Below are positions 1 to 64,000 of a DNA stretch of 64,000 nt, piece after piece (positions within the stretch are counted from its first letter, which is position 1; every line of letters begins with the position of its first letter). Source of the stretch: Paenibacillus sp. sptzw28. Lineage in GTDB: Bacteria > Bacillota > Bacilli > Paenibacillales > Paenibacillaceae. The position numbers were made by a program, and so were the translations under genes. Where the stretch lies: assembly GCF_019550795.1 (NCBI RefSeq), contig NZ_CP080545.1, positions 3,010,001 through 3,074,000 of the forward strand, in the 5' to 3' direction. The notes under the pieces were generated by a model that made no database searches, was not told where the DNA came from, and worked only from the letters and a program-made list of their open reading frames with translations.

Positions 1-1
1 C

Positions 2-1885
2 GCCGCCGAAGACGTGGGAACGGCATTCTTCCGTCACGCCACGAGCAAGATTTCATCCGGAAGCGATTTGTTCCGGATTGCAAGCCTTGGCTTCCGGGGC
101 GAAGCGCTGCCGAGTATTGCCGCTGTCGCTCGTGTGGAATGCGTCAGCTCATCGGAAACCTCGGGACTCGGGCGGCGCCTCGTAATCGAAGGGGGAACCG
201 TCCATAAGAACGAGGAATGCAGCGCGCCTCAAGGAACCGATATTGCGGTTCGCGACCTGTTTTACAATACGCCTGCAAGACTTAAATATATGAAGACAAT
301 CCAGACGGAGATCGGCCATATTGCCGATTATGTCAATCGTCTTGCGCTTGCTCATCCGGGCATCGCTTTTACGCTAAAGCATAACGGAGGGCTGCTGCTG
401 CGTACGCTTGGCAGCGGGGACCGGCTGCAGACCTTCGCAGCGATATACGGCACTCAGGCGGCTAAGGCGATGCTTCCGGTTGAAGGCGAACACCCCGACT
501 ATGAGCTTACGGGGTTTATTTCCAAACCGGAGCAAACCCGGGCGAACCGGAACGGTATAACGGTCGTCGTCAACGGGCGGTACATAAGAAGCTTTGTTAT
601 TAATCAAGCTATTCTGCAGGCCTACCATACCCTGCTGCCGATCAACCGTTTTCCGCTTGCAGTGCTGGAAATCGGCATGCATCCGAGCCTGCTTGATGTC
701 AATGTCCACCCCTCGAAAATGGAAGTCCGGTTCAGCAAAGAAACCGAACTGCGCCAGTTTATCGAGGAGTCAGTCGAGCGCGCGCTCGGCAGGGAGCGTC
801 ATATACCGGGGCCGGCTTCATCCGAGCGCTCCAAGCCGGTATTTATTCAGGACCGCATCTCCTTCCACCGGCCTGAATCGTCATTTCCGCCGCCTGCTGC
901 CGGCGGCTCTACCGGCGGCGGAAGCAGCTCCTCTCGGCAAGGGGGCGGACGAACACAGCCGGATTGGCAGAACGGCAGAACCGCGATACCAAGGGATGCA
1001 ACGGAGCGGCTGTATGCGCCGCCGCCTTCTGCGATTGACAGCGGCAGTGCGGTTCGTGAAACCGCGGCAGGGGCGCTGTTCGAAATCAACCGGGCCGAGC
1101 CGCGCGATTTCTCGGTCAGCGAGCGGACCGAGGGAACGGGCGGAGGATCAGAGGAACAGTCTGTGGAAACCGGCGGTGTACATTCGCCGGACATGAATCA
1201 ACCAAACGGGGAAATCCGGGCTATGAAGCAGGAACCGCAGACCGGTGACCGGAATGACATCAATTATAGTGAATCGGCGGCAGACCGGTCTGCGGCTTCT
1301 TTCCCGGAGCTTTACTGGATCGGCCAGCTGCACGGCACCTACATAGTCGCTCAGAACGAGGACGGACTGTATTTGATCGATCAGCACGCGGCGCACGAGC
1401 GTATTCACTATGAATACTTTTACGAGAAATTCGGCAAGCCCCAGCAAGCGAGCCAGCAGCTGCTTGTGCCATTCACCCTGGAATATACGGCGTCGGAAGC
1501 TGCGCTGCTTAGGGACCGGCTGCGGGTCTTGGAGGAAGCCGGAGTCGAGCTTGAACCGTTCGGTTCGGGCGCGTTTCTCGTACGCGCTTACCCCGAATGG
1601 CTTCCCGCGGGAGACGAGCAGGCGGTTGTTCAGGAAATGGTGGAATGGCTGCTGGGCGAGAAGGGAAGCGTCGATATCGGCAAGCTCCGCGAGAAATCGG
1701 CGATAATGTGCTCATGTAAAGCTTCGATTAAAGCAAATGACAGGCTTACGCGGGAAGAAGCTGAAGGACTGCTGCAGCGGCTTGCGGCATGCGCTCAGCC
1801 ATATACATGTCCGCACGGAAGACCGATCGTCGTTCATATGTCGACCTACCAATTGGAAAAAATGTTTAAGCGGGTGATGTCATGA
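2..1885 (+). CDS. mutL: DNA mismatch repair protein MutL, 5'-truncated by window edge
   Basis: MutL is the ATP-dependent matchmaker of mismatch repair and, in organisms without MutH, the strand-nicking endonuclease. The reading frame is open from base 2, so the true start lies upstream; the internal GTG at 14 is not a start. Visible are the GHKL ATPase motifs (RHATSKI and SLGFRGEALPSIAAVA), a long low-complexity linker (about residues 280-420) and a C-terminal dimerisation/endonuclease domain with DQHAAHERIHYE, CKASIKA and CPHGRP. These motifs mark the nuclease-active MutL of Gram-positives. The stop overlaps the next gene's start (ATGA), so it is the head of an operon with the methyltransferase, miaA and probably hfq. 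mutS is presumably just upstream, as in Bacillus, but is outside the window. Confidence 0.97.
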   Translation, partial: AAEDVGTAFFRHATSKISSGSDLFRIASLGFRGEALPSIAAVARVECVSSSETSGLGRRLVIEGGTVHKNEECSAPQGTDIAVRDLFYNTPARLKYMKTIQTEIGHIADYVNRLALAHPGIAFTLKHNGGLLLRTLGSGDRLQTFAAIYGTQAAKAMLPVEGEHPDYELTGFISKPEQTRANRNGITVVVNGRYIRSFVINQAILQAYHTLLPINRFPLAVLEIGMHPSLLDVNVHPSKMEVRFSKETELRQFIEESVERALGRERHIPGPASSERSKPVFIQDRISFHRPESSFPPPAAGGSTGGGSSSSRQGGGRTQPDWQNGRTAIPRDATERLYAPPPSAIDSGSAVRETAAGALFEINRAEPRDFSVSERTEGTGGGSEEQSVETGGVHSPDMNQPNGEIRAMKQEPQTGDRNDINYSESAADRSAASFPELYWIGQLHGTYIVAQNEDGLYLIDQHAAHERIHYEYFYEKFGKPQQASQQLLVPFTLEYTASEAALLRDRLRVLEEAGVELEPFGSGAFLVRAYPEWLPAGDEQAVVQEMVEWLLGEKGSVDIGKLREKSAIMCSCKASIKANDRLTREEAEGLLQRLAACAQPYTCPHGRPIVVHMSTYQLEKMFKRVMS

Positions 1886-2652
1886 TCGTCACCACACCGC
1901 ATAAACCGTCGCCCGAGCTCCTGGAGTATGCCAGCAAGCTGTCCGCGGAGCTCGGCGGTCGTTTTGTCCCCCGCAAGCAGGAATCGCTTACCGGGCTGAG
2001 GCTCCGCTACGGGGATGAGAGGCTGCTGGTTGCGGACGATCGCGGACTGCGTTATTATGAAGAATCGGATAACCCGCTGTATTTTCACCCAAGCATGGCA
2101 TATGTCAGGGTGAAGCGGCTGCGCAGAGGCGAACGCGATCCACTGATAGACCTGAGCGGCTGCAAGCCCGGGGATCATGTACTGGATTGCACCGCAGGAC
2201 TCGGTTCGGATGCGATCGTTTTCTCATACGCAGTCGGACCGGAAGGCCGAGTAACTGCTCTGGAGAGCGAGCCGGTATTGTTCGCCGTCGTACGCGAGGG
2301 ACTGCGTTCCTATGAAACGATGCATAGCGATGTCAATGAAGCGTTCCGCCGGATTGAGATGCAGCACGCCGACCACAGGAGCTGGCTTGCTTCACAGCCG
2401 GACAAGAGCGTCGATATCGTTTACTTCGATCCGATGTTCCGCCAGCCGATGCACGACTCCTCGGCAATCGGCCCGCTGCGCGGCCTTGCCAATCGTGAGC
2501 CGCTCGATCCTGAATCGGTTCGTCATGCGGCCCGCGTTGCGCGGAAATCCGTCGTGCTCAAGGAACATAAGGACAGCGGGGAATTCGAGCGTCTCGGCTT
2601 TGAACGCCGGCATGCGAACAAAATTGCCTATGGAGTGATCACGCCGTTATGA
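1882..2652 (+). CDS. Class I SAM-dependent methyltransferase, RsmJ-like
   Basis: A 256-residue class I methyltransferase. The SAM-binding motif VLDCTAGLGSDAIVF is near residue 94 and the catalytic-loop-like motif DIVYFDPMFRQPM near residue 177. Both match the RsmJ/YhiQ family, which makes m2G in 16S rRNA in enterobacteria; rRNA as substrate is inferred from that resemblance only. ATGA overlaps link it to mutL before it and miaA after it, so it is co-transcribed with mismatch-repair and tRNA-modification genes. The N-terminal 90 residues are not recognised as a separate domain. Confidence 0.8.
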   Translation: MIVTTPHKPSPELLEYASKLSAELGGRFVPRKQESLTGLRLRYGDERLLVADDRGLRYYEESDNPLYFHPSMAYVRVKRLRRGERDPLIDLSGCKPGDHVLDCTAGLGSDAIVFSYAVGPEGRVTALESEPVLFAVVREGLRSYETMHSDVNEAFRRIEMQHADHRSWLASQPDKSVDIVYFDPMFRQPMHDSSAIGPLRGLANREPLDPESVRHAARVARKSVVLKEHKDSGEFERLGFERRHANKIAYGVITPL

Positions 2653-3635
2653 GCGCCGGACAAAACGAGACATCAAAGCCGCGGCTGCTCGTGCTTATCG
2701 GGCCGACTGCCATCGGGAAAACAAGAATGAGTCTCGAAATCGCCAAAGCATGGAACGCTGAAATCATTTCGGGGGATTCCATGCAGGTATATAAAGGGAT
2801 GGATATTGGAACAGCCAAAATCAGAGAAGAAGAGCGCGAGGGTATTCCGCATCATCTTATCGATATTTGCGAGCCCGATTATCCGTTCTCCGTAGCCGAG
2901 TTTCAAGAGCGGTGCGGCGAGCTTATCCGGGATATTACAGCGCGGGGCAAGCTGCCCTTCATCGTTGGCGGCACAGGCCTTTACGTGGAGTCCGTCGCTT
3001 ACGGGTACGAATTTCCCGATAGCGGCTCGGATGAAGCATATCGCGAGGAGCAGCTCCAGTACGCTGCGGAATACGGCGCGGAGGCGCTTCATGAGAAGCT
3101 TCGGGCTGTCGATCCGGAGTCAGCACAGCGTCTTCATCCTAACGATCAGCGCCGTGTTATCCGCGCATTGGAAGTGCATCATTTGACGGGCATGACGTTG
3201 TCGGCGCAGCTGGCCGGGCAGAAAAAAACGTCCCCCTACGAACTTTGTATAATCGGGCTCAGCATGGAACGACAGGCTCTGTACGACCGCATTAATAAGC
3301 GGGTCGATGCCATGATCGAGGAAGGGCTCGTTGAAGAAGTGAGGCGTCTGCTAGGCAGCGGAGTTTCGGGGGATTGCGTCGCGATGCAGGGGCTGGGCTA
3401 CAAGGAGATCGCGCTCTTTTTAAAACAGCAATTGCCGCTGGAGGATGCGGTTGAATTGCTCAAACGGGATACACGGAGATTTGCGAAAAGACAGCTTTCG
3501 TGGTTCAGAAGGATGCATGATATCGTCTGGGTCGAATCTTCTGAAAATTTTCACAAGAATTTGCTTTTGATTCATGCTATAATAGCAGGAAAGTTTAGAG
3601 TGGATCTTGAATATCCTACTAACCAATCTTTTTAA
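2649..3635 (+). CDS. miaA: tRNA dimethylallyltransferase
   Basis: MiaA transfers a dimethylallyl group to N6 of A37 in tRNAs that read UNN codons. The 328-residue protein has the P-loop LIGPTAIGKT near the N-terminus, the family signature DSMQVYKGMDIGTAKI and the downstream GGTGLYVESV segment. Length is typical. The start overlaps the previous stop by four bases, and hfq follows 18 nt after the stop. The miaA-hfq order is conserved across many bacteria. Confidence 0.97.
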   Translation: MSAGQNETSKPRLLVLIGPTAIGKTRMSLEIAKAWNAEIISGDSMQVYKGMDIGTAKIREEEREGIPHHLIDICEPDYPFSVAEFQERCGELIRDITARGKLPFIVGGTGLYVESVAYGYEFPDSGSDEAYREEQLQYAAEYGAEALHEKLRAVDPESAQRLHPNDQRRVIRALEVHHLTGMTLSAQLAGQKKTSPYELCIIGLSMERQALYDRINKRVDAMIEEGLVEEVRRLLGSGVSGDCVAMQGLGYKEIALFLKQQLPLEDAVELLKRDTRRFAKRQLSWFRRMHDIVWVESSENFHKNLLLIHAIIAGKFRVDLEYPTNQSF

Positions 3636-3653
3636 CGATGGGGGTAACGGCCA

Positions 3654-3896
3654 ATGAACAAATCAATCAACATTCAGGATACGTTTCTGAACCAACTGCG
3701 CAAAGACAGCATCCCGGTTACGGTATATTTGACCAATGGTTTTCAAATTCGCGGCGTCATTAGAGCATTTGACAATTTTACGATTGTCATTGACAGCGAA
3801 GGTCGTCAACAAATGGTATACAAGCATGCCATTTCCACCTTTACCCCACAGCGTAATGTATCGCTTATTCAAGAACAGAACAATAACGAGGCGTAA
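3654..3896 (+). CDS. hfq: RNA chaperone Hfq
   Basis: An 80-residue Sm-like protein that forms hexamers and binds small RNAs and A-rich tails. The Sm1 region ([21 protein letters not shown]) is followed by the Sm2 signature YKHAIST. It lacks the long acidic tail of enterobacterial Hfq, as is usual in Bacillota. A ribosome site GGGGGTAA precedes the ATG. Last gene of the mutL operon, followed by hairpins that could end the transcript. Confidence 0.97.
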
Positions 3897-3958
3897 CGGC
3901 TGCCGTCACGATTCGAAACCTTTTTAAGCCCGGTTACGTTTAATTGAATAGCGGCACG

Positions 3959-3992
3959 AAAGAGCAACCCGCCCGCGTGCAGGTTGTTCTTT
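3959..3992 (+). terminator. Probable terminator after hfq
   Basis: An 11-bp inverted repeat (AAAGAGCAACC with GGTTGTTCTTT, one G-U pair) closes a 12-nt loop. The T tract is short. A second small hairpin (ACCAGG/CCTGGT, 3998-4014) follows immediately. Together they fill the 200-nt gap before the penicillin-binding protein gene. Confidence 0.5.
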
Positions 3993-4100
3993 GCGTTACC
4001 AGGCCTTTCCTGGTTTCAATCCGGCCGCTGCCGTTTACTCATATAAGTATATAAACAGAAAGCGGGAGGTAACTCGCTTTAAGTAGGAGGGGAGCCGGCT

Positions 4101-6761
4101 ATGGCTGATGGACCGCGCACCAAGAAAAGTCGGGTAACTAAGAAAGGCAAGAAAAAGTTCAGCGGGCGCAAAGCGCTCGTCTGGTTGTTCTTCACCGCTG
4201 CTATAGCAGTCATTTGCGGCATTATCGGATATTTATTGATTATATTAAACGGAGAGCGGATTCTTGCCGACAATCAGGATAAATTCGATCTGCCGGAAGC
4301 CACTACGTTGTATGACTCAGGCGGTCATGAAGTGACCAAGCTGTATGTTCAGAACCGGGAAAATGTGGAGTTTGCCCAAATTCCGCCACTGATGCGGGAT
4401 GCGTTTATTGCAACGGAGGACCGGCGTTTCGAGGAGCATTCGGGCATTGACCTTTGGTCGATTGGCCGGGCGATTGTGAAGGATGTCGTCTCCAGAAGCA
4501 CCGCCGAGGGCGGAAGCACAATTACCCAGCAGCTCGCAAAAAATCTGTTTTTGAATCAGGATAAAACCTTTTTCCGTAAGGCGACGGAGGCCTCAATCGC
4601 CGTTGCGCTTGAGCATAAGAAGACGAAAGACGAAATATTGACCATGTATTTGAACCGGATTTATTTCGGCAAGACGGCATACGGCGTCAAGGCGGCCGCC
4701 AAGGTGTACTTCAACAAGCCCCTAGACGAGCTTGAGCTTTGGCAGATTGCGACGCTGGCAGCTATTCCGAAAGCGCCGAGCACCTATAATCCGATAAGCA
4801 ATCCGGAGAATTCGAAGCAGCGCCGGGCCGTTGTACTCCAGCTCATGTACGATCAGAAATATATCACCAAGGAACAGATGGACCAAGCGAAAGCTGTTGA
4901 TTACAATCCGGATTTGAGTTCTCCGAACACTCAGCAGTACCCTGCTTTCGTCGATTATGTGATCAATGAAGCGGAGAGCAGGACGGGACTAAGCGAGGAG
5001 CAGCTGCGAAGCGGCGGCTACAAAATATTCACAACGCTTAATACCAAAGCGCAATCGGTCATGGAAAAAGAATTCGCCGACGATAAAAATTTCGAAAAAA
5101 GCGTGGATGACCAGCAGGTCCAAGGAGCAATGATCATAGTCGACCATCGCGACGGAAACATTCAAGGCCTAGTGGGCGGACGCGATTACGTCAAAAAAGG
5201 CTTGAACCGGGTTCTTGTTCCAAGGCAGCCGGGCTCGGGCTTCAAGCCGGTCACCGTTTACGGCCCGGCAATCGATTCCGGCGACTGGTTTCCTTGGTCG
5301 ATTGTGCAGGATGAGCTGAAGTGCTACGGCAGTTATTGTCCGCGCGATTCGAATGCAGTCAAATATCTTGGGCCAATTACGATCAGGCAGTCCATTAAAG
5401 AATCCCGAAACGCTTCCGCTGTATGGCTGCTGAATGAAATCGGCGTGAATACTGGCTTGAAATTTGCAGAAAAGCTGGGATTTCACCTCGATGATAAGAA
5501 AGACCGGAACCTTTCGATTGCGCTTGGCGGTCTGACTAGAGGCGTTACGCCGCTGCAAATGGCGACTGCGTTCAGCGCATTTGCCAATGACGGGAAGTCG
5601 GTGGATCCGCATTCGGTTCTAAGTGTTATCGACACCAATGGCGAGACAATTTACAAGTATAACCCACCTACCCCGAAGCAGCTCATGAAACCGGAAACGG
5701 CTTATTACATGACTGATATAATGGAGGGTGTTTTGGAAAGAGGCGGTACAGGGACACAGGCGAGAATCGACCGTCCAGTGGCCGGAAAGACAGGTACGAC
5801 CCAGCACGGCATTCCGGGTTACACCTCCAGCTATAACCGCGATGCGTGGTTTTCCGGTTATACCGCTGAATGGACCGGAGTCGTCTGGATGGGCTATGAC
5901 AAGACGGATAAGAAGCACCTGCTGAAGAAAAGCAGCTCGCAATCTGCCGCCATGTTCGGAAAAGTCATGGAAGAAGCAATGAAGGGAATGCCCGTAGAGA
6001 ATTTCAAGATCCCTAAAGGACTAGAGGAGCCTCCGGCCAGCATAAGTAACTTCAGTGCGGTATACGATGCGCAGAGCGCATCCGTAAAACTCGCATGGGA
6101 CCCTGTGCAGGGTGAGGGAATGACGTATCGCGTTTACCGTAAGGAAGAGAGCGAACAAAAGTTTACCCGTCTCATGGACTCAATGGTTTCGACCGGAGTG
6201 GACGACATGAGCGTCGCCCCCGGCCTCAAGTATGACTACTATGTGACCGCCTATAATCCAAAGACACAGCTGGAAAGCGCGCCTTCCGCCCAATTGACGG
6301 TTGAAGTGCCGGCCGAACAGTTGACACCGGTTGTTCCTGGAGTGCCTGGCGACGGTACCGCTCCGGGCAACGGTGGACAAACGCCGGGCAACGGTGGCCA
6401 AACGCCGGGCAACGGTGGCCAAACGCCGGGCAACGGTGGCCAAACGCCGGGTGACGGCGGACAAACGCCGGGTAATGACGGACAAACGCCTGGTGACGGC
6501 GGACAAACGCCTGGTGACGGTGGACAAACGCCTGGCGACGGCGGACAAACGCCGGGAAGCAGTGGAGATCCCGGAAATACACCGCCCGCCGGAGACACGG
6601 CTCCGTCGGATGGAGGAGGACAAGGCTTACTTCCTGGCATCGTCGATCCATCCGGTAACGGCAGCAACGGGACCGGCGGCGGGTCTGATCAAGGAGGCGG
6701 CGGCAATAAGACGCCGCAGGACGGCGGCGGGCAACAGCCGGCAAATCCTAACGGAGGTTAA
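4101..6761 (+). CDS. Class A penicillin-binding protein (PBP1A family) with FN3-like domain and repeat tail
   Basis: A bifunctional peptidoglycan synthase of 886 residues, made from a strong AGGAGGGG site. Order of parts: basic cytoplasmic tail (1-30), one membrane helix (about 31-53), GT51 glycosyltransferase with TEDRRFEEHSG and GGSTITQQLAKN, then a transpeptidase with SGFK (SxxK), SRN (SxN) and AGKTGTT. A fibronectin-III-like segment follows (about 640-735). The tail is Gly/Pro/Gln/Thr-rich and includes nine 7-residue repeats of PG(N/D)GGQT type. The enzyme polymerises and cross-links glycan outside the membrane. The repeat tail is probably a wall-spanning or flexible stalk (inference). 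It is related to PonA/PbpF; the exact orthologue is not assigned. Confidence 0.95.
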   Translation: MADGPRTKKSRVTKKGKKKFSGRKALVWLFFTAAIAVICGIIGYLLIILNGERILADNQDKFDLPEATTLYDSGGHEVTKLYVQNRENVEFAQIPPLMRDAFIATEDRRFEEHSGIDLWSIGRAIVKDVVSRSTAEGGSTITQQLAKNLFLNQDKTFFRKATEASIAVALEHKKTKDEILTMYLNRIYFGKTAYGVKAAAKVYFNKPLDELELWQIATLAAIPKAPSTYNPISNPENSKQRRAVVLQLMYDQKYITKEQMDQAKAVDYNPDLSSPNTQQYPAFVDYVINEAESRTGLSEEQLRSGGYKIFTTLNTKAQSVMEKEFADDKNFEKSVDDQQVQGAMIIVDHRDGNIQGLVGGRDYVKKGLNRVLVPRQPGSGFKPVTVYGPAIDSGDWFPWSIVQDELKCYGSYCPRDSNAVKYLGPITIRQSIKESRNASAVWLLNEIGVNTGLKFAEKLGFHLDDKKDRNLSIALGGLTRGVTPLQMATAFSAFANDGKSVDPHSVLSVIDTNGETIYKYNPPTPKQLMKPETAYYMTDIMEGVLERGGTGTQARIDRPVAGKTGTTQHGIPGYTSSYNRDAWFSGYTAEWTGVVWMGYDKTDKKHLLKKSSSQSAAMFGKVMEEAMKGMPVENFKIPKGLEEPPASISNFSAVYDAQSASVKLAWDPVQGEGMTYRVYRKEESEQKFTRLMDSMVSTGVDDMSVAPGLKYDYYVTAYNPKTQLESAPSAQLTVEVPAEQLTPVVPGVPGDGTAPGNGGQTPGNGGQTPGNGGQTPGNGGQTPGDGGQTPGNDGQTPGDGGQTPGDGGQTPGDGGQTPGSSGDPGNTPPAGDTAPSDGGGQGLLPGIVDPSGNGSNGTGGGSDQGGGGNKTPQDGGGQQPANPNGG
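6363..6551 (+). repeat. Nine 21-nt coding tandem repeats in the PBP tail
   Basis: Nine consecutive 21-nt units encode PG(N/D)(G/D)GQT. The first four units are almost identical in DNA, and later ones differ mainly in GAC for AAC and in silent changes. The repeat is a multiple of three, so unit gain or loss keeps the frame. It also creates open frames on the opposite strand, which are artefacts. Confidence 0.9.
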
Positions 6762-6854
6762 ACTATCCCCCGAGTCGTGATTCAATCGTTTGCCATTGTG
6801 GCACAATAATTCCATAACGCTTGATTGCGGTCAGTCGGACGCATGGTCAAGATT

Positions 6855-6884
6855 CAAAAGGAGAGCGTAGCCGCTCTCCTTTTG
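6855..6884. terminator. Perfect 13-bp hairpin, bidirectional terminator
   Basis: CAAAAGGAGAGCG and its perfect reverse complement flank a TAGC loop. The T-rich right arm ends the penicillin-binding protein transcript. Confidence 0.85.
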
Positions 6885-6997
6885 TCCATATAGGAGGACT
6901 TGGTTTATTTTTGAAGCCTGCTGGAGATGGACGTTAAGTTGTGGTAAGCTTTTTTTATGATGTTGTCAATGCGATCCTAACGGAAAGGTCGTTCCGT

Positions 6998-7555
6998 ATG
7001 AAACGAAAATTTTCTGACCGAGCCAATTGGCGCCGCATTCTGCGAAGAAGCTACACGTGCATGACGATGGACGGCGACGAGTTCAGAGGACTTGTGACGT
7101 TATATCGCATTCACGAGTTACGCGAACCGCTTTGGAAGGAATACAACGGCCGCAAGCTGTGCCTGGCCGATCGGGGTTATCTGTGGATGCAGCATTTTCC
7201 CCGGGGTGAACACTTTGTCGTGACGACGATGTTCGACGATAAGAACAGAGTTGTGCAGTGGTATATTGATATTTGCAAAACGCAAGGGCTGACGGATCAG
7301 CAGGTGCCCTGGTTTGACGATTTGTATCTCGACGTAGTGGTACTGCCGAGCGGCGAAGTTTTTCTTCTGGACGAGGACGAGTTGGAGGATGCCGTGCGGC
7401 AAGGTGTCGTTTCGAACAAGGACGCGGCGCTAGCCCGCAAAACGGCGGGAAGACTGCTCTCCGCGATTCGCAACGGCCGGTTCCGTTATTTCACGCTGAG
7501 CTTGAAGCACCGCAAGGCGCTCGCCGGGCCCAACGGAGAAGTAAGCGAATCATGA
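6998..7555 (+). CDS. DUF402 family protein
   Basis: A 185-residue protein of the DUF402 family, some members of which (B. subtilis YgaC, staphylococcal Ntdp) are nucleoside tri-/diphosphatases. The acidic motif WFDDLYLDVVVLPSGEVFLLDEDEL fits the family's metal-binding acidic residues. I chose ATG 6998 (MKRKFSDRANW) because homologues begin near here and AAAGG lies upstream; an in-frame GTG at 6941 would add 19 unlikely residues. The stop overlaps the start of the YdcF-like gene, so the two are probably co-transcribed. Phosphatase activity is inferred. Confidence 0.8.
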   Translation: MKRKFSDRANWRRILRRSYTCMTMDGDEFRGLVTLYRIHELREPLWKEYNGRKLCLADRGYLWMQHFPRGEHFVVTTMFDDKNRVVQWYIDICKTQGLTDQQVPWFDDLYLDVVVLPSGEVFLLDEDELEDAVRQGVVSNKDAALARKTAGRLLSAIRNGRFRYFTLSLKHRKALAGPNGEVSES

Positions 7556-8232
7556 CTGCCGCCTCAAATGTGAAAATACGTTCCAAGAAGCGATCCCGCA
7601 AACGATTCCGTCCGTTTAAGCTGCTGCTGCGGATCGCTGCTTGGGCAGCGGCTTTTGCCGTTTTCTGGAGTGCCTATTTGCTCTGGATCATAAACAGCTA
7701 CGAATTGCCGAAACCGCTTCCCAAGGCGGATGCGGCGATTGTGCTGGGAGCGGCACTCTGGAACAACCAGCCAAGCCCCGGCCTTCGTGAACGGCTGGAT
7801 TACGGTCTTAAATTGTACAAACAGGGCAGCGTCAAGCACCTTATTTTGAGCGGAGGGCACGACCACAACGGATCCACGATTTCCGAAGCGGAAGGGATGC
7901 GCAATTATTTAGTCGCTCGCGGCGTTCCGAAAGACCGGCTGGTGCTGGAGAATGACGCCCGGAGCACGTATGAAAATTTACTGTTCAGCAAGCCTCTTGC
8001 CAAGAAATACGGCTGGAAAAGCTTAGTTATTGTTACTCATGATTACCATGCGCCCAGAGCGGCCGATATCGCGAAATATCTTGGTTATACGAAAACCAAG
8101 GTGCTGGGCTTTAAGTCTCAAGTGCTTTCAGTGGCAAAAAATCAAACCAGAGAAGTGCTGGCATTCACCAAATGGGAACTGGATTCGATATTGCTGCGGG
8201 CCGGTTTGCAGCCTCCGGATAAACCCTTTTGA
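7552..8232 (+). CDS. YdcF-like (DUF218) membrane-anchored protein
   Basis: 226 residues: a basic N-terminus, one membrane helix (about 25-48) and an extracytoplasmic DUF218 domain with ADAAIVLGAALW, LILSGGHD and the ending HDYHAPRAADIAKYLG. Family members bind nucleotides or act in envelope metabolism (the SanA/ElyC group), but no reaction is established. The ATG overlaps the DUF402 stop codon. Confidence 0.85.
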   Translation: MTAASNVKIRSKKRSRKRFRPFKLLLRIAAWAAAFAVFWSAYLLWIINSYELPKPLPKADAAIVLGAALWNNQPSPGLRERLDYGLKLYKQGSVKHLILSGGHDHNGSTISEAEGMRNYLVARGVPKDRLVLENDARSTYENLLFSKPLAKKYGWKSLVIVTHDYHAPRAADIAKYLGYTKTKVLGFKSQVLSVAKNQTREVLAFTKWELDSILLRAGLQPPDKPF

Positions 8233-8388
8233 AACTGTTGCCTCAAGTTGTCCTTGAAAACTGTTAATAAGCTTGGTTTCGATAGAATACAATGGATCAA
8301 ACGGCGCATGCGTGCACGTCGGCTCCTGTATCCCGCTTTACGCATGGGCGCCAGAATAAGCGGATGCGAAGGATAGGTGATCGGGCAG

Positions 8389-9384
8389 ATGAACGAGCGT
8401 GTCGTATCAACAGGACAGACGGGCAGCGCAAGGCCGTCGCGGCAAATTAACGTGGTGCTGCGCAGTCAAGAGCCTTATGCGTCCACAAGTTCGGCGCAGG
8501 CGCTGGACAGCGAACCTTCAGCCGCAGCGGTTAAGCCTTCCACTGCCGTTAATGACCTGTACTCGGAGATCCAACTCGAGCTCGAACCGATGGTCGGGCT
8601 CGAGAATGTCAAACTGCTCGTCTATGAAATTTTCGCTTTGCTCCAAATAAGCAAAATGCGCACAGATGCGGGACTTTCCGGAGGCTCGCATGTTTACCAT
8701 ATGATTTTCAAGGGCAACCCCGGCACAGGGAAAACGACAATCGCCCGTATCGTGGCTAAGCTGTTCAATAAAATGGGAGTGCTCTCGAAGGGGCATCTCA
8801 TTGAAGTGGAACGAGCCGACCTCGTCGGCGAGTACATTGGCCACACCGCGCAAAAAACGCGCGATCTCGTGCGAAAAGCGCTCGGAGGAGTGCTTTTTGT
8901 GGACGAAGCGTACAGCCTTGCGCGCGGCGGGGAGAAAGACTTCGGCAAGGAAGCGATCGATACGCTTGTCAAAGCAATGGAGGACCACCGCAATCAGTTC
9001 GTGCTTATACTTGCGGGGTACCCGCTGGAGATAGAACATTTCTTGCTGACAAATCCGGGGCTGCCGTCGCGGTTTCCAATCCAGATCGATTTCGCCGACT
9101 ACTCCGTCGACCAGCTTGTCCAAATCGCGGAATTAATGGCGAAGGACCGGGACTACACTTTGATGCCGCAGTCGCTGTTCAAGCTGCGTCAGCACCTGAT
9201 GCAGGAGAAGACGGCCTCTTTGTATTCATTCAGCAATGCGCGTTATGTGCGCAACGCAATTGAGAAAGCGTTCCGCCATCAGGCGGTCCGACTGTTGAAC
9301 CAATATCCGAACGGGTCGCCTGGAAGACAGGAGCTGATGGCGATCCGTCCGGAGGATCTGAAATGGGAAAATAAACAGATATAG
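8389..9384 (+). CDS. spoVK: Stage V sporulation protein K, AAA ATPase
   Basis: SpoVK is a CbbX/CfxQ-type AAA ATPase needed for spore maturation. Visible are Walker A GNPGTGKTT, Walker B GVLFVDEAYSLA and the second-region-of-homology residues around NPGLPSRFP. ATG 8389 is preferred because AGGTGATC, an eight-base match to the 16S rRNA tail, lies just before it. A GTG at 8377 is the alternative start. hflX follows after 20 nt, the order also seen in B. subtilis. Confidence 0.93.
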   Translation: MNERVVSTGQTGSARPSRQINVVLRSQEPYASTSSAQALDSEPSAAAVKPSTAVNDLYSEIQLELEPMVGLENVKLLVYEIFALLQISKMRTDAGLSGGSHVYHMIFKGNPGTGKTTIARIVAKLFNKMGVLSKGHLIEVERADLVGEYIGHTAQKTRDLVRKALGGVLFVDEAYSLARGGEKDFGKEAIDTLVKAMEDHRNQFVLILAGYPLEIEHFLLTNPGLPSRFPIQIDFADYSVDQLVQIAELMAKDRDYTLMPQSLFKLRQHLMQEKTASLYSFSNARYVRNAIEKAFRHQAVRLLNQYPNGSPGRQELMAIRPEDLKWENKQI

Positions 9385-9404
9385 AAAGGAGTACCTCACA
9401 AGCT

Positions 9405-10697
9405 ATGCGACAAACAACTTACGATACGGATACTGATTTGCACGATCGCGCAGTGCTTGTCAGTCTTGTGACGCCGGAGGTTAAGAGAGGCTCAGCCGAC
9501 CCGGAGCATTCGCTGCAGGAACTCGTCAATCTGGCGGAGACGGCCGGCGTGGAAGTTCTGACTACGATGACGCAAAACAAGGAAGCCCGCGACACCAAAT
9601 GGTTTATCGGCAAAGGCAAAGTGGAAGAGCTGAAGGCGTTGACGGAAGAGCTTGGCGCCACCACCGCCATATTCGATCAGGAACTCTCCGGCGCCCAGGT
9701 ACGCAATTTGGAGGAAGCGCTTGATTTGAAAATCATTGACCGGACGCAGCTCATCCTTGACATCTTCGCACAGCGTGCAAAGACCCGCGAGGGCATTATC
9801 CAGGTCGAATTAGCGCAGCTCAGCTATCTGCTGCCGCGATTGTCCGGCCACGGCAAGAACCTGTCCAGGCTGGGCGGCGGGATCGGAACACGCGGGCCCG
9901 GCGAAACGAAGCTCGAAACCGACCGCCGTCATATCCGGGACCGGATCTCCGACTTGAAGTCGGTGCTGGACGAGGTTGTTCGCCACCGTACGCTTCACCG
10001 CGAGCGCCGGCGTAAATCCGGCGTACAGCAGGTCGCCCTGGTCGGATATACCAACGCCGGTAAATCGACGCTGCTTCGCGAGCTGACGAGCGCGGATGTG
10101 TACGTGGAAAACCAACTTTTTGCAACACTTGATCCGACATCCCGCAATCTTGAGCTTCCAAGCGGCAAAGAAGTCATTTTGACAGACACGGTCGGATTTA
10201 TTCAAAACCTGCCGCACGACCTGGTAGCGGCTTTCCGTGCGACGCTGGAAGAGGTGTGCGAAGCCGATCTCGTGCTGCATGTGGTGGACAGCTCATCGCC
10301 GATGCGCGATGAGCAAATGGCCGTCGTCGACAAGATACTCGGCGATCTCGGGGCGTCGGACAAGCCGCAATTGACGATATATAATAAAATTGACTTATTC
10401 AATGCGGACGGCTCGGATCTAATGCCGGCAAACGGTCAAGACACGCTTGTCATAAGCGCATTTAATGCCGGTGATCTTCTTCGACTTCGAGAGACGATCC
10501 AGAATAAACTGTCGGGGGATACGAGAACCTTCGTCCTTCCTGCCGAGCGGGGCGATTTGATCGCGCTTGCTTATCGGACGGGAGAAGTGACTCACCAGGA
10601 GATCGACGGCGATTCGCTGCTTTTGACTGTGGAATTAAACAAGCAGGATTATGAAGTGCATGGCTATAAGCTGGAAGCCTACATTAAACAGCAATAG
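9405..10697 (+). CDS. hflX: GTPase HflX
   Basis: HflX binds the large ribosomal subunit and splits stalled or heat-damaged ribosomes. The 430-residue protein has the glycine-rich linker SRLGGGIGTRGPGE and a GTPase domain with G1 GYTNAGKST, G3 DTVGF and G4 NKID, and a C-terminal extension. Ribosome site AAAGGAG. It corresponds to YnbA of B. subtilis. Confidence 0.96.
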   Translation: MRQTTYDTDTDLHDRAVLVSLVTPEVKRGSADPEHSLQELVNLAETAGVEVLTTMTQNKEARDTKWFIGKGKVEELKALTEELGATTAIFDQELSGAQVRNLEEALDLKIIDRTQLILDIFAQRAKTREGIIQVELAQLSYLLPRLSGHGKNLSRLGGGIGTRGPGETKLETDRRHIRDRISDLKSVLDEVVRHRTLHRERRRKSGVQQVALVGYTNAGKSTLLRELTSADVYVENQLFATLDPTSRNLELPSGKEVILTDTVGFIQNLPHDLVAAFRATLEEVCEADLVLHVVDSSSPMRDEQMAVVDKILGDLGASDKPQLTIYNKIDLFNADGSDLMPANGQDTLVISAFNAGDLLRLRETIQNKLSGDTRTFVLPAERGDLIALAYRTGEVTHQEIDGDSLLLTVELNKQDYEVHGYKLEAYIKQQ

Positions 10698-10740
10698 ACC
10701 TCATGCATGCGATTCGTTAACAGAGGAGAGACAGAAGGCT

Positions 10741-12027
10741 GTGGCGCTGCAGGAGAATGGAATTTGGGGGATGCTTGTGAAATGGGCGGAAGCCGCTGAA
10801 GAGCAGGTATATGGCGTGTTCCGCGCGGTTGATTCTGTTTCTGAGCGGAATCAGTGGAAGGTCATCCGCGCTTTTCAGAAGCATCGGGTAAGCGATTATC
10901 ATTTTAACGGTTCGACCGGTTACGGCTACAACGACCGAGGCCGGGAAGTGCTTGATCTGGTCTATGCCGACGTGTTCGGGGCTCAGGCAGCGCTGGTTAG
11001 ACCGCATTTCGTATCCGGTACGCATACAATAGGCTGTGCGCTGTTCGGTCTGCTTCGGCCCGGCGACGAGCTGCTGTATATAACGGGAAGGCCGTACGAT
11101 ACGCTGCATAAAGTAATTGGTAAGCCTGGCGACGGCACAGGGTCTTTGCAGGATTTCGGAATCCGTTATGCAGAAGCGCCGCTTGCGGTGGATGGTTCTG
11201 TTGACTGGGAAGCCGTCGAATCACGAATGACGGAGAGAACCAAGGTTGTCGGAATACAGCGCTCTCGCGGCTACGATTGGCGTTCATCGTATAGCGTCGC
11301 TCAAATCGGCGAGATGGTTAAGCGTGTCAAAGCGCTGAAGCCCGATGTTTTCGTATTTGTCGATAACTGCTACGGCGAATTCACCGAAGAGGCGGAACCG
11401 ACAGAGGTCGGCGTTGATTTAATCGCGGGTTCGCTCATCAAAAATCCCGGTGGAGGATTGGCGCCGACTGGCGGCTATGTTGCGGGAACGAAGGAAGCGG
11501 TTGAGCTGACTGCCTACCGATTGACGGCGCCGGGAATCGGCGGCGAGGTCGGCGCTACGCTCGGCACGCTTCGCGCCATGTTCCAAGGACTGTTCCTGTC
11601 GCCGCACCTGGTCGGACAAGCGCTGAAAGGGAGCGTCTTCGCCTCAGCGATGTTTGAGAATCTTGGATTCGAGACGAATCCGCGCTGGGACGAGCCTCGA
11701 ACCGATCTGATTCAAGCGGTGAGATTCGCTGAAAGCGGTCAGTTGATCGCCTTCGTTCAAGGGATCCAGCGCGCGGCGGCGGTTGACGCACATGTCGTGC
11801 CTGAACCGTGGGACATGCCCGGATACGAGCATCCGGTCATTATGGCAGCGGGCACCTTCATGCAGGGGGGCAGCTTGGAGCTATCAGCAGATGCTCCGAT
11901 ACGCGAGCCGTACATCGCTTATATGCAGGGCGGACTCACTTATTCGCACGTCAAATACGGTGTTCTGAATGCTTTATCCACGCTTGCAGAACGAGAGTTG
12001 ATTGTAATTAAACCTTACACAACTTGA
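10741..12027 (+). CDS. ynbB: PLP-dependent methionine gamma-lyase/aluminium-resistance family protein
   Basis: A fold-type I PLP enzyme of about 428 residues, orthologous by sequence and position to B. subtilis YnbB. The family is named aluminium-resistance or methionine gamma-lyase-like; its physiological substrate is not established. The likely PLP lysine is in GSLIKNPGGGLAPTGGY. Other conserved blocks are STGYGYNDRGR, RPHFVSGTHT and GRPYDTL. The frame is open upstream into hflX, but GTG 10741 behind GAGGAGAGACAGAAGG is the most reasonable start. The 3' end contains the GlnR box and -35 element of the next gene. Confidence 0.85.
   Translation: MALQENGIWGMLVKWAEAAEEQVYGVFRAVDSVSERNQWKVIRAFQKHRVSDYHFNGSTGYGYNDRGREVLDLVYADVFGAQAALVRPHFVSGTHTIGCALFGLLRPGDELLYITGRPYDTLHKVIGKPGDGTGSLQDFGIRYAEAPLAVDGSVDWEAVESRMTERTKVVGIQRSRGYDWRSSYSVAQIGEMVKRVKALKPDVFVFVDNCYGEFTEEAEPTEVGVDLIAGSLIKNPGGGLAPTGGYVAGTKEAVELTAYRLTAPGIGGEVGATLGTLRAMFQGLFLSPHLVGQALKGSVFASAMFENLGFETNPRWDEPRTDLIQAVRFAESGQLIAFVQGIQRAAAVDAHVVPEPWDMPGYEHPVIMAAGTFMQGGSLELSADAPIREPYIAYMQGGLTYSHVKYGVLNALSTLAERELIVIKPYTT
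12003..12019 (+). promoter_or_regulatory. GlnR/TnrA operator upstream of glnR
   Basis: A perfect match to the GlnR/TnrA consensus TGTNA-N7-TNACA (TGTAA, seven bases, TTACA) lies five bases upstream of the -35 element of glnR and inside the end of ynbB. In B. subtilis the equivalent site mediates feedback repression of glnRA when glutamine is plentiful. Confidence 0.85.
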
Positions 12028-12052
12028 CATGTTTTTGGCAGAGCGGTACAAT
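12024..12052 (+). promoter_or_regulatory. Sigma-A promoter of glnRA
   Basis: TTGACA (12024-12029), a 17-nt spacer and TACAAT (12047-12052). The -35 hexamer overlaps the ynbB stop codon. Confidence 0.85.
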
Positions 12053-12088
12053 AGGGCATATATCAGAAACTGGAAGGTGCGATGCGAC

Positions 12089-12499
12089 ATGGGTGACGAA
12101 ATACGCAGAAATATGGCGCTTTTTCCGATCGGCATCGTCATGAAGTTAACCGACTTGACCGCGCGTCAAATCCGTTACTACGAGCAGCATGAATTGATTG
12201 TTCCGGCTCGTACGGCAGGCAATCAGCGGCTGTTTTCGTTCAACGATGTGGAGAGGCTTTTAGAAATTAAATCGCTTATCGAGAAGGGTGTCAACATCGC
12301 CGGCATCAAGCAAGTTATGAATCCGGTTTCCAAAGAATCGGAAGAGGCGACTGTTCTGAGCGAGCAATCGGAGGTTAAGCGCCGCGAGCTTTCCGACGCT
12401 CAGCTGCACCGTTTGCTGAAGCAGCAATTACTGGAGAAGAGGCCGGGCAAAGCCTCGATGATTCAAGGCCAGCTGTCCCGTTTCTATAACAAAAAGTAA
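12089..12499 (+). CDS. glnR: Nitrogen repressor GlnR (MerR family)
   Basis: GlnR represses glnRA and other nitrogen genes when bound to feedback-inhibited glutamine synthetase. It is 136 residues with a MerR-type winged helix ([22 protein letters not shown]) and a C-terminal tail ending [11 protein letters not shown], which resembles the regulatory tail that contacts glutamine synthetase. ATG 12089 follows GGAAGGTG; an upstream in-frame ATG at 12029 lies inside the promoter and is rejected. glnA follows after 38 nt. Confidence 0.95.
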
Positions 12500-12537
12500 T
12501 CAGCCTTCCATTACCTTACTTCAAAGGAGATGATTCC

Positions 12538-13875
12538 GTGAGCTACACCAAATACAACAAAGAGGATATCCTTCGTATTGCACAGGAACAGAACGTTCGT
12601 TTTATCCGTCTGCAGTTCACCGATTTGCTCGGAACGATTAAAAACGTGGAGATTCCGGTAAGTCAGCTGGAGAAAGCGTTGGATAACAAAATGATGTTCG
12701 ACGGCTCGTCCATTGAAGGTTACGTACGGATTGAAGAGTCCGATATGTATTTGTATCCGGATTTAGATACATGGGTTGTTTTCCCTTGGGTGACACAGGA
12801 TCGAGTTGCTCGCTTGATTTGCGACATTTATATGCCTGACGGTACGCCGTTTGCCGGTGATCCGCGCGGCATTCTAAAGCGTGCCCTGAAGGAAGCCGAG
12901 GAACTTGGATTTAGCGCAATGAACGTGGGACCGGAACCGGAGTTTTTCCTGTTCAAGACTGATGATAAAGGCGAACCGACGACCGAGCTTAACGACCAGG
13001 GCGGTTACTTTGACCTTGCGCCGATGGATCTCGGCGAGAACTGCCGCCGCGAGATCGTTCTGACGCTTGAGGAAATGGGATTTGAAATTGAAGCTTCACA
13101 TCATGAGGTTGCACCGGGCCAGCATGAAATCGATTTTAAATATGCGAATGCCATTAAAGCGGCCGATCAAATCCAGACCTTTAAGCTTGTTGTTAAGACG
13201 GTCGCCCGTCAGCACGGCTTACATGCTACATTTATGCCCAAACCGCTTTTTGGCGTCAACGGGTCTGGCATGCACTGCCACATTTCGCTGTTCCGCGGTC
13301 AAGAGAACGCCTTCTATGATGAGAGCGACAAGGCCGGCTTAAGCCACACGGCACGTTATTATATGGCCGGTGTTCTTCGCCATGCCCGCGCATTCGCAGC
13401 AATTACCAACCCGACGGTCAATTCCTATAAGCGTCTGGTTCCCGGTTATGAGGCGCCTTGCTATGTCGCTTGGTCGGCAAGCAACCGCAGTCCAATGATC
13501 CGAATTCCTGCCTCCCGCGGTCTCAGCACCCGTATCGAGGTGCGCAACCCTGACCCTGCCGCCAATCCGTATCTGGCTTTGGCCGTCATGCTTAGGGCAG
13601 GTCTTGACGGAATCCAGAATAAGCTTCCACTTCCGGCTCCAACGGATCGCAATGTATATATCATGACTGAGGAAGAGCGGATCGATGAAGGCATACCTAG
13701 CTTGCCCGAGAATCTTAAGGATGCAATCGATGAAATGCTTCGCGACGAAGTCATCTGCGATGCACTCGGCGATCACGCGCTTGCTCATTTCTTTGAACTG
13801 AAAGAAATTGAGTGGGACATGTACCGGACCCAGGTTCACCAATGGGAACGGGACCAATACTTGACACTGTATTAG
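12538..13875 (+). CDS. glnA: Glutamine synthetase, type I-alpha
   Basis: It makes glutamine from glutamate, ammonia and ATP and acts as the nitrogen sensor for GlnR/TnrA. 445 residues from GTG behind AAAGGAGATG. Visible are [16 protein letters not shown] (with the arginine used in Gram-positive feedback inhibition), the [12 protein letters not shown] block and [17 protein letters not shown] with the glutamate flap. The length and the absence of the adenylylation insertion fit the I-alpha form. Confidence 0.97.
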
Positions 13876-13933
13876 AGAGCTATTACTGACATTAACATTA
13901 CGTAAACTTCGGTTAATGAACATACAGGTGACA

Positions 13934-13979
13934 AAAAAACTGCCAAGCTGTCTGGAAACAGACCGATTGGCAGTTTTTT
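13934..13979 (+). terminator. Terminator of glnRA
   Basis: ACTGCCAA/TTGGCAGT outer stem with inner GTCTG-GAAA-CAGAC hairpin, followed by six T. A-rich 5' arm could allow use on the other strand too. Confidence 0.9.
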
Positions 13980-14071
13980 AATACTCAGAACTATAAATTC
14001 GATTTATAGCTTTCACTTTGCCTATTCCGTGCGAATATAATGCATCATATTAAGATAACGGGGGAGTTCAG

Positions 14072-14659
14072 ATGGGGAGGAATGCTGCTGGAGTGCAATC
14101 TTTCGGACTGTCCGGCGATATCTTACTGCGGGTGGCGGCACAGATGCTGCCCTTTTACCGCAAGATAGCCTTTAATAAAACATTCGCCGATGCTTGGTCA
14201 AAGGCTGTCCGAGAACTTGATCTGGATACGATGGAGCAAGCGTTCAAATCTGCTTCCCCTTCCGCTCCGGTTGACGGTTTATCGGTAAACGGTATCGGAT
14301 ATTTCATCGATTTCCGGCTTCCGAAGCCGGTGATTCAATATACGAACGGGACCGCCCTTCAGCTGGGTAAAGCACGATTTGAATTTTCTACACCGATTCA
14401 TCGATCGATAGCGAGGGCTGTCTTACCATTGTACCGGGCATTATCACGCTTTTCAGCCTACGCTTCGGCCGTTGCTGCCGCAATCCGCCGCAAAGATTCG
14501 AGATCTCTTCAAAGGTTGATCAGCGTGAGAGTGAGGACAAAGGCGCTTCAATCCGTCAAAATTAAATACTCCGGTATTAACCTTGAGTTTAAATATAAAA
14601 GCAGTAAATTGGCCTATAACAATATGTTATACCGCGAATCGTCGATTTCCGGCATTTGA
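14072..14659 (+). CDS. Hypothetical protein, 195 aa
   Basis: Not recognised. The protein is basic, has no clear signal peptide or membrane helix, and has a positively charged C-terminal half (IRRKDSRSLQRLISVRVRTK). GGGGGAG stands 6 nt before the ATG, and codon use looks like that of its neighbours, so it is probably real. It stands alone between the glnA terminator and a shared convergent terminator with lexA. Confidence 0.65.
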   Translation: MGRNAAGVQSFGLSGDILLRVAAQMLPFYRKIAFNKTFADAWSKAVRELDLDTMEQAFKSASPSAPVDGLSVNGIGYFIDFRLPKPVIQYTNGTALQLGKARFEFSTPIHRSIARAVLPLYRALSRFSAYASAVAAAIRRKDSRSLQRLISVRVRTKALQSVKIKYSGINLEFKYKSSKLAYNNMLYRESSISGI

Positions 14660-14672
14660 TCGAAAGATGGCA

Positions 14673-14717
14673 AGAGGGGCTGCGGCATTCGCCAAAACGG
14701 CAGTGCGGCAGCCCCTC
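14673..14717. terminator. Convergent terminator between hypothetical gene and lexA
   Basis: Perfect 11-bp arms AGAGGGGCTGC and GCAGCCCCTCT with a structured loop. It serves the plus-strand gene before it and could serve lexA on the minus strand. Confidence 0.75.
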
Positions 14718-14742
14718 TATTGTTAAGTATTCAAAAAGCGGT

Positions 14743-15363
14743 TTAGTGAATATCGCGGAAAAGGCCGATGACTTTGCCTAATATGGTGACGTTACGTAGT
14801 CGTATCGGATCCATTGTCGAGTTCTCAGGCTGCAGCCGGATATGGTCTCTCTCCCGGTAAAATGTCTTAACCGTGGCTTCGTCGTCCTCCGTCATGGCGA
14901 CGACGATATCACCGTTAATTGCGGAAGGTTGTTGGCGTACGATGACATAATCGCCGTCATGAATGCCGGCGTCAATCATGCTTTCACCGATGACGTTAAG
15001 GATAAAGACATTATGGTCGCCTACTTTGCTTGCCGGAAGAGGGAAATACTCCTCAATGTTCTCTGTCGCCGTAATCGGGACACCGGCTGTAACTTTACCG
15101 ACTACAGGAACCTTCGCAACCGCGAGCGGGAATGGAAGCTCGTTGTCGTCCTGATCTAATATTTCGATCGCTCTTGGCTTCGTCGGGTCACGACGGATCA
15201 GTCCTTTTTTCTCCAGGCGGTCCAGATGCCCGTGTACGGTAGAACTTGAAGCAAGTCCGACCGCTTCGCCGATTTCCCGTACGGACGGCGGATAGCCTTT
15301 CTCCCGTACTTCCGTCTTGATAAATTCAAGTATCGCCTGCTGGCGGTTGGATAGTTTCGACAC
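14743..15363 (-). CDS. lexA: SOS repressor LexA
   Basis: The repressor of the DNA-damage response, which self-cleaves when RecA is activated. 206 residues: N-terminal winged helix ([20 protein letters not shown]), Ala-Gly cleavage site in KVTAGVP, catalytic Ser in GESMIDAG and Lys in DEATVKTF. The GTG at 15363 is chosen because GGAG lies 8 nt before it and the protein then begins like Bacillus LexA; a GTG three codons upstream is less well placed. Divergent from yneA across shared SOS boxes. Confidence 0.97.
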
Positions 15364-15395
15364 GAGAATCACTCCAAATGTTTCATTTGTGTCAA

Positions 15396-15424
15396 ATTAT
15401 AACACAGAACCGGAGTTCGTACAA
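15396..15424 (-). promoter_or_regulatory. Putative lexA promoter
   Basis: On the minus strand a perfect TATAAT (15401-15396) sits 17 nt from a poor -35 (TTGTAC, 15424-15419). The -35 overlaps the SOS-like box at 15422-15435, as expected for autorepression. Confidence 0.65.
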
Positions 15425-15435
15425 ACATAAGTTCG
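15422..15435. promoter_or_regulatory. SOS (LexA) box proximal to lexA
   Basis: CAAACATAAGTTCG matches the Bacillus LexA site CGAAC-N4-GTTCG at all but one defined position. It covers the -35 region of lexA. Confidence 0.7.
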
Positions 15436-15495
15436 AGAAACAAGGGTTCGTATTTTTGGGGCTGAATTCGCTTCTTCGTATGGCGCGAATGTTTA

Positions 15496-15509
15496 CGAAC
15501 AAATGTTCC
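15496..15509. promoter_or_regulatory. SOS (LexA) box, central
   Basis: CGAACAAATGTTCC fits CGAAC-N4-GTTCG except for the last base. It lies just upstream of the yneA -35 element. Confidence 0.65.
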
Positions 15510-15518
15510 AAAAAGCTG

Positions 15519-15547
15519 TTGACTGCAAACGAATGTTCGTGTTATTC
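15519..15547 (+). promoter_or_regulatory. yneA promoter with embedded SOS box
   Basis: TTGACT (15519-15524), 17-nt spacer, TTATTC (15542-15547). The spacer contains CAAACGAATGTTCG (15526-15539), a one-mismatch LexA site, so LexA binding would block RNA polymerase directly. Confidence 0.75.
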
Positions 15548-15563
15548 TGATTTCAGCAAGAAT

Positions 15564-15577
15564 AGAACAAACGTTTG
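15564..15577. promoter_or_regulatory. SOS (LexA) box in yneA leader
   Basis: AGAACAAACGTTTG matches CGAACRNRYGTTYG at every position but the first. It lies between the yneA promoter and its start codon. Confidence 0.65.
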
Positions 15578-15589
15578 GGGTGTTGGGGA

Positions 15590-15967
15590 ATGATAACAAC
15601 AATATCTTCGTACTCTACTAATTATAAAGGATCTAGCGATAAGGTTGTGCGCAAACGTTCGTGGGCGGATCGCCGTTTCGAACGGGTGGTCGTGAGACTG
15701 GCTGCAGCATCGTTGCTGTTCGTTATTCTGTTCACAGGATTTACTTTAATGAAGAGTGATGCTAGCGGTGAACATCTCGCAGAACCGGCAGCGGGTGAGA
15801 AAGTGATTTACATAAGCCCGGGCGATACGCTTTGGAGTATTGCCGGCGGGTTACGTAAGGAAGGGGAAGATTTGCGGCGAATAATTTACGATTTGAAGGA
15901 ACGCAACAATCTCTCCTCAAGCACTCTAAAGGCGGGGCAACTATTAATCATTCCGGCGGACTACTAG
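15590..15967 (+). CDS. yneA: SOS cell-division suppressor YneA (LysM protein)
   Basis: YneA delays septation during the SOS response. The 125-residue protein has a basic cytoplasmic N-terminus, one membrane helix (about 37-55) and an external LysM domain (ISPGDTLWSIAGGL ... LKAGQLLIIPA). The start is taken at ATG 15590; a TTG at 15575 overlaps the SOS box and is less likely. The stop codon lies inside the terminator stem. Unlike B. subtilis, there is no yneB resolvase gene before ynzC. Confidence 0.9.
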   Translation: MITTISSYSTNYKGSSDKVVRKRSWADRRFERVVVRLAAASLLFVILFTGFTLMKSDASGEHLAEPAAGEKVIYISPGDTLWSIAGGLRKEGEDLRRIIYDLKERNNLSSSTLKAGQLLIIPADY

Positions 15968-15980
15968 TCCGCTTTTTTTT
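15956..15980 (+). terminator. Terminator of yneA
   Basis: GCGGACT-ACT-AGTCCGC followed by eight T. The TAG stop codon of yneA is part of the hairpin. Confidence 0.92.
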
Positions 15981-16080
15981 ATTTCCATAGTGTTCGGATA
16001 TCCTCTCTGCCTTGACAATGCAGGTCTGAAAATGTCAAAGTAAAAGATGGAATGTTGGCACAAATATTGAGAGGAGCGTA

Positions 16081-16281
16081 ATGGTTTTGGAGAAGCTGAT
16101 CGCACGTATTAACGAGCTTTCACGTAAAAACAAGACGGTCGGTTTGACGCCCGAAGAGCTTGTCGAGCGCGATGCTCTGCGGCAAAAGTATTTGGATACC
16201 TTCAAGCAAAATTTCAAAAACCAGCTGGACACGATTAAATTCACAGAGGACGAGGACGACAACGACAACATCAAGCATTAA
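16081..16281 (+). CDS. ynzC: DUF896 protein YnzC
   Basis: A 66-residue DUF896 protein similar to B. subtilis YnzC, which lies in the SOS-induced yneA-yneB-ynzC operon. It has a helical hairpin (LIARINELSRKNKTVGLTPEE) with the family's ALRQKYLDTFKQNFK segment and an acidic tail. Function is unknown. GAGAGGAG precedes the ATG. Here it is separated from yneA by a strong terminator, so it may have its own promoter; an inverted TTGACA/TGTCAA pair lies at 16012-16038. Confidence 0.88.
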   Translation: MVLEKLIARINELSRKNKTVGLTPEELVERDALRQKYLDTFKQNFKNQLDTIKFTEDEDDNDNIKH

Positions 16282-16355
16282 TTCCGATGAGGTTAACGAG
16301 ACTTCCGCCGGACACCGCGGGTTGTTGAAGATTGTCCAATAAGGAGGTATGACAG

Positions 16356-17342
16356 GTGCAGTATCGATTGTTGGGTAGAAGCGGCCTTGCCGTATCGCAG
16401 CTGTGTCTGGGTACGATGACGTTTGGCAACACGACAAGCGAGAGCGATTCCATTGAGATGATAGACCGTTTTTTCGAACGGGGCGGAAATTTTGTGGACA
16501 CGGCAAATGTTTATGTATCCGGGCGTTCGGAGGAGATTGTGGGCAAAGCAATTAAAGACCGCCGCTCTGAGGTGGTACTTGCGACCAAGGTCCGTTTTCC
16601 GACTGCAGATCACCCGAACGGAGTCGGCGTTTCGCGCAAGCACATTATGGATTGCGTCGAAGCGAGTTTGAAACGGCTGCAGACCGATTATATCGATTTA
16701 TATCAGGTTCATGTATGGGATCACGCGACTCCGATCGAGGAAACGATCCGTGCGCTTGACGACCTGGTCACGACAGGGAAAGTCCGTTATATCGGATGCT
16801 CGAATTTTTTTGCTTGGCAGCTCATGAAGTCGCTGGCCTGCAGCGATGCTAACCGATATGTTCGTTTTATATCGGTACAGCCGCAGTACAGCTTGGTCAG
16901 CCGTGAAATGGACCGTGAGATGATGTCGCTTTGTTTGGAAGAGAATGTAGGCGTCATTCCATGGGCTCCGCTTGGCGGCGGTTTCTTGACGGGACGTTAT
17001 ACAAGGGAGGAGCCGACATACGGCCGTCTAACGACCAAGATGGGAGAGAGTTCATGGGGGGTCCGCGGCACCGAACGCAACTTTTCCATCCTGAGCGCCG
17101 TACTTGAAGCTGCCAAGGAACTGGAGAAGACACCCGCCCAAGTTTCCCTCAGCTGGCTTCTTCAGCGTGAAGGCATTACATCGCCTATATTCGGAGCAAG
17201 CACGCTTGAGCAGTTTGAAGACAACATGGGGGCGATCGGATGGAACATGCCCGAGCCGGTATGGAACCGCTTGAATGAAGCGAGCTCGCTTCCGTCCGAA
17301 TATCCGAACAGGTTCATCGCTAAATTCGCAAGGCCGTTTTGA
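16356..17342 (+). CDS. Aldo/keto reductase
   Basis: A 328-residue NADPH-dependent reductase of the AKR superfamily. The catalytic tetrad is visible as Asp and Tyr in FVDTANVYVSGRSEE, Lys in LATKVRF and His in LYQVHVWDH. The nicotinamide-binding IPWAPLGGGFLTG segment follows. GTG start behind AAGGAGG at good spacing. Substrate cannot be told from sequence; no pathway partner is adjacent. Confidence 0.93.
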   Translation: MQYRLLGRSGLAVSQLCLGTMTFGNTTSESDSIEMIDRFFERGGNFVDTANVYVSGRSEEIVGKAIKDRRSEVVLATKVRFPTADHPNGVGVSRKHIMDCVEASLKRLQTDYIDLYQVHVWDHATPIEETIRALDDLVTTGKVRYIGCSNFFAWQLMKSLACSDANRYVRFISVQPQYSLVSREMDREMMSLCLEENVGVIPWAPLGGGFLTGRYTREEPTYGRLTTKMGESSWGVRGTERNFSILSAVLEAAKELEKTPAQVSLSWLLQREGITSPIFGASTLEQFEDNMGAIGWNMPEPVWNRLNEASSLPSEYPNRFIAKFARPF

Positions 17343-17358
17343 ATGAGTGGAATATAGC

Positions 17359-17478
17359 GCTTACGATATGAATAATGCTCCAATTGCCGGTGCAATATTC
17401 AGCTATGCTTACGAAGTAAGTTTTGCTCCGCAAAACTTTGCTTATGCTTACGATGTGAATATTGCTGGCGCAATATTC
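17359..17478. repeat. Cluster of three related palindromic repeats
   Basis: GCTTACGA occurs at 17359, 17407 and 17446, each time followed by a hairpin: an imperfect GAATAATGC/GCAATATTC (17370-17400), AGTTTTGC-TCC-GCAAAACT (17419-17437) and a perfect 9-bp GAATATTGC/GCAATATTC (17457-17478). The outer two share arm sequence and the middle one differs. The cluster fills the gap between two plus-strand genes and looks like a REP-type interspersed element. Confidence 0.75.
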
Positions 17479-17493
17479 TGAGGGGGAACAATC

Positions 17494-18012
17494 GTGTCAA
17501 GATCTTGGGAACGCAAAATACAGAAAAATCAGAGTCAGCTAAACAAGCAGCGCAAGAAGCAGGGGATAGCGCCATTATCGGTCAGCAAGTCAACAAGCCA
17601 TCCGGTGGAGACTTTCAAAGGAAGAAGCCTGCTAATGCCGTCTTTCCTGCTGTTGTTCACCTTGTTTTACGTCATAATCAATCTTACCGGCGGTGCGTAT
17701 AAGCAGGCGGGTTATATGTTCTGGATAACGATCGGGTGCTATATTTTGCTTGCGGTTCTGTTTATTATGCGCCGTCCGTACCTGTCGATCGGTAAGGATT
17801 TCGTTCGCTCACGCCGTTTCGGAGGCGACCGGACGCTGTATGTCAGTTCAATTAAAGGCATTACGGTGTCGAAGGGCAATGTCCTGATTGAGCAGCCCAA
17901 GGGCGGCAGCTGGATGTTCTCCCGGTTCATTAACCGTTATCCGACCGATATGATGGCAGAGCGGCTGCGTGCATTTGCAAGCAGCAATCAAATTCCGTTT
18001 ACGGAGAAATAA
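17494..18012 (+). CDS. Hypothetical membrane protein, two helices
   Basis: 172 residues with a basic N-terminus (many Lys/Arg/Gln), two hydrophobic helices (about 49-67 and 74-91) and a cytoplasmic C-terminal domain rich in Arg and beta-strand patterns (RRFGGDRTLYVSSIKGITVSK), resembling a PH-like YdbT-type domain only loosely. GTG start behind GGGGGAA. The HAD gene follows after 24 nt. Function unknown. Confidence 0.7.
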   Translation: MSRSWERKIQKNQSQLNKQRKKQGIAPLSVSKSTSHPVETFKGRSLLMPSFLLLFTLFYVIINLTGGAYKQAGYMFWITIGCYILLAVLFIMRRPYLSIGKDFVRSRRFGGDRTLYVSSIKGITVSKGNVLIEQPKGGSWMFSRFINRYPTDMMAERLRAFASSNQIPFTEK

Positions 18013-18036
18013 AGCGACTGGAGTGGAGTAACCGTT

Positions 18037-18822
18037 ATGGCTAAGAAGGCGGTATTGTTTGATTTGGATGACACGTTGTTGTGGGACGATCGAAGCGTGA
18101 AGGAAGCTTTCGAAGCGACCTGCAATAAGGCATCTGCCGCGACCGGGGTAGATGCAGGAGCGCTCGAGGAATCGGTTCGGCGTGAAGCGCGTGCCTTGTA
18201 CGAATCGTACGAGACGTTTCCGTTTACCAAAATGATCGGGATCAACCCGTTCGAAGGCTTGTGGGCCAATTTCCTCGAAGGTGATCAGGTTGACTTCAGG
18301 AAGCTTCAACAGCTCGCTCCCGGGTACCGCCGCGAAGCGTGGACGCGCGGCTTGAAAGCGCTTGGTGTAGACGACGCGGCGCTTGGCGCCGAGCTCGCCG
18401 AGCTGTTTCCGGCGGAGCGGCGCAAGCGCCCGATCGTATATGAAGAAACGTTCCGTGTTCTTGACCGGTTGAAAGGAAAATACAAGCTGCTGCTCCTTAC
18501 GAACGGATCGCCGGATCTACAGAAGGAAAAGCTCGCGGGAGTGCCGGAGCTGGCGCCCTATTTCGATACGATCATTATTTCCGGAGAATTCGGCGAAGGA
18601 AAACCGGCCGCACCGATTTTCCGCCACGCGCTGGAGCGACTCGGTATCGAGCCGGAAGACGGTATAATGGTCGGCGATAAGCTTACGACGGATATTCTCG
18701 GTGCGAATACGATTGGAATGACCTCCGTTTGGATTAACCGCCATGGGGTTGTGCGAACGGATGAAATCGTCCCGACGCATGAGATAAAGCATTTGGAAGA
18801 GCTGCTTGCTTTATTAGGCTAA
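18037..18822 (+). CDS. HAD family hydrolase
   Basis: A 261-residue haloacid-dehalogenase-type phosphatase. Motif I is DLDDTLLWD, motif II LLLTNGS, motif III the Lys in GKPAAPIF and motif IV GDKLTTDILGA. The helical cap between motifs I and II makes it subclass I, like YfnB/YjjG nucleotidases. Substrate unknown. Confidence 0.9.
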   Translation: MAKKAVLFDLDDTLLWDDRSVKEAFEATCNKASAATGVDAGALEESVRREARALYESYETFPFTKMIGINPFEGLWANFLEGDQVDFRKLQQLAPGYRREAWTRGLKALGVDDAALGAELAELFPAERRKRPIVYEETFRVLDRLKGKYKLLLLTNGSPDLQKEKLAGVPELAPYFDTIIISGEFGEGKPAAPIFRHALERLGIEPEDGIMVGDKLTTDILGANTIGMTSVWINRHGVVRTDEIVPTHEIKHLEELLALLG

Positions 18823-18847
18823 AGTATGTAATATCGGCACACATCAG

Positions 18848-18879
18848 AACCCGCAGACTATATTGATAGTGCGGGTTTT
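18848..18879 (+). terminator. Terminator after the HAD gene
   Basis: AACCCGC pairs with GCGGGTT, continued by ACTAT/ATAGT around an ATTG loop with a two-base bulge, then TTTT. The rest of the gap up to 19052 shows nothing I can name. Confidence 0.7.
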
Positions 18880-19052
18880 CCTGTATCATCCGAACCAGAG
18901 CGGGATACAAACGAACACTATTATATTCGTCTATCCTTGTAAAAGTTGGCGTTCCGACATTGTCTTGGAGTTGCTGTTCGCTGCTGAGTCCATTCCAGGG
19001 GCGAAGAAGGCACTTTGACCGCACCTTCTACAATTCTTCATTATAATCCGCG

Positions 19053-19610
19053 TTATGAAGTTGTTTCATCGCCAAAAGTTATGAACCCCAGCAGCTGTAA
19101 ACAGGTAATCACCTTTTCCGCACTTTGTTCCGTGGATTCATTTTCGGTATCAATAATCAAGTCCGGCTGTTCCGGCTCCTCATACGGATCGGTGATACCG
19201 GTAAACTGAGTAATTTCACCGGCAAGAGCCCGCTGGTACAACCCTTTTACATCCCTTCGAATGCATTCCTTCAAAGTGCATTTTACATATACTTCTATAA
19301 AAGGATCGAGTTCGCGACGCAAAATATCTCTCATGCTTTTGTAAGGGGTAATAAACGAGCCCAGGACGATAACCCTGTTGCGAGAGAGCAGCTTTGCAAT
19401 ATAAGCCGCACGTTCGATATTTTTAAATCGGTCTTCCCGTGAAAAATTCAACTCCGCACATAGATGTTTACGGATTTCATCACCATCCAATATCTCGACA
19501 GGCAGCCCGGCTGCAGTCAGCTTCTCTTGAACCATACGACTGACGGTGCTTTTGCCGGAACCGGATAAGCCGGTAAACCATACCGTAACTCCTTTGTGCA
19601 ATTGTTTCAT
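19053..19610 (-). CDS. cysC: Adenylyl-sulfate kinase
   Basis: CysC phosphorylates APS to PAPS in sulfate assimilation. P-loop GLSGSGKST, DGDEIRKHL and the lid-region FTGITDPYEEP are typical, as is the length. The start is uncertain: ATG 19610 (MKQLHKGVTVWFTG) fits homologues best, but ATGs at 19619 and 19652 are in frame and no ideal ribosome site resolves them. It stands alone, with no cysH/sat neighbours. Confidence 0.92.
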   Translation of the reverse strand: MKQLHKGVTVWFTGLSGSGKSTVSRMVQEKLTAAGLPVEILDGDEIRKHLCAELNFSREDRFKNIERAAYIAKLLSRNRVIVLGSFITPYKSMRDILRRELDPFIEVYVKCTLKECIRRDVKGLYQRALAGEITQFTGITDPYEEPEQPDLIIDTENESTEQSAEKVITCLQLLGFITFGDETTS

Positions 19611-19846
19611 TCCCCTCATTATTCGTAATAGTATAACTCCCTCTATTATCATATGAATCTCTAATGATTGCGTTTGGACTTTGGCGATCAGTCAAATCAC
19701 TTGGGTGCATGTCATGAACTTTTCTAGGTGGAGGTACATACCATATGGAGGGGATTTGCGCCTGATCAATCACATAATCCGATTAAAGAAAGTCACAGTG
19801 AGAATGTAAAGGTGGAAGTTGAGTTTTCCAACTGAACAATGCCGCT

Positions 19847-19886
19847 AAAAAAATTGCCCTTGGCTGCAGTTAGCATGCCAGGGGCA
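19847..19886 (-). terminator. Terminator of mtnD
   Basis: On the minus strand TGCCCCTGGC pairs with GCCAAGGGCA (one mismatch), ending in TT plus a run of seven T. It is the only clear element in the 306 nt between mtnD and cysC. Confidence 0.8.
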
Positions 19887-19916
19887 TTTAAACCTTCATT
19901 TAGCAGCTGCAGCACG

Positions 19917-20468
19917 CTAGTTTTGCGTTTTTAGGAATGACGGGTCTTCGAACGGATGCGCGATCCAGCCTTCCGTCTCAATAAACAGGCGGACTGCGAC
20001 GATTTGACGATTGTCCATCAATGTAAAGAAGTGCGGTTTGTGCTCAGGTACGGAGATCACATCGCCGGCTTCCAGCTCGACGTCGAAATATCCGACTTCG
20101 TCGCTGCCCTTAATAATGAAAATACCGCGTCCGGCCGTAATGGCGCGAACCTCGTCCTCCGTGTGAGTATGCACCTGTTCGAATTTTTTAAGAATCTCGT
20201 CCAAGTTCGGCGTAGCGTCGGACAACGCGACGATATCCCATGTGAGGTAGCCGCGGCGTGAAGCGATGTCACGGATTTCTTCATCAAAAACTGTTAAAAT
20301 TTGCTGTTTTTCCTCGTCGGAGAGAATAAATTTGTCCTGCAGTTCCGCCGGCAGCTTGCCGGGGTTCCAATGTTCATACAATACTTCCTGATTCTCAAGA
20401 AAGGCGCGGACGTTCTCTTCGCCCGAGATGCGCTCGTTCGTGTTCCGGATACGGATTTCAGCCATCGC
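19917..20468 (-). CDS. mtnD: Acireductone dioxygenase-like cupin
   Basis: A 183-residue cupin of the acireductone dioxygenase family, which converts the acireductone of the methionine salvage pathway to the ketoacid precursor of methionine. The metal ligands are visible: HTHTEDE (two His and Glu) and the later His in VPEHKPHFF. Start ATG 20468 (MAEIRIRN) follows AAAGAGGGA; the frame extends six codons upstream. No other mtn genes are nearby, but metH is divergent next to it. Confidence 0.88.
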   Translation of the reverse strand, partial: AMAEIRIRNTNERISGEENVRAFLENQEVLYEHWNPGKLPAELQDKFILSDEEKQQILTVFDEEIRDIASRRGYLTWDIVALSDATPNLDEILKKFEQVHTHTEDEVRAITAGRGIFIIKGSDEVGYFDVELEAGDVISVPEHKPHFFTLMDNRQIVAVRLFIETEGWIAHPFEDPSFLKTQN

Positions 20469-20658
20469 GAGATCCCTCTTTCCCATAGATATTAATTCCG
20501 ATAAGAATAATTATAAAACAAAGTAATCGGACTGTCGACAGAACCTTTTCACATCGCGCGGATTCTGGTAGACTAAGGGTTAATGATTTTTTCACTGCCG
20601 CGCTCGTCCAGGGATTGTTTGAAGGCGATGGACGCGGCTTCGGAAGGGAAGCTCATCG

Positions 20659-23600
20659 ATGACGAAACCGACTATACAAGAAATGATGCAGAAACGAATT
20701 CTCATTCTAGACGGCGCAATGGGGACAATGATTCAGCAGGAGGATCTCGGTCCGGAAGACTTCGGCGGCGAGGAGCTTGAAGGCTGCAACGAGATGCTCG
20801 TCTTAACCCGGCCTGATGTGATTCGGAAAATCCACGAGGCTTATTTGGCCGCGGGTGCAGATATTTTGGAAACAAATACGTTCGGCGCTACGGGTGTTGT
20901 ACTTGCCGAGTACGATATTACCGAGAAGGCACGGGAAATTAATCTGGCTGCTGCGGCTATTGCGCGGGAAGCGGCGGACAAGTTCTCTACGCCTGACCGG
21001 CCGCGTTTTGTGGCAGGCGCTATGGGACCAACGACAAAGACTCTCTCCGTAACCGGCGGAGTTACCTTCGACGAGCTTATCGAGAGCTATTACGAGCAGG
21101 CGGTTGCGCTTATTGAAGGCGGCGTCGACGCGCTGCTGCTCGAGACGTCCCAGGATACACTTAACGTAAAGGCGGGAACGATCGGTATTCGGAACGCCTT
21201 CGAAACGACCGGGAAGACGCTGCCGATCATGATCTCGGGTACGATAGAGCCGATGGGCACGACGCTCGCCGGCCAGAACATCGAATCGTTCTATATTTCG
21301 CTTGAACATTTGAACCCGATATCGATCGGCTTGAACTGCGCGACCGGCCCTGAATTTATGCGCGACCATATCCGTTCCCTCTCGGAAATCGCACGGACTG
21401 CGGTCAGCTGCTATCCAAATGCCGGTCTGCCGGACGAGAACGGCAATTATCACGAATCACCCGTTTCGCTGGCGAAGAAAATCGCCGCGTTCGCGGAGCA
21501 GGGCTGGCTCAATATCGCCGGCGGCTGCTGCGGGACGACACCGGATCATATCCGTGAGATGGCCGAGACGCTTGCAAACTACCCGCCGCGCACGAAGCAG
21601 GGCGACCACCCTGCGGCCGTGTCCGGCATTGAAACGGTGTTTATCGAAGCGGATAACCGGCCGATCATGATCGGTGAACGGACCAACATTTCCGGCTCGC
21701 GCAAATTCAAGCGGCTGATCAAGGAAGGCAAATTTGACGAGGCTTCGGAAATCGCCAGAGCGCAGGTCAAAGGCGGCGCGCATATTATCGATATTAACCT
21801 GCAGGATACCGATATCGACGAAGCATACGCCGTTAATCAATTTCTGCCTCAGGTCGTGAAGAAAATCAAAGTCCCGCTCATGCTCGACTCCACCTATGAC
21901 CACATTATTGAGCTGGGATTGAAATATTCGCAGGGCAAGGCCATCATAAACTCGATCAACCTTGAAGATGGGGAGTCGAAGTTTGAGAAAATATTGCCGC
22001 TCATCCACCGCTACGGCGCGGCAGTCGTATGTATTCTGATCGACGAACGCGGACAGGCGGTATCGCGGGAAGCTAAGATGGAAGTTGCGGCCCGTTCATA
22101 TGATCTGCTGGTTAACAAATACGGCATGGACCCTGAAGATATCATTTTTGACCCGAACATGTTCCCGGTCGGCTCCGGAGACCCGCAGTATATCGGCTCT
22201 GCAGTCGAAACGATCGAAGGAATTCGTCTCATTAAAGAGAAATTCCCGAAAGCGAAGACGATTCTCGGCCTCAGCAATATTTCTTTCGGGTTGCCGGATG
22301 CCGGCCGCGAGGTGTTGAATTCGGTTTATTTGTATCACTGTACCAAAGCGGGTCTCGACTATGCGATCGTCAACACGGAGAAGCTGGAACGTTACGCTTC
22401 AATCCCGGATGAAGAGCGCCGTCTTGCGGAAGAGCTCATTTACAATACCAATGACGATACGCTGGCTGCTTTTGTCGCTGCGTTCAGAGACAAGAAGATC
22501 GTGAAGAAGGAGAAAGCTTCCAATCTGACACTCGAGGAGCGGCTCGGTTCCTATGTGGTGGAAGGTACGAAGGAAGGGCTTATCCCGGATCTTGAGGAAG
22601 CGCTAAAGAAATATTCGCCGCTTGAAGTCATCAACGGACCGCTCATGAGAGGGATGGAAGAGGTCGGCCGGTTGTTTAACAACAACGAGCTGATTGTAGC
22701 TGAGGTGCTGCAGAGCGCAGAGGTGATGAAGGCGTCGGTCGCTCACCTGGAGCCTTTCATGGAGAAGGACGAGACGTCCGTGAAAGGAAAAATCATTCTG
22801 GCCACCGTAAAAGGCGATGTCCATGATATAGGGAAAAATCTGGTCGAGATCATCTTGTCCAATAACGGGTACAAAATCATTAATCTGGGCATCAAAGTAC
22901 CTCCCGAGCAGCTGATTGAAGCCTACCGGAAGGAGAAGGCCGATGCGATCGGGCTCTCCGGCTTGCTTGTTAAATCGGCACAGCAAATGGTCATAACCGC
23001 GCAGGATATGCGCAGTGCAGGCATTGATGCGCCGATTCTGGTAGGCGGCGCGGCATTAACGCGCAAGTTTACGAAAACCCGTATCAGTCCGGAATACGAT
23101 GGCTTGGTGCTGTATGCGAAGGATGCAATGGATGGACTCGATATTGCAAACAAGCTGATGAATCCCGAATTGAGACGGGTGTACGAGGATGACTTGGCGG
23201 CGTTCAAGGCGGCCGGCCACATCGAAGAGGAAGAGAAGAAGCCGCTTCCCGAGCTCACCAGGGCGGTCCGCTCCAATATTTCGGCGGATGCGCCGGTCTA
23301 TATTCCGCCGGATCTTGACCGACATGTACTTCGTGACGTGCCGATTCCGCAAATCGTACCCTACGTAAATATGCAGATGCTGCTGGGTCATCACCTGGGT
23401 CTGAAGGGTAACGTGGAGCAGCTGCTGGCTGAACGCAACGAGAAAGCCGTGCAGCTTAAGGAAACGGTCGATACGCTGCTTCGTGAAGCGGCAACGAAGG
23501 GAACGCTGCATGCTCACGGCATGTACCGGTTTTTCCCGGCGCAGTCGTCGGGCAACGACATTATCATTTACGACCCGCAGGAGTCCGGACAGGAAATCAA

Positions 23601-24099
23601 ACGATTCACCTTCCCGCGGCAGCACGTGGAGCCTTATCTTTGTCTGGCCGATTTCCTCAAATCGGTCGACAGCGGAGTGATGGACTACGTCGGGTTCCTC
23701 GTTGTGACCGCTGGGGAAGGCGTACGGGAGCAAGCAGGCGAACTGAAGGACAAAGGCGATTACTTGCGCTCGCACGCGCTGCAGTCGGTGGCACTGGAAG
23801 TGGCCGAAGGACTTGCGGAACGCGTTCATCATATGATGCGGGATACGTGGGGATTTCCCGATCCTCACGATATGACGATGAAACAGCGCCATGGGGCGCG
23901 TTATCAAGGCATTCGCGTTTCGTTCGGGTATCCCGCTTGTCCGAACCTTGAAGATCAGGAGCCGCTCTTCGACCTGATGAAGCCTGAGGATATTGGCGTA
24001 CAATTGACCGAAGGGTTCATGATGGAGCCGGAGGCATCCGTCTCGGCGATGGTGTTTGCGCATCCGGAGGCGCAATATTTTAACGTGGAAAAGGCTTAA
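20659..24099 (+). CDS. metH: Cobalamin-dependent methionine synthase
   Basis: MetH moves the methyl group of methyl-tetrahydrofolate via cobalamin to homocysteine. The 1146-residue protein has the homocysteine domain (1-300, zinc Cys in GLNCATGP and AGGCCGT), pterin domain (about 330-600, ERTNISGSRKF), B12 cap (about 645-735), B12-binding domain with DVHDIGKNLV and a C-terminal SAM reactivation domain with GYPACPNLEDQ. All parts are present. GGAAGGGAA precedes the ATG. No SAM or cobalamin riboswitch is evident in the 190-nt leader. Confidence 0.97.
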   Translation: MTKPTIQEMMQKRILILDGAMGTMIQQEDLGPEDFGGEELEGCNEMLVLTRPDVIRKIHEAYLAAGADILETNTFGATGVVLAEYDITEKAREINLAAAAIAREAADKFSTPDRPRFVAGAMGPTTKTLSVTGGVTFDELIESYYEQAVALIEGGVDALLLETSQDTLNVKAGTIGIRNAFETTGKTLPIMISGTIEPMGTTLAGQNIESFYISLEHLNPISIGLNCATGPEFMRDHIRSLSEIARTAVSCYPNAGLPDENGNYHESPVSLAKKIAAFAEQGWLNIAGGCCGTTPDHIREMAETLANYPPRTKQGDHPAAVSGIETVFIEADNRPIMIGERTNISGSRKFKRLIKEGKFDEASEIARAQVKGGAHIIDINLQDTDIDEAYAVNQFLPQVVKKIKVPLMLDSTYDHIIELGLKYSQGKAIINSINLEDGESKFEKILPLIHRYGAAVVCILIDERGQAVSREAKMEVAARSYDLLVNKYGMDPEDIIFDPNMFPVGSGDPQYIGSAVETIEGIRLIKEKFPKAKTILGLSNISFGLPDAGREVLNSVYLYHCTKAGLDYAIVNTEKLERYASIPDEERRLAEELIYNTNDDTLAAFVAAFRDKKIVKKEKASNLTLEERLGSYVVEGTKEGLIPDLEEALKKYSPLEVINGPLMRGMEEVGRLFNNNELIVAEVLQSAEVMKASVAHLEPFMEKDETSVKGKIILATVKGDVHDIGKNLVEIILSNNGYKIINLGIKVPPEQLIEAYRKEKADAIGLSGLLVKSAQQMVITAQDMRSAGIDAPILVGGAALTRKFTKTRISPEYDGLVLYAKDAMDGLDIANKLMNPELRRVYEDDLAAFKAAGHIEEEEKKPLPELTRAVRSNISADAPVYIPPDLDRHVLRDVPIPQIVPYVNMQMLLGHHLGLKGNVEQLLAERNEKAVQLKETVDTLLREAATKGTLHAHGMYRFFPAQSSGNDIIIYDPQESGQEIKRFTFPRQHVEPYLCLADFLKSVDSGVMDYVGFLVVTAGEGVREQAGELKDKGDYLRSHALQSVALEVAEGLAERVHHMMRDTWGFPDPHDMTMKQRHGARYQGIRVSFGYPACPNLEDQEPLFDLMKPEDIGVQLTEGFMMEPEASVSAMVFAHPEAQYFNVEKA

Positions 24100-24161
24100 C
24101 GGCACAAATATTCAGGGCGGCTATCGGCCTGGTCTGACATATGAAAAAAGTGATTCATCGC

Positions 24162-24202
24162 ATACCCTCTGCAGTCGGTATAACCGCCACTGCCGAGGGT
24201 AT
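24162..24202 (+). other. Long hairpin between metH and rnz
   Basis: A 14-bp stem with one mismatch (ATACCCTCTGCAGT with ACTGCCGAGGGTAT) lies 30 nt before the rnz start. There is no T tract, so it may be an RNA-processing or weak termination signal. Confidence 0.5.
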
Positions 24203-24233
24203 TGCTATAGTAAGGATAAGGAGGAGAGCCGCT

Positions 24234-25172
24234 ATGAATCTGACGTTTCTTGGAACGGGTGCAGGGAGACCGACGAAAGCGCGGAATGTCACGTCAATGG
24301 CGCTGTCGCTGCCAGGCCCTACAAATTTATTTTGGCTGTTTGACGCAGGTGAGGGTACACAGCACAGACTTCTCGGCAGCAAGCTGAAGTTAAATAAGCT
24401 GGAGCGGATTTTCATCACACACTTGCATGGCGATCATCTTTTCGGTTTACCGGGTCTGCTTAGCAGCCGTACTTACTTTGAAGGGTCAGTCCCTTTGAGC
24501 ATCTGGGGTCCGCCGGGAATCCGCGCTTATCTGGAAGCTGTTTTCGAACATAGCGGCACTCGTCTTGAATACGAGCCGGAGATTATCGAAATATCGGAGG
24601 CAGGCCTGATAGCAGAGGACGACAGGTTCACGGTTGAAACGGCGGAGCTCGATCATCGGCTGCCATCTTTCGGCTTTCGGATCACCGAGAAGCCTTTGCC
24701 CGGGCAGTTGAATCTGGAGAAACTGAAGGAACTTGGGGTACCGCCCGGACCACTATACGGCAGGCTGAAAAAAGGCGAGGACATCACGCTGAGCAGTGGC
24801 AAAACCGTACGTTCGGCGGATGTAACGGGAAAGCCGGTTCATGGGAGAATCGTGACCATTCTTGGAGATACTTCGCCCTGCGACAGCGCAATTCGGTTGG
24901 CACAGGACGCAGACCTGGTGGTCCATGAAGCGACGTTTGCGGCTGGTATGGAAGAGAAAGCGGCCGCTTACGGCCATTCGACCGTACTGCAGGCTGCGCA
25001 GGTGGCAGCGAGCTCGAACGCAAAACGGCTGGCCGTCACACACTTCAGCTCGCGCTATGATGACGAAGCGGTCGCGAAGCTTGTTGAGGACGCGCAAACG
25101 ATATTTCAGAATACCGTCGCCGCTTATGATTTGCTGGAGCTTAATATTCCGAGGACGGCTGACCAGTCTTAA
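24234..25172 (+). CDS. rnz: Ribonuclease Z
   Basis: Ribonuclease Z matures tRNA 3' ends lacking encoded CCA. 312 residues of metallo-beta-lactamase fold with THLHGDHLFGLPG, the exosite region (about 150-190), GDTSPCD and a late HFSSRY histidine. ATG 24234 (MNLTFLGTGAG) is behind AAGGAGGAG; an upstream ATG at 24141 precedes the leader hairpin and is rejected. Confidence 0.96.
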   Translation: MNLTFLGTGAGRPTKARNVTSMALSLPGPTNLFWLFDAGEGTQHRLLGSKLKLNKLERIFITHLHGDHLFGLPGLLSSRTYFEGSVPLSIWGPPGIRAYLEAVFEHSGTRLEYEPEIIEISEAGLIAEDDRFTVETAELDHRLPSFGFRITEKPLPGQLNLEKLKELGVPPGPLYGRLKKGEDITLSSGKTVRSADVTGKPVHGRIVTILGDTSPCDSAIRLAQDADLVVHEATFAAGMEEKAAAYGHSTVLQAAQVAASSNAKRLAVTHFSSRYDDEAVAKLVEDAQTIFQNTVAAYDLLELNIPRTADQS

Positions 25173-25197
25173 TATACCGGTAGACATTTAAAACGAA

Positions 25198-25254
25198 AAT
25201 AACCCCTGTACCGAACCGCGTAAGCATTCTTGCGGCAAACGGTCAGGGGTTATT
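25198..25254. terminator. Convergent terminator between rnz and tlp
   Basis: Perfect 11-bp arms AATAACCCCTG/CAGGGGTTATT with inner ACCG/CGGT and CCGC/GCGG pairings. Placed 25 nt after rnz and 19 nt after tlp, so it can serve both. Confidence 0.75.
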
Positions 25255-25272
25255 GGTGCAACCGAGCCCGGT

Positions 25273-25503
25273 TTATTCCTGTTCTTCCTGAAATTCCTGC
25301 TCGTCACGCATCTCCGAAGTCAATCCTTCGATGCTTTCGCTGCGGCGCGCATTCTTGGATTCCACATTGCTTTGCTCTTCGGATGAAATTTCGTCCGCAT
25401 GCTCATTAAGGTACTCTTCCGCTTCGTTCATATTTTCTTCCGTATTTTCGATTGCATTTTGCAGATTGCTGACGTTGTCTTCGCGATTGTCCGGATGTGC
25501 CAT
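25273..25503 (-). CDS. tlp: Small acid-soluble spore protein, Tlp family
   Basis: A 76-residue, very acidic, hydrophilic helical protein. The conserved N-terminus (PDNREDNVSNLQNAIENT) and the SKNARRSESI block match the thioredoxin-like spore protein Tlp, made in the forespore. It has no thioredoxin motif despite the name. GAGGAGG is well placed. It supports an endospore-forming host. I could not define a sigma-G promoter with confidence. Confidence 0.85.
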   Translation of the reverse strand: MAHPDNREDNVSNLQNAIENTEENMNEAEEYLNEHADEISSEEQSNVESKNARRSESIEGLTSEMRDEQEFQEEQE

Positions 25504-25692
25504 GTTCTGTAGTTCCTCCTCTAAGATTATATTTGGTTAATTTTTCAAACCTTGTATAGCTTGTACAGTCTCAGGGCGGTCTATACAAAAACATTATGTC
25601 TCGAAAACGATCCGTTAACGAAACGCTGCTATTATGATGCTGTAAGCTGCATGCTACAAATCTAATGGCAAAATCGGAAAGGATGTTGCTTC

Positions 25693-26664
25693 CTGGATAG
25701 CGGAACTCATTTGCTCTTCGGCGTTTCTTTGGCGGGTTTGTCCATGCTTGATCCGACCGTTGCATCCCACCCGGAAGTCGCGCACGCCGTTATGGCCGGC
25801 ACCCTTATTGGAAGTCACGCACCGGATTTTGATTCTCTGATGAGGCTGCGTGGGGAACCGGCGTATGTCCGCCACCACCGCGGGCTGACACACTCGCTGC
25901 CGGCGCCGGCGATATGGTCTGTGCTGCTCGGTTTCCCGCTTGCTTGGATGTTCGGGGTATTGGATGCCGGATGGACGGTCATCCTATGGACCTTTATCGC
26001 TGTCTGCTTACATATAAGTCTTGATTTATTTAACGCATACGGTGTTCAATGCCTGCGTCCGTTTTCCGCGAAATGGCGGCATCTTGACGTGCTTTGCCTG
26101 TTCGATCCGTACCTATTTGGATTACATGCCACAGCCGTTCTCATATGGCTGTCAGGCACATTCTCTCCCGGTCTTATGTTTGCTGCGGTATATTCCGCCA
26201 GTATCGCCTATATCGGGTGGCGCACGGCTCAGAGCGTACGCACGAAACGGAAGCTGCAAAGCGAATACCGGACTAATGGTCAAATAACGCTGATCCCAAG
26301 CATGTCGGGAGTTACGTGGCAATATGTTGCAGAGACGGACGACACCTATGCGATCGGTACGGTAAAACAGGGGAATATCTATCAGCAAGCAATACTCAGC
26401 AAGACGGGTCCGGACAGGTATCCGGCGGCCGCGAAGGCGACTCTAGGCACGCTTGGCGTCAGTGCGTTTCTCCATTTTGCCCAGAGCGTTCATGTCCAGG
26501 TTAAGGAACGGCAGGAAGGATATGAAGTAACGTGGAGCGACGTCAGATTTTGGCATAATGATAAAATGCCGTTCAGCGCGGCTGTTACGCTCGACCGGGA
26601 TTTAAACGTGCTGCATGACAGGATCGGATGGAGCAAGAAAACATGGGAACCGCCTTATGTATAA
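25693..26664 (+). CDS. yfhP: YfhP-like membrane metal-dependent hydrolase, probable CTG start
   Basis: A YdjM/YfhP-family membrane protein with four or so hydrophobic segments in the first 170 residues and a soluble C-terminal half. Conserved His/Asp clusters GSHAPDFD, HHRGLTHS and HISLDLFNAYG probably bind metal. Homologues begin M-D-T/S-G-T/S-H-L. Here the codons for LDSGTHLLFG begin with CTG at 25693, AAAGGA lies 9 nt before it, and there is no ATG, GTG or TTG between the upstream stop (25663) and this point. A TTG at 25711 is the only alternative and would lose the conserved start. B. subtilis YfhP regulates a promoter in some reports, but enzymatic activity is unproven. Confidence 0.8.
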   Translation: MDSGTHLLFGVSLAGLSMLDPTVASHPEVAHAVMAGTLIGSHAPDFDSLMRLRGEPAYVRHHRGLTHSLPAPAIWSVLLGFPLAWMFGVLDAGWTVILWTFIAVCLHISLDLFNAYGVQCLRPFSAKWRHLDVLCLFDPYLFGLHATAVLIWLSGTFSPGLMFAAVYSASIAYIGWRTAQSVRTKRKLQSEYRTNGQITLIPSMSGVTWQYVAETDDTYAIGTVKQGNIYQQAILSKTGPDRYPAAAKATLGTLGVSAFLHFAQSVHVQVKERQEGYEVTWSDVRFWHNDKMPFSAAVTLDRDLNVLHDRIGWSKKTWEPPYV

Positions 26665-26670
26665 TTGATG

Positions 26671-26717
26671 GGCTGCCTTCCGGGAGGGTTCGACAGGACC
26701 GGGAGCGGCCTTTTTTT
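26671..26717 (+). terminator. Terminator after yfhP
   Basis: GGCTGC/GCGGCC stem with a large GC-rich loop, then seven T. Confidence 0.8.
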
Positions 26718-26803
26718 GCGTTATACGATTGCATGCCGAACATACATTCTGTACAATAAAGAGAATAGAATCGGAATGGTTTTAAGAAGGGGAGAATAAT
26801 GGC

Positions 26804-29089
26804 ATGAACCGGTGGACGGGGAAAGCATCAGGCTTGGACGAGTGGCTGCAGCTGCTTAAACAGCAACCGGAAATCATGGAAAATGTGACACATTGGCATA
26901 CCATTCCGCCGCGTGAAGCGCGCAGTACGGAGATGCCGGCGGATATCCATCCCAAGCTTAGGGAAGCTCTGCAGGGACGGGGGATCGGAAAGCTGTTCGT
27001 ACATCAGGCGGAAGCTTACCGCGCGGTGCGCGGCGGTCTGAACGTGGTCACTGTAACGCCGACGGCATCGGGCAAAACGCTCTGTTACAATTTGCCGGTG
27101 CTGCAGTCGCTGCTTGAGAACGATAGCGGCCGAGCGCTTTATTTATTTCCGACCAAGGCGCTGGCCCAGGATCAAGTCGCTGAGCTTCAGGAGCTGGCAG
27201 CGGCAATGGATGTCGATCTGAAGACGCATACATATGACGGCGATACTCCGCCTACGGTCAGACAGGTGATCCGCAATGCAGGACACATCGTCGTGACGAA
27301 TCCGGATATGCTGCATTCGGCTATACTGCCGCATCATACGAAATGGGTCAAACTATTCGAAAATATAAAATATATTGTCATCGACGAGCTGCATTCCTAC
27401 CGCGGAGTATTCGGCAGCCATGTGGCGAACGTTATCCGGCGGCTCAAGCGGATCTGCCGGTTTTACGGCTCCAGTCCGCAGTTTATTTGCGCTTCGGCGA
27501 CCATTGATAACCCGGGCGAGCATGCGCAGCGGCTGATCGGCGAGCCGGTCAGGCTTGTCGACAACAACGGCGCTCCGATGGGAGAGAAGCATTTTATATG
27601 CTATAATCCGCCCGTCGTCAATAAACAGCTCGGCATACGCCGCAGCAGCGTTCTTGAATCGCGCAGGCTTGCCGCATCCCTGCTTCGCCAGGGGGTTCAG
27701 ACCATCGTATTCGCACGCAGCCGCGTTCGGGTGGAGCTGCTTCTCACGTATTTGCAGGAGCTGGTGAAGGATGAACTCGGCACGAAAACGATACGGGGTT
27801 ACCGGGGCGGTTACTTGCCCAAGCTGCGCCGAGAAATCGAGCAGGGCTTGCGCAGCGGCGAAATACGCGGAGTTGTCAGCACCAATGCGCTTGAGCTCGG
27901 TATCGATATCGGGCAGCTTCAGGCATGCGTGATGAACGGCTATCCGGGTACGATCGCAAGCACCTGGCAGCAGTCCGGAAGGGCGGGACGGCGCCAAGGC
28001 ACCTCGGTGACGTTTCTTGTGGCAAGCAGCAATCCGCTTGATCAATATATGATCCAAAACCCGGACTTCTTCTTTAATCGTCCTCCGGAACGCGCGCTCA
28101 TCCATCCGGATAATTTGCTGATCCTGATCGATCATGTGAAATGCGCCGCGTACGAGCTGCCGTTTGAAGCGGGAGAGAAATTCGGCGAGGAGTCGCTTGA
28201 GCACATGCTTGAGTTTCTGGTGGAAGAGAAGGTGCTGCACCGTGTGAAGGACCGGTGGTACTGGATGGAGCAATCGTTTCCGGCTCATGGCATATCGCTC
28301 CGTTCCGCAGCTCAGGAGAACTTCATTATAATCGATATGACGAGCGGCAGCCGCGTCTTGGGGGAAGTAGACCGGTTCAGCGCGCCGACGCTCATTCACG
28401 ACGAAGCCATATATATTCATGAGGGCGTGCAGTATCAGGTCGAGAAGCTCGATTATCCTGAGAAAAAAGCATATGTACGCGAGGTCGACGTCGATTATTT
28501 TACCGATGCCAATATGGCCGTTGAGCTTAAGGTGCTGCATGTCGACAAGGAACGGCAGAGCGGCGATTTGCTGAGGCAGTACGGCGAGGTGACCGTCAAC
28601 GCAAAAGCGACCATTTTCAAGAAAATCCGACTTAGAAGCCATGAAAATATCGGCAGCGGTCCGATTCATTTGCCTGAAGAGGAGCTGCATACGAGCGGCT
28701 ACTGGTTCTCGTTCAGCGAGGAGGCGGCAGCGCGCAAGAGCGCTAACGATATGCAGCAGGCGCTGCTCGGTCTGGCGAACGTGCTTGTTCATCTTGCCCC
28801 GCTGTACCTGATGTGCGATCCGCTAGACATCCGAGTCGTACCACAAGTGAAGGCAGTCCATACGAAGCGTCCTACTATCTATTTCTATGACCGTTATCCG
28901 GGCGGCATCGGTCTCAGCGAGCGATTGTTCGAGGTGCATGACGAGCTGCTGCGGCAGGCCAAATCGCTCATCCGCTCCTGTACCTGTTTGAGCGGCTGTC
29001 CGGCGTGTGTGGGACCGATCGAAGAGGTAGGATTGCTCGGCAAATCACTTGCGCTGGACCTGATCGAGGAAGCGGGTATATTGCAATGA
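26804..29089 (+). CDS. mrfA: DNA repair helicase MrfA (YprA family)
   Basis: A 761-residue superfamily 2 helicase. In B. subtilis MrfA works with MrfB in a UvrA-independent route for repair of mitomycin C damage. Visible: Walker A TPTASGKT, DELH box IDELHS, motif III SATIDNP, motif VI QSGRAGRRQG and the C-terminal four-cysteine zinc site CTCLSGCPACVGP. Start ATG 26804 is behind AAGGGGAG. The stop overlaps the mrfB start (ATGA), so the two are translationally coupled. Confidence 0.93.
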   Translation: MNRWTGKASGLDEWLQLLKQQPEIMENVTHWHTIPPREARSTEMPADIHPKLREALQGRGIGKLFVHQAEAYRAVRGGLNVVTVTPTASGKTLCYNLPVLQSLLENDSGRALYLFPTKALAQDQVAELQELAAAMDVDLKTHTYDGDTPPTVRQVIRNAGHIVVTNPDMLHSAILPHHTKWVKLFENIKYIVIDELHSYRGVFGSHVANVIRRLKRICRFYGSSPQFICASATIDNPGEHAQRLIGEPVRLVDNNGAPMGEKHFICYNPPVVNKQLGIRRSSVLESRRLAASLLRQGVQTIVFARSRVRVELLLTYLQELVKDELGTKTIRGYRGGYLPKLRREIEQGLRSGEIRGVVSTNALELGIDIGQLQACVMNGYPGTIASTWQQSGRAGRRQGTSVTFLVASSNPLDQYMIQNPDFFFNRPPERALIHPDNLLILIDHVKCAAYELPFEAGEKFGEESLEHMLEFLVEEKVLHRVKDRWYWMEQSFPAHGISLRSAAQENFIIIDMTSGSRVLGEVDRFSAPTLIHDEAIYIHEGVQYQVEKLDYPEKKAYVREVDVDYFTDANMAVELKVLHVDKERQSGDLLRQYGEVTVNAKATIFKKIRLRSHENIGSGPIHLPEEELHTSGYWFSFSEEAAARKSANDMQQALLGLANVLVHLAPLYLMCDPLDIRVVPQVKAVHTKRPTIYFYDRYPGGIGLSERLFEVHDELLRQAKSLIRSCTCLSGCPACVGPIEEVGLLGKSLALDLIEEAGILQ

Positions 29090-30555
29090 GCGGGCTGCGC
29101 GACAGACTGCTTCGGCTTAGAGGTTCAAGTGCCGCGGGAGCTGCTGAATCTCCCGGCGCCGATGAGTCTTCTGAGGCGCTGCAAGCGTTGGAGCTTGCAA
29201 GCGAGGCGGACGGAAAGACAGACAATCGTTCGGCTGATGAGGAACTGACAGACCCGAAGCATGAAACGGTGAACGGCTATGCAGACGACATCGAAGTGCT
29301 GACTTCCGACTGGGATGACACCGGCGTCCAGATCATCCGAACTGCGGAAGGCAGCTTTCTTCTGCGGGAGACCCGTTATCCTTTAGAGCACCGGCACGGA
29401 ATTCATCAATTGTCCGAGCTGCATGAAGCGTCGACGGGACTATCAGCCTTTCAATCGCCGGTTAACGCACCAAAGCCGGTGAGATTAAGCCGTATAGGTG
29501 GATTAAACGGCAGCCCAAGCGGAATGCCGGGGACTAACATTGAGGCAATCGCCGTGAAGCCGGAAAAGGTGTTGTTTCTCGATTTGGAGACGACGGGACT
29601 TGGCGTCGGCGCCGGCAATGTGCCTTTTATGGTTGGCCTCGGTTTCGCCGAAGGTGAGTCGTTTGTCGTTCAACAAATGCTCATTCGTCATCCGGCGGAG
29701 GAGCGGGCGATGCTGGGCTATCTGTGTGAGAAGCTGCTGATGTATTCGCATCTTATCACCTACAACGGTCGGACATTCGATTGGCCGGTATTACTGAACC
29801 GGTTCATCCTTAATGGTTTCCGTACATTCAGGTGGGAGCCTATCCATATTGACCTGCTTCATCCATCTCGGAGCATATGGCGCAATACGCTTGCCTCCTG
29901 TCGTCTTAGCCATGTGGAGGAGGAGCGGCTCGGAATCGTCCGTACCGACGATGTGCCCGGTTCGCTGGCTCCCGCCATCTACTTTCAATTTCTGGCCGAC
30001 GGGAAGCCTGACCCGCTGCTCGGCGTCTTTCTCCACAATGAATCGGACATGCTGTCACTGGCTTGTCTGGCGATCCGATTCGGGCATTTGCTAAGTGGGG
30101 GGCTCGGCACTCGCGTCTCCAATCCGACCGAACCGGAAGAGCTTCTGCGCACCGGCTTATGGCTGGAGAAGATGGGTGCGGCGGAACATGCCGCTCCCTT
30201 GTTTAGCCTTCTCGAAGCAGACAGTCGTACCCCGGCTTCCTGCTTAACCGCACTGGCGGACAGGGACAAGAAATGTGGAAATTGGACGCGTGCTGTGTTA
30301 TTGTGGCAGAAGGCCGTACATATGGCGCAACACGCTTCGTGGCCGGACTGGGATGCTCATATCGAGCTTTCCATGTACTATGAACATAAGACCAAACAGT
30401 TCGATGCGGCTCTGGCGCTTGCCGAAACGGCACTTGAGCTCGCGCAGCGGCGTTATACAAGTATGCGGATCGACGCGAAACGCCGTGCTGAACTGGAAAG
30501 CATCCACAAACGGGTCGAACGGTTGCGGGTGAAATCAGGGAGGCTGTATGGATGA
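29086..30555 (+). CDS. mrfB: Exonuclease MrfB (YprB, RNase H-like)
   Basis: 489 residues. After a variable acidic N-terminus (about 1-75), an RNase H-like 3'-5' exonuclease domain begins at VLFLDLETTGLG (about 185), followed by LITYNGRTFDWPVL and ESDMLSLACLA, giving the DEDD-type acidic set. A TPR-like helical region (about 360-480) is at the end. It is the nuclease partner of MrfA. The ATG overlaps the mrfA stop; the frame is open further upstream inside mrfA. Confidence 0.92.
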   Translation: MSGLRDRLLRLRGSSAAGAAESPGADESSEALQALELASEADGKTDNRSADEELTDPKHETVNGYADDIEVLTSDWDDTGVQIIRTAEGSFLLRETRYPLEHRHGIHQLSELHEASTGLSAFQSPVNAPKPVRLSRIGGLNGSPSGMPGTNIEAIAVKPEKVLFLDLETTGLGVGAGNVPFMVGLGFAEGESFVVQQMLIRHPAEERAMLGYLCEKLLMYSHLITYNGRTFDWPVLLNRFILNGFRTFRWEPIHIDLLHPSRSIWRNTLASCRLSHVEEERLGIVRTDDVPGSLAPAIYFQFLADGKPDPLLGVFLHNESDMLSLACLAIRFGHLLSGGLGTRVSNPTEPEELLRTGLWLEKMGAAEHAAPLFSLLEADSRTPASCLTALADRDKKCGNWTRAVLLWQKAVHMAQHASWPDWDAHIELSMYYEHKTKQFDAALALAETALELAQRRYTSMRIDAKRRAELESIHKRVERLRVKSGRLYG

Positions 30556-31652
30556 GGGAACTGCGATTTGCGATACTTGGCTTCGGTAATATTGCAAAAA
30601 CACATATGACTGCGCTTCGCGCGCTGCCTGTTATAAAGAAAACGCCGGTTGTACCGGTGCTTGATACACTTGTAACAAGAAGACCGGACGTCCATCAAGC
30701 ACAGGCCGAAGCGATCGGCTTTCGCCGCGTAGTCGATTCGGCCTCGAAGGCTGCCGCTGACGAACGTCTGCATGCGTTTGACGTCTGCACTCCGAACGCA
30801 AACCACTTCGACGATGTTATGGCGGCACTGTCGGGAAGTAAGGCTATATACTGCGAGAAGCCTGTAACGGAAGAGTACAGTCGTTCTCTAGAGCTGCACC
30901 GCAGAGTAAGTGAACAGCCTGAAGTTCTGCAGCAGCTTGCCTTTACTTTCCGGTATCATCCTGCCGTTATGCGAATTAAACGCTGGCTGCAGGAAGGAAT
31001 TGTCGGCGATATTCTGCAGTGCAAAATCTCCTACCGCCGCTCCGGTTATCTCAGTCCGGAGCGCCCGGTAAGCTGGCGATTGCAAAGCGGTATGTCGGGA
31101 GGCGGCGCGATTAGCGATCTCGGCGTTCATGTCCTCGATCTTCTGCGCCATTGGTTCGGAGAGCTGGATGAAGTCAGCGGAAGAACCAAAACCTATGTCC
31201 GGAAACGTCCGGATGCGGAAACAGGTGAAATCGTCGATGTTGATGTGGACGATTGGGCGATGATGCATTATACAACGGAGTCCGGAATAAGCGGAACGGC
31301 TGAGGTTTCACGGATAGCGCTTGGATCCGACGCATTCGATATTCAAATTGTGGGTGCGCAAGGCTCCATAACATGCGATCTGGAGCGCCATACGATACCG
31401 GCGGTCCATCTCCTGCATGGCGGTACAACGGCATTGCCGATACCAGATTCCTTAACCCTGCTGCCGGATGAGAAAGCGACCATGGGTGTGGCGGTAGACA
31501 CACATTTCGGCTCCCTGCATCATTTTATTTGGCGTTTTGCCGGAGAAGACCGCTGGGCGGGACTCGCTCCGACAATTGAAGACGGAATTAAGACTGAATA
31601 TTTGATAGACCGCGTGCTGAAACAAAATAAGGAGTGGAACACCAATGACTGA
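30552..31652 (+). CDS. Gfo/Idh/MocA family oxidoreductase
   Basis: A 366-residue NAD(P)-dependent oxidoreductase with the Rossmann motif LGFGNIAKTH at the N-terminus, CEKPVTEEY and the GGGAISDLGVHVLDLL catalytic region typical of the family. The substrate is likely a sugar or related polyol but cannot be named. The start overlaps the mrfB stop and its stop overlaps the next gene, so it belongs to the mrfAB transcript. Confidence 0.9.
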   Translation: MRELRFAILGFGNIAKTHMTALRALPVIKKTPVVPVLDTLVTRRPDVHQAQAEAIGFRRVVDSASKAAADERLHAFDVCTPNANHFDDVMAALSGSKAIYCEKPVTEEYSRSLELHRRVSEQPEVLQQLAFTFRYHPAVMRIKRWLQEGIVGDILQCKISYRRSGYLSPERPVSWRLQSGMSGGGAISDLGVHVLDLLRHWFGELDEVSGRTKTYVRKRPDAETGEIVDVDVDDWAMMHYTTESGISGTAEVSRIALGSDAFDIQIVGAQGSITCDLERHTIPAVHLLHGGTTALPIPDSLTLLPDEKATMGVAVDTHFGSLHHFIWRFAGEDRWAGLAPTIEDGIKTEYLIDRVLKQNKEWNTND

Positions 31653-32466
31653 TTCCGGTGCGGCTCTGCGCGGACTCCTTATCGACTTGGACGGCACCCT
31701 CTATAACGGCCGCCAAATGGTCGATGGAGCGGACACGTTAATACATATGCTCCGCGCCCGAAGTGCGCGTTATCTATTCGTAACAAACAATTCTTCAGCC
31801 TCTCCGGAAACCGTCGCGGACCGGTTGAATGCGATGGGAATTCCCGCTGAGCCGCAGGATGTTTGCACATCCGCTCAGGCGGCTGCATCTTATATTGCGG
31901 AGCGGCAGAAAGGCGCGCGTGTTTTCGTGGTAGGAGAAGAAGGGCTGAGAAACGCTCTTACCGACCAGGGTTTACAGGTCGTAGAGGATAATCCGGATAT
32001 CGTCGTCCAGGGCATCGACCGCAGCTTGACTTATGACCGCTTATCCACCGCAGTCCGGCATATTCTCGGCGGTGCAGCTTACGTCCTTACGAATCCTGAT
32101 GTGCTGCTTCCTTCGGACGGCGAACTGCTTCCCGGGGCCGGAACGATCGCTGCCATGCTTCGAACGGCGACAGGCGTGGAGCCGGCGCTGATCGGCAAGC
32201 CTTCCGCAATACTGATGAATTTCGCGCTGGAACGGCTGGGATTAACTGCTGCAGAAACCTGGGTGGTCGGCGATAACCCGGCGACGGATATTGCAGCGGC
32301 TCAGGCTTCAGGCTGCTATTCCGCTCTAGTGCTTACCGGACTCGCGACGAAGGACAATTATAACCGGCTTCTTCAAGCCGCCGGTGTCATCGCGGACGCG
32401 GTATTTGATGATTTACATAAACTTAAGTTACATGTAGACGATAAGCTTCAGAGGTCCATTAACTAA
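31645..32466 (+). CDS. HAD-IIA family phosphatase (NagD/AraL-like)
   Basis: 273 residues. Motif I LIDLDGTLYNG, motif II FVTNNSSASPE, motif III Lys in IGKPSAILM and motif IV GDNPATDIAAA. The cap between motifs II and III is of the IIA type found in p-nitrophenyl phosphatases such as B. subtilis YutF and AraL. It overlaps the oxidoreductase gene by eight bases; mutM follows after 18 nt. Probably a housekeeping sugar-phosphate or nucleotide phosphatase. Confidence 0.9.
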   Translation: MTDSGAALRGLLIDLDGTLYNGRQMVDGADTLIHMLRARSARYLFVTNNSSASPETVADRLNAMGIPAEPQDVCTSAQAAASYIAERQKGARVFVVGEEGLRNALTDQGLQVVEDNPDIVVQGIDRSLTYDRLSTAVRHILGGAAYVLTNPDVLLPSDGELLPGAGTIAAMLRTATGVEPALIGKPSAILMNFALERLGLTAAETWVVGDNPATDIAAAQASGCYSALVLTGLATKDNYNRLLQAAGVIADAVFDDLHKLKLHVDDKLQRSIN

Positions 32467-32484
32467 CTGGAAGGAAGATAGACG

Positions 32485-33300
32485 ATGCCGGAATGGCCGG
32501 AAATGGAAACCTATCGCAAACTGCTCGCGGAGCGCATCGTGGGTCAGCCGGTTACGCAAGTCGAAGTGACAAGGCCGAAATCGATTAATGTAGAACCGGA
32601 TATATTCTCGGAGCAGCTGATCGGAAGGACGGTGTTGTTTGTAGAGCGCCGCGGTAAAATGCTTCTGTTTCATCTTGACAATGGGAAGCGTCTTCTACTC
32701 CATTTGATGCTTGGAGGGATGATCCGCTTCGGACCGCCCGGGGAGATACAGGACCGATCGGTGCAGGTGGCCATCGGCTTCCCTGCGGGTGTCATGTGTT
32801 TTATCGGACTGAGGCTCGGTTATATTCATTTGTACACCGTAAAGGAAGTCGAGGCTCATCTGGCCAAGCTCGGGCCGGATCCATTCGATAAGAGATTGAC
32901 ATTCGAGCGTTTCAAGAAGCTGTTTGCCGGCAAACGCGGCTCACTCAAAACGACGCTAGTCAACCAGCAGGTCGTATCCGGCATCGGCAATTGCTATGCG
33001 GATGAAATCGCGTTCGACGCTGGAATCAGGCCGGATGCGCGTATAAGCGAGCTTGAGCCTGATACATGGGAAAGGCTCTACAATTCGATGCACAGCGTAC
33101 TGAAGGAGGCGGCGTCTTACGGCGGCTATATGGAGATGCCGCTGACTGCCGACGATACGCTGACAGGCGGTTTCAATGACCGCTGCAGGGTCTACGACCG
33201 TGACGGACAGCCGTGCCTCAGATGCGGTGGAACCGTGGAACGGGGCGAGATCAACTCGCGAAAAATGTTTTTCTGCCCTTCCTGCCAGAAAGGTAGGTAA
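32485..33300 (+). CDS. Formamidopyrimidine-DNA glycosylase family protein
   Basis: A 271-residue Fpg/Nei glycosylase/AP lyase that removes oxidised bases such as 8-oxoguanine. The catalytic proline and glutamate are present but in the variant start MPEWPEME instead of MPELPEVE. RRGKMLLF carries the conserved beta-hairpin lysine. NQQVVSGIGNCYADE is the helix-two-turn-helix, and a C-terminal zinc finger (CLRC ... CPSC) closes the protein. The variant start suggests it may be a second paralogue rather than the main MutM. It directly precedes endonuclease IV, which acts next in base excision repair. Confidence 0.9.
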   Translation: MPEWPEMETYRKLLAERIVGQPVTQVEVTRPKSINVEPDIFSEQLIGRTVLFVERRGKMLLFHLDNGKRLLLHLMLGGMIRFGPPGEIQDRSVQVAIGFPAGVMCFIGLRLGYIHLYTVKEVEAHLAKLGPDPFDKRLTFERFKKLFAGKRGSLKTTLVNQQVVSGIGNCYADEIAFDAGIRPDARISELEPDTWERLYNSMHSVLKEAASYGGYMEMPLTADDTLTGGFNDRCRVYDRDGQPCLRCGGTVERGEINSRKMFFCPSCQKGR

Positions 33301-33306
33301 CAGAGC

Positions 33307-34140
33307 ATGCGCGCCGGCTGTCATGTATCGACCAGGGGCGGTTACCTTGAGGCGGCCAAGAGAGCCGCTTCGATTAGAGCAGAGGGATTTCAATATTTTC
33401 CGAAAAATCCGCGCAGCCTTCTTATTAAGAAATTCGATGCGGCGGATGCGAAGCGCTGTGCGGATTTTTGCCGGGAGAGAGGAATCGTCTCGATTGCTCA
33501 CTCTCCTTACCCGACGAATGTTGCCGCTGAAGATCCCGACCATCGGGCACGAACGGTAATGTCGATTTTAAACGATTTGGAAATTGCGGAAGCTTGCGGT
33601 TCGCTGGGTGTCGTCGTCCATTTTGGTGTATATAAAGGCTCCGATTCTCTTGAGGGCTATAGAAACGCCATTCAGGCGATAAGTGCAGTAACCTCCCAGT
33701 GGAACGGAAACGCCAAGCTGTTGATCGAGAATCAGGCGGGCGACCATACCTTCATGGGAACTACGATGGAGGAGCTCGCGCAAATTCGCGGTTTGTGTGT
33801 CGCTCCCCACAAAATCGGCTTTTGTCTGGATACGTGCCATTTGTTCGCAAGCGGCGTATGGGACGGGAAACCGAACGCGCAATGGCTGGATAATGCGGAT
33901 AGGCTCGGAGTTCTGGCGCATATAAAGGCGATTCACCTTAATGACTCTGTTTATCCTTCGGGAGAGAAACGCGACCGGCATGCCGTGATCGGTCAGGGCT
34001 TCATTGGAGAAAAAGGTTTCTCCTGGCTGCTGGGCCACCCTGCTTTCACGGAAACGCCGTTTATCCTTGAGACGCCGGCAGGCGCAGACGGTACTCACCT
34101 TGATCAGCTTGAACGAATACGCCGATGGGGAGGACAATGA
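33307..34140 (+). CDS. nfo: Endonuclease IV-type AP endonuclease
   Basis: A 277-residue AP endonuclease family 2 protein that cuts DNA at abasic sites. All nine expected metal ligands can be placed: His in IAHSPY, His in VVHFG, Glu in LIENQAG, Asp and His in FCLDTCHLF, His in HLNDS, Asp and His in RDRHA and Glu in ILETP. It begins 6 nt after the glycosylase gene and overlaps the next ORF. The ribosome site is weak, which fits translational coupling. Confidence 0.93.
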   Translation: MRAGCHVSTRGGYLEAAKRAASIRAEGFQYFPKNPRSLLIKKFDAADAKRCADFCRERGIVSIAHSPYPTNVAAEDPDHRARTVMSILNDLEIAEACGSLGVVVHFGVYKGSDSLEGYRNAIQAISAVTSQWNGNAKLLIENQAGDHTFMGTTMEELAQIRGLCVAPHKIGFCLDTCHLFASGVWDGKPNAQWLDNADRLGVLAHIKAIHLNDSVYPSGEKRDRHAVIGQGFIGEKGFSWLLGHPAFTETPFILETPAGADGTHLDQLERIRRWGGQ

Positions 34141-34445
34141 TGATAAACGTTTATTTGGATGATTACCGGCCATGTCCAGTTGGCTTCACACCAGCTAAAA
34201 ACGCCGAAGAATGCAGGCTGCTTCTGGAACACGAGGAAGTGGACATTTTATCACTCGATTACGATTTGGGGTGGGGACAGCCGACCGGTCTTGAGGTTGC
34301 CCGGTACATAGTGGAAAGCGGCCGTTACCCGAGGTCCATTTATTTTCATACATCGAGCCCTGAAGGGCGAACGCAGATGGTTCATCTGCTGCTCAAGCAT
34401 GCACCGTCTCACGTGAATATTCATAACGGTCCGATGCCCGGGTAA
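34140..34445 (+). CDS. Cyclic-phosphate-type receiver domain protein
   Basis: A single-domain protein of 101 residues that resembles a truncated response-regulator receiver: early acidic pair VYLDDYRP, DILSLDYDLG with a candidate phosphoacceptor, and a FHTSSPEG strand. It matches the cREC-type receiver family predicted to act on cyclic phosphates. No output domain and no adjacent kinase. The start is placed at ATG 34140, 6 nt after GGGGAGG and overlapping the nfo stop by one base; ATG 34137 is also possible. Function unknown. Confidence 0.75.
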   Translation: MINVYLDDYRPCPVGFTPAKNAEECRLLLEHEEVDILSLDYDLGWGQPTGLEVARYIVESGRYPRSIYFHTSSPEGRTQMVHLLLKHAPSHVNIHNGPMPG

Positions 34446-34494
34446 CCATACTGTCAGGCTCGCCCGGGCATGTGAAATAACGGAGGAACCTAAT

Positions 34495-35277
34495 ATGATA
34501 AACCTACAGGAAATTACGTTACGCCGCGGCGAACGGGATATATTGCAGAGCGTGGACCTTAGAATGAATGATGGCGAACATTGGGTCATTCTCGGTCGAA
34601 ACGGCTCGGGCAAGACGACTTTGCTTGAAATGATGACCGGATACCTGTTTCCCTCTTCAGGGACGGTCGATGTACTCGGGTATCGGTACGGCTCATGCGA
34701 TGTCCGGGAAGTCCGGAAAGAAATCGGCTACATCAGCCAATCCGTGATCGAGAAACTGTCGCTGAGCGATCCGGTTTGGGAAGTTGTCGCAACCGGGGAG
34801 TATGCGTTTTTGCGGTTTTATCAAACCATTGATGAGAACGTACGGCTCAAGGCGCTGCGTTTGATCGATCAGGTCGGACTTGGTTCTATGGCGGAGCAGC
34901 CGTTCGGCACGCTCTCTCAAGGCGAGCGGAAGAAGGTGCTTCTTGCCAGGTCGCTTATGGCGGGTCCCAAGCTTCTCGTTTTGGACGAGCCATGTGCGGG
35001 ACTTGATCTGCATGAGCGTGAAAAGCTTCTTCTCGATCTCGGCAAGCTAAGCGGACGTGGATTGATGATTGTATATGTGACGCACCATCTCGAGGAAATT
35101 ATTCCACTGTTTACTCATGTGGCTCTTATACATGAAGGACGCATTACCGCAGCCGGACCCAAGGAGGAAGTGTTGAACGGTGAAGCGCTCAGCCGGGCGT
35201 ACGATTGGCCCGTAGAAGTTGACTGGGTGAATGGCAGGCCCTGGATTCGGGCGGTATCAGGAGGAGTAGAACGTTGA
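34495..35277 (+). CDS. ABC transporter ATP-binding protein (YlmA-like)
   Basis: 260 residues with Walker A LGRNGSGKTT, Q-loop YISQS, signature LSQGERKKV, Walker B LLVLDEP and H-loop VTHH. No permease gene is adjacent, so it may act alone or with a distant partner, as for B. subtilis YlmA. Ribosome site GGAGG. The TTG start of the next gene overlaps the stop. Confidence 0.88.
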   Translation: MINLQEITLRRGERDILQSVDLRMNDGEHWVILGRNGSGKTTLLEMMTGYLFPSSGTVDVLGYRYGSCDVREVRKEIGYISQSVIEKLSLSDPVWEVVATGEYAFLRFYQTIDENVRLKALRLIDQVGLGSMAEQPFGTLSQGERKKVLLARSLMAGPKLLVLDEPCAGLDLHEREKLLLDLGKLSGRGLMIVYVTHHLEEIIPLFTHVALIHEGRITAAGPKEEVLNGEALSRAYDWPVEVDWVNGRPWIRAVSGGVER

Positions 35278-36290
35278 GTCAATGGATAGGGACGGCTAAT
35301 TACGGATTTGCGGCATACGCGATGGAGGAACTGCGGCGGTTATTTAATGACATTAAATTCACGCAGCTTTCAGCGAATGAAATATTCCGGATGGAATTGA
35401 CGCTCGGCCGCGAAGAGGTATTATCGGCGCTTAGTGATAACGAGCCGATGTTCTTGCGGCATATCCAGCCGGTCGACAGGACGTTACCGATTCACGGCAA
35501 TGCCGATGATTTACAGGCATTATCAGAGCTGGTCCGCCATGCCCGTTTGCGATGCGAGGGCCGAACCACGGCCGTTCATCTGCGGCGTGCGGACAGCACG
35601 CCTTTCCTGTATTCGGCCGCCGATACGAAGGCCGTCATCGACGCTGTTCTGACTGAAATGGGCTGTGAACCGACGATGCAAGCGCCGGAGCTCATCTTAT
35701 CCATCTATGCGGGAAGAACGGAGCTCTGTATCGGATGGGGAACGCCGGAGGAACAGTTATCTGATTGGCCTGGAGGAGCAGTTCGGTTTCAACGAGAGGA
35801 TGGTCAAATCTCCCGCGCCAAATTCAAGCTTTTGGAGGCGGAGAGGGAGTTTAAACTGGACTTTGCCGGCTTTCGCCAAGCGTTGGATATCGGTGCCGCT
35901 CCAGGCGGGTGGACTCATCTTCTGCTTGAACGGGGCTTGAAGGTTACGTCGGTGGATCCGGCGGAGCTTCATCCGTCTTTATCCAGCTACCCCAGGCTGA
36001 CATATTTGAAGAAGAACGCTTCGGACGTGGAATTCAAACACGGTACCTTTGATCTGCTCGTCTGCGATATGAGCTGGAGCCCGATGCAAATGTCGAAGCT
36101 GGTGCTCGAACAGATTACTGCGCTGGCGGAAGGAGCCACCGCAATCATCACGGTGAAATTAATGCACAAGAAGCCGCTGCAAACGATACGCGATGTCATT
36201 GCAAGGCTGAGTGAGTCTTTCGAATTGAAGAAGGCCAAACAATTGTTTCACAACCGTGATGAAATTACGTTATATTTAATTAAACGTTAA
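35274..36290 (+). CDS. FtsJ-type methyltransferase, RlmM-like
   Basis: 338 residues. The N-terminal half has an RNA-binding THUMP-like character, the C-terminal half an RrmJ/FtsJ fold with DIGAAPGGWTHLLLERG. The K-D-K-E catalytic tetrad of 2'-O-methyltransferases can be traced: Lys in SRAKFKLLEA, Asp in VCDMSWSP, Lys in ITVKLMHKK and Glu in RDEITLYL. The domain order resembles RlmM, which methylates 23S rRNA in enterobacteria. A TTG start overlaps the ABC gene stop. Confidence 0.82.
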   Translation: MSQWIGTANYGFAAYAMEELRRLFNDIKFTQLSANEIFRMELTLGREEVLSALSDNEPMFLRHIQPVDRTLPIHGNADDLQALSELVRHARLRCEGRTTAVHLRRADSTPFLYSAADTKAVIDAVLTEMGCEPTMQAPELILSIYAGRTELCIGWGTPEEQLSDWPGGAVRFQREDGQISRAKFKLLEAEREFKLDFAGFRQALDIGAAPGGWTHLLLERGLKVTSVDPAELHPSLSSYPRLTYLKKNASDVEFKHGTFDLLVCDMSWSPMQMSKLVLEQITALAEGATAIITVKLMHKKPLQTIRDVIARLSESFELKKAKQLFHNRDEITLYLIKR

Positions 36291-36314
36291 AATAAGTTAT
36301 ACGCTTATTATGGG

Positions 36315-36366
36315 AAAGCATCCCGATCTACAGACTCAGGTCTGTCTATCGGGATGCTTTATTTTG
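36315..36366 (+). terminator. Terminator ending the mrfAB-to-methyltransferase run
   Basis: AAAGCATCCCGAT pairs with ATCGGGATGCTTT, inner CAGAC-TCAG-GTCTG, then ATTTT. It separates the repair-rich run from the kinase gene. Confidence 0.88.
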
Positions 36367-36385
36367 ATTATGAGGAGTGAAATGT

Positions 36386-37987
36386 ATGGAACCGGTCGAC
36401 AGAGAGAGTTTGAGAGGCGGAGCGTTAATCGGCGATCGATATCGGATTGCGGGTCTGATCGGCAGGGGAGGCATGGGAGAAGTATATGCCGCGGAAGATT
36501 TGCGTCTGCAAGGTAAATTACGGGCATTAAAGGTGAATCGGCCGCCGACCGCGGACGGACTTTACAGCGCCGAAGAGGCTGCACTTCTTATGCGGCTGAA
36601 TCACCCGCGCCTTCCGATTATAGTCGATTATTTTCCCCCGGGCGACAAGGACAGCGAAATGCTCGTTATGGACTATATCGACGGTGAAACCGTCCAATCC
36701 TTGCTTCGAGACAGCGGCGGGTTCTTGCCGGAGTCCGCAGTGCTTAATATTGGAATACAACTGTGCGATGCGCTTCATTATTTGCATAGCCAGCATCCGC
36801 CGATTATTCACCGCGACTTGAAACCGACGAACGTTATGGTGGATCAAAACGGCTACGTACGGTTGATCGACTTTGGTATTGCCAGGCGTTATAAGGCGGG
36901 ACAGGTCCAAGATACGGTTAAGCTCGGTACTCCCGGGTTTGCGGCTCCTGAACAGGAGGCACAGAGGCAAAGTGATGCACGCACGGATGTTTTCGGTCTC
37001 GGCGCCCTGATGCTTTATATGCTGAACGGAGGCACCCCGCTCAAAGACGGTGTGCAGTCAGGAGGCGGCCTGCCGGGAAATGTGTCGGCTGACGTTCGTT
37101 CGGTAATCGGCCGAATGCTTGATCCCCGGCCTAACTGCCGTTATACGTGCATGGAAGAGGCTGCCAAAGCAATGGCTGCCTGTGTACAGTCGCCGAATGC
37201 CGGTGGATCCATCTTACCGGAAGGCTTACAAGCACAACGGAGTATTCAACAGCCCGGAATAAGCCGAGCCAAACCGCTTCATATTACAGTAGCATCGTTC
37301 TCACCGGGCGCGGGTTCAACGTTCGTCGCAATATCGCTTGCCCGGCTGCTCGGTTCCCGCGGCATCGAGTGCGCGGCCGTTGAGCATCCTTCGCTTGAAC
37401 CGGAATGGTATTCCTTGTTAAACATAGAACATCGAAAGAAATCGGCTAAAGCCGGCCAGCCACTTGATTCCCGCTATATTCGGATTCAGGACGGACGGGA
37501 ACCGGTGTATTGGCATGCTCTTCTGCCATCTGCAGCTGAAGCGGCCATTGATGATGATCTGAAATTCAGGTTAATGATGGAATCGATAAACGAACCCGTC
37601 GTGGTGACGGATATGTCCGGCCAATGGCTCGAACGGGCTGCAGAAAAGCAGTTGCTTCAAACCGACGTTCTAATATTCGCTGTTGATCCATTCCCGTCCA
37701 AATGGACGCTCCGCCGAATGAAAGCGGCGCAAACTATTTGCTTCGAACGGGAGGGAAACAATCTTGCAACAATATGGGCTGCCAACAAAGATATGAAATT
37801 TCGCAGCCGTTCCGAATGGCTCGCGATGATTCCGGCCAAGCCGGACATTTCGATTCCTCTTTTGCCCGCTGAGGAGTGGGTAGAGCTGATGTGGAACGGG
37901 TTATGGGCAACCTCGCACAAATCATGGTCTAAAGCGTTTGAACGTTCCTTCCACCCTTTTATCAGCAGGCTTTTTGCATCAAGTTAA
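36386..37987 (+). CDS. Serine/threonine protein kinase fused to a degenerate MinD/ParA-like domain
   Basis: 533 residues, no membrane segment. Residues 1-270 are a Hanks-type kinase: glycine loop GRGGMGEV, Lys49 in LKVN, catalytic HRDLKPTNV, DFG in LIDFGIA and GTPGFAAPEQ in the activation segment. From about residue 290 a second domain starts with VASFSPGAGSTFVAISLARLL, which looks like the first strand, P-loop and helix of MinD/ParA ATPases. The P-loop reads SPGAGST and lacks the usual lysine. VVVTDMSGQW could be its second acidic strand. ATG 36386 is 8 nt from GAGGAG; GTG 36377 is an alternative. The usual extracellular PASTA repeats of PrkC are absent. Confidence 0.85.
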   Translation: MEPVDRESLRGGALIGDRYRIAGLIGRGGMGEVYAAEDLRLQGKLRALKVNRPPTADGLYSAEEAALLMRLNHPRLPIIVDYFPPGDKDSEMLVMDYIDGETVQSLLRDSGGFLPESAVLNIGIQLCDALHYLHSQHPPIIHRDLKPTNVMVDQNGYVRLIDFGIARRYKAGQVQDTVKLGTPGFAAPEQEAQRQSDARTDVFGLGALMLYMLNGGTPLKDGVQSGGGLPGNVSADVRSVIGRMLDPRPNCRYTCMEEAAKAMAACVQSPNAGGSILPEGLQAQRSIQQPGISRAKPLHITVASFSPGAGSTFVAISLARLLGSRGIECAAVEHPSLEPEWYSLLNIEHRKKSAKAGQPLDSRYIRIQDGREPVYWHALLPSAAEAAIDDDLKFRLMMESINEPVVVTDMSGQWLERAAEKQLLQTDVLIFAVDPFPSKWTLRRMKAAQTICFEREGNNLATIWAANKDMKFRSRSEWLAMIPAKPDISIPLLPAEEWVELMWNGLWATSHKSWSKAFERSFHPFISRLFASS

Positions 37988-38087
37988 CACAACAGGCAAG
38001 CTCCTGTGATACAATGGAACGCGAGCGGTGTAGAACAAACGCGCTCTTTAACATGAACACCATATAGAAACGGAGTATTGAGAGATC

Positions 38088-39644
38088 ATGAGCTTACTGA
38101 CAGTTGAAGAATTATCCCATAATTTTGGCGATCGTACGTTGTTCAAAAATGTTTCCTTCCGTCTGCTTGCAGGCGAGCACGTCGGATTAGTCGGTGCGAA
38201 CGGAACTGGTAAATCGACGATGATGAACATTTTGACGGGAAAGCTGCTTAAAGACAGCGGGAAAGTGGAGTGGACGCCCAGAATCCGCTATGGATACCTG
38301 GATCAGCATACGAAGCTGACTCCTGGAAATACGATACGGGATGTGCTTAAGGACGCTTTTCTGCCGCTCCTTGAGCTGGAGAACGAAATGAACGACATAG
38401 CCGTTCAAATGGCTGATGCCGATCCGGATAGACTGGAAGAGCTGCTTGTAAGGATGGGCGAGATTCAAGAGGAGCTTGAGATCGGCGATTTCTACATGCT
38501 GGACGTGAAAGTGGAGGAAATGGCCAATGGTCTCGGCTTGAATGCGATCGGGCTCGAACGAGATGTGGCCGCTCTTAGCGGGGGGCAGCGTACTAAGGTT
38601 CTGCTCGCCAAGCTTCTGCTGGAGAAGCCGACCGTACTATTGCTCGACGAGCCGACGAACTATTTGGATGAAGAGCATATAACGTGGCTGACAGGGTACT
38701 TGAAGTCGTACCCATACGCATTTATTCTGATTTCGCATGACACCGGCTTTATGAACGAGGTCGTGGATGTGATCTACCATCTTGAATTCGCCAAGCTAAC
38801 CCGTTATTCGGCGAATTACGAGAAGTTTCTGCAGATGGCGGATATTAATAAAAATCAACACATCGATGCATACGAGAAGCAGCAGGAATTTATAAAGAAA
38901 CAGGAAGACTTCATTCAACGGAATAAAGCCCGTTATTCGACCAGCGGACGCGCAAAAAGCCGCGAGAAGCAGTTGGACCGTCTGGACCGTATCGACCGTC
39001 CCGAGGAAGCGATGAAGCCGACGTTCAACTTTAAAGAGGCGCGTACGAGCGGCAAGACTGTATTCGAGGCAAACGGCCTCTTAATCGGTTATAACAGGCC
39101 GCTGCTGCCGGAAATGAACATGCTAATTGAACGGGGAGACAAGATCGCCATTGTCGGCTGCAACGGTGTAGGTAAATCGACGCTGCTGAAGACGATTCTG
39201 GGACAGATCCCGCCGCTTGACGGTAAAGTCTACCGCGGGGATTTTCTGCACCCGGCTTATTTCGAGCAAGAAGCCAAGGCTCCGAACTTAACGCCGCTTG
39301 ATGATGTCTGGAACGAATTTTCTCATATGAATCAGCATGAAGTGCGGGGAGCGCTTGCACGCTGCGGTTTGAAAAATGAGCATATAACGCGCGCCCTTAA
39401 CCAATTAAGCGGCGGCGAACAAGCGAAAGTACGGCTTTGCAAGCTGATGATGCGGGAGAGCAATTGGATAGCGTTTGACGAGCCGACAAACCATTTGGAC
39501 GTTATCGCGAAAGCGGAGCTGAAACGCGCACTGGAAGCTTTCAAAGGGACGATTGTGCTTGTATCTCATGAACCGGATTTTTATGAAGATTGGGTCACAA
39601 AGGTATGGGACGTCGAGGCATGGTCCTTACAAAACACCCACTGA
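38088..39644 (+). CDS. ABC-F family ATPase (YfmM-like)
   Basis: 518 residues, two ATP-binding cassettes joined by the charged P-site tRNA-interaction linker (about 240-315, rich in Lys/Gln/Arg). Walker A motifs GANGTGKST and GCNGVGKST, signatures LSGGQRTKV and LSGGEQAKV, and Walker B DEPTNYLD and DEPTNHLD. ABC-F proteins act on the ribosome, in translation or antibiotic protection. Length and sequence are closest to B. subtilis YfmM as I recall it; no resistance role is implied. Confidence 0.9.
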   Translation: MSLLTVEELSHNFGDRTLFKNVSFRLLAGEHVGLVGANGTGKSTMMNILTGKLLKDSGKVEWTPRIRYGYLDQHTKLTPGNTIRDVLKDAFLPLLELENEMNDIAVQMADADPDRLEELLVRMGEIQEELEIGDFYMLDVKVEEMANGLGLNAIGLERDVAALSGGQRTKVLLAKLLLEKPTVLLLDEPTNYLDEEHITWLTGYLKSYPYAFILISHDTGFMNEVVDVIYHLEFAKLTRYSANYEKFLQMADINKNQHIDAYEKQQEFIKKQEDFIQRNKARYSTSGRAKSREKQLDRLDRIDRPEEAMKPTFNFKEARTSGKTVFEANGLLIGYNRPLLPEMNMLIERGDKIAIVGCNGVGKSTLLKTILGQIPPLDGKVYRGDFLHPAYFEQEAKAPNLTPLDDVWNEFSHMNQHEVRGALARCGLKNEHITRALNQLSGGEQAKVRLCKLMMRESNWIAFDEPTNHLDVIAKAELKRALEAFKGTIVLVSHEPDFYEDWVTKVWDVEAWSLQNTH

Positions 39645-39698
39645 CCTTTCAGCGGAAACGAGGGTCGCTCGATTTGACAAGTGGAGGGATTAGTTGAC

Positions 39699-40907
39699 TT
39701 GGAAACCGGACGGAAGAAAGGCACATTTGGCGAAGTGTTCATTACGGCTCTGAAGCTTGGCCTGACTTCGTTTGGCGGTCCTACCGCTCATGTGGGGTAT
39801 TTCCGCGAAGAGTACGTAAAACGTAAGCAATGGCTTGGCGAGCGCAAATTCGCCGAATATATGGCGCTCGCACAGTTCCTTCCAGGCCCGGCGAGCAGTC
39901 AGCTCGGCATGGCGATCGGCATTGAACGTGCCGGCATTAAGGGATCTATAGCCGCATGGCTCGGATTTACTCTGCCATCCGCACTCATCATGCTGTTGTT
40001 CGCGCTGGCAGCTTCAAACGCGGACTTATCACAGGCAGGCTGGCTGCAGGGTCTGAAGCTTGCGGCCGTTGCGGTCGTCGGATTAGCGGTCTGGAGTATG
40101 GGCAACACCTTAGCGGCGGGTCCGATCCGGGCCACTATGGCGATAGGGTCTGCCGCGCTTGCTTTATGGATACCGGGTGCCGGTGCTCAGCTGATTCCGC
40201 TCGTTATTTGTGCAGTCGTGGGATTATTATGGCTGCAGCCGAACCTGCCGAAAGCCGAGGCATCGGATGAACCGCAAAACAAGCCGATGATTTCGTATCC
40301 CGTCGCATGGACCGCTCTCGCACTTTTTGCCATTCTGCTTGCCGCGCTGCCGATCGCGTCGCGCTTAAGCGCTTCTCCGCTGCTGGCGCTTGTAGACAGC
40401 GCATACCGCGCCGGTTCGCTGGTGTTCGGCGGCGGGCATGTGATCCTTCCAATGCTTGAGCACGAAGTGGTTGGAAGCGGCGCGGGCAAGCTCTCAGCCG
40501 AGACGTTTACCGCCGGCTATGGTGCAGTACAAGCCGTGCCCGGACCGCTCTTCACGTTTGCCGCTTATATCGGAGGCTCGATGGCCGGCGGACTCAAGGG
40601 TATTTTGTTCGGAACGGCAGCGTTAATCTTTATATTTCTTCCATCCTTTCTATTGCTCTTAGGCGCGCTTCCCTTCTGGCATTCGCTTCGCGGAAGCATT
40701 AAGGCACAAGCGGCGCTGATGGGCGTCAACGCCGCGGTCGTCGGTATTCTTCTTGCCGCCTTGTATAATCCGATCTGGCATGATGCGGTTCAATCTCCCC
40801 GTCATTTTGTAATTGTGCTTCTCGTATTTCTGCTGCTGCACGTTTGGAAACGACAACCATGGCAGGCGGTACTCTTCTCTGCACTTGCCGGATGGGTGCT
40901 GCTGTAA
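39699..40907 (+). CDS. chrA: Chromate transporter, ChrA family
   Basis: A two-domain CHR-family membrane protein of about 402 residues. Each half starts with the family motif: FGGPTAHVGYF with ALAQFLPGPASSQLG in the first, and FGGGHVILPMLE with GYGAVQAVPGPLFTFAAY in the second. About ten hydrophobic segments. TTG 39699 is chosen because GGAGGG lies 10 nt upstream; the earlier GTG at 39681 overlaps that ribosome site. Chromate efflux is the known role of some members. Confidence 0.88.
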   Translation: METGRKKGTFGEVFITALKLGLTSFGGPTAHVGYFREEYVKRKQWLGERKFAEYMALAQFLPGPASSQLGMAIGIERAGIKGSIAAWLGFTLPSALIMLLFALAASNADLSQAGWLQGLKLAAVAVVGLAVWSMGNTLAAGPIRATMAIGSAALALWIPGAGAQLIPLVICAVVGLLWLQPNLPKAEASDEPQNKPMISYPVAWTALALFAILLAALPIASRLSASPLLALVDSAYRAGSLVFGGGHVILPMLEHEVVGSGAGKLSAETFTAGYGAVQAVPGPLFTFAAYIGGSMAGGLKGILFGTAALIFIFLPSFLLLLGALPFWHSLRGSIKAQAALMGVNAAVVGILLAALYNPIWHDAVQSPRHFVIVLLVFLLLHVWKRQPWQAVLFSALAGWVLL

Positions 40908-41001
40908 GGATCCTGTGAGCGGCTTGCAAACGTAACGAAGCTTCATTATGATTGGTGACATAAGCGCTCCTAATCGATTCGTAGAAGTGGAGGACAACTA
41001 G

Positions 41002-41700
41002 ATGAACGAACGCATACTTGTAATCGAAGATGAAGAGGGAATCGCTCGTATCCTGCAGCTTGAGCTGGAGCATGAAGGGTACGTGGTCGGACGGGCTGCC
41101 GACGGCAGGAGCGGAATGGAGCAGGCCGCATCCGGCGAGTGGGATATGGTTCTTCTTGATGTTATGCTGCCGGGACTTAACGGTATTGAGGTTCTGCGCC
41201 GATTGAGGCAAGCTGGAAATCCGATTCCGGTTATACTGCTGACGGCGCGTGATACCATTCCGGACAAGGTTAGCGGATTCGAGCATGGCGCCAATGACTA
41301 TATTACGAAACCGTTTGCAATGGAGGAGCTGCTTGCGCGCGTTCGCAATCTTCTGCGGATTTTCCAGCAGCAGCCGAGAGAAGCGGAAAGTCCGGATGTA
41401 ATTAAAACGGCCGATTTGTCGATTGAACTGCGCTCCCGAAAGGTATTCCGCAAAGAACTGCCTATTGAGCTCACACCTCGAGAATTCGAGCTGCTCGTTT
41501 ATTTGGCCGAGCACAAAAATGAGGAAAAATCGAGGGAAGACATTTTGTCAGAGGTATGGGGGTACGATTTCATCGGCGAAACCAACCTTGTGGATGTGTA
41601 TATTCGATATTTGCGCCAGAAGATCGATAAAGGATATCGTCACAAGCTCATTCATACGGTTCGGGGCGTCGGCTACATGCTCAAGGAGCCGGATGCATGA
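41002..41700 (+). CDS. OmpR-family response regulator
   Basis: 232 residues: receiver domain with EDEEG, phosphoacceptor Asp in VLLDVMLPG, Thr in LLTARD and Lys in ITKPF; then a winged-helix DNA-binding domain (ELTPREFELLVYLAEH ... VRGVGYMLKE). ATG is behind GGAGGAC. The stop overlaps the kinase start (ATGA). Similar to ArlR/CsrR type regulators; target genes unknown. Confidence 0.94.
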   Translation: MNERILVIEDEEGIARILQLELEHEGYVVGRAADGRSGMEQAASGEWDMVLLDVMLPGLNGIEVLRRLRQAGNPIPVILLTARDTIPDKVSGFEHGANDYITKPFAMEELLARVRNLLRIFQQQPREAESPDVIKTADLSIELRSRKVFRKELPIELTPREFELLVYLAEHKNEEKSREDILSEVWGYDFIGETNLVDVYIRYLRQKIDKGYRHKLIHTVRGVGYMLKEPDA

Positions 41701-43052
41701 CACTGCGTAAAAGATTTACTTTTTTCACGATATTCTGGTTGATCTTCATCTTGATTCTGTTCAATATCTTCGTCTATTTGTTCGTGATCAAAATCACCCT
41801 GCGCAGTGAGGACCAGCTGCTCACGAATAAAGTCAATATTTTACTCGAGGATCCGCGGATTAACGATCCCGCGACGCTCTCCGACCCGGATCTGCTTCGG
41901 GACTATTACAACGCCAGCGAGCTGATGCGTATTGTCGATACGAAAGGGATGGTCCTTAACAGCAGAGGCTCCGATCCGGAGCTTCTGGCTCTTCCGCCGG
42001 TCTTCACAGAACAGCACGAGACAGGCATGATGTTCATTGATGGCCGTAGAGCGCTGTTTATGAAAGTACCGCTTTATCATGGCTCGCAAGTGATCGGGAC
42101 GCTTGAGATGTACCGCAAGCTGACGCTGCTTGACAGCTACCTGCAGGTTCTGGTTATCGCGCTTACGATTACGAGCGTTGGCGCTACATTGTTCGCGATA
42201 ATCGGTACGTACTGGTTCACCTCCCGATTGACCTCGCCGATTCAGCATATGGTTCAGACCATGCGGGAGATCGACCGGAGCGGTAAACTGAGACAGATCG
42301 AATTAGACCAGAAAGATCAGTCCGCGGAGCTGCTTCAGCTCGCGCGGGCCTTTAATCAGATGATCGACAGGCTGGACCGGACGTTTGAGCATCAGAAGCA
42401 GTTTGTCGTGGATGCCTCGCATGAGCTGAAAACGCCACTTACCGTTATTAGCAGCTACGCCGGTATGTTAAAACGGTGGGGCAGAGACGACGATACCATC
42501 CGCGATGAAGCTATCGAAGCGATCAGTAAGGAAGCGCAGCGGTTGCAAAATTTAACGAAATCAATGCTTATGCTGGCCCAAGCGGAGCAGGAAGATTGGC
42601 TTAAGGCGGAAATATTCAATGTCGTTCAACTTGCAGAAGAAACTGCCGATCTGCTGCACATGACCTTTCAACGGATGATCCGCGTTCATTCGGCTAAGCC
42701 GGAGGTACGTCTGAGAGCCGATAAGGATAAAATTCGGCAGCTGATGGTTATTCTGCTCGACAATGCGATTAAATACAGTAAAGAAACGATTGACATTTCA
42801 TTGACGGTTACCAAAGGAACCGTACGGATATCGGTTTCGGATAAAGGGATCGGCATTCCGGAGGAAGAGATGCCGTACATATTCGAGCGCTTCTTCCGCG
42901 TGGATGGGGCGCGCAGCCGCTCGACAGGCGGGGTTGGACTCGGGTTGTCGATCGCGAAAAGGATCGTAGATCTTCATGACGGTCAAATTGACGTATTCAG
43001 CAAGCCGGAGCAGGGGACGACCATTACAGTCGTTTTACCGCAAAAAAAATAA
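41697..43052 (+). CDS. Sensor histidine kinase, partner of the upstream regulator
   Basis: 451 residues: helix 1 (about 10-33), an extracytoplasmic sensor region (about 34-148), helix 2 (about 150-175), HAMP, HisKA with phospho-acceptor His in DASHELKTPLTV, N box LLDNAIKYSKE, G1 DKGIGIPEEE, F box FERFFRVD and G2 GGVGLGLSIAK. ArlS-like layout. Co-transcribed with the regulator. Confidence 0.94.
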   Translation: MTLRKRFTFFTIFWLIFILILFNIFVYLFVIKITLRSEDQLLTNKVNILLEDPRINDPATLSDPDLLRDYYNASELMRIVDTKGMVLNSRGSDPELLALPPVFTEQHETGMMFIDGRRALFMKVPLYHGSQVIGTLEMYRKLTLLDSYLQVLVIALTITSVGATLFAIIGTYWFTSRLTSPIQHMVQTMREIDRSGKLRQIELDQKDQSAELLQLARAFNQMIDRLDRTFEHQKQFVVDASHELKTPLTVISSYAGMLKRWGRDDDTIRDEAIEAISKEAQRLQNLTKSMLMLAQAEQEDWLKAEIFNVVQLAEETADLLHMTFQRMIRVHSAKPEVRLRADKDKIRQLMVILLDNAIKYSKETIDISLTVTKGTVRISVSDKGIGIPEEEMPYIFERFFRVDGARSRSTGGVGLGLSIAKRIVDLHDGQIDVFSKPEQGTTITVVLPQKK

Positions 43053-43064
43053 TTGGCCGGACAG

Positions 43065-43109
43065 CAAGAGCCGCTTCGAAGGTCAAGCTTGACTTTGAAG
43101 CGGCTCTTG
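43065..43109. terminator. Long palindrome between convergent genes
   Basis: CAAGAGCCGCTTC pairs with GAAGCGGCTCTTG, with AAGGTCAAGCTTGACTTT folding inside. T tracts are short on both strands, so termination is likely but not certain. Confidence 0.65.
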
Positions 43110-43132
43110 CGCTTGGCCCGCAATATATTGAT

Positions 43133-43624
43133 CTATTTGACGACGCGTCGTGCTGTCAGATAATGCGAGTTCCAATACGATGAACTGAGGCTTGAGAACT
43201 TTACGCCGCCTTTGCCGTATGTATGCAGAATTCTATTGTTTCCCACGTAGATTGCGACGTGTCCGACCCTTTTACCGGTACGGGCCGTGGAGAAGAACAC
43301 TAGATCGCCTTTCTTTAATTTACTGCGGGGTACGTAATAACCGATTTTAGACTGCATAATTGAGGTGCGGGGCAAAGAAATTCCAATTTTCCTGAATACA
43401 TGCTGGGTAAAGGACGAACAATCAAACATGGAAGATATTCCGCTTGGAGCGCCGAACCGATAGGGGACTCCCAAGTAGTTGTCGCCGATGCTGATAATAC
43501 GGCTTGCCATTTTGTACGATGCGGCCTCTGCTTTGGGGGTATGTATCGCTGCAATGCTTGAAAATCCGATAAAAGCGCTAACACCTATAGCAATAACTTT
43601 ACGGACAATTATGTTCTTCAGCAT
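43133..43624 (-). CDS. NlpC/P60 family secreted endopeptidase
   Basis: 163 residues. Signal peptide from ATG 43624 (MLKNIIVRKVIAIG ... PKAEAAS, cleavage near AEA-AS) followed by an NlpC/P60 domain with catalytic Cys in FDCSSFTQ, His in GHVAIYVG and a polar third residue in ILHTYG. It should cut peptidoglycan stem peptides. No SH3 or LysM domain is attached. GGAGG lies 11 nt upstream of the start. Confidence 0.9.
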   Translation of the reverse strand: MLKNIIVRKVIAIGVSAFIGFSSIAAIHTPKAEAASYKMASRIISIGDNYLGVPYRFGAPSGISSMFDCSSFTQHVFRKIGISLPRTSIMQSKIGYYVPRSKLKKGDLVFFSTARTGKRVGHVAIYVGNNRILHTYGKGGVKFSSLSSSYWNSHYLTARRVVK

Positions 43625-43788
43625 TCTCGTGATGTCCTCCAATTCCTCTTGTTGATTGATAGGAATACTATACCAGAAGCTAAACATCCTAAAAGATTAC
43701 CACGAAGAAAATGATCCCAGACCCGCCAACGGTTTGAATCGATTTATTAAAAAAAAATAAGAATTTTCTAATCGAGGGAGAGAAGGAA

Positions 43789-44021
43789 TTGAATATTCGC
43801 ATTGGGGCCGTTCAGTGTAGACTGGAAGATATCGATAGCTGCCCACGTTATCGATGCAGGAGACGGGAAACCTGCCGGCATCTTAAGCGAAGGCGTGATT
43901 AAACGACGATATGCTCATGGTCGCAGACCTTGATTTACAGCTGCTTGCTCGCGCAGCCGGCTCGGTTACGACCTGGCGCGACCGGAGAACCGACTTATAC
44001 CCGGATTGGCCGAAGGATTGA
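43789..44021 (+). pseudogene. Remnant of a carbon-nitrogen hydrolase (nitrilase family) gene
   Basis: A TTG behind AGAAGGAA opens with NIRIGAVQCRLEDI, a typical nitrilase-superfamily N-terminus. After a large deletion and frame changes, the sequence gives DAGDGKPAGILSEGV and then, after a +1 shift, DDMLMVADLDLQLLARAAG plus TTWRDRRTDLYPDW and a stop. That is the family's C-terminal end. Only about 75 codons remain of an expected 270 or more, and the catalytic Glu-Lys-Cys core is gone. The GNAT gene downstream is the usual partner of this hydrolase type, fused in B. subtilis YhcX. Confidence 0.75.
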
Positions 44022-44041
44022 ACGGAAGCAGAGGGGAGCGC

Positions 44042-44704
44042 ATGTATAAAGAACTGATCGTATATTCGTCAGGTCAACCCGTTCGCGTTATCATCCGAAA
44101 CTATACGCTGGATGATGTGGAGGGTATGATCGACATTCAGAAAGAAAGCTTTCCGCCGCCTTTTCCTGCTGAGCTTTGGTGGAATACGGAGCAGCTGCGT
44201 GAGCATGTAACCCGCTTCCCGGAAGCAGCCCTATGCGCTGAGGCCGGGGGGAAATTGATCGGCTCGATGACCGGATTATTAGTTAATGATTCGATTACGG
44301 GAACCGATCATAGCTGGGATTCCGTCACGGACGGCGGATATATTAGAAACCACGATCCTCAGGGAGAGACGCTTTACGTCGTAGATTTATGCGTTGTTCC
44401 CGCTTACCGCAAAGCCGGCATCGGCAAGTGGCTTATGCAGTCGATGTACGAAGTTGTCGTCCATCACCGGTTGAGACGGTTACTTGGCGGAGGGAGGATT
44501 CCCGGTTATCACAAATACGCTTCCCTTGCCACTGCCGAGGAGTATGTCCAGCGTGTGGTAGCCGGGGAATGGAACGATCCTGTGCTTTCCTTTTTATTGC
44601 GCTGCGGTAGAATGCCGGTTGGTGTCGTTTCACATTACCTGGAGGATGAGGAGTCCTGCCATTTTGCGGCATTGATGGAATGGCGCAATCCTTTTTGGCG
44701 CTGA
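44042..44704 (+). CDS. GNAT family N-acetyltransferase (YhcX N-domain-like)
   Basis: 220 residues. An acetyl-CoA-binding GNAT fold with VVDLCVVPAYRKAGIGKWLMQ (motif A, R-x-x-G-I-G variant). It resembles the GNAT part of GNAT-nitrilase fusion proteins. ATG 44042 follows GAGGGGAGCGC. The former hydrolase partner upstream is decayed, so this gene may be on its own. Substrate unknown. Confidence 0.83.
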   Translation: MYKELIVYSSGQPVRVIIRNYTLDDVEGMIDIQKESFPPPFPAELWWNTEQLREHVTRFPEAALCAEAGGKLIGSMTGLLVNDSITGTDHSWDSVTDGGYIRNHDPQGETLYVVDLCVVPAYRKAGIGKWLMQSMYEVVVHHRLRRLLGGGRIPGYHKYASLATAEEYVQRVVAGEWNDPVLSFLLRCGRMPVGVVSHYLEDEESCHFAALMEWRNPFWR

Positions 44705-44738
44705 AATTTGTAGTCAAATCGAAGGGAGCTTGATTGAA

Positions 44739-45407
44739 ATGGACTATATTCGAATTCAATCGATCGATAATCCGCTGTTTTTAAAGATGCACCAACTGAT
44801 GTCAACGGTTTTCCCTCCTGAAGAGGTTCTGGCTTTCGAAAAGTGGAAGGAGCCCCTTATGGACCCGGGCATCCATGTTTATGCTGCCGTAGACGGGGAG
44901 GAGGTTGTCGGGGCCACAGAATACCGGTACTATCCGGATATGCGTGTCGCGATGACCGATTTTACGATTGTCGGCCGCCCTTCAATGGGCATCGGCCGGT
45001 TCCTGATGCGCAGCAGAGAGAAGGATATTGCCCGCCTTGCCGCGGATACGGGAACGGAGCCGCTTGGCATGTTTGCGGAGATTTACGACCCGGTGCGGGC
45101 GGATTATCATGTAGGAGGCATTACGCCGATGCATCCATATGTCCGCCGAGAAGTGCTCTCGCATATTGGTTATCAACGGCTGGACTTCCCTTATGTGCAC
45201 CCTTCATGGGAGGAAAACGGCGAAGCGGTAAGCGGACTTGACCTTTGTTTTCTTCCTCGGGATGAAGAGCTGCATGAACTACCGTCGCCAATGGTATCGG
45301 AGTTTCTAAACCGGTATTATTCAGCACTTCCCAATAAACCGGCGGCGTGGTATGACATGATACAAAACCTGCAATTAAGCGGGATGCTCGCCTTGAAGCC
45401 ATTATAA
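44739..45407 (+). CDS. GNAT family N-acetyltransferase
   Basis: 222 residues with a GNAT-like core: VYAAVDGEEVVGATEYRYY, then FTIVGRPSMGIGRFLM in place of the usual V-x-P-x-x-R-G-x-G. The motif is degenerate, so cofactor binding is less certain than in the preceding gene. ATG 44739 has GAAGGGAG 10 nt upstream; the in-frame TTG at 44730 is too close. Substrate unknown. Confidence 0.75.
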   Translation: MDYIRIQSIDNPLFLKMHQLMSTVFPPEEVLAFEKWKEPLMDPGIHVYAAVDGEEVVGATEYRYYPDMRVAMTDFTIVGRPSMGIGRFLMRSREKDIARLAADTGTEPLGMFAEIYDPVRADYHVGGITPMHPYVRREVLSHIGYQRLDFPYVHPSWEENGEAVSGLDLCFLPRDEELHELPSPMVSEFLNRYYSALPNKPAAWYDMIQNLQLSGMLALKPL

Positions 45408-45443
45408 CGTTCATTTGGAATGCCGGAATTAGGAGGGAACCTT

Positions 45444-46223
45444 GTGACAACTACGATAGCTTTCTGGGGTACTGGCGATTCAATGGGGGTCCCGCGTGTT
45501 TACTGTGATTGCGAAGTCTGCGGTGAAGCGCGCATGAGCGGCGTTAATCGGAGATACCGCTCGCTTGTCCATGTAACGAATGACGAGTTCGGTACTATGC
45601 TGATCGATTGCGGCCCGGATTGGCGCACGCAAATGGAAGCTGCGGGACTGCGCCGTATTGACCGCATATTAATTACCCACGCACATTTTGATCATATAGG
45701 AGGCCTGTCCGAATGGGCGGATATGTGCCGTTGGCTCGGTTATCGGGGAGAAGCTTTCGCGATGCCGGATGTGATAGACGATATCAATGTGCGATTTTCC
45801 TGGATCAGCCGCAATATTCATTTCAGGCCGATCGAGGGGCCGCTTACATTCGGAGCCTGGCAGGTTGACTGTTGGAAAGTAAATCATGGGAAGAATGGCT
45901 ATGCTTATGCGTTTCGATTCTCTCATGCGGCCAGCGGGAAAGCATGGGCTTATTGCTCCGATGCAATTGCCCTGTCGGAAGTACAGCGCAAGCCTTTGTA
46001 CGGATTGGATCTGCTTATACTCGGGACAAGCTTCTACCATGAGCCGTTTCCGTTCGAAACACGCTCCGTATACGATGTAACCGAGGCGCTGGCCCTGATT
46101 GAGGAATGGAAGCCCGTCCGAACAATTTTCACTCATTTATCGCATGATATCGATTTGCGACGTGATTATCGGCTTCCGGACGGGGCAGCATTTGCAAGGA
46201 CCGGATTTGAAGTGAAGCTCTAG
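45444..46223 (+). CDS. MBL-fold metallo-hydrolase (PhnP-like)
   Basis: 259 residues. The N-terminus has FWGTGDSMGVPRVYCDCEVC with cysteines like the zinc site of PhnP; the metal motif is THAHFDHIGGLSE, with further His and Asp in VNHGKNGYA, YCSDAIAL and THLSHDID. PhnP is a cyclic phosphodiesterase of the C-P lyase pathway; no phn genes are adjacent, so only the family is assigned. GTG 45444 follows AGGAGGG. Confidence 0.85.
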   Translation: MTTTIAFWGTGDSMGVPRVYCDCEVCGEARMSGVNRRYRSLVHVTNDEFGTMLIDCGPDWRTQMEAAGLRRIDRILITHAHFDHIGGLSEWADMCRWLGYRGEAFAMPDVIDDINVRFSWISRNIHFRPIEGPLTFGAWQVDCWKVNHGKNGYAYAFRFSHAASGKAWAYCSDAIALSEVQRKPLYGLDLLILGTSFYHEPFPFETRSVYDVTEALALIEEWKPVRTIFTHLSHDIDLRRDYRLPDGAAFARTGFEVKL

Positions 46224-46235
46224 GCATAAGGGAGC

Positions 46236-46264
46236 TTGACGATTCGGGTTCGAAACGGTATTAT
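46236..46264 (+). promoter_or_regulatory. Sigma-A promoter of the candidate ncRNA
   Basis: TTGACG (46236-46241), a 17-nt spacer and TATTAT (46259-46264). Predicted start near 46271. It lies only 12 nt after the MBL-fold gene stop. Confidence 0.75.
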
Positions 46265-46296
46265 AGACATAACTTTACAGGCAAGGGGAAATTTTA

Positions 46297-46323
46297 ATGT
46301 TTGTCGGTGTTCTTAACTCGTAA
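46297..46323 (+). CDS. Possible 8-codon leader peptide
   Basis: ATG at 46297 with AAGGGG 8 nt upstream encodes MFVGVLNS and ends at TAA 46321. The ORF spans the whole 5' arm of the RNA's closing helix, so its translation would compete with that pairing. So short an ORF could be chance. Confidence 0.35.
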   Translation: MFVGVLNS

Positions 46324-46344
46324 TTGGATAGAATGGCACACAAT

Positions 46345-46436
46345 CCACTGTAACCGTTAGACGTCATCTCTATGACGGCTCGGTTATCAGTCCCACTGTA
46401 ACCGTTAGACGTCATCTCTATGACGGCTCGGTTATC
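46345..46436 (+). repeat. Two identical 44-nt hairpin repeats in tandem
   Basis: Copies at 46345-46388 and 46393-46436 are identical and separated by AGTC (48-nt period). Each folds as TAACCG/CGGTTA, an internal loop, then CGTCAT-CTCT-ATGACG. Confidence 0.9.
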
Positions 46437-46607
46437 CGTACCGTAACATCAGGGATCGTTAATACGGTCACCGGGTTATAGTACCTGGAGCATGAAGAAG
46501 TACAGCTGCGCTTGTCATCTGCACAGGCTTTGTTCAGCTATACTTATTCACTTGTGTGCCGCCAAGAGTTAAGAACATGACGATTTCCGCCTGCTGACGG
46601 CAAATCC

Positions 46608-46632
46608 GCGTGCTCTTTGAGCACGCTTTTTT
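46608..46632 (+). terminator. Terminator of the candidate ncRNA
   Basis: GCGTGCTC-TTT-GAGCACGC followed by six T. Confidence 0.9.
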
Positions 46633-46712
46633 CATTTCCGGATACATTCAGGCATAAGTCCAGTCCTGCAGGATGGCCGCCTCCAAGTAACCGGTAAGGG
46701 ATTTGCCGCACT

Positions 46713-46759
46713 AAAACACAGGAATGGAATGCGCATGCGTTCTGTTCTTGTGTTTTTTT
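46713..46759 (+). terminator. Second terminator, directly before the MutS2-like gene
   Basis: AAAACACA pairs with TGTGTTTT and the stem continues nearly unbroken with several G-U pairs down to a GCGCATGC tip, followed by TTT (seven T in a row in all). The G-U pairs only work in plus-strand RNA. It lies 49 nt before the start codon. Between the two terminators 81 nt hold a palindromic TCCTGCAGGA but nothing I can name. Confidence 0.8.
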
Positions 46760-46808
46760 ATTTCAAGCAATTTAGAGTAAATGAACCACTTAGGAGGCAA
46801 AACAGACA

Positions 46809-48851
46809 ATGAACGAAACGACCTTGAATAAATTGGAATTCGATAAAATCAAACATATGCTGAACGGATTTACCGTATCTCCATCGGGGATGCAGCTTGC
46901 CGCCAGACATGTACCGTCCGCTAATGAAATGCAGGTCCGGGCGTGGCTGAAAGAGACGGAAGAGGCGGCGAATTTACTGGCAACCGGTGCAAGCATCCCA
47001 CTGTCCGCAATGGAAGGGATGGAACCGTTCATAGCACTGCTCGGCAAGGGGAAAATCTATACCGAGCAGGAGCTCGGTTACCTGGCTTCATGGCTGGCGG
47101 CCGTTGCCCAGATGAAACGTTATATGGAAGCCAAACGATTTGCGGCGCCTACCATTAGCGGCTACGCCGATTCGATGCACGACTGTCCAGAGCTGCGCAA
47201 GGAATTGGACCGGTGCATCAGGCACGGTATGCTTGCAGACCAGGCGAGCCCCTTGTTAGCCGATATCAGGCGTCATATTGCCGCTGTGGAAGATAGGATA
47301 GAGCGCAGGTTGAATCAAACGCTCGGAAAATACAAATCCGCCCTTCAAGAGCAAATCGTAAGCAAGCGCAACGGACATTATGTTATCGCCGTCAAACGTG
47401 AGCTTCGCAAGCAGGTGCCCGGTACGGTATGGGATGAATCGGCAAGCGGTCAAACCCTGTTTGTCGAACCTGTCGATGTTGCGGAGCTTCAAGCGGAATG
47501 GCAAATGTGGAAGGCTGAGGAAGAACGCGAGCGGACGGTCATTTTATCCGAGCTGTCGGAAATAGCCGAGCAGCAGGCGGAACGGTTAAGGTGGAATGCG
47601 GAAGCGATGGCTTCCTTCGATTTTATCTTCGCGCGGGCGAAGCTGTCGAGAACATATGACGGTATTCCCGTTAGCCTTACGAATCGACCGTATATCAAGC
47701 TGGTTGGCGCAAAACATCCCCTGCTGGGGTCAAAGAGCGTACCGCTTGACGTCGAGCTCGGAGGCGCATGGCGACAGCTTATCATCACCGGGCCGAATAC
47801 CGGAGGGAAGACGGTTGCACTGAAGACAATCGGCCTGCTTGCGCTTATGGTTCAAGCCGGCCTGCTGGTGCCTGCTTGTAAAGGGACTGAATTCGGCTTG
47901 TTCCAGCATATTTTGGCCGATGTCGGCGACGGTCAAAGCATTGAGCAATCGCTTAGTACCTTTTCGGCTCATATGGCTAGTTTGAGGGAAATGATGACGT
48001 CCGCGAATGAACGCTCGCTCATTCTACTCGATGAGCTGGCTGCCGGCACCAATCCGGATGAAGGAATCGCATTGTCAATCGCGGTTCTTGAAGAGCTGCT
48101 CGAGAGGAGATCGTTCGTAGCTGCAACGACTCATTTTAATGAAATCAAACGTTTTGCCGCCGAGACACCTGCATGCACGAACGCCCGTATGGCGTTCGAT
48201 GCGGAAACGCTTAAGCCGCTTTACCGGTTGGAAATCGGCGAGGCCGGCGATAGCTATGCATTTGCTATTGCCAGACGTTTCGGGCTGCCGGAACGGATTG
48301 TACTGCGGGCAGAAGCGAGAGCGGCTGCATATAGGTCGAATGGCGTAGCGCAGCCAGATAACCGGGCGGCCGACATCAGGAAAGAGCCGACCGGAACGAA
48401 CGATAAGGTATCCGGTACGACAGGCAGCTTGAATGCTATTAATCAATCCAATGTACAATCGGGAAAATCCATTGGCTCGCCTTCCGAGGTCGTACACGGC
48501 ACTGGTATCGATATGATGCTTGCGAACAATGAGTTGGACCAGACTTCCGCAAAACGCCCGTTTGAAGTCGGCGACTGCGTCTGGATATATCCGCTCAAAC
48601 GGACCGGCATTGTATTTAAACCGGCTAACGAACGGGGAGAGGTTGTCGTTCAGGTGCAGAAAAACAAGCTGACATTCAACAGGAAGAGACTCTCGTTATA
48701 TATCCCGAATCATAAGCTGTACCCTGGTACGGACTATGACCTGGACATCGTGTTCGAAAGCAAAGGAAATCGTAAAACAAAGAAGCTCATGGGCAGAAAA
48801 TATGTACCGGGTCTTGAAATAGTCACTCCGCCCGACGAGACGCAGCAATAA
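46809..48851 (+). CDS. MutS2-like ATPase lacking the Smr domain
   Basis: 680 residues. N-terminal MutS core/lever regions with a coiled-coil clamp, then the MutS ATPase: Walker A TGPNTGGKT, ADVGDGQSIEQSLSTFS, Walker B ILLDELAAGTNPDEG and ATTHFNEIK. A low-complexity linker (about 510-575) leads to a KOW/SH3-like segment (VGDCVWIYPLKRTGIV). MutS2 proteins are normally about 780 residues and end in a Smr nuclease domain; this one stops before it. MutS2 binds recombination intermediates or collided ribosomes; which applies here is unknown. Ribosome site AGGAGG. Confidence 0.87.
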   Translation: MNETTLNKLEFDKIKHMLNGFTVSPSGMQLAARHVPSANEMQVRAWLKETEEAANLLATGASIPLSAMEGMEPFIALLGKGKIYTEQELGYLASWLAAVAQMKRYMEAKRFAAPTISGYADSMHDCPELRKELDRCIRHGMLADQASPLLADIRRHIAAVEDRIERRLNQTLGKYKSALQEQIVSKRNGHYVIAVKRELRKQVPGTVWDESASGQTLFVEPVDVAELQAEWQMWKAEEERERTVILSELSEIAEQQAERLRWNAEAMASFDFIFARAKLSRTYDGIPVSLTNRPYIKLVGAKHPLLGSKSVPLDVELGGAWRQLIITGPNTGGKTVALKTIGLLALMVQAGLLVPACKGTEFGLFQHILADVGDGQSIEQSLSTFSAHMASLREMMTSANERSLILLDELAAGTNPDEGIALSIAVLEELLERRSFVAATTHFNEIKRFAAETPACTNARMAFDAETLKPLYRLEIGEAGDSYAFAIARRFGLPERIVLRAEARAAAYRSNGVAQPDNRAADIRKEPTGTNDKVSGTTGSLNAINQSNVQSGKSIGSPSEVVHGTGIDMMLANNELDQTSAKRPFEVGDCVWIYPLKRTGIVFKPANERGEVVVQVQKNKLTFNRKRLSLYIPNHKLYPGTDYDLDIVFESKGNRKTKKLMGRKYVPGLEIVTPPDETQQ

Positions 48852-48874
48852 GCGAGGAGGCCGGACAAATCAAG

Positions 48875-49516
48875 TTAATCGCGGCTTTGGATGACAAGCA
48901 GTAATCCTTCCCGTATTCGGATCAAGCCTTGGCGGCCGCTCAGAACATTGCTAATTCCAAGCGACTGGCCGATCTCAAGCGCAGCGTCGTGAAGCGGATA
49001 CCGAAAACCCGACAGGGTAATTCCTGTTACGGTGGTTGATAACGGCAGAAGCGACACATACGGGAAATTATTGTCTGTCAGAACAAGCTCATTAGTAGTT
49101 AACTGTATTAAATTGTTTTCGTCCACAATGGCTGCATCGACACCGGATTCCGCCGCTGACCGGAGCAAATGAATATTGGCGAGCGAGTGATCGAAGCGTG
49201 AACCTAGCGCGCCGAACAGCATGATTTGATGCGGATGCTTGGTGAGTGCAAGACGCCAGGCGAGCTCGGTGTCGGTATAGTCTTTGTCGATGGGATCGCA
49301 TGCGATTATCTCATCGCTTTGCGCTTCTATCAAGGCAAGCTGCTCCGGCGTGACGGAGTCGAAATCGCCCAGAGCTATATTTGGTCTCATCCCATGAGAG
49401 ACGAGGAATAGCGCGCCTCCGTCGGCGCCGATCAGCAAATCCTCGGGCGTGATATGTGAAAGAGCCCAAGGTCCGAGTCGGCCACCGGTAAAAATTAGTA
49501 TACGGTTCGTGCTCAA
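48875..49516 (-). CDS. thiN: Thiamine pyrophosphokinase
   Basis: 213 residues, length of B. subtilis ThiN. It makes thiamine diphosphate from thiamine and ATP. Visible motifs: GADGGALFL, ALGDFDSVTPEQ, KDYTDTELAWRLAL and FGALGSRFDHSLANIHLL. TTG 49516 is the best start, 12 nt after AAAGGA; the frame stays open further upstream without good start sites. It is convergent with the MutS2-like gene. Confidence 0.92.
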   Translation of the reverse strand: MSTNRILIFTGGRLGPWALSHITPEDLLIGADGGALFLVSHGMRPNIALGDFDSVTPEQLALIEAQSDEIIACDPIDKDYTDTELAWRLALTKHPHQIMLFGALGSRFDHSLANIHLLRSAAESGVDAAIVDENNLIQLTTNELVLTDNNFPYVSLLPLSTTVTGITLSGFRYPLHDAALEIGQSLGISNVLSGRQGLIRIREGLLLVIQSRD

Positions 49517-49731
49517 TGGAATGATCGTTCCTTTCCGTGAATATATCCTTTTGACAGTATACTTCCGCCGCCGCTCAATAACCAGCGTCAAAATTAACGC
49601 TACCTCTTGCCGATTCGGATAACGGCGGCTAAAATGAGAGAGGATTTAATCAAGACACTTTCGGCGAAGATGGGAATAACGCAAAAGAAGGATCTCATGC
49701 AGCTAGAATGTGCAACCGGAGGCATTATGAC

Positions 49732-50430
49732 GTGACTTTTCAGCCAAGTATGGACATTTTCACCTTATTCAGCATTATCGGCACCATCGCTTTCGCCGTG
49801 AGCGGCGCGGTTGTGGCAATGGAAGAGGAGTATGATATCCTCGGGGTATATGTGCTCGGCCTTGTGACGGCATTTGGCGGGGGAGTCGTCCGAAACCTGC
49901 TTATCGATGTGCCTGTCACGATGCTTTGGACGCAGGGTATGCTGCTCAAAACCGCCGTTGTCGCAATGACGATTGCGTTCGTGCTGCCGATCAAATGGAT
50001 TCAGCGATGGCAAAAGAGCGAGGCTTTCTTCGATGCCATAGGGCTATCCGCATTCGCCATACAGGGCGCTCTCTACGCCACCGGCAAGTACCCGCTCAGC
50101 GCCGTCATTGTCGCAGCCATGCTGACGGGAATCGGAGGCGGTATGATAAGGGATGTGCTGGCAGGGCGAAAGCCGCTCGTGCTGAGGGACGAAATCTATG
50201 CCGTTTGGGCGATGGCGGCCGGCGCCGTTATCGGTCTGGGCTGGTTCGAAACTTCACACGAACTGCTATTCTTATTTGGAGTCGTTATCGTATTTCGGAT
50301 GCTTTCTGTTCATTATAAATGGAGACTGCCGCGTCGATCGCTGAAATTTGCTCTCGCCCAGTCGGTTCATGCAGAAGACGAACGCGCAGCTGCGCAGCTG
50401 GAAGCGAAACAGAAAGGAGGAGGCGAATGA
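49732..50430 (+). CDS. TRIC-type cation channel family protein (UPF0126)
   Basis: 232 residues with about seven hydrophobic helices in an inverted repeat; each half carries the family motif (TAFGGGVVRNLL and TGIGGGMIRDVLAG). Prokaryotic TRIC proteins are homotrimeric potassium-permeable channels. GTG 49732 has GGAGG 9 nt upstream; ATG 49750 is also possible. Its stop overlaps the phosphatase start (ATGA). Confidence 0.87.
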   Translation: MTFQPSMDIFTLFSIIGTIAFAVSGAVVAMEEEYDILGVYVLGLVTAFGGGVVRNLLIDVPVTMLWTQGMLLKTAVVAMTIAFVLPIKWIQRWQKSEAFFDAIGLSAFAIQGALYATGKYPLSAVIVAAMLTGIGGGMIRDVLAGRKPLVLRDEIYAVWAMAAGAVIGLGWFETSHELLFLFGVVIVFRMLSVHYKWRLPRRSLKFALAQSVHAEDERAAAQLEAKQKGGGE

Positions 50431-50915
50431 TATCCGTATTGTTTGTCTGCCTTGGCAATATATGCCGTTCACCCATGGCGGAGGCGGTGTTTCGACAACA
50501 ATTAAAGGAACGGCAAATGGAACACATCATTGAGGCCGATTCCGCAGGAACGGGCGACTGGCATCTTGGAAAGCCGCCACACGAAGGGACCAGAAGCTTG
50601 CTCGAACGTTACGGGATTCCCTATGACGGGATACGTGCCAGACAGGTGCGGATAGACGATTATAACGACTATGATTATATCGTTTGTATGGACAGCAACA
50701 ACGAACGCGATGTGAGGCAGCTGTTCGGCAGTAAATCGGATGGCCATACGAAGGTATTCAAATTTATGGAATTGCTTCCGGAAATTAAGACTGACGATGT
50801 GCCGGACCCATATTACACAGGTAATTTTGACGAGGTGTACGACCTCGTATCGCAGGGCTGCTCCCGCCTGCTGGATAAAATATGCGAAGAGCAGTTGAAC
50901 CGCACGGAAGCCTGA
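50427..50915 (+). CDS. Low-molecular-weight protein-tyrosine phosphatase family protein
   Basis: 162 residues. The phosphate loop CLGNICRSP follows the first strand directly; the general-acid Asp lies in VPDPYYTG. Similar to B. subtilis YfkJ. Tyr after the DP motif favours tyrosine phosphatase over arginine phosphatase (YwlE). AGGAGG lies inside the end of the channel gene. ATG 50427 chosen because the P-loop must be near the N-terminus. Confidence 0.92.
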   Translation: MISVLFVCLGNICRSPMAEAVFRQQLKERQMEHIIEADSAGTGDWHLGKPPHEGTRSLLERYGIPYDGIRARQVRIDDYNDYDYIVCMDSNNERDVRQLFGSKSDGHTKVFKFMELLPEIKTDDVPDPYYTGNFDEVYDLVSQGCSRLLDKICEEQLNRTEA

Positions 50916-50925
50916 CCATAATAAG

Positions 50926-50981
50926 AAAGGACCGTTTTCAATGCTGAATTCAGTTTCAGCGCTGGAAGCGGTCCTTTTTTT
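50926..50981. terminator. Convergent terminator before the esterase gene
   Basis: AAAGGACCG/CGGTCCTTT with inner GCTGAA/TTCAGC, then seven T on the plus strand. The A-rich 5' arm gives T residues for the minus strand too. Confidence 0.88.
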
Positions 50982-50991
50982 AAAGATAGAG

Positions 50992-51735
50992 TTATCCAGT
51001 CTCGGCGCCGAGAAATGTTTTAAGCGCTTCGGGAATAAATTTCTGCCAAAAGCCCCAAACATGATTCCCATCGTGTTCTCCGTAGTACAGCGTTGCGCCT
51101 TTTTCCTCCAGTCTCCGCTTCATCTCCCGGTTTAGCGCGACAAAATCGAACACGCCCCGATCGGATTCGAATGCGGTTTCCTGTAAACCGACAATCATAT
51201 ACATAGTAAGCCATTCAAGCTTGGCCGTCTCCGCTGCAATCGACTGGGATACGGGGTAGAAAGCGCCGGAGAAGCTTATCACGCGCTGAAACAGGTGCGG
51301 AAAAGTGAGCGCCAAGTGTAAGGAAACCGACCCGCCAAGCGAATCGCCGGCCAGAATACGTTCAGAAGGCTCGCGCCGGACGGGGTATTTTTCCTCAATA
51401 TAGGGGACGAGCTCGTTCCCGAAAAAATCCGTGTAGCCTGCAAACAAATCACCGTCCGGCGAATATTCGGCGGACCTTAGCTTCTTGTTGACATCCACGC
51501 CGACAATGATGAAAGGCTCGATCCCTTCATCGAGAATAAGCTGATTTGCAATCGTCGCAATTCTTCCGAAGTTGAAAAATTCTTCGCCGTCCTGACAATA
51601 AACGACAGGATAACTGAGAAGTTCATTGTAGCCCGGCGGCAAATATACGCGAAGATCGCGCGAGCCTTCCGGTAGACAGCGGCTTGCCACCTTTTCTTTC
51701 ACTATCGTTCTTTTCAAGTACCGTTCATCCGTCAT
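50992..51735 (-). CDS. Alpha/beta-hydrolase esterase (Fes/YbbA-like)
   Basis: 247 residues of the putative esterase (esterase D/enterochelin esterase) family. Nucleophile Ser in AGDSLGGSVS, likely catalytic His in DGNHVWGFW and early block YPVVYCQDGEEFF. Cytoplasmic, no signal peptide. ATG 51735 has GAGAGGAG upstream. Natural substrate unknown; siderophore release is only a family possibility as no siderophore genes are adjacent. Confidence 0.87.
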   Translation of the reverse strand: MTDERYLKRTIVKEKVASRCLPEGSRDLRVYLPPGYNELLSYPVVYCQDGEEFFNFGRIATIANQLILDEGIEPFIIVGVDVNKKLRSAEYSPDGDLFAGYTDFFGNELVPYIEEKYPVRREPSERILAGDSLGGSVSLHLALTFPHLFQRVISFSGAFYPVSQSIAAETAKLEWLTMYMIVGLQETAFESDRGVFDFVALNREMKRRLEEKGATLYYGEHDGNHVWGFWQKFIPEALKTFLGAETG

Positions 51736-51935
51736 TGTAAAAAACTCCTCTCTCACTGCATGGATTCGGTAAGTTGTGGGTAAACAAAGGGGAGGCCCAA
51801 GCACCTTCTGCAAAGCGCGGTTTGGTATCGTTGTACTATACTGTACTATAAATTTCTGTGGTCTGTTACATATACAAGGTGTAGAAAAAATAACCCAAAA
51901 CTGCGAAAAATCAACGGTTTATTGTCTTTTATACT

Positions 51936-53086
<1,151 letters not shown>

Positions 53087-53113
53087 TCGTTTAATAAATA
53101 GATGACGGCAAGC

Positions 53114-53156
53114 CCATGCTTTAGAAATAAGTTTTACGGGGTAAAACATAGCATGG
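53114..53156 (+). other. Hairpin between pdhA and pdhB
   Basis: Outer arms CCATGCT/AGCATGG enclose GTTTTAC-GGG-GTAAAAC. There is no T tract, so it more likely stabilises or processes the mRNA than ends it. Confidence 0.55.
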
Positions 53157-53201
53157 CGCTTCCGGAGTATCGCAGAAAACTCTGAGGAGGAACCTTCAGC
53201 A

Positions 53202-54179
53202 ATGGCTCAAATGAATATGAAAGAAGCGATCCGCGACGCAATGCGCGTCGAGTTGAAAAATGATCCGAACGTAGTCGTCTTCGGAGAAGACGTCGGTAAA
53301 GTCGGCGGCGTATTCCGTGCGACCGAAGGTTTGCAGGGCGAGTTCGGCGAGGACCGCGTATTCGATACGCCTCTTGCCGAATCGGCTATCGCGGGTATGG
53401 CTGTCGGGATGGGCATTCAAGGCTTCCGTCCGATAGCGGAAATTCAGTTTGTCGGCTTTATTTTTGAAGCGCTTGACCAAATGTTTGTTCAGGCGGCGCG
53501 TATGCGCTACCGTTCCGGCGGACGCTACAACGCTCCTATCGTATTCCGCACTCCTTTCGGCGGCGGCGTTAAAGCTGCCGAGCTGCACACGGATGCGCTT
53601 GAAGGCCTTGCTCTGCAAACGCCGGGAATTAAAGTGATCGTACCGTCGAACCCTTACGATGCAAAAGGTTTGCTCGTTTCCGCGATCCGCGATAACGATC
53701 CTGTCTTCTTCATGGAGCATTTGAACCTGTACCATGCATTCCGTCAAGACGTGCCCGAAGATGCTTACACGGTGCCGATCGGCAAAGCGAATGTCGTCCG
53801 TGAAGGCAGCGATGTAACGATTATCGCTTACGGCATGATGGTTCATACAGCTGTGAAAGCGGCTGAAGAACTGGAAAAGAACGGTGTAAAAGCGGAAGTG
53901 ATCGACCTTCGCACACTGATGCCGCTCGATATCGACACCATCGTTGCCTCGATTCAAAAGACAAACCGAGCAATCGTCGTTCAGGAAGCGCAGAAATCAT
54001 CAGGCGCCGCGGCGGAAATCATTGCCCAAATTAATGAAAAAGCGATTCTTCATCTCGAAGCCCCCGTCCTGCGTGTGGCCGGTCCCGATACGGTCTATCC
54101 TTTCGCGCAAGTGGAAGACGCGTGGCTGCCGAGCACGGCGCGCGTTATTGCAGCAGTGAACAACGTTTTGAACTTCTAA
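53202..54179 (+). CDS. pdhB: Pyruvate dehydrogenase E1 component, beta subunit
   Basis: 325 residues, transketolase-like pyrimidine-binding domain ([34 protein letters not shown]) and C-terminal domain ([17 protein letters not shown] segment and [12 protein letters not shown]). It completes the E1 tetramer. Ribosome site GAGGAGGA. Confidence 0.96.
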
Positions 54180-54241
54180 TTGACTTATTACAATAGATCG
54201 AATCAGACAGGTCGATGAGACCTGGAAGGAGGTCACGGGAC

Positions 54242-55591
54242 GTGGCGAAATTTGAGTATCGGTTCCCGGAGCTGGGCGAAGGGCTGCATGAAGGCGAAAT
54301 CGTAAAAATGCACATTAAACCCGGAGATACGGTAACCGACGAAGATATTATTATGGAAGTGCAGAACGACAAGGCGATTGTGGAAGTGCCCTGCCCGGTA
54401 AACGGCAAGGTGCTTGAAGTGCTTGTCAAAGACGGGCAAGTATGCCACGTCGGGGATATTGTTGCCGTTATTGATGCTGAAGGCGAAGTTCCGGAACAAG
54501 CGGCTCCGGCTAACCAAAGCCACGCAGCGCCTGAGGCTGCGAAAGAGCCGGCGAAGACCGAGCTGCCTAAGACCGGCGCTGCCGATACGGCGAAAGACGC
54601 AGCTCCCGAAGCGGCTGATAAAGCGGCAGCTCCGGCTCCTGCCAAAGCTGCAGGCGGCCTGGTTCTGGCGACGCCAAGTGTGCGTAAATTTGCGCGTGAG
54701 AAGGGCGTAGACCTATCCGGAGCAGCAGGCTCTGGCAAAAACGGCCGTATAACGCGTGAAGACGTTGAGGCATTGGCGGCAGGCGGCGGTAAAGCTCCTG
54801 CGGCAGCGCAAGCTGGCGCTCAAGACGCGGCAGCGGGCGCAGCACAAGTTGAATCCAAACCGGCGAATGTGACGACTATTGCCGGCGATCGTACGGAAGA
54901 GCGCTTGCCGTTCAAGGGCATCCGCAAGGTGATTGCAAATGCAATGTCCAAGTCGGTCTACACTGCGCCGCATGTAACATTAATGGATGAAGTCGACGTT
55001 ACCGAGCTCGTGGCACTGCGCACGAAAGCGAAGCCGGTTGCGGAGAAGAAGGGCGTCAAGCTGACGTACCTGCCGTTTATCGTCAAAGCGCTCGTCGCGG
55101 CCTGCCGTCAGTTCCCGATTGTGAACTCGACGCTGGATGAAGAAGCGCAGGAAATCGTGTACAAGAAATACTACAACATCGGTATTGCAACGGATACCGA
55201 TAACGGTCTGATCGTTCCCGTTATTCCGGATGCGGACCGCAAGAACGTCTGGATGATCGCCGACGCGATCAAGGATCTTGCCGTACGCGGACGCGAAGGC
55301 AAGCTCACTCCGAACGAAATGAAAGGCAGCACCATTACAATTACGAATATTGGTTCCGCAGGCGGCATGTTCTTCACACCGGTCATCAACTTCCCGGAAG
55401 TAGCGATTCTCGGTACCGGCCGCATCTCGGAAAAGCCGGTTGTCAAGAACGGTGAAATTGTCGCAGCATCCGTAATGGCCCTCTCGCTCAGCTTTGATCA
55501 TCGTCTCATCGACGGCGCAACAGCTCAGAATTTCTTGAATTACATCAAGCAGCTGCTCGCCGATCCACAATTGCTTGTTATGGAGGTGTAA
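54242..55591 (+). CDS. pdhC: Dihydrolipoamide acetyltransferase E2 of pyruvate dehydrogenase
   Basis: 449 residues. One lipoyl domain with the lipoylated Lys in [11 protein letters not shown], an Ala/Pro-rich linker (about 85-135), the E1/E3-binding domain ([17 protein letters not shown]), a second Ala-rich linker, and the catalytic domain ending with [16 protein letters not shown] 54242 follows AAGGAGG; upstream codons in the frame are not conserved. Confidence 0.96.
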
Positions 55592-55594
55592 GCC

Positions 55595-57010
55595 ATGGTA
55601 GTAGGTGACGCTTCACTCGATATCGATACTCTGGTAATCGGTGCAGGACCCGGCGGTTACGTGGCGGCTATTCGTGCCGCCCAGCTCGGGCAAAATGTGC
55701 TTGTCGTGGATAAACAGTATGTTGGCGGCGTATGTTTGAATGTAGGGTGTATTCCATCCAAAGCACTGATCTCCGCTTCCCATCAGTATGAATCGATTAA
55801 TCACGCTTCGGCTTTCGGTATTACGGCTTCCGACGTGAAGGTCGAATGGAGCAAGGTCCAGGAATTCAAGAACGGCGTGGTCAAGAAATTGACCGGCGGC
55901 GTGGCAACCTTGCTTAAAGCGAACAAGATTCAATATTTCAGCGGTGAAGTAATGTTCATCAACGAGAACGAAGCGCGCGTATTCAACGAACAGGAAGCAC
56001 CCCGCTATCGTTTCAAGAACTGCATCATTGCTACCGGATCCCGTCCGATCGAGCTGAAAGCATTCCCATACGGCGGCCGCATCGTCTCCTCGACAGAGGC
56101 GCTGTCGCTGCCGGAAATTCCGAAGAGCCTTGTTGTAATCGGAGGCGGCTATATCGGAATCGAGCTTGGTCAAATGTATGCCCGTTTCGGCACGAAAGTT
56201 ACGGTTATTGAAGGTTCCGATACGATCCTTCCGGGCTTTGACAACGATATGTCCTCGCTCGTCGCCAAGAAGCTTAAAGGCGCCAAGGCAGAAATCATCA
56301 CCGGCGCTCAAGCGAAAAGCGCGGACCAAACGGACAGCAGCGTTACCGTCACGTACACGGTCGGCGGCGAAGACAAGCAGGTGACGGCAGACTATTTGCT
56401 CGTCACAGTAGGACGACGTCCTAACACCGACGGCGAGCTTGGTCTTGATCTGATCAATATCAAGATGACCGATCGCGGACTGATCGAAGTCGACGGTCAA
56501 TGCCGTACGAACATTCCTCATATCTATGCAATCGGCGATATCATCGAGGGCCCGGCGCTTGCGCACAAAGCAATGTACGAAGGCCGCGTCGCAGCTGAAG
56601 CTATCTCTGGAGAGCCAAGCCAAATTGATTACAAATGTATTCCGCTCGTCGTATTCTCCGATCCGGAATGCTCAAGTGTCGGTTACAGTGAGAAAGAAGC
56701 GAAAGAAAAAGGCCACAACGTCAAGGTAGGTAAATTTCCGTTCAATATTAACGGCCGCGCATTGTCGCTCGGCGTTAAAGAAGGCTTTGTAAAAATCATT
56801 GCCGACGCTGATAACGGCCTGGTGCTCGGCGCACAAATCGCCGGTATAGAAGCATCTAACATGATCGCAGAGCTTGGTTTAGCCATCGAGATGGGCGCAA
56901 CACTCGAAGATATCGCGCTCACGATTCATGCTCATCCGACGCTGGGAGAAATTGTTCTTGATGCGGTCGAAATGGCCCTTGGTCACCCGATACACGCAGT
57001 CGGCAAGTAA
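55595..57010 (+). CDS. pdhD: Dihydrolipoyl dehydrogenase E3
   Basis: 471 residues. FAD motif VIGAGPGGYVAAIRAAQ, redox disulfide GGVCLNVGCIPSK, NAD motif VIGGGYIGIELGQ, AIGDIIEGPALAHKA and active-site HAHPTLGE. It reoxidises E2 lipoyl groups. Starts 3 nt after pdhC with its own GGAGG. Confidence 0.97.
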   Translation: MVVGDASLDIDTLVIGAGPGGYVAAIRAAQLGQNVLVVDKQYVGGVCLNVGCIPSKALISASHQYESINHASAFGITASDVKVEWSKVQEFKNGVVKKLTGGVATLLKANKIQYFSGEVMFINENEARVFNEQEAPRYRFKNCIIATGSRPIELKAFPYGGRIVSSTEALSLPEIPKSLVVIGGGYIGIELGQMYARFGTKVTVIEGSDTILPGFDNDMSSLVAKKLKGAKAEIITGAQAKSADQTDSSVTVTYTVGGEDKQVTADYLLVTVGRRPNTDGELGLDLINIKMTDRGLIEVDGQCRTNIPHIYAIGDIIEGPALAHKAMYEGRVAAEAISGEPSQIDYKCIPLVVFSDPECSSVGYSEKEAKEKGHNVKVGKFPFNINGRALSLGVKEGFVKIIADADNGLVLGAQIAGIEASNMIAELGLAIEMGATLEDIALTIHAHPTLGEIVLDAVEMALGHPIHAVGK

Positions 57011-57044
57011 TATGGGCTTTTGAGCTTTGGTTAAGATAGTTAGC

Positions 57045-57083
57045 AAGAGGTCACGAGCCGCTGCAGCGGCCGGGCCTCTTTTT
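57045..57083 (+). terminator. Terminator of the pdh operon
   Basis: AGAGG/CCTCT outer pairs with an inner CCGCTGCAGCGG palindrome, then a T5 run. Confidence 0.75.
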
Positions 57084-57120
57084 CTAATTGCAGCGCTAAT
57101 TTCTCAAAGGAGGCCGTTCA

Positions 57121-57615
57121 ATGGACATGGAGCTTGAAAGCAAGCCGGCAAGCGCATCGCGCTCGACGATGGTGCAGTTGATTTTTCCATCCGATACGAA
57201 TTATCACGGTACAATGTTCGGCGGAAAAGTAATGGAGTATATGGATAAAATAGCTGCCATTACCAGTATGCGTCATGCGAGGAAGCCTGTTGTGACAGCC
57301 TCGACGGACAGTCTGGATTTCGTGGCGCCGATCAGAATAGGTGAAGTGATTGAAGTCGGAGCATTCGTAACTTGGACGCATAAGAGCTCAATGGAAGTTT
57401 TTGTTAAAGTTGAGACGGAAAATGTGTACACCGGAGAGCGCAAAACTGCAGTCACGGCTTTTTTTACTTTTGTTTCGCTGGGTGAAGACGGCAAACCCTG
57501 TAAAGTGACGCCCGTAATTCCCGAGACGGAGGAAGAAAAGGCTCTGAATGCTTCTGCCCCGACTCGTTATGCGCTTCGAATGCAGCGAAAACGGGACAGA
57601 CAGATCGGTCATTAA
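57121..57615 (+). CDS. Acyl-CoA thioesterase, YkhA-like hotdog protein
   Basis: 164 residues, single hotdog domain with the helix NYHGTMFGGKVMEYMD followed by DSLDFVAPIRIGEVIEV, characteristic of the YciA/YkhA/BACH thioesterases. It hydrolyses acyl-CoA; chain length is not deducible. AAAGGAGG ribosome site. Confidence 0.9.
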   Translation: MDMELESKPASASRSTMVQLIFPSDTNYHGTMFGGKVMEYMDKIAAITSMRHARKPVVTASTDSLDFVAPIRIGEVIEVGAFVTWTHKSSMEVFVKVETENVYTGERKTAVTAFFTFVSLGEDGKPCKVTPVIPETEEEKALNASAPTRYALRMQRKRDRQIGH

Positions 57616-57664
57616 ATGTTAAAATAGAACGACCAGTGGAATGCAGAAGGGGGATCACTCTGCT

Positions 57665-58459
57665 TTGAGAGCGTATTTGGATTTGCTTCAGGATGTGCTG
57701 GACCACGGAACGTTTAAGGAAGACCGTACGGGAACGGGAACGATATCCGTATTCGGCCGCCAGCTGCGTTTCGATTTAAATATAGGTTTTCCGCTTGTAA
57801 CGACAAAAAGGATTCATGTAAAATCGGTCATTCACGAGCTGCTCTGGTTTCTGAAGGGCGAGACGAACGTCCGTTATTTGCAGGAAAACGGTGTTCGAAT
57901 CTGGAATGAATGGGCCGATGAGAATGGTGATCTCGGACCTGTCTACGGGTCGCAGTGGCGCTTCTGGGAAGCGCCGGACGGCAGACGCATCGACCAGATT
58001 GCGCAGGTGGTGGACTCGATCAAGCGCAATCCGGATTCACGGCGGCATATTGTAAGCGCTTGGAATGTGGCGGAGATCGAGAACATGAAGCTGCCGCCTT
58101 GCCATTATGTTTTTCAATTTTATGTAATTGACGGGAAGCTGTCCTGCATGCTCACCATGCGCTCGTCGGATACGTTTCTCGGTCTGCCCTTTAATATCGC
58201 ACAGTACGCGCTGTTGACCCATATGATCGCCGACCAGTGCGATCTTGGCGTCGGGGAATTTATATATTCCGGCGGCGACGTTCATATATACAGCAACCAT
58301 ATCGAGCAGGTAAAGCTGCAGCTTTCCCGTGAGCCGCTGCCGCTTCCGCGCTTGGTGATTAAGCGAAAGGCTGAATCGATTTTTGATTATAAATTCGAAG
58401 ATTTTGAAATAGCGGACTATCAATATCATCCTACGATCAAAGCGGAAGTAGCGATATAG
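57665..58459 (+). CDS. thyA: Thymidylate synthase
   Basis: 264 residues from TTG 57665, the exact length of the E. coli enzyme. AGAAGGGGGATC lies 10 nt upstream; an ATG at 57641 is in frame but lies at that ribosome site. Catalytic Cys in [12 protein letters not shown], folate/dUMP-binding [18 protein letters not shown] and HIYSNHIEQ. It methylates dUMP using methylene-tetrahydrofolate, leaving dihydrofolate for the next gene product to reduce. Confidence 0.96.
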
Positions 58460-58475
58460 GAAGGGGTCGGGTGGC

Positions 58476-58979
58476 ATGACTATAACGATGATTGCGGCAA
58501 TGGCGCACAACAGGGCTATCGGCGTGGACAACAGGATGCCTTGGCGGCTGCCGGCGGAATTAGCTCATTTTCAACGTTCAACACTTGGCAAAACGGTGCT
58601 TATGGGTCGGAAAACGTTCGAATCCCTCGGCAAACCGCTTAAGAACAGGCTAAATGTCGTCCTGACGCGCAGCAGCAGCTGCGTCCCGGAGGGCTGTGAA
58701 GTTGTTAATTCAGTTCAGGAAGCACTTGAACGTTACGCAGCAAGCTCCGACACGGAGCTGGTTGTGATAGGCGGAGCCGAAGTGTATAAGCAGTTTCTGC
58801 CCTATGCGGACAAGCTGCTGCTCACAGAGGTCGAAGCCGAGATTGACGGCGATGCATTTTTCCCTTCTTTTAATGAGAATGAATGGATGGTCACGGACAG
58901 TGAAGCATACTCGAAGGATGAGAAAAATGCATACAATTTTTACATCCGGACTTACGTGCGAAAACCGCGGGGCCATTAA
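58476..58979 (+). CDS. folA: Dihydrofolate reductase
   Basis: 167 residues. NRAIGVDNRMPWRLPAEL carries the Trp and the active-site acidic residue region (Glu in place of Asp in LPAEL), then GRKTFESLGKPL and VIGGAEVYKQFLP for NADPH binding. It regenerates tetrahydrofolate after ThyA; the 16-nt spacing implies one transcript. Confidence 0.96.
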   Translation: MTITMIAAMAHNRAIGVDNRMPWRLPAELAHFQRSTLGKTVLMGRKTFESLGKPLKNRLNVVLTRSSSCVPEGCEVVNSVQEALERYAASSDTELVVIGGAEVYKQFLPYADKLLLTEVEAEIDGDAFFPSFNENEWMVTDSEAYSKDEKNAYNFYIRTYVRKPRGH

Positions 58980-59112
58980 TAAAGCCGGCCATCATTTGAC
59001 GAACGATATGTCATAAAGTGCAAATGATTGTACGGAAAATCCATTTTACGGAATGTGCGCAATTGCTACGATATTGAAATGAGCCTCTATTTGGATATGG
59101 GAAAGTTTGATA

Positions 59113-59141
59113 TTGAATAAACAATGAAATCCCGATATATT
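59113..59141 (+). promoter_or_regulatory. Putative gltD promoter
   Basis: TTGAAT, 17-nt spacer, TATATT, 56 nt before the start. Upstream, an imperfect palindrome CGGAAAAT-CC-ATTTTACG (59033-59050) could be an operator. No GlnR or GltC consensus site was found. Confidence 0.65.
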
Positions 59142-59196
59142 TTAAGAAGATGTTTGCTAGGGGTACCGGGAAACAAGAGATGGAGGATAAGCGATC

Positions 59197-60684
59197 ATGT
59201 CTACACCTACTGGATTTATGGATTACAAGCGCGAACTGCCTGCTGACCGCGACCCGCTAGAGCGGATCAAGGACTGGGAAGAATTTCATAAACATTTCAA
59301 TGAAGACCAACTTCGTACGCAAGGTGCGCGCTGCATGGATTGCGGCACGCCTTATTGCCATACAGGCATTGAGCTTCCCGGCGGAGCTTCGGGCTGTCCC
59401 GTAAACAATCTCATTCCGGAGTGGAACAACCTGATTTACCGCGGACTGTGGCGCGAAGCGCTGGAACGGCTGCATAAAACGAACAATTTCCCTGAATTTA
59501 CCGGCCGTGTATGTCCTGCGCCATGCGAAGGATCCTGTACCGTAGGACTAATCGGTGACCCGGTAACCATCAAGTCGATTGAGCAATCCATCATCGATAA
59601 AGGCTTTGACGAAGGTTGGGTCGTTCCGCAGCCTCCTCAAATGCGCACAGGCAGGAAAGTGGCCGTTGTCGGATCCGGTCCTGCGGGTATGGCCTGCGCC
59701 GCCCAATTGAATAAAGCAGGACATTCGGTTACCGTTTATGAGCGTGCCGACCGTATCGGCGGTTTGCTGGTGTATGGTATTCCAACAATGAAGCTGGATA
59801 AAAAAATCGTGCAGCGCCGCGTGGATTTGCTTGAAGCGGAAGGCGTACAGTTTGTCGTTAACACCGAAATAGGCAAGGATGTTCCCGCTCAGCAGCTTAT
59901 GGACGAGTTCGACGCTGTCGTCCTCTGCGGCGGTGCGACTAAGCCCCGTGAAGTCGATATCGAAGGCCGGGAGCTGGGCGGCATTCATAAGGCTATGGAT
60001 TATTTGAATGGAACGATTAAGAGCTATCTGGATTCGAATTTGACGGACGGCAATTATATTTCCGCCAAAGACAAGAATGTCATCGTCATCGGCGGCGGAG
60101 ATACCGGTACAGACTGTGTGGCGACAGCGCTTCGTCATGGGTGCAAGTCCATCACGCAATTCGGCACCGTTCCAAAAGCTCCTCTGGAGCGCGATCAAGT
60201 GAGAAATCCTTGGCCGCAGTTCCCGAACGTATACACGCTCGATTACGCGCAAGAGGAAGCACGCGCCTTGTACGGACAGGATCCGCGCGCATTCTCCGTC
60301 CTGACAAAGAAATTCGTCGGGGATGAGAACGGGAATGTGAAGGAGCTTCATACTGTCCGCATCGAACGTACGGTTGATGAAACCGGCCGCAGAATTTATA
60401 AAGAGATACCGGGTACCGAGGAGGTTTGGCCTGCCGATCTCGTTATGATCGCAATCGGCTTCGAAGGTCCTGAGAATACGATCATTGAACAGCTCGGCCT
60501 TGAGCAGGACCGCCGAACCAATGTGAAAGCAGAATATGGCAAATACCGTACAAGCGTCGACAAAGTATTCGCCGCCGGCGATATGCGCCGCGGGCAAAGC
60601 CTTGTTGTATGGGCGATCAACGAAGGCCGTGAAGCTGCTCGTGAGGTTGACAGGTTCTTGATGGGAACGACGATGCTGCCATAA
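59197..60684 (+). CDS. gltD: Glutamate synthase (NADPH) small subunit
   Basis: 495 residues. N-terminal iron-sulfur cysteines ([29 protein letters not shown]), FAD motif [20 protein letters not shown] motif [16 protein letters not shown] and the FAD-closing [15 protein letters not shown]. It feeds electrons to GltB for glutamate synthesis. gltB is not adjacent, so it is either elsewhere or this paralogue serves another partner. Confidence 0.94.
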
Positions 60685-60714
60685 TAATTATTTTATACTT
60701 TATAGCAAATAACT

Positions 60715-60736
60715 AAAGCGCCTTAGGGCGCTTTTT
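60715..60736 (+). terminator. Terminator of gltD
   Basis: AAAGCGCC-TTAG-GGCGCTTT followed by T to a run of five. Confidence 0.9.
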
Positions 60737-60764
60737 AACTTGGATTGAAAGTAGGTGTTGAAGG

Positions 60765-61085
60765 TTGATTCAGTATGGTTCCGATGTGGTGACACAGCTG
60801 CGGTTTGAGGTATTTCATCCCAGAATCGAGCGCCGTGACGATCAATGGGTCGATATTGAGCTGGGACTTGAGCTGTCGCACTTGACGCCGATGCCTGCCG
60901 GGTTAACCGAGTTAACGGCACTCGTCATATGTACAGTAGACGGCGTCATTGCGCAAATAGTCCCTCTTGATGAAGGTTGCGACTGTGAATTTCAATTTAC
61001 CGCCGATGAGAAGGAGCAAATCAGGGCGTTCATCGAACGGCCCGATATTCAGAAAGCGATAACAAATACGGCCTCCCCAAGCTAA
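60765..61085 (+). CDS. Hypothetical protein, 106 aa
   Basis: Not recognised. An acidic, soluble small protein with a single CDC-type cysteine pair (EGCDCEFQF). TTG start directly after GTTGAAGG; there is no in-frame ATG nearby. Codon use resembles real genes here. It could be expressed with the next gene. Confidence 0.6.
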   Translation: MIQYGSDVVTQLRFEVFHPRIERRDDQWVDIELGLELSHLTPMPAGLTELTALVICTVDGVIAQIVPLDEGCDCEFQFTADEKEQIRAFIERPDIQKAITNTASPS

Positions 61086-61169
61086 GGAAACTTGTGGTAA
61101 AATTGAAGGACAGCTGCGCTTATACTTCCGATGCAGTTTTGCTCTTGCAAAACCTTAGGAGGAGTGCCG

Positions 61170-62291
61170 ATGCAAACCACCCCAGTCAATGTGCTTACAT
61201 CAACCGAGATTCGAAACCTTCGTCATTATGTCCATAATAAATATGCCGGCTTGCCTAACGAGCGTCGAGCGGAAATCTTGGCGGACGCGATGCAGCGTAT
61301 TGTCCTTCGTCAACTGCCGGCTTATCCGCCTGATATAAGGTACAAGCTTACCGGCCGGCTTCTGCGGGACATTATAGCCGCCGAGCGGCTTCCAGTCTGC
61401 ACGGAGCACATCTTTAGCGCTTCCTTGTCTTTGGATCTTGAAAGACCGGAATTGTTTGAAGCCCTCCATGCTTGGACGGAACAGCGAATTGGTATTTTTA
61501 TAGATGTCGATGTGTTCCGGAGACTGCTGGCTGAGGCGGTTGAAGCGGCTAAGACGCCGCAATCCGGCACGACCTGGAGTATCCTGGTTGAACTGGCTTC
61601 CATGCATAAGAGAGAAATATCCGTTCATTATGTGAAACGAAGGTCAGAGCCTGGACAGGTTGTTCATTTTCCGCTCACGATAAGACGGCCGAGGGTCAGT
61701 TCAGTTCTGTACAGCCTTCTCTCAGCAGTACTGGTAACCACAACGCTGCTTTACGGCTGGAGCGAACTCTCGCCGGCACCGATATCCAGACTGCAGCCGC
61801 CGATTGTCGTAAGACCCGTCATGCCGCTAAAGACGCTAGACTTGAACGGCCTGCCGGCCGAGCTTCGCTACTCTGAAGTCAACCGGAGTCGGCTGCTGGA
61901 GTATTTGCGGATAAAATCATCACTGCTTGCAGAGCGGCCTTATTTTGAAGCCATTATGTCGACCGCAAAGAATATGAACATTCACCCGCTTCTCTTATTC
62001 GCCATTACGGGGCAGGAGCAAGCATTTGTCCCTAAAGATCATAAACAGGCGAAGAGAATAGCGAACAATCCTTTTAATGTGTTTCACAGCTGGAAGGAAT
62101 ACAATACGACCATAGAACAATCGGCCAATATAGCCGCCAGAACGATATTGAGGATCAGTAAAGACAGACCGGAGGGTAAAGATGCCCTGACCTGGATTAA
62201 CCGGGAATATGCGGAAGACCCGAACTGGTCCAAAGGCGTTAGAAGCATAATGGAAGCGATGAAGCGCTACATAGACACCAGCGAGCGGTAA
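61170..62291 (+). CDS. Membrane-anchored protein with glucosaminidase-like domain
   Basis: 373 residues from ATG 61170 behind AGGAGG. The N-terminal 180 residues are soluble and not recognised. One membrane helix (about 185-203) follows, then a region that resembles the N-acetylglucosaminidase (PF01832-type) fold: YFEAIMSTAKNMNIHPLLLF, GQEQAF with a candidate acid residue, and NNPFNVFHSWKEYNTTIEQS. If the N-terminus is cytoplasmic, the enzyme-like part faces the wall. Peptidoglycan cleavage is an inference. Confidence 0.7.
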   Translation: MQTTPVNVLTSTEIRNLRHYVHNKYAGLPNERRAEILADAMQRIVLRQLPAYPPDIRYKLTGRLLRDIIAAERLPVCTEHIFSASLSLDLERPELFEALHAWTEQRIGIFIDVDVFRRLLAEAVEAAKTPQSGTTWSILVELASMHKREISVHYVKRRSEPGQVVHFPLTIRRPRVSSVLYSLLSAVLVTTTLLYGWSELSPAPISRLQPPIVVRPVMPLKTLDLNGLPAELRYSEVNRSRLLEYLRIKSSLLAERPYFEAIMSTAKNMNIHPLLLFAITGQEQAFVPKDHKQAKRIANNPFNVFHSWKEYNTTIEQSANIAARTILRISKDRPEGKDALTWINREYAEDPNWSKGVRSIMEAMKRYIDTSER

Positions 62292-62303
62292 AGAGGCGAT
62301 CAG

Positions 62304-64000
62304 TTGAAAACATTAATCATCGCAGAAAAGCCGGATATGGGCCGGACCATTGCAGCCGTTATCGAACCGAAGGCGCAAAACAAAAGGTCATATCTTGAAG
62401 GTGAACGGTTTATTATCACATGGGCAATCGGCCACTTGGTGGGGCTGGCAGAACCCGATCACTACGATCCTAAATACAAACGGTGGAACGATGCCGACCT
62501 GCCGATCATACCCGAACGATTCAAGCTGTGGCCCAATCCGAGAACGAAGGAACAATTGAAGACGATTGGGGAGCTGGCGAAGCGCTGCGATCGGTTAGTG
62601 AATGCCTGCGACGCCGGCCGTGAAGGTCAGCTTATATTTCATTATGTCCGGCAATATCTGAAAATGTCTCAGCCCACGGAGCGGCTGTGGATTTCTGATT
62701 TGACCCCGGAGACGATACGCCGCGGCTTTGACACCCTGCGCAGCGATCAGGACTATGATCCGCTTACGCGTGCTGCACGTGCCCGCAGCGAAGCCGATTG
62801 GCTTGTCGGGATGAATGCCTCACGCGCCTTCACAATTCGCCACAAGACCCTGCTGTCGGTGGGCCGCGTTCAGACACCGGTTCTTGCGCTTTTGTATGAC
62901 CGCCATAAAGAAATAACGGCATTTGACAGTGAAACGTATTTCGTCGTTCAAGCGGCATTCAACCAGCAGGACTTCAGCTATAAGGGGCTATGGCAGGGAG
63001 AACGAATTACGAAACGCGAACAGGCCGATGCGATTGCACAGAAAGTATCCGGCAAGCCGGGACGAATACTTAGCTACGAAACAAACGAGTCAAAGGAATT
63101 TCCGTACAGGCTGTACGATCTGACATTGCTGCAGCGGGAGGCGAACGGCAAATTCGGCTATCCCGCCAAGAAAACGCTGGATATCGCACAGGCGTTGTAC
63201 GAGAAGCATAAAGTCATTACGTATCCCAGGACCAGCTCCAATTATGTGACGGAAGAGAATATTCCGGTGATGGGCAATGTGCTGAATATGCTGAAGCAGA
63301 CCCCGGCTTATGGTGATATTGCTAATGGAGCCGACCGCAGCCGCGTCCACAAAGGGAACAAAGCAGTTTGCAATCCGGCGAAGGTGGAAGACCACCATGC
63401 CATTCTTCCCACTCCCAAGCGTCCCGGCACGCTTAGTGCGGAGGAGCAGAACATCTATGATCTGATCGTCCGCCGCTTTCTTTCTCACTATTATCCGCCC
63501 GCAGTCTACAACAACCACGAGGTTATGACGGAGGTCGAGGGAGAGGTATTCAAGACGCGCGCCAAGGAGCAGCTGGAACCGGGCTGGCGCGTTGTCCTGA
63601 GCGCCGAAGATGGAGCTGCTGTCGCCAAAGAGAAAGGCCGAAAGAAGAAGACGGAAGAGCCGACTGAGGAGCAGGAAGACGAACTGCTGCTTACGGACCG
63701 GCCGTTTAACGTTGATGCCGGTTTGCCGGTTAACTGCGTGGAAGCGCTAGCGCTCGAGAAGGCGACTAAACCGCCGAAGCCCTTCACGGAAGGGACACTG
63801 CTGAAAGCGATGGAGAGCGCCGGAAAATCCATTGAAGATGAAGAGCTTCGCGATGCGATGAAGCAAACAGGACTGGGAACGCCGGCAACACGCGCAGCGA
63901 CAATCGAGCGGCTGAAGCAGGTCGGCTACATTACAACGGCCGGCAAACGTTTGGAGATTACCACTAAAGGCTGCGCGGCTATTGAGCTGATACGCGGGGC
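62304..64000 (+). CDS. topB: DNA topoisomerase III, 3'-truncated by window edge
   Basis: Type IA topoisomerase, about 565 codons seen and open to the window end. Toprim domain with IIAEKPDMGRT and NACDAGREGQLIFHY, followed by domain SVGRVQTPVLALL and the active-site Tyr in VITYPRTSSNY; later GTPATRAATIERL. Its TopB-type start and lack of zinc fingers so far fit topoisomerase III, which decatenates DNA and processes recombination intermediates. TTG 62304 is placed by GAGGCGATCAG and lies 12 nt after the previous stop. Confidence 0.95.
   Translation, partial: MKTLIIAEKPDMGRTIAAVIEPKAQNKRSYLEGERFIITWAIGHLVGLAEPDHYDPKYKRWNDADLPIIPERFKLWPNPRTKEQLKTIGELAKRCDRLVNACDAGREGQLIFHYVRQYLKMSQPTERLWISDLTPETIRRGFDTLRSDQDYDPLTRAARARSEADWLVGMNASRAFTIRHKTLLSVGRVQTPVLALLYDRHKEITAFDSETYFVVQAAFNQQDFSYKGLWQGERITKREQADAIAQKVSGKPGRILSYETNESKEFPYRLYDLTLLQREANGKFGYPAKKTLDIAQALYEKHKVITYPRTSSNYVTEENIPVMGNVLNMLKQTPAYGDIANGADRSRVHKGNKAVCNPAKVEDHHAILPTPKRPGTLSAEEQNIYDLIVRRFLSHYYPPAVYNNHEVMTEVEGEVFKTRAKEQLEPGWRVVLSAEDGAAVAKEKGRKKKTEEPTEEQEDELLLTDRPFNVDAGLPVNCVEALALEKATKPPKPFTEGTLLKAMESAGKSIEDEELRDAMKQTGLGTPATRAATIERLKQVGYITTAGKRLEITTKGCAAIELIRG

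Follow-up and report, generated by a model that had tools for sequence, protein, structure and literature searches.

The gap between a metallo-hydrolase-like gene and a MutS2-like ATPase gene in Paenibacillus sp. sptzw28 raises the question of what RNA it specifies, and whether that RNA acts in trans or on the gene behind it. Our window is the whole 64,000-nucleotide stretch of DNA that was analysed (contig NZ_CP080545.1, positions 3,010,001 to 3,074,000), and an initial annotation of its letters had proposed that this gap holds a large structured RNA with its own promoter and terminator. The long-range 12-bp helix on which that proposal leaned is a perfect inverted repeat, and the fold is indeed far beyond chance, with a forward-strand energy of -132.8 kcal/mol (z -6.8) that none of 100 shuffles equalled. 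Because the reverse strand folds much alike (z -7.4), the strand is not given by the fold alone. The trailing terminator and the TTGACG-17-TATTAT promoter were also found where they had been placed (Table 1), while the annotation had overlooked a mini-ORF, a second terminator and the antiterminator pairing.

The annotation had recognised no tmRNA, RNase P, SRP, 6S, T-box or standard riboswitch, and our Rfam search of the window agreed with it, giving 0 matches at or above the gathering threshold; in a weak Rfam search the best match reached 17.5 bits against the 60.2 needed, and lay on the other strand. ARAGORN found no tRNA or tmRNA at the locus. Readings as a tmRNA, a 6S RNA (which lies elsewhere in the genome) or an Rfam riboswitch were rejected on these missing Rfam or ARAGORN matches.

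Table 1. Features of the leader and its surroundings; positions are those of the window unless stated otherwise.
Feature	Position	Strand	Remarks
Upstream metallo-hydrolase-like gene	ends 46223		5' border of gap
Promoter TTGACG-17-TATTAT	46236..46264	+	scores 10/12
Shine-Dalgarno (SD) AAGGGG of mini-ORF	46283..46288	+	
Mini-ORF ATG TTT GTC GGT GTT CTT AAC TCG TAA	46297..46323	+	8 codons, MFVGVLNS
5' arm of P1 (anti-antiterminator)	46308..46319	+	within mini-ORF
Two 48-nt dispersed-repeat copies, variable loop	46345..46440	+	outside conserved core
3' arm of P1	46566..46577	+	
Antiterminator strand AAGAACATG	46571..46579	+	alternative partner 46609-46617
Antiterminator upper hairpin CGATTTCCG...CGGCAAATC	46581..46606	+	
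Terminator T1	46608..46632	+	46608-46626 plus U-run; 5' half 46609-46617 = antiterminator partner
Second terminator T2, then U's	46713..46756	+	T-run; recurrent hairpin sequence
MutS2-like ATPase gene	46809..48851	+	680 aa, no Smr domain; regulated gene; own ribosome-binding site
BpsA-like gene, second leader copy	5845290-5846447 of contig		outside window; PF01861

A conserved leader accompanies the MutS2-like gene

A DNA search matched 33 of 98 relatives, and 29 of the 30 listed loci shared two common blocks, one being the ORF region and the other the 3' arm with T1; the remaining locus (L018) matched the repeat only and was dropped. The MutS2-like gene lay downstream in all 29, and for 6 of them no metallo-hydrolase was found upstream. 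A model of the 3' block (R1) matched 95 of 295 genomes of the family. We fetched 80 more loci, plus 16 named loci chosen by protein, removed 37 duplicates from 154 loci and left out one locus without the gene (L114). A script seeking an SD, an ATG, 7 or 8 codons and a stop recovered the ORF in 115 of 117 non-redundant loci with the gene, a count that holds partly by construction, as the script demanded a stop, and that includes one ORF (L091) mis-picked by the script and then corrected. The two exceptions were L047, in which the leader lies farther upstream, and L142, which has none directly upstream. R1 had served to choose many of the other loci, so a fair count comes from loci picked by the MutS2-like protein, where the leader was present in 38 of 39, namely in all 16 named loci (12 of which repeat loci already counted) and in 22 of 23 loci (L137-L159) chosen for lacking an R1 match. 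The thirty-ninth is again L142, whose leader heads a cluster that runs from BpsA to the MutS2-like gene. On this comparative evidence, the RNA is the 5' leader of the MutS2-like gene, and its structure is real and deeply conserved. The annotation had offered either a trans-acting RNA or a complex leader for this gene; the second part stands, as the leader travels with the gene, and the first, a free-standing trans-acting large RNA, was rejected as unsupported, though the leader might also act in trans.

Individual loci depart from this layout. In L047 (CAVE-418), several hundred nucleotides of repeated sequence are inserted between T2 and the gene start, with the leader intact. At one place in G073 (L162 and L215), what looks by eye like a group II intron-like reverse transcriptase element sits behind T2, where the MutS2-like gene would be expected. 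At one place in G418 (L182 and L238), the leader looks intact and the MutS2-like match begins only from about residue 189, in short frames, so that the gene there may be interrupted or divergent.

The leader also precedes a second gene family

Searched with a pattern made of the SD and ORF start, 124 of 296 genomes of the order, from 25 of 48 genera, gave a match, and a reversed control pattern had none among the matches listed. The same pattern occurred in 35 of 398 genomes sampled across the class, 10 of them in one other family (f32), in which 9 of 9 loci among the matches listed precede a protein of about 390 aa with PF01861 (BpsA), not MutS2; another match of the class search (L190) was rejected as due to chance. 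A pattern of P1 only matched 130 of 286 genomes. We inspected 42 loci (30 listed and 12 hand-chosen for second copies or other genera), of which 34 had a MutS2-like gene downstream and 7 a BpsA-like gene, and in the remaining one the gene is hidden by a group II intron-like element; the 34 include one locus matched on the opposite strand, whose leader was not read (L252), and one whose MutS2-like gene matches in part only (L238). This genome itself carries a second leader (L200, contig 5845290-5846752), which has a T1 and a T2 of its own and stands in front of a BpsA-like gene.

Promoter matches lie upstream of the mini-ORF and two predicted terminators precede the gene

Across 3 kb, sigma-A-like promoter matches were not beyond chance (3 found, 3.4 expected), and it is their position that recurs among relatives. 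A promoter match of at least 9/12 lies upstream of the mini-ORF in 114/114 leaders, which are related to one another, against 16/114 in single-base shuffles; one leader without T1 (L140) was left out of this count. Matches of the same quality lay between T1 and T2 in 3/114 (6 in shuffles) and after T2 in 2/114. Given no promoter excess between T1 and the gene in the 114 leaders, a separate promoter for the gene behind T1 or T2 was rejected. On these counts, the gene is seemingly reached by read-through of two terminators. A T-run between T1 and the gene was present in 112 of the 114 leaders, and the hairpin sequence of T2 is a recurrent one. In genus g4 (L138-L141), T1 is unclear or absent and T2 is kept, with a P1 arm GTTCAGATCTC and a matching 3' arm; regulation in these four may run through T2 alone.

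Two pairings compete for the 3' arm

The 3' arm has two alternative partners: the mini-ORF, which contains the 5' arm of P1, and the 5' half of T1, with which it would form an antiterminator. Compensatory change supports both pairings, the antiterminator more clearly. Compared with partners swapped among leaders, own antiterminator pairs came to -9.3 against -7.9 kcal/mol, and 0 of 1000 swaps were as good (87 unique pairs), although the leaders are related and these counts are not a probability. T1 had been found as a terminator, blind to this pairing, and the test kept the mis-assigned T1s of L037, L139, L153, L157 and possibly L138 and L141, with L140 out. Two control segments, namely the 5' arm and the 18 nt that follow the 3' arm, gave no gain for own over swapped partners. 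By eye, the partners are AAGAACAUG with CGUGCUCUU here, AACAGC-GGAU with AUCC-GCUGUU in L144 and GAACUAC with GUAGUUC in L152.

For P1, the corresponding test (own -16.5, swapped -14.3, 0 of 1000 as good) is biased, as complementarity had been used to place the 3' arm. With arms left free to choose their best site, 12 of 18 variant leaders favoured their own variant arm over the common one, 4 showed a tie and 2 favoured the common arm. Over 61 arm pairs, thinned from 97 unique ones and read in a register that we set, 97.9% of P1 cells were paired and 38 had changed on both sides, against a shuffle mean of 13.6 and 0-8 in slid controls, with 28 of the 38 belonging to the terminal pair. Most of P1 is beyond covariation testing, since a single 10-nt sequence accounts for 97 of 115 5' arms, and P1 is broken or imperfect in L010, L090, L091, L112, L149 and L150.

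For transcripts of three leaders cut off in the T1 loop, masking by a ribosome at the stop codon made the antiterminator the predicted structure, and P1 was predicted when there was no mask. Once T1 was fully transcribed, it was the more stable even with the ribosome masked, and the antiterminator as a thermodynamic optimum was rejected for the complete T1; antitermination must then be kinetic, as attenuators usually are. A possible second antiterminator, serving T2, was considered by eye only.

The mini-ORF keeps its frame and length more than its peptide

Among loci found by P1 alone, an ATG precedes P1 by 12 nt in 41 of 42, and its frame has a stop at codon 8 or 9. Loci found with the ATG but no stop in the pattern gave 51 unique sequences, all of which stop (49 at codon 8, 2 at codon 9; TAA 44, TAG 4, TGA 3), four opposite-strand artefacts having been excluded from the stop counts; the all-stop count over all leaders, by contrast, is partly so by construction, as the ORF finder demanded a stop. 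The SD, start, length and stop of the mini-ORF are conserved, which points to an ORF that is probably translated. About 60 peptides occur over all leaders, with codons 2-4 free, codon 5 encoding Val in 124 of 125 sequences (the 4 artefacts included) and codons 6-7 usually Leu-Asn.

Two lineages (of L093 type and L138 type) have changed codons 6-7, giving VHNS and VQIS, and their 3' arms have changed too, with one mismatch left. These variants weaken a conserved arrest peptide as the sole signal, and RNA pairing, more than the peptide, seems to be under selection. In leaders with VFNS (L077, L080, L084, L085) the 3' arm would pair equally with the common arm, via wobble.

A ribosome-mediated attenuator is the favoured reading

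We interpret the leader as a cis-acting, ribosome-mediated transcription attenuator of the MutS2-like gene, to which we assign a probability of roughly 0.78. Comparison among leaders supplies its parts, their conservation, the mutually exclusive pairings and the link to the gene, with no other promoter seen. The leader contains a putative ORF of translated type with its own ribosome-binding site, this ORF overlaps the anti-antiterminator strand, and anti-antiterminator, antiterminator and terminator exclude one another, P1 being imperfect in some leaders. When off, the mini-ORF RNA would pair with the 3' arm as P1, T1 would form and transcription would stop. When on, the 5' arm would be covered by a ribosome lingering on the mini-ORF, and the freed 3' arm would capture the 5' half of T1 while it emerges, letting RNA polymerase read on. 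Ribosome occupancy would on this scheme mean activation, and a short terminated transcript from the leader should exist. A general slowing or stalling of translation is the most likely signal, ahead of a single amino acid or an arrest peptide. A ribosome engaged on an ORF this short would sit over the 5' arm, so that the leader is most simply read as sensing occupancy or stalling, and the switch may respond to ribosome occupancy itself.

A more specific signal would account for the near constancy of V5, L6 and N7. It could be an antibiotic arresting this particular peptide or a small molecule sensed by the ribosome, such as a polyamine, given that the second target is BpsA-like. Polyamine-sensing uORFs exist in eukaryotes. 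For antibiotics, the MsrD leader offers a precedent in arresting with macrolides, according to the part of that report drawn on here (PMC10314930). We nevertheless consider such a signal unlikely, given that residues 6 and 7 change along with the 3' arm in the two variant lineages, as RNA pairing predicts, and that a polyamine-induced stall would turn a polyamine gene on, which is the wrong sign for feedback.

Less probable again is that the mini-ORF plays no part and the leader is a riboswitch that binds a ligand, or binds a protein. The sensor would then be the apical hairpin that many leaders have between the P1 arms, together with the U-rich strand, resembling UUUAUU or UUUGUU, that follows it. 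Motifs of this type occur between the arms in 85 of 136 leaders against 15.8 expected from single-base shuffles, the motif having been picked after the sequences had been seen. Against this reading, the ORF has retained its start codon, its spacing and frame, and a stop that may be any of the three stop codons; the span from mini-ORF start to 3' arm varies from 102 to 305 nt across leaders; and no Rfam family matches. The apical hairpin and U-rich strand may also be a pause site, a protein site or a third input. Very improbable is a trans-acting small RNA that merely adjoins the gene upstream: its own promoter and strong terminator would fit, a short RNA being expected to accumulate, but in the loci inspected the leader precedes two gene families across the order and beyond, and no other promoter apparently serves the gene.

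The loop between the P1 arms also holds the "two identical hairpins" of the annotation. The copies are real and stand in tandem, and they are dispersed repeats rather than part of the conserved structure, so that they were rejected as a functional core. The 48-nt repeat, which forms hairpins, occurs at 10 places in the genome including this one (73-100% identity), with copies at the 9 other places at 73-82% identity and some in tandem, and is also found in at least 4 relatives; here it occupies a loop that differs among relatives.

The type of mechanism is known, and the leader and its targets appear new

The proposed mechanism is of a known type. The leader appears to be new, as do its targets and the two-gene set: no description of this leader, of its MutS2-like target or of the set was found in the titles and opening abstract lines of the papers listed in the literature searched, a body that lacked many subscription papers. 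The likenesses below draw on portions of the cited reports. Closest in layout are the HflXr/rli80 leader of Listeria (PMC6310831) and the uORFC-6-1 motif before hflX (PMC8632094), where a ribosome-splitting-factor paralogue stands behind a short ORF overlapping an anti-antiterminator, with an antiterminator and an intrinsic terminator. HflXr has a 14-aa peptide with an RLR motif, whereas here there are 7-8 codons without RLR, before a MutS2-like or BpsA-like gene; T2 is present here, and the portions of those two reports mention no second terminator. The main text of PMC8632094 mentions no Paenibacillus, Brevibacillus or MutS. The MsrD leader (MsrDL) likewise has a short leader peptide and a stalled ribosome that obstructs a Rho-independent terminator (PMC10314930), but it senses cladinose macrolides through its peptide, and here peptide identity is not strictly kept. 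In Bacillus subtilis, attenuation by the BmrB leader of bmrCD needs leader ORF translation and is induced by protein-synthesis antibiotics (PMC4191407); there, unlike here, a drug transporter is controlled and the terminator lies inside the leader ORF. The toiL uORF of E. coli topAI resembles our case in that a single uORF responds to several classes of translation stress (PMC12121999), and differs in acting via translation and Rho, with no intrinsic terminator.

The product is a MutS2-like protein without an Smr domain

The 680-aa protein matches the MutS2 family model TIGR01069 at 593.8 bits (cut-off 400) and the MutS_V ATPase domain (PF00488), and aligns with solved MutS2 over residues 2-508; what we take to be its Walker motifs are kept, by eye. 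It has no Smr domain, and neither do five orthologues, in which the stretch scanned for Smr reaches to within about 7 codons of the frame end. The MSSS (KOW/SH3-like) profile did not match the window protein and matched 1 of the 5 orthologues below cut-off. A canonical MutS2, with Smr and an SH3/KOW-like MSSS, is encoded elsewhere in the same genome.

In B. subtilis MutS2, KOW and SMR recruit the protein to collisions and the ATPase splits stalled ribosomes; a Walker-B mutant is as erythromycin-sensitive as a deletion, and KOW and SMR mutants only modestly so, in the portion of the report used (PMC10897456). As splitting is the function of the ATPase, a paralogue without Smr could still split ribosomes, and by MutS2 homology the product probably helps to rescue them when stalled. 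Against such a role, the recruiting KOW/SMR route appears to be lacking, with no Smr and no MSSS match, and the paralogue would need another route to stalled ribosomes. The NCBI MutS2 equivalog model ("endonuclease MutS2") recognises this paralogue. If the leader does answer to stalled ribosomes, the job of the protein is probably in translation, not DNA repair, and the leader offers a regulatory clue, and hence a direct test, for the function of the MutS2 paralogue.

A possible two-gene regulon

The BpsA-like protein matches PF01861 (E 1.3e-41) and has no NCBIfam match, and a GDDD motif, as expected of BpsA, is present in its sequence; the family match suggests a branched-polyamine synthase. 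This enzyme family is best known from thermophiles, and the common leader would link it to the same signal as the MutS2-like gene in these bacteria. In Thermus, ribosome stability and some tRNAs are reported to depend on long and branched polyamines (PMC12979288), so the MutS2-like and BpsA-like products could both aid strained translation. Leaders before a polyamine-enzyme gene suggest a small, previously undescribed regulon for translation trouble. More tentatively, and at somewhat less than even odds, the leader would define a regulon of two genes for translation distress in Paenibacillales and in a further family of the class. Any ribosome delayed on a near information-free mini-ORF would induce a MutS2 lacking Smr, which splits ribosomes that have stalled; some genomes would use a second leader copy to induce a branched-polyamine synthase as well, which stabilises ribosomes, the two together making an inducible ribosome-rescue system. 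If so, it would likely confer intrinsic tolerance to ribosome-targeting antibiotics.

The BpsA-like gene of this genome was not found in 19 other relatives checked, which suggests that it may have been acquired by transfer. In L245 (G183), one leader is followed by a BpsA-like gene, then by HAD-type and acyl-carrier-like genes (by eye) and a MutS2-like gene, all co-directional.
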